Notes under the pieces: generated by a model
Databases searched by the model: none
What the model saw: the letters and a program-made list of their open reading frames with translations, nothing else
What the model was told of the DNA's origin: nothing
Virus record (IMG/VR): IMGVR_UViG_3300017917_000579
Span: 1 to 20,516 of that record
Length of the DNA stretch: 20,516 bases
From: a virus
Reading direction: 5' to 3' (one strand)
Translations under genes and position numbers: made by a program
In this document: piece by piece, positions 1 to 20,516 of the stretch
Layout of the letters: every line of letters starts with the position of its first letter
How positions within the stretch are numbered: the stretch's first letter is position 1

Positions 1-92
1 GCAGTTCTTAGAGCACTTTGGGCATTTATTTAATTTTACTATTTTTAGGGTTTAGCAACGTTAAAGGTCGCTCAAAGTGCTCTAAAAACTGC
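1..92. repeat. Long imperfect inverted repeat upstream of the first promoter
   Basis: Bases 1-23 pair with 70-92: 21 Watson-Crick pairs, one G-T pair (21/72) and one mismatch (7/86). The arms share the core AGAGCACTTTG / CAAAGTGCTCT, and the AT-rich loop is 46 bases. The right arm ends one base before the -35 box at 93. The arms may extend beyond the window edge. It could be a cruciform, an operator for a dimeric repressor, or the 3' hairpin of an upstream transcript; there is no T-tract right after it, which argues against a simple intrinsic terminator. Confidence 0.8.
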
Positions 93-121
93 TTGACAAA
101 CACCCGCAGAGGTGCTATAAT
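93..121 (+). promoter_or_regulatory. Perfect-consensus sigma70 promoter
   Basis: TTGACA (93-98) and TATAAT (116-121) are separated by exactly 17 bases, matching the bacterial housekeeping consensus at every position. Transcription would start near 128, giving a leader of about 23 bases with an AAGGAG ribosome binding site before the ATG at 151. This fits an early phage gene read by unmodified host RNA polymerase. It probably drives the tightly packed genes down to about 2816. Confidence 0.85.
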
Positions 122-150
122 CACAAAACACTAACAAAGGAGACTAGACA

Positions 151-1176
151 ATGACAGGCTTTGTAAAGATTAAACAAGGTAGTTATCGCAATCAAGCGAT
201 TAACAACGAAGTATTTCCACTGGTAAAACAGTATCAACTAGGCAGCAAAGGCGGCTTCCTTACTGTAGATGGTACAGGACGTTTTGGCAAAGACAAGATA
301 CGTGTAAGTATCGCAACTCCACAAGACTACGAATTTGTAGACGCAACAGAATACACAGGCACAGTCTCAACACAAGAAGTAGACACACATAGCAAACAAT
401 CAGATGAAGAACGTATTGCAGATATTGCACAACGTTTTGAAATACTTGAAGCAATGACTAAGGCTTGTTTGAACGGTGATGTACGTGCGCTGATTGTAAG
501 TGGCCCTCCGGGTGTAGGTAAGAGTTACATTGTTGAGGATCAAATTGAACGTGCTAACCTGTTCCAAAATATTGCTAACACTAAACCTAAACACACTGTG
601 GTTAAGGGTAGTGCTAGTGCTATTGGCCTGTACAAAACACTGTACGAATACAGCGACGAGAACAGCGTGGTAGTATTTGACGACTGTGACAGCATCTTGT
701 TTGATGATGTAAGTTTGAACTTGCTTAAAGGTGCACTTGACAGTGGTAAGTCACGTAAGATTAGTTGGTTGCTAGAATCACGTGTACTGAAAAATGAAGA
801 CATCCCTAACAGTTTTCAATTTAAGGGTGCAGTGATTTTTATCACTAACTTGAAGTTTGATGCAGTTAAGTCACAACGCCTAAAAGATCACTTAGAAGCA
901 CTACACAGTCGTTGCCACTATCTAGATTTGACACTTGATACTATGCGTGATAAACTGTTGCGTATCAAGCAAATTGCTAAGAGTGGTGCGCTGTTTGCAG
1001 AAATGGGTATTAGTGATGTTGGACAAGATGTTATTATTGACTTTTTGGACGCAAACAAGAATAAGGTACGTGAGATGAGCTTGCGTATGGCTATTAAGGT
1101 AGCACAGTTGTACAAGAGTTTTCCTACAAACTGGGAAGCAATGGCGGCAACTACTTGCTTTAAGACAGGAGCATAA
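151..1176 (+). CDS. AAA+ family ATPase
   Basis: A 341-residue protein with a clear AAA+ core in its middle: Walker A GPPGVGKS at residues 118-125, Walker B VVVFDDCD at 173-180, and a sensor-1-like ITN at 231-233. R254 is a possible arginine finger. The first ~70 residues precede the ATPase core, look beta-rich and have no assignment. AAA+ proteins of this type remodel protein or nucleic acid complexes using ATP; the target is unknown here. The ATG at 151 has a strong AAGGAG site and lies just downstream of a consensus promoter, so it is probably expressed early. Its TAA overlaps the ATG of the next gene by one base, implying translational coupling to the SGNH hydrolase. It is not the T4 clamp loader gp44 by any motif I can see. 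Confidence 0.85.
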   Translation: MTGFVKIKQGSYRNQAINNEVFPLVKQYQLGSKGGFLTVDGTGRFGKDKIRVSIATPQDYEFVDATEYTGTVSTQEVDTHSKQSDEERIADIAQRFEILEAMTKACLNGDVRALIVSGPPGVGKSYIVEDQIERANLFQNIANTKPKHTVVKGSASAIGLYKTLYEYSDENSVVVFDDCDSILFDDVSLNLLKGALDSGKSRKISWLLESRVLKNEDIPNSFQFKGAVIFITNLKFDAVKSQRLKDHLEALHSRCHYLDLTLDTMRDKLLRIKQIAKSGALFAEMGISDVGQDVIIDFLDANKNKVREMSLRMAIKVAQLYKSFPTNWEAMAATTCFKTGA

Positions 1177-1580
1177 TGCTTGATTGTTTAATCATAGGTG
1201 ACAGTATCGCTGTGGGCACTAAGATGTTTATGCCCCAGTGTGCTGACTATGCCAAAGGTGGCATTACCAGTCACGGATGGTTAAAGCGTTATAGCACTAA
1301 CGATCTCAGTGCTAACAGTGTTATTATCAGCCTAAGTACCAACGACTGGGAACGGGCTGATACTACTGCTAAACTACGTGAGATACGCGGCAAAGTTCGA
1401 GCCGCTCGAGTATTTTGGATTGAACCAAATCCAGAATCTAAACCTGATGCAGTAGCACACGTTAACCAAGTTGCCCGTGAGTTTGGTGATACTGTGATTA
1501 GAACCACACGCTGGCAAAAGGATAAGATACATCCAAGTTGGGCCGGTTACAAGGAACTTGCTGGTGCGACACAGAAGTAG
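1176..1580 (+). CDS. Compact SGNH/GDSL-type hydrolase
   Basis: A 134-residue protein with all four SGNH signature positions: GDS at residues 8-10 (nucleophile S10), G29 in KGGIT, N56 in STND, and D116/H119 in DKIHP at the C-terminus. SGNH enzymes are usually esterases or lipases acting on acyl groups of lipids, sugars or cell-wall polymers; here the substrate cannot be read. At 134 residues it is short for the family, which is often about 200, yet no catalytic block is missing. No signal peptide is visible. It starts inside the stop codon of the AAA+ gene (TAATG), so the two are probably co-translated. A role in modifying surface polysaccharide or envelope lipids is only inference. Confidence 0.8.
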   Translation: MLDCLIIGDSIAVGTKMFMPQCADYAKGGITSHGWLKRYSTNDLSANSVIISLSTNDWERADTTAKLREIRGKVRAARVFWIEPNPESKPDAVAHVNQVAREFGDTVIRTTRWQKDKIHPSWAGYKELAGATQK

Positions 1581-1869
1581 CACAACCGTTTACAGCCAGT
1601 GGATTAAGTTAGTTAAGAAGACTAACCCTAAAACTGGTCGTAAACACTACTCAGTGATTGTGGATAGTTATGGATACTTTGGTAGTTATCCTGGACTCAG
1701 TGGTTTAGATCTTAGACTAATCACAACTCTTTGGCGCAGTCATTTTGACCCTGCGGGTAATCGCGGCATGAGGACTTCCTTAAGTTTTAAATTTACTAAC
1801 AAAGAACAAGCAGAGCAACTTATTACCTTGGCATTACTCAAATGGGGAGAACGTTATGTGGCGAACTAA
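1564..1869 (+). CDS. Small protein of unknown function
   Basis: About 101 residues. It overlaps the end of the SGNH gene and the start of the following membrane-protein gene. The reading frame is open from a TTG at 1558, but I favour the GTG at 1564 because an AAGGA motif at 1551-1555 is 8 bases upstream of it and only 2 bases from the TTG. The protein is basic and soluble-looking, with a central aromatic stretch (SYGYFGSYPG) and a C-terminal helix rich in Leu, Ala and Glu. I do not recognise the family. Its position in the run of overlapping genes supports it being real. Confidence 0.6.
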   Translation: MRHRSSTTVYSQWIKLVKKTNPKTGRKHYSVIVDSYGYFGSYPGLSGLDLRLITTLWRSHFDPAGNRGMRTSLSFKFTNKEQAEQLITLALLKWGERYVAN

Positions 1870-2110
1870 AGCAATTAAATGGGCATGGATTACACTGGTA
1901 TTAAATGCCACTGTGGCATTAATGAACATAGGATTCAGTTACGGACATTTGATCAGACACGAATATTGGACCATGGCTATTAGTGTTAGCCTGGTTGTGC
2001 TCAACAGTTGGATAGCAGTGTGGCAATACAAGACCATAGTCAAGTATCGTGAAGAAATTAAAGAACTTATGTGGCGTACCCTATCAACTCCCTCGGAGCA
2101 GTTAAGATGA
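1856..2110 (+). CDS. Small membrane protein, two transmembrane segments
   Basis: 84 residues with two hydrophobic segments, roughly residues 9-30 and 39-58, and a charged C-terminal tail (KYREEIKEL) likely in the cytoplasm. A GGGGAG site lies 6 bases before the ATG. The gene overlaps the 3' end of the previous one by 14 bases and ends in an ATGA overlap with the next. Family unknown. It is the first of a run of very small membrane proteins whose function might be in envelope modification, superinfection exclusion or lysis control; the sequence does not decide. Confidence 0.65.
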   Translation: MWRTKAIKWAWITLVLNATVALMNIGFSYGHLIRHEYWTMAISVSLVVLNSWIAVWQYKTIVKYREEIKELMWRTLSTPSEQLR

Positions 2111-2271
2111 GATTACTATTAGCAATGATTTATAACTTGATTATTTTATCAGGCACTGTATACCTAGTAGGTTGGCAGGGCTGGAGTGCTTGGTGGTTCC
2201 TATTAACAGTATTACTATTGGCCAGTGGTAAGGACGAATGTAAAACTGGCCGTAAATTTTATGAGGAGTAA
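2107..2271 (+). CDS. Tiny membrane protein
   Basis: 54 residues, almost entirely two hydrophobic segments (about residues 2-21 and 25-40) followed by a short charged tail. The frame is open from a GTG at 2071, but the ATG at 2107 is the better start: it has a GGAG motif at 2095-2098 with 8-base spacing and forms an ATGA overlap with the upstream stop. A membrane-inserted role is the only safe statement. Unknown family. Confidence 0.6.
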   Translation: MRLLLAMIYNLIILSGTVYLVGWQGWSAWWFLLTVLLLASGKDECKTGRKFYEE

Positions 2272-2275
2272 CACT

Positions 2276-2452
2276 ATGTCACCGTATGTAAAACAAATTC
2301 TTTTTATCGTAACAGGTATTTTCCTAGTTGGACTAGTGGGCGTCTATAATGAAACAGCACAACGCTTACTTGGCCTGGTTCGCATTTGGGTGGATGTTAT
2401 CAGACATCGCCCGTGCTGCATTTCCCTCAGATTCAAAATAACACAGGAGTAA
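2276..2452 (+). CDS. Tiny membrane protein
   Basis: 58 residues from the ATG at 2276, which has a GAGGAG site 7 bases upstream; an in-frame ATG at 2225 lies inside the previous gene and is less likely. Residues 7-25 form one transmembrane helix. The C-terminal third (with RHRPCC) reads less like a natural protein, and a second frame across the same DNA (2349-2441) encodes a more typical small membrane peptide. The true 3' part of this gene is therefore uncertain. Confidence 0.5.
   Translation: MSPYVKQILFIVTGIFLVGLVGVYNETAQRLLGLVRIWVDVIRHRPCCISLRFKITQE
2349..2441 (+). CDS. Possible overlapping micro-ORF
   Basis: 30 residues beginning MKQHNAYLAW with a hydrophobic stretch (about residues 8-25) and a polar end. 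It lies entirely inside the gene at 2276-2452 in another frame. There is no clear ribosome binding site before its ATG. It is listed because its composition resembles the neighbouring small membrane proteins better than the frame it overlaps. It may be a real nested gene, or the continuation of the upstream frame after a frameshift. Confidence 0.3.
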   Translation: MKQHNAYLAWFAFGWMLSDIARAAFPSDSK

Positions 2453-2457
2453 TATAA

Positions 2458-2646
2458 ATGGAATTTTTAGAATATTTTAAGTTAGGCACACCACTTACCA
2501 CAGGGCAAGCATTTTTCCTAATGTGGTTTTTTGGTGCAGTTGGTGGTTATTGTTTTGGTCGCGCACATGCCGCATTTATTACCTTAGGTAAGTTAAGCGA
2601 TCGTGTTAACGCAACCGTTGAACGTTTGAATAAGGATGTAAAATAA
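2458..2646 (+). CDS. Small membrane protein, single transmembrane segment
   Basis: 62 residues with one glycine-rich hydrophobic segment (about residues 18-36, FFLMWFFGAVGGYCFG) and an amphipathic C-terminal helix ending in Lys. An AGGAG site lies about 8 bases before the ATG. Its stop codon TAA overlaps the next ATG by one base. The glycine-rich helix could mediate oligomerisation, as in small pore-formers, but no holin family can be assigned. Confidence 0.6.
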   Translation: MEFLEYFKLGTPLTTGQAFFLMWFFGAVGGYCFGRAHAAFITLGKLSDRVNATVERLNKDVK

Positions 2647-2816
2647 TGTTTAATAAAATCTATCGTTGGTTTGTTAAGTATGATGTAGAAATCTGTTGGT
2701 TCCTAACAGGTTGGTTCGCCGCAGAGTTCTTCCATGACTTTGCTCATGGCAACTGGTTTGCGGCTATTATTGATTTGATCTTGGTCGTAGTCAACATCAG
2801 TTTCTACAAAAAATAA
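2646..2816 (+). CDS. Tiny membrane protein closing the early gene run
   Basis: 56 residues, beginning [15 protein letters not shown] and ending in FYKK. It has a tryptophan- and phenylalanine-rich N-terminal half and a hydrophobic segment at about residues 37-53. An AAGGA site (2632-2636) lies 9 bases before the ATG, and the start overlaps the stop of the previous gene (TAATG). Unknown function. It is the last gene before the formate-tetrahydrofolate ligase unit. Confidence 0.6.
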
Positions 2817-2820
2817 AGTA

Positions 2821-2830
2821 TGTAAATACT
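2821..2830 (+). promoter_or_regulatory. T4-late-like promoter box before the ligase gene
   Basis: TGTAAATACT at 2821-2830, followed by AGTATG. It resembles the T4 late promoter core TATAAATA. With the T4 geometry (box from -13 to -6) transcription would start at 2834, the A of the ATG, so the mRNA would be leaderless; there is no ribosome binding site upstream. The box plus ACTAGTATG recurs before the primase gene at 19602. Confidence 0.5.
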
Positions 2831-2833
2831 AGT

Positions 2834-4441
2834 ATGAAGTCAGACATCAAAATCAATCAAGGCTACAAGGCCAAACCTATCAAAGACGTTGCTAAAAAAC
2901 TAGGGCTCAAAGACATCGAGCCCTATGGCAACTACAAAGCCAAAGTTGATCCCACACAAGTTAAAAACAAGTCGTGGGGTCGACTCATACTAGTCACAGC
3001 AGTAACACCGACACCCGCTGGTGAAGGTAAGACCACAACAACCATTGGCCTGGCAGATGGCCTACGTAAGTTACGATACAATAGTATTGTCTGCTTACGT
3101 GAGCCTGCGCTGGGTCCAGTGTTTGGTATGAAGGGTGGCGCTACTGGGGGTGGGTATGCTCAGGTATACCCCATGGAAGATATTAACCTACATTTTACAG
3201 GGGACTTCCATGCTATTGCTTCAGCACATAACTTGTTAGCTAGCCTAATAGACAACCACTTACACTGGGGTAATGCGCTGAATTTAGACACTAATCGTAT
3301 TACATGGCGTAGGGTCAGCGACATGAACGATCGTGCGCTACGCGACGTTTGTGTAGGTCTAGGAGCCCATAACAGCGTCACACGTCAAACAGGCTACGAC
3401 ATTGTAGTAGCAAGTGAAGTAATGGCCTGCTTATGTTTAGCAGGTGGATTCCAGGATTTAAAACGTAGATTGGGTAACATTACTGTAGGTTATACCTTGG
3501 ATAATAAGCCCGTTATAGCACGAGACCTTAAGGCCGAAGGTAGTATGGCAGCTTTGCTAAAAGATGCTGTAAAACCTAACCTAGTGCAGACCTTAGAAGG
3601 CACTCCTGCGCTGATACACGGCGGCCCATTTGCTAACATAGCACATGGCTGTAACAGTGTAATCGCCACTAAATTAGGCTTAAGATTGGCTGAATATGTG
3701 GTAACAGAAGCAGGATTTGGCGCCGATTTGGGTGCTGAAAAATTCATTAACATCAAATGTCGTAAAAGCGGGCTAAAGCCTGATGCTGTGGTACTTGTAG
3801 CCACTGTAAGGGCAGTTAAACACTGGGGTAACTATGATAACTTGGACAAACATATAGCCAATATCAAAACGCACTATAACCTGCCTTGTGTGGTTGCTGT
3901 AAACCGTTTTGCTGACGACACTGACGCAGATGTTCAAGCATTAATTGATCATGTTAGAACTACGTTTAACATTGAAGCAGTGGAAAGCACACACTTCCGT
4001 GATGGTGGTAAGGGTGCTACAGATCTAGCACACGAAGTTATCATGGCCATTGATGAGTCAGAAAAGACCATGGAATTGACCTACAAAGATGAAGATACAT
4101 TGTGGGATAAACTTAACACAGTGGCACGTAATATCTATGGTGCCAGTGGTGTTAGTATGGATGCTAAAGTTAGTAAGCACTTAGATTATTTACAGCAACA
4201 CTATGGCAATTACCCTATTTGTATAGCCAAAACACAGAGCAGTTTTAGTGATGACCCCTCTAACAAAGATGCTGCTACACAGTGGCACACACTAACCGTG
4301 CGTGAGTTAAGATTATGCTCGGGCGCAGAGTTTATTGTAGCCATTTGTGGTAACATTATGACCTTACCAGGTCTACCAGAACGGCCCAACGCTGAGCGTA
4401 TTGATATCAATTCTAAGGGTGACATAATAGGACTTGATTAA
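2834..4441 (+). CDS. fhs: Formate-tetrahydrofolate ligase
   Basis: A 535-residue protein that looks like a complete formate-tetrahydrofolate ligase, the enzyme making 10-formyl-tetrahydrofolate from formate, ATP and tetrahydrofolate. It feeds purine synthesis and formyl-methionine. Visible signatures: the P-loop [10 protein letters not shown] at residues 61-70, the [20 protein letters not shown] region at about 100-119, [11 protein letters not shown] in the middle, and the C-terminal [18 protein letters not shown]. The bacterial enzymes are about 555-560 residues, so this is slightly short but shows no missing block. It has its own promoter-like box, apparently no Shine-Dalgarno site, and a strong terminator 60 bases downstream, so it looks like a separate transcription unit. 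Composition looks like its phage neighbours. As a phage gene it would be an auxiliary metabolic gene boosting nucleotide supply, which is inference. Confidence 0.95.
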
Positions 4442-4532
4442 ATATTTAGGTAGTACTCCATTGCACTTTCTATTGTCTAGCTCCTTGTGCAATGGCCTTA
4501 TAGCCCAAATGGAAACATTTGGGCTTTTTTTT
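4423..4532 (+). ncRNA. Candidate small RNA downstream of the ligase
   Basis: A possible promoter sits at the 3' end of the ligase gene: TTGATA (4401-4406), 16 bases, CATAAT (4423-4428), which would start RNA near 4435. The 98-base product would hold a 9-bp hairpin CCATTGCAC/GTGCAATGG (4458-4466 with 4487-4495, 20-base loop) and then the intrinsic terminator hairpin and T-tract ending at 4532. The first hairpin has no T-tract and is not needed for termination. It could instead be a 3' untranslated structure of the ligase mRNA. The pairing is visible; the RNA itself is inferred. Confidence 0.35.
4503..4532 (+). terminator. Strong intrinsic terminator
   Basis: GCCCAAATG (4503-4511) and CATTTGGGC (4516-4524) form a perfect 9-bp stem closed by a GAAA tetraloop, followed by eight T residues (4525-4532). 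This is a textbook Rho-independent terminator on the plus strand. It ends the formate-tetrahydrofolate ligase unit and sits immediately before the -35 element of the next promoter (from 4534). Confidence 0.92.
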
Positions 4533-4533
4533 C

Positions 4534-4562
4534 TTGCAAATCAGATTTAAATATCATATACT
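4534..4562 (+). promoter_or_regulatory. Sigma70-like promoter with leaderless geometry
   Basis: TTGCAA (4534-4539), 17 bases, TATACT (4557-4562). The ATG at 4569 begins 6 bases after the -10 element, so transcription would start at or beside the start codon. No Shine-Dalgarno motif precedes this ATG. The spacing from -10 to ATG is the same as before the primase gene at 19602. Confidence 0.6.
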
Positions 4563-4568
4563 AATAGT

Positions 4569-5693
4569 ATGTTAAAGTTTACACACGTCGAAGACTACAT
4601 CGAAGTACTAGCAGGCTATGATCCAGGATCTACAGTCTTGTTTAACACTGGCAAGTACACGTTCAGTTTGGCTCGCTATGATGTTAAAATAGTTGAAAGT
4701 ATGGCCAATGCCACAGTGTGGAGCAGTATGGCTCTTACTGATCGGCAAGGTGAACTGGCACTTAAACTTGTAGAAAAGTATCGCAGACAATATGCTAATC
4801 AAGGCATAGATATCACACCCGTTATTGAAAATCCCTCGTGGCGTATGCCCTTACGCAAAGTTGATCGCACACAGCGCATTTGGTTAGAAGATGGTGAAAT
4901 TAAAATTAAATTTCCCTACAATCAAAATTGGATTGATGACATACGTGGTTTTAAAGAAGTTAGTCAAGGACATGCTGAGTGGCGTAATGACAACAAGCAC
5001 TGGAGCCTAGGCCTAACAGAATATAATGTTAATTGGGTAGTAGCCTGGGGTGAAACATGGAAAATTGATATTGACCCAGAAGTCAGAGATCTGTACAATA
5101 AAATATTGCTAGCAGAAACCGAATCATACGAAATTAAACTAATACAACACGAAGATCGTTTTGAAATTACCAATGCAGCTGAGTCTCTGATCAACTACAT
5201 TAACGAACACCTAGGCGGCTTTGGCCTAGACAATGTCACCCGATTAGTTGACTCAGCAGGTGTGTTAGGCTACACAGTTGATCGTGGTATTAAATATGAT
5301 GAACTATTAGATCTATTTGGACCAGAACGATTGGTGCACGTACCAAGTACAGAATCAGGCAGTTTAGACCTGATATTTGACTATGCTGAACTAACAGATC
5401 GCTGGCCAGTGTACATATATAATCCAGGTACAAGTCAGCAAATTGATCTTAGTAGATTTACCGACAGCGAAATAGTTAAATTTGACCCTGCAGGTAAGAC
5501 TAAAAGATCTGACTACAACTTTTGGACTACCAAGGTAATCTATGTTAATAAGATACCCAAGGTGTGGGAGTGGCCAATACCATTGTTAGTTAGCACAGTA
5601 GAAATGATGTACGGTGGCAGTCGTATGGAATGGATGACACGTGCAGAAAAAATTATACATTATAGTTATGTTCCTTTGAGAGAAAAATCCTAA
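4569..5693 (+). CDS. Unknown protein with annealing-helicase-like accessory segment
   Basis: 374 residues, not recognised as a whole. Residues 109-152 (GEIKIKFPYNQNWIDDIRG through NDNKHWSLGLTEYN) follow the pattern of the HARP-type or helicase-accessory segment seen before SNF2-like annealing helicases: a hydrophobic strand, a helix ending in an arginine-containing turn, then W...K.W. No Walker motif is present, so it is not itself an ATPase. It starts without a Shine-Dalgarno site and its TAA overlaps the ATG of the UvsW gene (TAATG), implying fixed stoichiometry with UvsW. A DNA-binding partner or targeting subunit for the helicase is a reasonable inference; it could equally be a structural or regulatory protein. 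Confidence 0.6.
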   Translation: MLKFTHVEDYIEVLAGYDPGSTVLFNTGKYTFSLARYDVKIVESMANATVWSSMALTDRQGELALKLVEKYRRQYANQGIDITPVIENPSWRMPLRKVDRTQRIWLEDGEIKIKFPYNQNWIDDIRGFKEVSQGHAEWRNDNKHWSLGLTEYNVNWVVAWGETWKIDIDPEVRDLYNKILLAETESYEIKLIQHEDRFEITNAAESLINYINEHLGGFGLDNVTRLVDSAGVLGYTVDRGIKYDELLDLFGPERLVHVPSTESGSLDLIFDYAELTDRWPVYIYNPGTSQQIDLSRFTDSEIVKFDPAGKTKRSDYNFWTTKVIYVNKIPKVWEWPIPLLVSTVEMMYGGSRMEWMTRAEKIIHYSYVPLREKS

Positions 5694-7150
5694 TGGCCAC
5701 AGCCAGATTACTGATAAAAGATGAAGTAAATGTAAAGATAGAAGGCTTAGATTTACATGAACGCAAAGAACTTAGTAACAAGTTCAAATATGAAATACCT
5801 GGTGCACGTTACTTGCCTGCTGTTCGACTAGGACGCTGGGATGGCAAGGTTGGATTCTTTCAACTGGGTGGCAGTACCTATATCAACTTACTTCCAGAAA
5901 TACTCCCTTACCTAGACAGTCGCGGTTATGATATTGACCTACAGGATGTGCGTGAGTATCGCACGCAGTTTGATTTTGATCAAGTAACTGAAGAAACTTT
6001 TGCACACAAGGTATGGCCAGACAAGCACCCTATGGCAGGGCAACCTGTGGTTCTGCGTGACTATCAAATTGAAATTATCAACAAGTTCTTAGAGAATCCG
6101 CAGTGCATACAGGAAGTAGCTACAGGCGCAGGTAAGACCTTAATGACAGCGGCACTTAGTTATAGCTGTGAACCACATGGACGTACTATTGTTATCGTTC
6201 CGAACAAAAGCCTAGTAACACAAACAGAAGCAGACTATATTAATCTAGGCTTAGATGTGGGCGTGTACTTTGGTGACCGTAAAGAGTTTGGACATCAGCA
6301 TACAATCTGTACTTGGCAAAGTCTAAACATCTTACTTAAGAACACCAAGGGGGGTGAAGCAGACATTACCATTATGGAGTTTTTAGAAGATGTTGTCTGT
6401 GTTATGGTTGACGAAGTACACATGGCCAAAGCAGATGCGCTTAAAACTCTACTCACAGGTGTAATGGGTCATATACCAATCCGCTGGGGCTTAACTGGAA
6501 CTATACCTAAGGAAGCCTATGAACAGGTTAGTCTACTGTGCAGTCTAGGACCAGTAGTAGGTAAACTCAGCGCCAGTGAACTTCAAGAACAAGGTGTACT
6601 AGCTAACTGTCATGTAAATATCTTACAACTTGTAGACTATGTAGAATACAAGGACTATCAATCAGAACTACGCTATCTATTAGAAACAGACGAAAGGTTG
6701 GATTATATAGCACAGCTAGTTGAATCAATTAGATCTTCGGGCAATACACTAATCCTAGTAGATCGTATAGCACCGGGGCGAGCCTTAGTAGAAAAAATTC
6801 GTGATGCAGTATTTGTTTCAGGAGGAACTAAAGCAGATGACCGTAAAGAACACTATGACGATGTGGCAACAAGTGAAGACAAAGTTATTGTCGCCACGTA
6901 TGGTGTTGCCGCTGTTGGCATTAACATCCCTCGTATTTTTAATTTGGTTTTGGTGGAGCCTGGCAAAAGTTTTGTTAGGGTTATTCAAAGTATAGGACGC
7001 GGTATTCGCAAAGCCGAAGACAAGGATTTTGTACAGATTTGGGACATAACCAGTACCTGCAAGTTTGCCAAACGGCACCTTACAACTCGTAAGAAGTTTT
7101 ATACAGAAGCAAACTATCCGTATCAGGTAGAAAAAGTGGAGTGGCGATGA
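5693..7150 (+). CDS. uvsW: UvsW-like superfamily 2 DNA helicase
   Basis: 485 residues, close to T4 UvsW (about 500). Helicase motifs in order: LRDYQIEII (Q-like region, 121-129), Walker A ATGAGKT (143-149), DEVH (240-243), LTGT (267-270), and motif VI QSIGRGIRK (432-440). The N-terminal ~100 residues match the small DNA-binding domain position of UvsW. In T4 this enzyme unwinds branched DNA, reverses stalled forks, dissolves R-loops and switches replication from origin to recombination initiation. Translation is coupled to the upstream 374-residue protein and downstream to the SGNH-like gene through an ATGA overlap. Other phage SF2 helicases share these motifs, but size and setting favour UvsW. 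Confidence 0.88.
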   Translation: MATARLLIKDEVNVKIEGLDLHERKELSNKFKYEIPGARYLPAVRLGRWDGKVGFFQLGGSTYINLLPEILPYLDSRGYDIDLQDVREYRTQFDFDQVTEETFAHKVWPDKHPMAGQPVVLRDYQIEIINKFLENPQCIQEVATGAGKTLMTAALSYSCEPHGRTIVIVPNKSLVTQTEADYINLGLDVGVYFGDRKEFGHQHTICTWQSLNILLKNTKGGEADITIMEFLEDVVCVMVDEVHMAKADALKTLLTGVMGHIPIRWGLTGTIPKEAYEQVSLLCSLGPVVGKLSASELQEQGVLANCHVNILQLVDYVEYKDYQSELRYLLETDERLDYIAQLVESIRSSGNTLILVDRIAPGRALVEKIRDAVFVSGGTKADDRKEHYDDVATSEDKVIVATYGVAAVGINIPRIFNLVLVEPGKSFVRVIQSIGRGIRKAEDKDFVQIWDITSTCKFAKRHLTTRKKFYTEANYPYQVEKVEWR

Positions 7151-7836
7151 ATATTATTGTCTGCGGTGATAGTTGGGCTACACCAGATAAAAGAATACCT
7201 GGGGCACATTTCAGTGAAATTTTAGCTGACAAGTATAAATTTACAGTAACTAACTTGGCAAGAGGTGGTATAAGTAACATTGGGATATGTTTTCAACTTC
7301 AGCACGCATTAACGAACATGGCTCCAACTGTTATTATTCTTTGTTCAACAGACTCTGACAGATTAAATTTTGCTGTAGGAGACTATAAACCCGAGCACGG
7401 ATTAAAAAATATAAGATACACTGATGATGTTAGTGCCACTTGCGGTAGTCCTTTCGTAGGAGATGATGATGCTCCGGTTATTGACGATGTTGCTTTGGTA
7501 TTAGCCCAGGGCAATGATTGGACCAGACCTAGTAAATCTAAAAAATATAAATTAACATCGGCCCAGTGGGAGGCGATTCGCCAATATGTCACGTATTTAC
7601 ATAACAGAGAAATGCAAATGACTATAGATACCTGGGCTTTACAATATTGGATGATGACAGCCTCTGCTAGAAAAATTCCCATACTTGATTTCCATGATTA
7701 CTGGGACATCATTTACCAAAAACATAATATCCCGTCTAGCGGCAACGGGCACTATGTATTTCATACAGAACCATCTCTGCAGATAGAGATTGCTGAACTT
7801 GTAGTAAATGATTTAAAAGGTAAAGGATTGATTTAA
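7147..7836 (+). CDS. SGNH-like hydrolase, divergent
   Basis: 229 residues from the ATG at 7147, chosen because GGAG at 7138-7141 lies 5 bases upstream and the ATG overlaps the UvsW stop; a GTG at 7141 would add two residues. It opens like an SGNH hydrolase: VCGDSW at residues 5-10 (S9), then ARGGISN around 38-44. The usual block III Asn is replaced by STDSDR (67-72), and the C-terminal block is GHYVFHTEPS, with a His but no clear D-x-x-H. Activity is therefore less certain than for the compact SGNH enzyme at 1176. No signal peptide is seen. Similar proteins in phages are often near tail or glycan-related genes; here it follows a helicase. Confidence 0.6.
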   Translation: MNIIVCGDSWATPDKRIPGAHFSEILADKYKFTVTNLARGGISNIGICFQLQHALTNMAPTVIILCSTDSDRLNFAVGDYKPEHGLKNIRYTDDVSATCGSPFVGDDDAPVIDDVALVLAQGNDWTRPSKSKKYKLTSAQWEAIRQYVTYLHNREMQMTIDTWALQYWMMTASARKIPILDFHDYWDIIYQKHNIPSSGNGHYVFHTEPSLQIEIAELVVNDLKGKGLI

Positions 7837-7841
7837 AATCT

Positions 7842-7919
7842 ATGAAACAGTTTAACCAATGCAAAATATTAGAAAAAGATGAATCAGCTGTAATGCTAGC
7901 AAGAAAACTTAAAGGATAG
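7842..7919 (+). CDS. Possible micro-ORF
   Basis: 25 residues beginning MKQFNQCKILEKDESA, charged and helix-prone. It fills the gap between the SGNH-like gene and the gene at 7922. No good ribosome binding site precedes it. The AAAGGA before the next ATG overlaps its last codons, so it could merely be a leader peptide or chance. Confidence 0.25.
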   Translation: MKQFNQCKILEKDESAVMLARKLKG

Positions 7920-7921
7920 AC

Positions 7922-8422
7922 ATGTATATTTTAACACTAGAAAATCAAGCATACGAAATGAATGAGATCCCGGATGAGGTAGATGACCTACGTTTTGCGA
8001 TATTGGACAACAGCGATCCTAAAAATCCAGACTACTTTTTTATTCCCCTAATCTTTTTAGAAAGTTTTAATGCACCTGCATTGGTTTTGAGCATTGGCGG
8101 CAATCTAGTTAAGATGCCTGTGGATTGGCAAATCTTAATAGGTGAACCTGAAATAGGAGATTTAGAAGTTATTCCGTTAAGCAGTATTAATGATCGCGGG
8201 TTCAGTGCCTTTACTTTTAATCCGTTGGGTAGTTTTAAACCAGAATTTCTTCCTATAGAAATAGTTGACATATATCAAGACGTTAAATGGTATTTTCCTA
8301 AATTGAAGCCAGGACAAATGCTAGCAGTACCAGTTACAGATGGTGAACAACCAATGTGTGCGTATTTTGTAAAAGATATCAGCAGACAAAGCGAAGTTGT
8401 TGATTATGGGAAGATATGGTAG
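7922..8422 (+). CDS. Conserved-looking phage protein of unknown function
   Basis: 166 residues with an AAAGGA site 5 bases before the ATG. It is acidic at the N-terminus and rich in beta-forming hydrophobic runs (FFIPLIFLESF, ALVLSIGGN, WYFPKLKPGQMLAVPV) and ends VKDISRQSEVVDYGKIW. No catalytic motif, zinc ligand pattern or membrane segment is evident. Its stop falls two bases before the preferred ATG of the next gene, so it belongs to the same operon. I cannot name it. Confidence 0.65.
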   Translation: MYILTLENQAYEMNEIPDEVDDLRFAILDNSDPKNPDYFFIPLIFLESFNAPALVLSIGGNLVKMPVDWQILIGEPEIGDLEVIPLSSINDRGFSAFTFNPLGSFKPEFLPIEIVDIYQDVKWYFPKLKPGQMLAVPVTDGEQPMCAYFVKDISRQSEVVDYGKIW

Positions 8423-8423
8423 T

Positions 8424-8690
8424 ATGGGCAATCTTAAACCAGGTGCAACCTACATTTATGAACGTGTGGACAATGTGGTCTATGCCCGAGAAGCAGGTAG
8501 TGATCCCAGTACTCGATTTGAAATTGGCCGCGACTATGATCCAAAAGCCAAATCATGGGGGGAACGGGTATTAGAAGACAAAATGTGGGGTGAAATTCGC
8601 CGGATGGCTCTAACCAATCCCACTTTACAAGATGCGGTAGATCGTGTTATAATGATATATAAGTTAAGCAAGGAATACAATGATGTTTAA
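8424..8690 (+). CDS. Small conserved-looking phage protein
   Basis: 88 residues from the ATG at 8424. In-frame starts at 8397 (TTG) and 8406 (ATG) would overlap the previous gene; the 8424 start has a GGGAAG motif 10 bases upstream and gives a protein beginning MGNLKPGATYIYERV. The protein is charged, soluble and mostly helical in its second half. No known motif. Its end overlaps the next gene by 11 bases. Confidence 0.6.
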   Translation: MGNLKPGATYIYERVDNVVYAREAGSDPSTRFEIGRDYDPKAKSWGERVLEDKMWGEIRRMALTNPTLQDAVDRVIMIYKLSKEYNDV

Positions 8691-8916
8691 CCCAGACCAA
8701 TTTAAACCAAAAAAGAAACGTGCAGTAGACCCAAATGCGCCACCTCGCCCAAATCTATTAAGCCAGGACAAGAAACTGCGCGAGCAGACGGAAGCGGTAA
8801 GTAGACTGGTGCAGATAGTTCAACGCCAGCAAGATGAGATTGAAAGCCTACGCACTAAGTATCAGCAGATGCAACAGAGCATAGATCAATTAGTTAATGT
8901 ATTGAGAAGAAAATAA
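8680..8916 (+). CDS. Small coiled-coil protein
   Basis: 78 residues. A basic, proline-rich N-terminus (KPKKKRAVDPNAPPRP, about residues 9-24) leads into one long helix from about residue 30 to the end with heptad spacing of Leu, Val and Ile and many Gln and Glu residues, so a dimeric or trimeric coiled coil is likely. AAGGA lies before two tandem ATGs (8680, 8683). Its TAA overlaps the ATG of the next gene by one base. It may be an adaptor or DNA-binding cofactor; a T4 equivalent cannot be assigned. Confidence 0.6.
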   Translation: MMFNPDQFKPKKKRAVDPNAPPRPNLLSQDKKLREQTEAVSRLVQIVQRQQDEIESLRTKYQQMQQSIDQLVNVLRRK

Positions 8917-9392
8917 TGGCAACAGACTTCAACAGTCCACTATATATCGGTAACGAAATGGCAGCATTTGATCGTAAAGATCGTGCGTATTATGATAAGT
9001 TTACTGATGAAGAACGCAAACAGTTTTCAACTTATCTAATGCTACGCTACGGTGCTAGTGTAGAAGGCAGTGTAGACTTTCAGAGTTATTATCTGCTGGC
9101 TACAAATGAGAATGTAAACAAACATTTCTTTGACTTAAACAAGCATCCTAAACTACAATGGTTAATGTGTACCACTGTTAGTCCAAACATGGGCAAACAA
9201 AAACACTATTGGCAACCTGCTAAGAAAAAAGAAGGCAGTAACAACAAAGCAATTAAGTTTTTAACAGAACAGTTCCCCCAACTCAAAGAAGATGAAATCA
9301 AACTACTAGCAGCTATAAATGATAGATCAGATCTTACAGACATGGCAAGAAAACTCGGCTGGGATGACAAACGTATCAAGTCAGACTTATAA
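8916..9392 (+). CDS. Probable clamp-loader small subunit, gp62-like
   Basis: 158 residues. The pattern resembles T4-like gp62 of marine phages: an early KQFSTYLMLRYGAS block, an aromatic middle with NENVNKHFFDLN and LQWLM, a HYWQPAKKK block near residues 97-105, and a C-terminal helical part with KAIKFLTEQFPQLKEDEIK. In T4, gp62 joins gp44 to load the sliding clamp gp45. T4 gp62 is 187 residues and phage versions are often shorter, so the length fits. No ATPase motif is present, as expected. The match is a remembered family pattern, not an alignment, and gp44 and gp45 are not in this window. Start is coupled to the previous gene by TAATG. Confidence 0.5.
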   Translation: MATDFNSPLYIGNEMAAFDRKDRAYYDKFTDEERKQFSTYLMLRYGASVEGSVDFQSYYLLATNENVNKHFFDLNKHPKLQWLMCTTVSPNMGKQKHYWQPAKKKEGSNNKAIKFLTEQFPQLKEDEIKLLAAINDRSDLTDMARKLGWDDKRIKSDL

Positions 9393-10065
9393 GTGTAAGT
9401 ATTGTGGCAAAGAGTACCGCAAGGAATCAACTCTTGCGGCGCATCTATGCGAAAGCAAACGACGCTGGCAACAGGAAAAAGAACAAGGAGTCCAACTTGG
9501 ATTTCAAGCATACCTGCGATTCTTTGAGTTAACACAAGGTTCAGCTAAACTTAAAAGCTACAGTGATTTTGTAGAAAGTCCCTATTACAGCGCCTTTGTT
9601 AAATTTGGGCGTCACATGCAGAACATACGTGCTGTTAACCCTCGAACATTTATAGATTGGGTAATCAAACAGAATAAAAAACTTGACCACTGGACACACG
9701 AATCAGTATACTTAGAATATCTACATCAATATTTACGAAAGGAAGCAGTACAAGATGCACTGGAACGAGCACTTAACGAAATGCAAGACCACGTGGACAC
9801 CAACCCAGAAATTAAGGGAGGTCTCAGAGACTATTTTCGATACGGCCATAGCAATAGGATTTGCTTTCACATCAGTACGGGCCGTGTTAGTCCTTGGATT
9901 GTGTTTAATTGTACCTCAGGTATTGAGTTTCTTGAGTCGTTAAACGAAGAGCAATTGGCTATGATCTTACCTTGGATAGATCCGGATTATTGGCAACACA
10001 AGTTTAACGACTATCTAGCTGACACTGAATGGGTTAAGATGATATTGAGTGAGGCAGGACTATGA
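9364..10065 (+). CDS. Zinc-binding protein of unknown function
   Basis: 233 residues from the ATG at 9364. An in-frame ATG at 9319 would add 15 residues deep inside the previous gene; neither has a strong ribosome binding site, so the start is uncertain. A zinc-finger-like pattern sits at the N-terminus: C11, C14, H27 and C29 in YKCKYCGKEY and LAAHLCESKRR, followed by a basic patch. The remaining 200 residues are mixed helix and strand, with a long amphipathic helix around EYLHQYLRKEAVQDALERAL and a conserved-looking IDPDYWQHKFNDYLADTEW near the end. It lies between the gp62-like gene and a coiled-coil gene, so nucleic-acid binding in replication or late transcription is a fair guess. I do not recognise a named family. 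Confidence 0.65.
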   Translation: MTNVSSQTYKCKYCGKEYRKESTLAAHLCESKRRWQQEKEQGVQLGFQAYLRFFELTQGSAKLKSYSDFVESPYYSAFVKFGRHMQNIRAVNPRTFIDWVIKQNKKLDHWTHESVYLEYLHQYLRKEAVQDALERALNEMQDHVDTNPEIKGGLRDYFRYGHSNRICFHISTGRVSPWIVFNCTSGIEFLESLNEEQLAMILPWIDPDYWQHKFNDYLADTEWVKMILSEAGL

Positions 10066-10232
10066 GTGATCGTGTTACTGGAGAGCTTGTACAACTACGC
10101 AGTGAGGTGTTATACTTAATACGTCTAGTTGAAAAGTTAGAAAAGAAAATTACTCAACTTGAAGATACAGTTAAAAAGACAGAACAAAAGCCACAAGATC
10201 CTTTTCAAGGAAAAATAATTGAAAAACTTTAA
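10062..10232 (+). CDS. Small coiled-coil protein
   Basis: 56 residues beginning MSDRVTGELVQLRSEV. Residues 6-42 form a continuous helix with heptad-spaced Leu, Val and Ile and alternating Lys and Glu, typical of a coiled coil. It starts in an ATGA overlap with the zinc-protein gene and its last 14 bases overlap the start of the mini-DnaE gene, so all three are probably translated together. Function unknown. Confidence 0.6.
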   Translation: MSDRVTGELVQLRSEVLYLIRLVEKLEKKITQLEDTVKKTEQKPQDPFQGKIIEKL

Positions 10233-10809
10233 GTCAGACATTGACATAGACTTTGCTGATCGTGATCAGATTCTATCGTTATTAGATGTTACACCAAGTA
10301 GCATAATTCGCGATGGTAAATTAGTTCGGCATAACACAGGTGTGCATCCAACTGAGATTCCTGTGGATCCTTTTACTGGATATGCTAGCCTAGACTACAA
10401 CGATGCAGAAGATCGCGGTTATATTAAACTAGACTTTCTTAATGTTAACTTATATAAGCAGGTCCGTGATGAACAACACTTAGTAGAACTAATGCGTGAG
10501 CCTGATTGGACTAAGTTATATGATCTAGCAATATGTAGTCAGTTAATTCATGTGAACAATCATTATGATACCTTGCTGAAAATGCCCGAGCCTGTGGACA
10601 CTGTGGCTAGATTAGCTATGTTTCTAGCAGTTATTCGTCCAGCCAAACGACATCTAATAGGCAAAAGTTGGAAGGATGTTAGTCTTACTATTTGGGACAA
10701 AGTTGAGGGCGAATATGCGTTTAAAAAGTCACATGCGATTGCTTATGCAAATCTTGTAGTAGTAAATCTTAACCTACTCTGCGAACCAGCGTTATCGAAC
10801 GACGCTTAG
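10219..10809 (+). CDS. Miniature DnaE-like (DNA polymerase III alpha) protein
   Basis: 196 residues from a TTG at 10219, with CAAGG 8 bases upstream. Five landmarks of bacterial DnaE occur in the correct order: SDIDIDF (6-12) matching the PDFDVDF catalytic motif with D7 and D9 in the positions of E. coli D401 and D403; RHNTGVHP (37-44) matching the RNAGKHAGG region; GYIKLDFL (67-74) with D72 in place of D555; VARLAMFLAVIRP (129-141) matching the region around ALFRPGP; and FKKSHAIAYA (168-177) matching FNKSHAAAYA. E. coli DnaE has 1160 residues. The PHP domain, the GPGRGSGAGS motif, the thumb and most of the fingers are missing. It could be a minimal nucleotidyltransferase, a decoy of host polymerase, or a replisome adaptor. 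Its end overlaps the convergent gene. Confidence 0.7.
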   Translation: MKNFKSDIDIDFADRDQILSLLDVTPSSIIRDGKLVRHNTGVHPTEIPVDPFTGYASLDYNDAEDRGYIKLDFLNVNLYKQVRDEQHLVELMREPDWTKLYDLAICSQLIHVNNHYDTLLKMPEPVDTVARLAMFLAVIRPAKRHLIGKSWKDVSLTIWDKVEGEYAFKKSHAIAYANLVVVNLNLLCEPALSNDA

Positions 10810-11143
10810 ATCTTTTGTTGGCTATTTCTTTAAGGCTGACATAAGGACCGTGTTGTATTACTACGTCCTTGCTGTTGAATGTTTTCAAACAGACTCTAAA
10901 TTCAATCCAATCTTGTTTTAAGAATACATTAATAGGCACTAGTCTATTACTTTCCCACCACCATTGATCTGCTAGGTCTAAAAATCTAGTTTTCTGATCT
11001 AAAGTTTTTAATATTGCATAGTCGTAGATGGTTGTGATAATCTCGTCCGAGTTTTGTATGATACCAATGTACTCATTGCCACCGTAGGTGAGATAGCTTA
11101 AAAACGGGTATTGATCTAGTAAATTCTTAATGCTATCTTCCAT
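10769..11143 (-). CDS. Minus-strand phage protein of unknown function
   Basis: 124 residues from the ATG at 11143 (complement). The frame is open for a further 39 codons, but those overlap the start of the plus-strand gene at 11182 and read poorly. The protein begins MEDSIKNLLDQYPFLSYL and has a conserved-looking centre with YGGNEYIGIIQN and DLADQWWWESNRLVPINVF, ending in a basic tail (KRSKRRSITLVRRVG). The acidic to basic layout suggests nucleic-acid or protein binding. No family recognised. Its 3' end overlaps the convergent mini-DnaE gene by 41 bases, and its start is 38 bases from the divergent structural gene. Confidence 0.6.
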   Translation of the reverse strand: MEDSIKNLLDQYPFLSYLTYGGNEYIGIIQNSDEIITTIYDYAILKTLDQKTRFLDLADQWWWESNRLVPINVFLKQDWIEFRVCLKTFNSKDVVIQHGPYVSLKEIANKRSKRRSITLVRRVG

Positions 11144-11152
11144 TAACGCTCT

Positions 11153-11160
11153 GCTAAATA
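11153..11160 (+). promoter_or_regulatory. Late-promoter-like box before the structural gene at 11182
   Basis: GCTAAATA at 11153-11160 resembles the late promoter core of T4-like phages. Transcription would start about 11166, just before an AAGGA site (11167-11171) and the TTG start at 11182. The box lies in the 38-base gap between divergent genes, which supports a regulatory role. Confidence 0.45.
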
Positions 11161-11181
11161 TGTAATAAGGATTAAGACAAA

Positions 11182-11616
11182 TTGCCTCACATCTCAAGTT
11201 ATTTATATGACAACAGAATCCAAGTTCAACTTTTGGATGAGGACCCGTCTTTAAAGACAAGGAATCGCATCGTGTACGCTAGAACAGTAAAAGTTTATGA
11301 CAATATTGACAATGTAATCACTATTAATTTTCGTAACAGTGATCAAAAGCCAGCAAACATTGTAGGAAAAACATTTACATTTAGCGTAACCTCAGCAGAA
11401 GGTAATGCCGCAGTTTGGTCTACAAATGTCACTATAAGTAATGTGTCTACTGCTATAGGCAGTGTGACCTTAGATCAAGCGAACGTAGCTAACTTAACAC
11501 ACGAATTTTATAACTACACTATCAGCTACAATTCAGGTAGCCTAACTTTACCAGCCTACACCGACGACAACTGGGGCGCGGCTGGACAACTTCAAATACT
11601 ACATAACGTTTACTAA
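11182..11616 (+). CDS. Beta-rich baseplate or tail adaptor protein
   Basis: 144 residues from a TTG at 11182, with AAGGA ending 10 bases upstream. No ATG in frame gives a sensible alternative. The body is a run of beta strands with polar loops (VKVYDNIDNVITINFRN, DQKPANIVGKTFTFSV, SAIGSVTL-like strands), the pattern of immunoglobulin-like N-terminal domains of baseplate upper proteins: ask-for-strand, a DQKP turn, then a GKTFTF strand. The C-terminus holds PAYTDDNWGAAGQLQI. It sits directly upstream of two tail-fibre genes and downstream of a late-type promoter box, so a tail or baseplate structural role is likely. The exact T4 equivalent is not clear. Confidence 0.55.
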   Translation: MPHISSYLYDNRIQVQLLDEDPSLKTRNRIVYARTVKVYDNIDNVITINFRNSDQKPANIVGKTFTFSVTSAEGNAAVWSTNVTISNVSTAIGSVTLDQANVANLTHEFYNYTISYNSGSLTLPAYTDDNWGAAGQLQILHNVY

Positions 11617-11624
11617 CAAACTAC

Positions 11625-11641
11625 GATAAATACTCTATAAT
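11625..11641 (+). promoter_or_regulatory. Late-promoter-like box before the large fibre gene
   Basis: GATAAATACT (11625-11634) matches the T4 late promoter core at seven of eight positions and is followed at once by a TATAAT (11636-11641). Transcription from the late box would start near 11638, leaving about 19 bases of leader with a CAGGG site before the ATG at 11657. The gene is structural, so a late promoter is expected here. Confidence 0.6.
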
Positions 11642-11656
11642 AACCAGGGTATTCTC

Positions 11657-14600
11657 ATGATTTTATCTAACGTAAACATAGGTTCAGGTCCATCAGCAGG
11701 TGATGGAGATAGATTACGCACCGCATTTAATACAATTAATCAAAACTTTGCTCGAGTACAAAGCAACGTAAATGCGTTAACCAACAGTGTTAGTTCGGTC
11801 GCTGGTAGAACTGGCAACATAATTTTAACTACACAAGACATTATAGGCATTAACAACTATGCTACAGTAAGTTATGTAAATAGTCAGCTAGGTAATGGCG
11901 GTGCTAATTTAAGTAGTATAGAATCTAACATAGCATCATTACAGGCAGATGTTAATACCCTTTATGGTAATGCAGGTGTCCAAAGTGCTACCCTAGCTAC
12001 ACTAACAGCCAATGCCGCACTACAAGCTGGCAGTCTAGCAACATTAACCAGTAACGCTGCTGTGCAAGCAGGAGAACTGTCATCACTGTTAGCTAATGCC
12101 GCAGTGCAAGCTGGGCAAATTAGCTCGTTAGCTGCAAATCTAGCACCTTACGGTGACAGTAACGTTGGTAGTTATCTAACCACTTATGGCGGTAACATTA
12201 GTGTAAGTAATATTATATTTGATGACCTGTCAGTACAAACCACAGCCTATACAGGTACACAATGGCGCAGTAATTTAGAATCAAATGTTCGTGTGAAACC
12301 TAGCTGGTTAAGTTATGTAGCCGGAGGTAAAAATCAAGAAGGCGTTCAGTACGGTTTTGACAGCAGTGGTATGTTCTTTAGAGGTAACTCTAACGGTGAT
12401 TTCGCATATCCTATTCAAACAAGTCTACACTTCCACGAACAGGATGTGTTAGAAGTTTCCGCAACAATTTATTTTGGTACCACCAACGATGATCATGGTT
12501 TAAGTATTTTTTCAGCAGACACTCGTCCAATTTGGCAAAGTGGTACAAATGCTACACGTATAGCGTTTCAATTTGATGCTGGGATTCCGGTACTGTACGG
12601 ACAGACTACAGCCAATACAGCACCAGGTAGTCCTGTATTAAGCGCAGGTAATTATTATACAATTAAATTTAAATACGATCCTGGTAACACTGTGATTGTA
12701 GAAACATTCAGCGGTAATACTGCTACAGGTAGTCCAATCGACACAAGAAGCTTGAGTGAAGTACTACCGGCAGGTGACTACAAATTAGGGTTTGATGCTG
12801 ATAACGATTCTTTAGGAGTTAAAAGCTACTGGACTAATTTAATAGTTAGAACGCTAACTAATACAGTAGTTAATGACCTAGAAGTACAAGGGCAGATTAT
12901 TGGCAATCTTATACCGCAGAGTAATGTCACACAAAGTTTAGGTAACGTTACGCATCAATGGCGAGATCTGTGGGTCAGCAACGCTACAATTTATCTTAAC
13001 AGTGTTCCACTATCTTTAGATGCTGATAACACCCTATTAGTAAACAATGTTCCGGTAGTAACATATGATAACGGCACACTTAGTGTTGGTGGTAATGCTG
13101 TTTCCGGTGGCGAACCTACTATATCTAACACAGTTAAAGGATTTATTAATCTCGTAGGCGATCGTCCTAACAACGAAGATAACGTATGGTTTGAAAGCGT
13201 AGTGGTCCATGGACAATATGCTTATGCACTAGGTGGTGATGACGGATATATTGATAACAGTAATAATCGCAGCAAGGTCTACAAGTTTGATCTTGAAACA
13301 GGTGCTCAGGTATGGGTTAAACAGATCACCGCAGGCCGTGGAGCAACGTTTGATCTAACAATATCGGCAGGTAACAGTATAGTTACTGTAGATGCAGTGT
13401 CAGCAGGCGGCGTGGGATATAAAGTAGGCGAAGAAATTTTAATACCAGGATGGCAATTTGGAGGCAGTGACCCCGATAACGACGTTATCTTGATAGTGGA
13501 CACTATCGGTGGTAATAACAGCGTTCTCACTGCCAATGTAAAACCAGGATACGACACACAAGGTCTATCAGGAACCTTTACTGGTATTAGTTCACCATAC
13601 GATGATGCTCGCGGTGACACTGTCGCTATATCCTATGACGAATTTAATAACAAACTTATAGTAGTCACAGAATACAACAGCGGACGAGGCGATGTAAACG
13701 ATGGTTCCTGGAATTGGGTAAATGTCTATACTATGAATCCTACTACAGGAGCCATAGAAGAAACTGTGACCATGACTGAAGAAGGCGACATATATCCTAA
13801 CAGCATTGCCACATACAATGCTGATGGTAAGATTGCTATAGTTGGCGAGAAATACAACGAATATCGTGAGTTTGGCAATCTAACTATGTTGAATAAAGCC
13901 AACGGATATTTTGACATACTGAAATCTAACTTAGATCCAGAACACTATCCAGGCGCACCTTACAACAACTATAGTGATTTCTGGATCACTGGTACTGGTA
14001 TCGCAAATCAAGAGAACGTAGATCAAGTCAATGAATACGTAAACGTTACTACAACCGTTCGTCAAGGAAGCGGTGCAGTATTTGATTTGGTCAACAACGG
14101 AAACGGAACCTACGGATTCTCAACAATCGCAACTGCTGGCACAAACTATAGAGTAGGACATAAGATCAAGATACTTGGAACAAGTCTTGGTGGTGCTACG
14201 CCTGACAATGATGCTATTATTACAGTCGATGAGATTGACGGCTCGGGTGGAATTGTTTCAGCAACGTTAACTGGCACAGCACCTGGTGTAGTTGGAGCTA
14301 CCTTCAACGGTGTCACTGGATCTAACTATAATACAGGTTCAGGATACACAGCCTACATTTACATAAATCCAACCACTGGAGCATTTAGTTACGGTGGCAG
14401 CAACAATGGCGGTACAAACTATGTAGCAGGTGATGTTATCACGGTCGCAGGTACAACGTTTGCTGGCGGTACTTCACCTGCTAATGATGCTACTTTAGTT
14501 GTTAATGCTGTTGATGGTAGTGGCACCGTACAAAGCATAGTTGGCGGTACAGTTAGCGGAACAGGACCAACTACTGCGCTACGTATTAGAGTAGACAATG

Positions 14601-16027
14601 TAGACTTTACTGTTGAAGGTACCTGGGCTATGCGTCAGAACCTAGGCGGTGAAGCATTTGTCTGGACACCGAGTTGGAGTAACGCTATCGGCGGACCTAG
14701 CGGTGATAGATTCTACGATGTAACATGGAATGAAGACGGCACAGCCTTGTATGCTGTAGGACGCGGTGTTTATGAAGTTCCTTATCAACAGGCATTGGTA
14801 GTCAAGTTTGACGCTGTAGATGGTTCTATTATATGGAGCAAGGATATTAAATTTGACGAAGCAGACGGTCTTCAGTACGATCCATATAGACAAGCCCGTG
14901 CAGTGTGTATGGTACCTGATAGCAGTGACATTATGGTAGGCGGTGAATGGTACAATCCTATTGCCAACAGAAGTGAACTGATCCTCACAAGAATGACATC
15001 TGCAGGTGCAGCGGTATGGCAAAAGACCTATGGATTAGAGTCTCAGGGTGGTGAGCAGTATATGGATCCTGAAATTAGTCTAAAGGCTAGTGGCAATCGT
15101 GTGGTTATGAGTTTTGAGCAGAGTACCTATGGTAACGGTCGAGGTTTGGCCTATATGGTTATTAATCCAGCTAATGGCACAGTGGACCGCCATAGAGTGT
15201 TTAGTGCTGATGGCAACTCAAACTACAATTATTATAACACACCTACGGCTAACTTTGCTGACGTTTACTCAGATGCTACAGGAGATTATGTTGTCATGGC
15301 AGGCTATACTTACGTGCCTACAGACAACTACTACAATGCTCTATTAATGAAACTGCCTTTAGATGGCCTGGTTGATATTGCTGTAGATGAAAGACGTAGC
15401 ATTGGCGAGCATATTATGAATCGTCATACAGTTAATATAACCACAATGACTCCAGGATTTGATTCATTCACAGCAGACGAACATCTAGATACAATTACTA
15501 ATATTCTTGATGCTCGTAACTATGTGACTAGAGCACCAGATGGTAACCTTAACGTATGGTCATACACTATCACTGATGATAGCGCAGGATATTTAGAGTT
15601 TGGTGACGGAAGCAAGCAAAGTTTTGCCACAGACAAGATTCCGCAAATTCCTGCTGCCAACGACTACTACTTAACAGAACAAGACAGCGGTAAGCATATC
15701 TTCTTTGAACATGAGAATGGTTGGGTTTATATTCCGCATTGGGAAGATAAATCTCTTCCTGTAGGGTTCACATTTACTGTAGTCAATACCACAGGTAGTG
15801 ATTGTTATGTGGAAACCATGACTGGCGATACTAATAGAGCTAGACTAAAACTAGCAGGTCGCAACATTGATACCTACACCATAGGTATTCCAGATAGCGG
15901 TTCTGGAAGTATGGTAACATTCTTGAAAATCAAACAAGGATATTACATGCCTAACAGTGCAGGTGACATAGACTATCCAGATGTATGGATCGTTAGTGGT
16001 CCTGGCGACATCTACGACAACGACTAA
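11657..16027 (+). CDS. Very large tail-fibre protein with propeller-like and inserted modules
   Basis: 1456 residues. The N-terminus (GDGDRLRTAFNTINQNFARV, 16-35) is the typical start of phage fibre proteins. Next come four 14-residue coiled-coil repeats (105-160), a lectin-like jelly-roll region (about 210-400), and an LGNVTHQWRDLWVSNATIYL segment (428-447) common in fibre shafts. From about 495 to 1240 there are PQQ/beta-propeller-like strands such as KVYKFDLETGAQVWVKQI (540-557) and VVKFDAVDGSIIWSKDI (1048-1064). Three related ~75-residue modules interrupt this region (560-645, 803-885, 896-970). The C-terminus (1260-1456) is a separate beta-rich tip. It should build a receptor-binding fibre or side tail fibre on the virion. 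It is the only gene of its transcription block besides the next fibre, 9 bases downstream. Confidence 0.85.
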   Translation: MILSNVNIGSGPSAGDGDRLRTAFNTINQNFARVQSNVNALTNSVSSVAGRTGNIILTTQDIIGINNYATVSYVNSQLGNGGANLSSIESNIASLQADVNTLYGNAGVQSATLATLTANAALQAGSLATLTSNAAVQAGELSSLLANAAVQAGQISSLAANLAPYGDSNVGSYLTTYGGNISVSNIIFDDLSVQTTAYTGTQWRSNLESNVRVKPSWLSYVAGGKNQEGVQYGFDSSGMFFRGNSNGDFAYPIQTSLHFHEQDVLEVSATIYFGTTNDDHGLSIFSADTRPIWQSGTNATRIAFQFDAGIPVLYGQTTANTAPGSPVLSAGNYYTIKFKYDPGNTVIVETFSGNTATGSPIDTRSLSEVLPAGDYKLGFDADNDSLGVKSYWTNLIVRTLTNTVVNDLEVQGQIIGNLIPQSNVTQSLGNVTHQWRDLWVSNATIYLNSVPLSLDADNTLLVNNVPVVTYDNGTLSVGGNAVSGGEPTISNTVKGFINLVGDRPNNEDNVWFESVVVHGQYAYALGGDDGYIDNSNNRSKVYKFDLETGAQVWVKQITAGRGATFDLTISAGNSIVTVDAVSAGGVGYKVGEEILIPGWQFGGSDPDNDVILIVDTIGGNNSVLTANVKPGYDTQGLSGTFTGISSPYDDARGDTVAISYDEFNNKLIVVTEYNSGRGDVNDGSWNWVNVYTMNPTTGAIEETVTMTEEGDIYPNSIATYNADGKIAIVGEKYNEYREFGNLTMLNKANGYFDILKSNLDPEHYPGAPYNNYSDFWITGTGIANQENVDQVNEYVNVTTTVRQGSGAVFDLVNNGNGTYGFSTIATAGTNYRVGHKIKILGTSLGGATPDNDAIITVDEIDGSGGIVSATLTGTAPGVVGATFNGVTGSNYNTGSGYTAYIYINPTTGAFSYGGSNNGGTNYVAGDVITVAGTTFAGGTSPANDATLVVNAVDGSGTVQSIVGGTVSGTGPTTALRIRVDNVDFTVEGTWAMRQNLGGEAFVWTPSWSNAIGGPSGDRFYDVTWNEDGTALYAVGRGVYEVPYQQALVVKFDAVDGSIIWSKDIKFDEADGLQYDPYRQARAVCMVPDSSDIMVGGEWYNPIANRSELILTRMTSAGAAVWQKTYGLESQGGEQYMDPEISLKASGNRVVMSFEQSTYGNGRGLAYMVINPANGTVDRHRVFSADGNSNYNYYNTPTANFADVYSDATGDYVVMAGYTYVPTDNYYNALLMKLPLDGLVDIAVDERRSIGEHIMNRHTVNITTMTPGFDSFTADEHLDTITNILDARNYVTRAPDGNLNVWSYTITDDSAGYLEFGDGSKQSFATDKIPQIPAANDYYLTEQDSGKHIFFEHENGWVYIPHWEDKSLPVGFTFTVVNTTGSDCYVETMTGDTNRARLKLAGRNIDTYTIGIPDSGSGSMVTFLKIKQGYYMPNSAGDIDYPDVWIVSGPGDIYDND
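11969..12136 (+). repeat. Four 42-base coding repeats
   Basis: Four degenerate tandem units of 42 bases encode 14-residue repeats in the pattern NAxVQAGxLxSLxA (residues 105-160 of the large fibre). Two heptads per unit place hydrophobic residues regularly, so this is likely a trimeric coiled-coil shaft. Unit-length change by recombination would alter fibre length in whole 14-residue steps. Confidence 0.8.
13334..14566 (+). repeat. Three copies of a beta-rich module inside the fibre
   Basis: Copies at about 13334-13591, 14063-14311 and 14342-14566 encode related modules of 75-86 residues. Shared landmarks are a GAxFDL-type start, AGxxYxVGxxIxIxG, GGxxPxNDxxIxVD and xGSGxVxSA-like strands. 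Copies 2 and 3 are adjacent, while copy 1 is separated by about 160 residues of propeller-like sequence. They look like independently folding inserts added to the fibre. Confidence 0.75.
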
Positions 16028-16036
16028 GGAATCACA

Positions 16037-18517
16037 GTGAGTATCATACAAGCGATCATAGGCACTAATCTAACCATATCCGCAGGTGGAGGTGGCGGAG
16101 GTGGCGGAGGTGGTGGAGTTTCACCAGATGGCACACACTTCTGGGATGGTTCTCCTATAGTCTGGGGCTCCGCAGGCATAGATCCATACAAACCTACATA
16201 CAATGCCACCTACAGTTTTCCAGATGGTTTTACTAATGCTCAGATGTGGGATTTCAATGGCGTTAATCAGTTAATGACCACTGGTCCATTTAGTAATGTT
16301 AGTCAGGTTTATATGAACATTTGGTTCTATCCCACAGCCGCTGGTTGTATATTAATGACTATACAGGGACAGGCCACAGAAAATGTTAACTACCATCACG
16401 CAGCCTTGACTATAAATAGCAATCAAACTGTCACTGGAGGATTCTGGGCAGGTATGAACATTGGTTCAATGACCACTGTCAACACAGTGACCTTAAATGC
16501 TTGGAATCATATCTACTTTAGACACAACGGCACACAGGCTCTACTACAGTTGAATGGCGGTACAGCGGTCACAGCCACCCATTCCTGGGAGTTACAAGGC
16601 AATCCATTTGTGGCAGGATTTGGTACAACCAGTATAACCAACAGTGGAATCAGCGCCAGATATCAAGGCATGCTGGCAGAATTTAGATTGAACTTTGGTA
16701 ACACAGCCAGCAACTATGATTCCACAAGAAGTATCTACGAAGCACCACAACAGTTCATCTATGATGACTTTACCATTGAGTGGTGGCAGAAAGCAGAAGC
16801 CATTGGCGTAAACAGCCGCCCTTGGTGTATCGGCTTGCTAGGCGAGCCGTCTGGACAGGTAGTGAGCATTAGCTATGAAGGCAATGGTCGCGACTATTTC
16901 TGGATCAACAACGGTTTCCCGGCACAACAAGAATACAGACCCTTAAAGAATCACTATGGCATAGGTTGGGAACACATGGCTATAGTGCGTAAAGACAACA
17001 CAGTAAAACTTTATTCAAATGGTAGCGAGTACATGTTGTGGCCCTATGCTAATCAAGCCATAACAGCAACCAATGCCAATCTTGTAGTGGGTACAGGTGA
17101 ATTAGCGGCAGGCAACTTCCAAGGTTATATCAAAGACCTACACGTTATCAAAGGTACTGCCAAGTACACTACAAACTTCCTAGTGCCTACAACACCTATA
17201 CAGCCCCAGACTGGGTCAGTATTTCTGTTACCAGCCGCAGCATCAGGCACAGCATTTGATGACACGGTAGGTAACAAAGTTGGCACAGCCACCAATACAC
17301 CAACTTGGAGTTCTGACAATCCCTTCCAGTGGCCAACTCAGACATTTACAGCCTTTGCTTATGGCTCAAACAGAATAGCACTAAATTCTCCATATGTGAA
17401 CAATCCCGTTGTAGGTCTAAAAGTCAGCGACACTCAAGGCTGGAGTGACTATGTTACCAGCGTGGATCTAGCCTTTCATTTAGATTTTGACAATAGTGTA
17501 CCTGTAAGAGCACCGGGCGAAGTTTATACTATCGAAGAAGCAGCCATTTCAAAATTTACTAACTCGGGTAGTTTTAATGGAAGTATAGGTAATTTAGACT
17601 TTGGTGGTGCTAATTACTGGAAGGCTTTAGAGATAGTCAAACCTGGATGGACGGTGAGCACAGGAGGGCCAACCTTAGGTGTAGTAACTTCGGTGCAGAC
17701 TAATCTTGCTCCTAACTTTATACGAATAAATGTAAACTTTGATCCTGGTTCAGTATATGATACCTATACATTTACTCCTGCTTACGGCGGCAGTATACGC
17801 TTTGATGCAGGGGACCGTATCAACTATGGTGCTAGCGTAGACTGGGCCTTTGACGTTGACGGCATTGCCACTGACAGTCTAACATTGAATCTTGATGCTA
17901 ATAATATTAACAGTTACCCTGGCACAGGCACTAGTTGGAATGATCTAGGCCTAGGCAACTTCCCATACACATTGTATGGAGCACCTTATTGGGACAATGG
18001 TCCTCCAGGTTCGTTCAACTTCAATGGAACGAATCAGTATGCCACAGGTCCCAATGTAAATCTTCTGCCTGGTTCTGGTTATACAAAAATGGTATGGTTT
18101 AGACTTAACACTCTAAACGCAGACAATAACCTAGTCAGCAGTGACGGTGGGGGGCACTACATGTTCTTCTCAGGCAGTAGCACACTCTATGCTGGACACG
18201 CTAACGTTCCTCCATACCAAGGAGCAGGAGCATTTGGTTCAACTTCTACATTTGGTATTAACACTTGGTATTGTGCTACAGTAACTTTCTCTGTGGCCAA
18301 TGGTCTTAAACTGTATGTAAACGGAGTTTTAGACAGACACGATCCTGCCTACCAAACACCTCACGGCGGAACAGGATCTACTAACATTGCCTGTTTTGGC
18401 GCAGGTGGTAATCTGTTAAATGGTAAGATCGGGCGAGTGCTATGTTACAGTAAAGAACTTACCTCAGGCGAAGTGTTACAGAACTTCAATGCTACGAGAA
18501 ATCGTTACGGAATTTAA
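16037..18517 (+). CDS. Tail-fibre adhesin with three LamG-type lectin domains
   Basis: 826 residues from a GTG at 16037 with TAAGGA 6 bases upstream. After a short N-terminus (MSIIQAIIGTNLTISA) comes a run of 11 glycines (17-27). Three concanavalin-A-like/LamG lectin regions follow at about 51-235, 236-385 and 610-826; the second has KLYSNGSEY and FQGYIKDLHVIKGTAKYT, and the third has LNLDANNINSYPGTGTSWND, KLYVNGVLDRH and a closing GEVLQNFNATRNRYGI, a very common end of phage LamG fibres. Residues 430-600 form another beta-rich spacer. LamG folds bind glycans, so this is likely a receptor-recognition protein on the virion working with the fibre encoded 9 bases upstream. It ends convergently on the QueC-like gene with a 4-base overlap. 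Confidence 0.85.
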   Translation: MSIIQAIIGTNLTISAGGGGGGGGGGGVSPDGTHFWDGSPIVWGSAGIDPYKPTYNATYSFPDGFTNAQMWDFNGVNQLMTTGPFSNVSQVYMNIWFYPTAAGCILMTIQGQATENVNYHHAALTINSNQTVTGGFWAGMNIGSMTTVNTVTLNAWNHIYFRHNGTQALLQLNGGTAVTATHSWELQGNPFVAGFGTTSITNSGISARYQGMLAEFRLNFGNTASNYDSTRSIYEAPQQFIYDDFTIEWWQKAEAIGVNSRPWCIGLLGEPSGQVVSISYEGNGRDYFWINNGFPAQQEYRPLKNHYGIGWEHMAIVRKDNTVKLYSNGSEYMLWPYANQAITATNANLVVGTGELAAGNFQGYIKDLHVIKGTAKYTTNFLVPTTPIQPQTGSVFLLPAAASGTAFDDTVGNKVGTATNTPTWSSDNPFQWPTQTFTAFAYGSNRIALNSPYVNNPVVGLKVSDTQGWSDYVTSVDLAFHLDFDNSVPVRAPGEVYTIEEAAISKFTNSGSFNGSIGNLDFGGANYWKALEIVKPGWTVSTGGPTLGVVTSVQTNLAPNFIRINVNFDPGSVYDTYTFTPAYGGSIRFDAGDRINYGASVDWAFDVDGIATDSLTLNLDANNINSYPGTGTSWNDLGLGNFPYTLYGAPYWDNGPPGSFNFNGTNQYATGPNVNLLPGSGYTKMVWFRLNTLNADNNLVSSDGGGHYMFFSGSSTLYAGHANVPPYQGAGAFGSTSTFGINTWYCATVTFSVANGLKLYVNGVLDRHDPAYQTPHGGTGSTNIACFGAGGNLLNGKIGRVLCYSKELTSGEVLQNFNATRNRYGI
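16085..16117 (+). repeat. Poly-glycine GGN tract
   Basis: Eleven consecutive GGN codons (GGT, GGA, GGC mixed) encode a flexible glycine linker near the N-terminus of the LamG adhesin. An internal GGTGGCGGA unit is repeated. Synonymous mixing of codons suggests selection for the glycine run itself, though length change by slippage is possible. Confidence 0.85.
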
Positions 18518-19104
18518 CGAATCTTTTGTTCTCGTAGTTTAACGCAGGTATCACACTGACCACAGGGTTTGATACTGTTTTCTAAGTAAACAGGACGACG
18601 ACAACTCCAAAACATGTTACGCACCGACTCTGGTAGCAGGTCATATATCTCACGTTTGGTCAAATTCAACACAGGATAAATCTTTTCTGCATCAGTAAAC
18701 GCTGACAATATCTTATTACCGCGAATTCTACGATCTTCTAAACTGTAGTTACCATCATTGGCCTGCATACCCATGGCAACTTTTTTAATATTTGGGTTAA
18801 CGCTACAAACATAACCAGCAAAGAAGTTCATAGTGTCTGTGTCGAATAAGAAATACTTGCCAAAAGGCGGCGCTCCTATTTCACTTTCACTGTAGGCAAA
18901 TTTGAAACCTAATGTGTGTAGTTGTTGTAGGGCGGAATTTACAGCCAATTGTTCTGCTCGCCAACGGTTCTCTACATTCTTGTTGTGAACATGATGTATG
19001 TGGACAGCATAGTCCTTGTAGGCTTCTTCAGTTAAGAGTTTGTATACCATACCCAGGCTGTCTAGGCCGCCTGAATACATGGCTAGGATTGTAGGTTGTT
19101 CCAT
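18514..19104 (-). CDS. QueC-like PP-loop ATPase (7-cyano-7-deazaguanine synthase family)
   Basis: 196 residues. The N-terminus carries the PP-loop SGGLDS (residues 11-16) that binds ATP, and the C-terminus has four cysteines, C168, C181, C184 and C187, in the order and spacing of the QueC zinc site (SCRRP ... CGQCDTC). NYSLEDRRIRGNKI (119-132) lies where QueC has its YPDCR-like loop. QueC makes preQ0 from carboxy-deazaguanine with ATP and ammonia, for queuosine tRNA or for deazapurine modification of phage DNA against restriction. Bacterial QueC is about 220-230 residues, so this is somewhat short. No queD, queE, folE or transglycosylase gene is visible here, so the exact product is open. Its start overlaps the upstream gene on the same strand by 22 bases. 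Confidence 0.75.
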   Translation of the reverse strand: MEQPTILAMYSGGLDSLGMVYKLLTEEAYKDYAVHIHHVHNKNVENRWRAEQLAVNSALQQLHTLGFKFAYSESEIGAPPFGKYFLFDTDTMNFFAGYVCSVNPNIKKVAMGMQANDGNYSLEDRRIRGNKILSAFTDAEKIYPVLNLTKREIYDLLPESVRNMFWSCRRPVYLENSIKPCGQCDTCVKLREQKIR

Positions 19105-19541
19105 ATATAAAATGTGTAAATCTCGTTAATAGGGTGTTCTGTTGGCCTTGGTGTTAGTTCGTCAGCACAGGGAAAATATACAGCATATTTTGTAGGCCAG
19201 TTAGGATTAAGAAAAGCACGAGCAACCAACCGATCGCAGTTAGGCAACACTGCTTTCAATAGATCCCTACAAAACTGTTCGCCAAATGCTAGTCCACCGT
19301 CAATAATAACTGTATCCCAATGACTGTCTATGCCAAACCAATCACGGTCTTTAATTTTAGCATTGGGATATTTTGGATTCAAATCCCAGGCTTCGGTACA
19401 CAAAGGCAACAGTAATTGAGTACTGCCTAACAGTAAAACTCTACCCCTACAATACTGCTCAAATACCAAATAATCGTCCAAATTAGGTGCCGCAGGCCAT
19501 GTTAAATTGCGCCAATAATCTGTGTCTGTGTGCATATCCAT
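19083..19541 (-). CDS. Small protein with methyltransferase-like outline
   Basis: 152 residues, beginning MDMHTDTDYWRNLTWPAAPN. The centre looks like a class I methyltransferase fold in outline: GRVLLLGSTQLLLP (33-46) at the position of the SAM-binding glycine motif, AWDLNPKYPN (51-60), and WDTVIIDGGLAF (75-86) like motif IV. The glycine motif is atypical (LGSTQ rather than GxGxG), so SAM binding is doubtful and it may be a degenerate or specialised relative. It is the first gene of a two-gene minus-strand unit with the QueC-like gene, with a 22-base overlap, which suggests a shared nucleotide or tRNA modification job. The start sits 3 bases after a TAAATACT box on the same strand. Confidence 0.55.
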   Translation of the reverse strand: MDMHTDTDYWRNLTWPAAPNLDDYLVFEQYCRGRVLLLGSTQLLLPLCTEAWDLNPKYPNAKIKDRDWFGIDSHWDTVIIDGGLAFGEQFCRDLLKAVLPNCDRLVARAFLNPNWPTKYAVYFPCADELTPRPTEHPINEIYTFYIWNNLQS

Positions 19542-19543
19542 TG

Positions 19544-19553
19544 AGTATTTAAC
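19544..19553 (-). promoter_or_regulatory. Late-promoter-like box on the minus strand
   Basis: Reading the complement, GTTAAATACT at 19553-19544 is followed by CA and the ATG at 19541. It shares TAAATACT with the boxes at 2823 and 11627. No Shine-Dalgarno motif precedes the ATG, so this start also looks leaderless or nearly so. Confidence 0.5.
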
Positions 19554-19566
19554 CTAGTCAAAAGTC

Positions 19567-19596
19567 TTGATTAATTTAATTAGATATGCTAAAATA
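19567..19596 (+). promoter_or_regulatory. Promoter of the primase gene, leaderless geometry
   Basis: TTGATT (19567-19572), 17 bases, TAAAAT (19590-19595), with the ATG at 19602, six bases after the -10 element. The sequence CTAAAATACT here is also close to the late box TAAATACT. Either reading puts the transcript start at the ATG. There is no Shine-Dalgarno motif. Confidence 0.6.
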
Positions 19597-19601
19597 CTAG
19601 T

Positions 19602-20516
19602 ATGCTGAATACTGTTCAAGACTTTGTTAAAACTGTTCTTCCTGCTAAGAAGAAAACAACTCCTAGCGGATGGACCAGTTTCAACGCACCTTGTTGTGTT
19701 CACAACGGGGAATCAGCAGACACACGTGGACGAGGTGGACTGACAGCCAACGCTGATGGTTCGGTCAGTTATCACTGTTTCAACTGTAACTTCAAAGCCA
19801 GCTATCAACCAGGTCGTCACTTAACATTCAAATTCCGTAAACTCTTACGCTGGTTAGGTGCTGACGAAAACGATGTCAAACGACTAGTAATTGAAGCAAT
19901 TCGTATTCGTGAACTTGTTGCTCCGGAAGAGCTTAAGGCAGAAGAAGAAAAGATCGAATTCAAAACTCGTGAATTACCTAAAGATGCTATTAGTTTTCAA
20001 GCACTACTTAATTTTTATCTATTAGATGATTTTCGTAACGTACCGCCACTATTAAATTCTGCGGCAGACTATGTTAAAGATCGTAAAATTGATACACAAA
20101 AATATGATTTTTATTGGACAGATAGTACTGAACATAGTCTACATCAACGTGTGATTATTCCCTGCATTTGGGAGGGTAAGATTATTGGCTACACATCAAG
20201 AGCGTTTGTAGACGGAGTTAAGCCAAAATATTACAGTCATTATGAACCCAATTTCGTGTTTAATATCAATAACCAAATGCCAGATGCTAAGTTTGTGGTG
20301 GTATGTGAAGGTCCATTTGATGCTATGAGCATAGATGGTGTAGCAGTATTAAGCAATGACTGTTCAGAAACACAAGCAGACATAATTGAAAGCCTGGGCT
20401 GTGAGGTTATTGTTGTTCCTGACGCAGACAAAGCAGGCGCACAGTTAGTAAAACGTGCTATTGAATATGGCTGGAGTGTAAGTTTTCCTGTATGGCAAGA
20501 AACCTGTAAAGACATA
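19602..20516 (+). CDS. T4 gp61-type DNA primase, 3' end beyond window
   Basis: The frame is open for 305 codons to the window edge, so the gene is partial at its 3' end. Residues 31-62 form a zinc-ribbon pattern, with C31/C32, H34, C59 and C62 (CCVHN ... YHCFNCNFKA). A Toprim catalytic region follows: VVVCEGPFDA (232-241) with E236 and D240, then VVPDADKAG (271-279) with D274 and D276. This is the layout of the primase gp61 of T4-like phages, which makes RNA primers on the lagging strand with helicase gp41. It starts without a Shine-Dalgarno site, just after a promoter, divergent from the minus-strand pair. Other Toprim primases such as a T7-type fused primase-helicase remain possible until the rest is seen. 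Confidence 0.85.
   Translation, partial: MLNTVQDFVKTVLPAKKKTTPSGWTSFNAPCCVHNGESADTRGRGGLTANADGSVSYHCFNCNFKASYQPGRHLTFKFRKLLRWLGADENDVKRLVIEAIRIRELVAPEELKAEEEKIEFKTRELPKDAISFQALLNFYLLDDFRNVPPLLNSAADYVKDRKIDTQKYDFYWTDSTEHSLHQRVIIPCIWEGKIIGYTSRAFVDGVKPKYYSHYEPNFVFNINNQMPDAKFVVVCEGPFDAMSIDGVAVLSNDCSETQADIIESLGCEVIVVPDADKAGAQLVKRAIEYGWSVSFPVWQETCKDI

Follow-up and report, generated by a model that had tools for sequence, protein, structure and literature searches.

A formate-tetrahydrofolate ligase gene at the end of a conserved phage operon: a probable metabolic gene of one jumbo-phage clade

Background

Why would a phage carry a gene for formate-tetrahydrofolate ligase (FTHFS), and is such a gene a working, settled part of the viral genome or a recent arrival? 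FTHFS converts formate, ATP and tetrahydrofolate (THF) to 10-formyl-THF, ADP and Pi. The question is raised by a stretch of 20,516 bases, one entire IMG/VR record, that we analysed as a whole and call the window (Table 1). A preliminary description had taken the gene for a moron, an added gene with its own box-type promoter and terminator, possibly hinting at a one-carbon-using or formate-oxidising host. We propose, with a probability of about 0.7, that the gene encodes a working FTHFS and is a fixed metabolic gene of one jumbo-phage clade; within this reading, we infer the parts that concern transcription and formate salvage.

Among the open-licence PMC papers listed by our searches, we found no report of a phage FTHFS. 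The excerpts of PMC10994693 and PMC8889253 that mention FTHFS name it for cellular, not viral, proteins. The words tetrahydrofolate, fhs and formate are absent from the main text of a survey of methane genes (PMC10904782; word-start matching), and tetrahydrofolate, folate and formate are absent from the Lak phage classification (PMC11165621), though Lak records encode an FTHFS relative.

Table 1 Features of the window around the ligase gene and on its far side
Feature	Position	Strand	Details
Sigma-70-type promoter of the ligase operon	93..121	+	TTGACA-N17-TATAAT, 12/12 consensus
AAA ATPase gene, first of the operon	151..1176	+	phrog_1250 (2.2e-83); Pfam AAA; syntenic among relatives
Seven small genes	1176..2816	+	Overlapping or abutting; gaps -47 to +5 bases
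TGTAAATA box, possible late promoter	2821-2828	+	Ends 5 nt before ATG
Formate-tetrahydrofolate ligase	2834..4441	+	535 aa
Conserved RNA hairpin	4458..4495	+	Invariant GCTCCT in loop
Intrinsic terminator, operon end	4502..4533	+	10-pair stem and T run
Promoter-like site (sigma-70 type) for the genes that follow	4534..4562	+	TTGCAA-N17-TATACT, 9/12
Gene c4	4569..5693	+	374 aa; syntenic neighbour; no family match (Pfam, PHROG)
UvsW-type helicase	5693..7150	+	phrog_16 (9.6e-78); syntenic neighbour, used for phage placement
QueC-like protein	18514-19104	-	Pfam 1.3e-06; phrog_1550 4.2e-17

The ligase protein

The ligase open reading frame matches the Pfam FTHFS family (PF01268) over its full length (1.4e-230; 766.7 bits against a cut-off of 27) and passes the NCBIfam PRK13505 cut-off (775 vs 652 bits), which confirms that the gene is full length. 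It matches eight distinct PDB sequences, each of them carrying the name FTHFS or formyltetrahydrofolate synthetase. An AlphaFold2 model (mean pLDDT 80.5, pTM 0.85) agrees with solved FTHFS at a TM score of 0.93 by query length; pLDDT falls below 50 in five stretches, including 91-101, 118-123 and 265-272, near conserved motifs.

Residues K66, R89, E90 and F295 of the window ligase align with K74 (the P-loop Lys), R97, E98 and F304 of the Moorella enzyme (4ioj), residues with catalytic roles. All 124 aligned rows keep their equivalents unchanged, and the loss of active-site residues for which we looked was not seen at these positions. Substitutions against the two closest relatives are mostly silent (dN 0.033 and dS 0.508 against L002; dN 0.102 and dS 1.117 against L003), more distant pairs being near saturation; on these values the ligase is under purifying selection. 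The kept catalytic residues and the mostly silent substitutions make enzyme activity likely. The gene counts as an auxiliary metabolic gene, a host-type metabolic enzyme in a virus that selection keeps functional.

Relatives and origin of the viral ligase

Among 50,697 phage records, 40 match FTHFS, and the window protein has no PHROG match, in keeping with the earlier remark that the ligase is not known as a standard T4-like gene. The 40 comprise Lak phages, unnamed gut phage contigs, and Staphylococcus, Listeria and Enterococcus records, of which part may be host DNA. The Lak megaphage and gut phage records show that FTHFS relatives occur on phages elsewhere too; most span the whole query and full-length matches are 43-52 % identical to the window ligase. 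The Lak-like and other viral branches lie apart from that of the window ligase in the tree.

A protein query found 31 viral loci and a profile query 51, largely on the same contigs. We placed the window ligase in a 124-row tree made by a quick method (seven short rows, L021, L022, L023, L025, L026, L157 and L160, and re-fetched locus copies are left out, and L175, a partial match, has no row). It falls within a 22-row all-viral clade with an SH-aLRT of 100 and a stem of 0.5. This clade joins five other viral rows (support 97), and the joined group stands beside the Bacillota and Pseudomonadota groups and outside both, at a fork that the tree does not resolve. Other viral FTHFS sit on separate branches; four changes of the viral label are needed, of which well-supported branches force only one. 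One of these other viral loci, L030, contains an in-frame stop in its ligase match.

Identity in the best segment stays at or below 58 % for all of the best 80 bacterial matches. There thus appears to be no recent donor to name, and the phylogeny that had been suggested as a way to the donor group yielded none. The ligase looks like an old gene common to one jumbo-phage group rather than a recent stray gene.

Could it be a methylotroph gene matched to its host, boosting C1 or formate assimilation in a one-carbon-using bacterium? We consider this unlikely. By identity, the nearest bacterial sequences do include several from Betaproteobacteria, some of them methylotrophs (54-58 %, among the best 80 matches), but the viral clade is not nested among the methylotroph rows. 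Relatives of the window phage encode AdoHcy hydrolase and MetK, which recall the SAM-cycle genes of the T4-like methylophages VP_139 and VP_266 from Lake Baikal; excerpts of the paper on these phages (PMC7678222) connect nucleotide synthesis with formate and with the SAM-cycle genes of phages, the nearest idea to our own below that we found in print, and use the word tetrahydrofolate once, as a pathway name, with no FTHFS named. According to the same excerpts the methylophages also carry methanol dehydrogenase and peptide deformylase, whereas neither was found in the records of the present kin that we searched. For methanol dehydrogenase this means 0 of 20 records, a weak test in which no control genome passed the cut-off. 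The host suggested by the preliminary description is therefore unsupported, and we return to an old viral gene as the preferred reading.

A variant branch of a known enzyme

With bacterial FTHFS (PF01268, PRK13505; structures 7xzp, 4jim, 5a4j and 7c11) the window ligase shares the full-length family match, the fold, the P-loop and the R97, E98 and F304 residues, but its identity to the bacterial rows compared is 51-61 % or less, and two features set it apart. The loop after AVK has 6 residues in all 22 clade rows vs 23 in 80/80 bacterial rows, so that 17 residues are absent throughout the clade relative to bacteria; here and below the bacterial rows are the best 80 matches, not drawn from the FTHFS family at large, and the viral rows include identical copies. 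The loop is of 12 residues in 5/5 sister rows and of 12, 21 or 23 in the remaining viral rows, Lak-like and other viral branches spanning 12-23. The second feature is the position of Trp412, described in excerpts of PMC11559097 as the folate-stacking residue of FTHFS. It is Phe388 in the window ligase, and Phe in 19, Tyr in one and Trp in two of the 22 rows. Trp occupies it in all five sister viral rows, in 3 of 17 other viral rows and in 78 of the best 80 bacterial matches, the other two having Phe. Because natural Phe exists, Trp412 is not strictly family-defining.

With 17 loop residues lost and Trp412 replaced in 20/22 clade rows, kinetics or role could differ from those of the bacterial enzyme. 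It is conceivable that the short loop and the lost Trp412 mark a new substrate or a regulatory role that has replaced FTHFS activity. The uniformity of the 6-residue loop and the rarity of Trp in the clade speak for such a change, but the other tested catalytic residues are invariant, the Trp412 position is aromatic in 22/22 rows, and Phe is accepted there by bacteria too; we regard a replaced activity as improbable. The protein is an enzyme of a known kind, and the viral branch with its clade-wide deletion apparently a new variant, in which both the deletion and the changed folate-stacking residue are directly testable.

Operon structure and transcription signals

The ligase was thought to form a transcription unit of its own. 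The gene layout argues otherwise, since the eight intergenic gaps from the AAA gene to the ligase measure only -47 to +17 bases, all on the + strand. The first of the seven small genes between them is GDSL-like (Pfam 3.6e-07, slightly below cut-off). All 14 loci whose sequence extends far enough have a promoter of the form TTGACA-N17-TATAAT ahead of the AAA gene, five of these loci being copies of one phage. The promoter spacer (99-115) contains an inverted repeat, CACCCGCAGAGGTG (101-114, CACC...GGTG), and such a repeat is kept in kin. Its arms change together, to GCAC...GTGC in L006 and GCGC...GCGC in L032, suggesting a repressor site and possible operator.

The box-type promoter of the preliminary description stands in part. 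The TGTAAATA box is there, but the window has no excess of TATAAATA-like boxes with at most one mismatch (29 found vs 41 expected), and a strict T4 late promoter is rejected on that ground. The shorter TAAATA is about 7-fold enriched upstream of starts (36 vs 5.0 expected, for 297 starts in 13 related loci). In 15 of the 21 clade members, five of which are copies, it ends 5-9 nt ahead of the ligase start; the closest two, L002 and L003, lack it. With the pattern used, none of the 21 has a Shine-Dalgarno-like 4-mer before the ligase. A possible explanation is that TAAATA directs a late, leaderless or near-leaderless ligase transcript. The ligase would be transcribed from the sigma-70-type promoter of the operon, and perhaps also late from the TAAATA box.

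The strong terminator after the ligase is borne out. It is one of two 10-pair sites, among 12 terminator sites found vs 6.9 expected (1-10000). In the phages L115, L123 and L124, which have no ligase, hairpin and terminator lie directly 3' of the upstream gene, so that the ligase lies at the end of an existing operon, and a conserved one.

These findings bear on the moron interpretation, according to which the ligase arrived recently as a self-contained unit that brought along a promoter and a terminator. The TAAATA box just before the start in 15/21 relatives, the existence of sister phages without the ligase and its different genomic place in L012/L014 would all fit. The operon promoter is common to 14/14 loci, however, terminator and hairpin occur without the ligase, the box is missing in L002 and L003, and the all-viral clade is old and on a long stem. 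We give a moron little credence and keep to an operon gene of long standing.

A conserved hairpin at the locus

The hairpin between the ligase and the terminator is kept in 11 of 15 ligase-minus contigs that have the AAA gene and a uvsW about 80 % or more identical (copies merged); its pattern matched none of the more distant ligase-minus rows in the same list. It therefore belongs to the locus and not to the ligase. The arms covary: eight distinct arm pairs form 71 of 72 pairs, which 0 of 5000 shuffles reach; the pairs were counted by script, since MAFFT misaligned the left arm, and left arms were picked so as to pair best, a choice that biases the observed value upwards. The hairpin occurs once per record read, at this locus only, and has no Rfam match. 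The invariant GCTCCT in its loop is complementary to AGGAGC, which among AGGAG-type hexamers is the one most often seen ahead of starts in the lineage (20/297, vs 8, 6 and 6 for the others). The hairpin could act as a small RNA, or as a regulator in the 3' UTR, by pairing with Shine-Dalgarno sites.

Phage identity and stability of the locus

The UvsW-type helicase is 48-54 % identical to those of the jumbo phages Phosso and Atu_ph07 and the PA5oct group, among the best rows listed for 3161 records with a match. The window phage thus seems to resemble jumbo phages (>200 kb) through UvsW, the window itself being a 20.5-kb fragment; ligase-plus G010 has 259 kb and ligase-minus G031 338 kb. Unlike the window, the records named for Phosso, Atu_ph07 and PA5oct have no FTHFS match (they are outside the 40 of 50,697).

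As described earlier, phage genes flank the ligase on both sides (phrog_1250 and the UvsW-type helicase), and the arrangement is widely shared. A uvsW cluster lies downstream in 26 of the 37 ligase-bearing loci compared, in some with one inserted gene. The remaining 11 are L012 and L014, of one phage type, and nine loci of other viral lineages. In G010, of the L012/L014 type, the ligase is about 32 kb from uvsW, and one or more small genes separate ligase and c4 in L005, L006, L015, L023 and L024. We looked for a chimeric join and saw no sign of one. A misassembly, or bacterial DNA carried by a phage contig, is excluded for practical purposes by the identical gene order adjoining uvsW on 26 contigs and by the best 80 bacterial matches, all at or below 58 % identity.

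In a 24-row AAA tree, from which loci with no AAA match of at least 200 residues, including L115, are left out, the 11 ligase-plus rows lie on one side of a branch with support 100/100. A uvsW tree of 48 chosen rows needs three ligase changes, two of them forced by well-supported branches; L006 and L115 are out of place in it, which we read as probable recombination and loss. A further 22 records of the wider phage group contained no FTHFS (0/22). Within a large phage group the ligase characterises a single clade, and it has likely been lost at least once.

Metabolic context

To what use might the enzyme be put? GTP cyclohydrolase I (FolE) removes C8 from GTP, releasing it as formate. FolE, a QueD-like PTPS and a QueE-like radical SAM protein are encoded in each of the two longest records of the close clade, G010 and G013 (178 kb); these three are below NCBIfam cut-offs, FolE and PTPS passing Pfam and QueE being clear only in PHROGs. 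Both records also encode DHFR, ThyA and a phosphoribosyltransferase, and G010 additionally MetK. Of 26 records, many of which are fragments, two gave a FolE match. QueC (PF06508) was found in the window only, below cut-off in that search, G010 and G013 having no match. A TGT-like DpdA was found in 0 of 20 records, a search that a divergent DpdA could escape. The window itself has no FolE, ThyA, ThyX or FolD.

AdoHcy hydrolase is present in 9 of 11 ligase-plus records read vs 1 of 12 ligase-minus records read (G035). The G013 copy is shortened, matching over about 177 residues in a 225-aa ORF (~20935-21612), compared with about 430 aa in other kin. The close-clade records gave seven weak FolD matches (PF02882). 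Six lie inside AdoHcy hydrolase matches (G003, G004, G005, G006, G011 and G018) and were rejected as FolD; the seventh is in G008. True FolD occurs in 4 of 26 records, all from other viral FTHFS lineages (L027, L030, L031 and L155).

Of the 7 ligase-plus records that encode tRNAs, 5 have an initiator-type tRNA-Met gene, with a C/A or A/A 1x72 mismatch that we take to be the initiator signature: G002, G003, G006, G011 and G013, of which G006 and G011 are one phage type. These genes lie in arrays of 13-27 tRNA genes (L195:9553-9627 for the initiator type of G013), and those of G006, G011 and G013 have GGG/CCC anticodon-stem pairs. A 1x72 mismatch is likewise present in 4 of the 9 ligase-minus records that encode tRNAs. 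Absences of genes are partial for G002, G004, G005, G007, G021, G027, G028, G030 and G033 (small gaps) and for G035 (first 11 kb).

We suggest that during infection the ligase would activate formate to 10-formyl-THF, a form of formate salvage. A search of 18 records for peptide deformylase (PF01327) found none. Any formate from this enzyme would then be supplied by the host, and coupling to a phage deformylase is rejected; phage FolE would be a second source in the kin that encode it. The product could feed purine synthesis, the formylation of initiator Met-tRNA to fMet and, via host FolD, the synthesis of dTMP by ThyA, with DHFR renewing THF. A formyltransferase (PF00551) was found in 0 of 26 records.

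It is tempting to join these steps in a formate-recycling circuit of jumbo phages, in which FolE, acting for 7-deazaguanine synthesis by QueD and QueE, releases C8 of GTP and a virus-adapted FTHFS, its loop shortened and its folate stacking changed, recaptures it as 10-formyl-THF, feeding purines, dTMP (phage DHFR and ThyA) and the formylation of phage initiator tRNA. We put this forward tentatively, as a doubtful but possible scheme. If true, it would link phage DNA modification, purine supply and translation initiation. More generally, the ligase adds a formate-activating step to the known metabolic genes of phages, on a distinct viral branch of a well-studied enzyme.

FolE and initiator tRNA were rejected as ligase-specific partners, both being present in kin without the ligase; ligase-minus G031 has FolE, QueE, DHFR and ThyA. 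A source of formate and sinks for 10-formyl-THF in ligase-minus kin are thus useful to the ligase but no proof of why it is kept. Since FolE, DHFR, ThyA and initiator-type tRNA all occur in ligase-minus kin, and FolE in only 2/26 records, none of them explains the retention of the ligase by the clade.

Other genes of the window

Downstream of the helicase, the + strand gene at 9319-10065 has a weak C2H2 zinc-finger match below the Pfam cut-off and belongs to phrog_11058, of unknown function. The 196-aa protein encoded at 10219-10809 (+) matches phrog_11778, labelled DNA polymerase (1.4e-61), with no Pfam match, and represents a polymerase fragment that is a separate conserved gene.

Follow-up and report, generated by a model that had tools for sequence, protein, structure and literature searches.

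A small DnaE-related phage protein as the probable C-terminal half of a split, thumbless family C polymerase

The 196-residue protein described here is probably the C-terminal half (C-unit) of a DnaE-type family C polymerase that lacks the thumb and is split over two genes in T4-like jumbo phages, a second protein of about 170 amino acids (N-unit) supplying the rest. The window, as the whole stretch of DNA that was analysed is called here, is a 20.5-kb fragment of a phage genome (20,516 nucleotides), and the N-unit and the family B polymerase were observed in relatives. Directly supported are the DnaE homology of both halves, their complementary break point and the conservation of catalytic and nucleotide-pocket residues, together with a near-perfect co-occurrence of the halves, their placement in replication gene clusters and their co-existence with a family B polymerase.

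The arrangement itself has been known since 2021, when a split minimal Pol III alpha was described in the 'group 2.2' jumbo phages (Iyer et al. 2021, PMC7824862), and the window protein adds a member to this system. No difference between the two was found: the window C-unit has the features of the published stand-alone C-terminal unit, which carries the Mg2+-binding aspartates and the template-binding part. The preliminary description had considered a DnaE core unexpected in a T4-like phage, which does not hold for this phage group in view of that publication. The present analysis adds where exactly the palm is broken, which invariant residues are shared, how often the halves co-occur, and that their genes lie near the clamp loader and the primosome.

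The C-unit gene and its conserved residues

The C-unit ORF is real, and its conservation is far beyond chance. It matches the family phrog_11778 (PHROGs v4, 'DNA polymerase') over residues 3-192 of its 196 amino acids (E=1.5e-61) and is a member of that family, with no difference from it. Homologues were found in 64 annotated phage records and in at least 505 IMG/VR stretches, and are spread over Pseudomonas, enterobacterial, Vibrio, rhizobial, Xanthomonas and other jumbo phages. Their length is uniform (186-207 aa in 149 copies), and a dN/dS of 0.07-0.13 indicates purifying selection. The gene begins with a TTG codon that is also present in close relatives, several of which have a stop codon directly or one codon upstream; since no longer frame is left in these relatives, TTG is the only plausible start.

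These figures bear out the earlier argument that the order of the DnaE-like motifs is not due to chance. They also weigh against a decaying remnant of a captured host dnaE gene, a disfavoured reading that is barely credible: the protein is far shorter than DnaE, but purifying selection, a constant length in 149 copies and the broad spread over phages of many hosts are not those of a gene in decay. The domesticated remnant proposed in the preliminary description, if understood as a dead relic, likewise conflicts with the invariant catalytic aspartates and with a dN/dS near 0.1.

The C-unit contains all five motifs on which that description was based, and in this order: SDIDIDF, RHNTGVHP, GYIKLDFL, IRP and FKKSHAIAYA (Table 1). 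Residues D7, D9, D11, H38, K70, D72, R140, P141, H172 and Y176 are invariant among 71 non-redundant C-unit homologues, and the alignment upholds the proposed equivalence of D7, D9 and D72 with the catalytic aspartates D401, D403 and D555 of E. coli DnaE. In family C polymerases these three aspartates are absolutely conserved, and D405 is DnaE-specific (PMC3919608); the counterpart of D405, which is Asp in DnaE and Asn in PolC, is D11 in the C-unit and is an invariant Asp in its homologues. Arg667 and His787 of M. tuberculosis DnaE1 line the pocket of the incoming and templating bases (PMC8922275), and the RP dipeptide and the spacing suggest that they are probably equivalent to E. coli R639 and H760.

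Table 1. Features of the window around the C-unit gene (residue numbers are those of the C-unit)
Feature	Position	Strand	Remarks
UvsW-like helicase	5693..7150	+	Marker of the replication neighbourhood
C2H2 zinc-finger protein, phrog_11058	9319..10065	+	Conserved neighbour, upstream of the C-unit in most relatives
Shine-Dalgarno-like AAGGA	10207..10211	+	7 nt before the TTG start; read from the sequence
C-unit of split minimal Pol III alpha, phrog_11778	10219..10809	+	196 aa; stop codon included
D7-I-D9-I-D11	10237..10251	+	E. coli D401, D403 (metal ligands) and D405; Asp invariant in 71 homologues
H38	10330..10332	+	E. coli H511 (KHAGGV); invariant
K70-L-D72	10426..10434	+	E. coli K553 and catalytic D555; invariant
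R140-P141	10636..10641	+	E. coli R639-P640 (fingers); invariant
FKKSHAIAYA fingers motif	10720..10749	+	H172 and Y176 are E. coli H760 and Y764; both invariant
Convergent gene overlapping the 3' end of the C-unit	10769..11260	-	Frame shown; true start probably further in (Met at about 11146)
Toprim primase (gp61-like)	19602..20516	+	Runs off the contig; replication marker; domain match and synteny with relatives

DnaE homology and the division of the palm

The kinship between the C-unit and DnaE is remote, since a Pfam search with the window C-unit sequence alone gave no match, and no Pol III sequence in the PDB was matched by the C-unit (phmmer, single sequence) or by a C-unit profile (hmmsearch). 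The profile search proposed in the preliminary description was thus negative for the single sequence and positive between profiles: a diverse C-unit profile (A1), compared with a DnaE profile built from E. coli and viral DnaEs, gave a match with 97.5% probability, E=6.5e-12 and a score of 88; 40 column-shuffled DnaE profiles scored at most 31, and the reversed profile scored 19. The combination of the diverse A1 profile and the DnaE profile was needed, because a C-unit profile reached only 12% against E. coli DnaE alone and a less diverse profile (A3) reached 77%. In the A1-DnaE profile alignment, K70-L-D72 falls opposite K553-F-D555 and IRP opposite FRP. This alignment does not extend to the DIDID strand or to FKKSHA, whose positions come from a multiple alignment. 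A further match to FKKSHA of the C-unit is given by phrog_405, and 8 of 36 C-unit members are hit by the Pfam fingers model (best E=3.3e-5), which weakly detects the C-unit gene in four phage genomes.

Structures of the two units were predicted with AlphaFold (AF2), each folded separately as a single chain from input rows consisting of window and IMG/VR sequences only. For the C-unit model (pLDDT 93.8, pTM 0.83), the top 12 PDB matches in Foldseek are all Pol III alpha, with a probability of up to 0.99 and individual E-values that are weak (0.008 to 0.65, the best across both units being 0.006-0.008). Among viral proteins, the leading fold matches are Pol III alpha of phages or unnamed proteins of polymerase size. 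Profile comparison and the predicted fold clearly place the C-unit in the palm/fingers part of a family C Pol III alpha. Its palm and fingers homology to the E. coli protein includes the retention of D401, D403, D405, D555, K553, R639, H760 and Y764.

Unlike bacterial DnaE, the C-unit consists of little else. No PHP, thumb, (HhH)2, clamp-binding or OB domain of Pfam was found in proteins of 186-207 aa that start at DIDID, and the tau- and epsilon-binding regions of DnaE are likewise absent, so the earlier statement that the linking domains of DnaE are gone is borne out. The whole thumb is missing and the fingers are reduced, having lost YQEQVM and RRAMGKKKPEEM, blocks that are near-invariant in DnaE elsewhere. 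The GS nucleotide-binding motif (E. coli G361-S364) is also absent in cis, because it precedes D401 in DnaE and the C-unit starts at the D401 strand; it is carried by the separate N-unit. What had been taken for a miniature DnaE core is therefore of DnaE ancestry but holds only half an active site.

The absence of exactly these regions bears on a further suggestion of the preliminary description, namely a decoy that binds the host clamp or tau and poisons the host polymerase. The resemblance of the C-unit to host DnaE speaks for it, but the clamp-, tau- and epsilon-binding regions are those that are missing, conservation is concentrated on the active-site residues of the catalytic core, and the C-unit is accompanied by a second conserved half, with both in replication gene clusters. 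This reading is disfavoured and highly improbable.

The N-unit was recognised with the Pfam model DNA_pol3_alpha (PF07733), which detects it as one additional gene per genome in five large complete genomes of relatives; the match is above the cut-off (E 8e-13 to 3e-9) and covers only profile positions about 13-98. The model matches all 25 N-unit members (25/25). N-units are 161-179 aa long (111 copies), contain an invariant G-x-GRGS and match the DnaE profile with 97.5% probability (E=8.2e-12). The top 10 PDB fold matches of the predicted N-unit structure (pLDDT 90.1) are all Pol III alpha. N-units end in EF(L/F)(K/R/N), the counterpart of 'ERFLN' in DnaE, and the C-unit begins at the next strand (...DIDID). 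According to the alignments, the N-unit and the C-unit together rebuild the DnaE palm, without the PHP domain, the thumb, most of the fingers, or the HhH, clamp-binding and OB domains.

Virtual N+C pairs of nine genomes were aligned with full DnaEs; for one pair the N-unit was taken from RAS14 and the C-unit from the near-twin CM1. The pairs and the full DnaEs share 20 invariant positions. In E. coli numbering these are E328, G359, G361, R362, G363, S364 and F391 in the N-unit part, and D401, D403, D405, H511, P527, K553, D555, L557, R639, P640, K758, H760 and Y764 in the C-unit part.

Co-occurrence and possible activity of the two halves

A profile test detected the N-unit in 10 of 10 named genomes of C-unit phages, including that of a 141-kb Alishewanella phage. 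When record lists were compared by hand, all 60 N-unit records also had a C-unit; among the 60 C-unit records listed, the N-unit was undetected in one 109-kb Klebsiella record, and one near-twin of the Alishewanella phage fell outside the test. Both units are present in five of the five IMG/VR contigs tested that exceed 300 kb. Several shorter IMG/VR fragments have one unit only, and one 289-kb contig has an N-unit with the C-unit undetected. No N-C fusion occurs among the 149 C-unit and 111 N-unit copies.

A T4-type family B polymerase was found in 5/5 genomes above 200 kb in one set and in 11/11 in a second set; none was found in the smaller fragments of the first set, one of which is 139 kb long. 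The earlier expectation that a phage of this kind has its own family B polymerase beside the DnaE core is thus borne out in relatives. Alishewanella phage Slicko01, whose circular 141-kb genome is below jumbo size, encodes a family B polymerase as well as both halves, and its C-unit gene lies near the clamp loader and the primase/helicase.

In the mechanism proposed for the split polymerase, the two chains would assemble non-covalently into one palm, to which the N-unit would contribute the first half with the GRGS nucleotide-binding loop, and the C-unit the strands with the Mg2+-binding aspartates and a reduced fingers region. The N-unit loop would hold the triphosphate, the C-unit aspartates would hold two metals, and R140 and H172 would pack against the nascent base pair. 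The complex would then bind dNTP and template and transfer nucleotides by a two-metal mechanism, probably in an auxiliary role and with low processivity alongside the family B replicase; possible jobs are the filling of gaps or primer ends, lesion bypass and the synthesis of one strand. Iyer et al. have also suggested that the split enzyme works together with the family B polymerase, either in making one strand or in repair (PMC7824862). The loss of the thumb, of the HhH, clamp-binding and OB domains, and of YQEQVM and RRAMGKKKPEEM makes processive synthesis unlikely without help from the phage clamp or other partners. With the thumb and both fingers blocks missing, templated dNTP insertion by the pair is therefore not assured either. 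That the pair is a working thumbless family C enzyme with hardly more than the palm and two nucleotide-pocket motifs, and thus a minimal active site of the Pol III type built from two genes, is advanced only tentatively; its reaction would lie beyond that of the family B replicase, and could be primer-end handling, lesion bypass or non-templated addition.

The same losses could be read differently. With the thumb, HhH and both fingers blocks gone, and a family B polymerase present for synthesis, the pair might keep the palm fold in order to bind primer ends or dNTPs, or to scaffold the family B replisome, without polymerising. This is rather unlikely: a scaffold would need neither the three catalytic aspartates nor D405, the GS motif, R639 and H760, all of which are invariant.

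Another reading, also unlikely and slightly more so, is a nucleotidyltransferase of a different kind, used for template-independent tailing, primer synthesis or transfer to another acceptor. The pol-beta-type nucleotidyltransferase fold includes non-templated enzymes, and a palm within this fold with the thumb missing and the fingers reduced would suit such a role; the residues of the templating and incoming base pocket (M. tuberculosis Arg667 and His787, probably E. coli R639 and H760) are nevertheless invariant, and the gene neighbourhood is replisomal. The minimal nucleotidyltransferase envisaged in the preliminary description fails for the C-unit alone, which is without the GS motif, and can hold only for a two-protein assembly.

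The palm is divided so that one half has the nucleotide-binding loop and the other the catalytic aspartates. Kept in both halves across many jumbo phages, beside a family B replicase, it amounts to a natural minimal core of a bacterial replicase. If active, the split polymerase would reveal what Pol III cannot do without in its chemistry; it is also relevant to a published proposal that likens such pieces to ancestral replicases. With the break point located and the retained residues listed, the system can be tested directly; a literature search found no biochemical study of a split phage Pol III alpha.

Truncated or small Pol III alpha-like proteins, with one annotated gene each, have been reported for CBB (PMC5259590) and Atu_ph07 (PMC6102473), which belong to the same phage lineage as the C-unit phages. 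In the portions of those reports that describe the gene, the two-gene split is not recognised, and the small alpha protein may be either half. The 'split DNA polymerase' of MIJ3 was considered as an example of the same system and rejected, being a family B polymerase with an intein (PMC6892783).

Gene neighbourhood and the remainder of the window

In relatives, the C-unit gene is located between uvsW and the gp61/gp41 primase-helicase genes, and the N-unit gene lies apart from it, a few genes before the gp44 clamp loader. The convergent gene that overlaps the 3' end of the C-unit has homologues at the same place in 13 of the 16 phage loci compared, and no known domain was found in it. Genes for DnaQ-like epsilon/exonuclease proteins are present near the C-unit in XacN1, GAP32 and RaK2 (L132 8865-9458; L135 738-1583; L078 736-1557), and such a neighbour may be a proofreading partner.

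A full-length formate--tetrahydrofolate ligase (PF01268, E=1.4e-230) is encoded at 2834-4441 on the plus strand of the window and has no PHROG match; a gene of one-carbon metabolism seems unusual for a phage. Two very large ORFs of 1456 and 826 aa occupy 11657-18517 (+) and separate the C-unit from the primase, whereas in relatives a single short gene is found there; the 826-aa ORF contains Laminin_G_3 domains and a glycine run. Finally, a QueC/PP-loop ATPase-like protein (PF06508, E=1.3e-06) is encoded on the opposite strand at 18514-19104.
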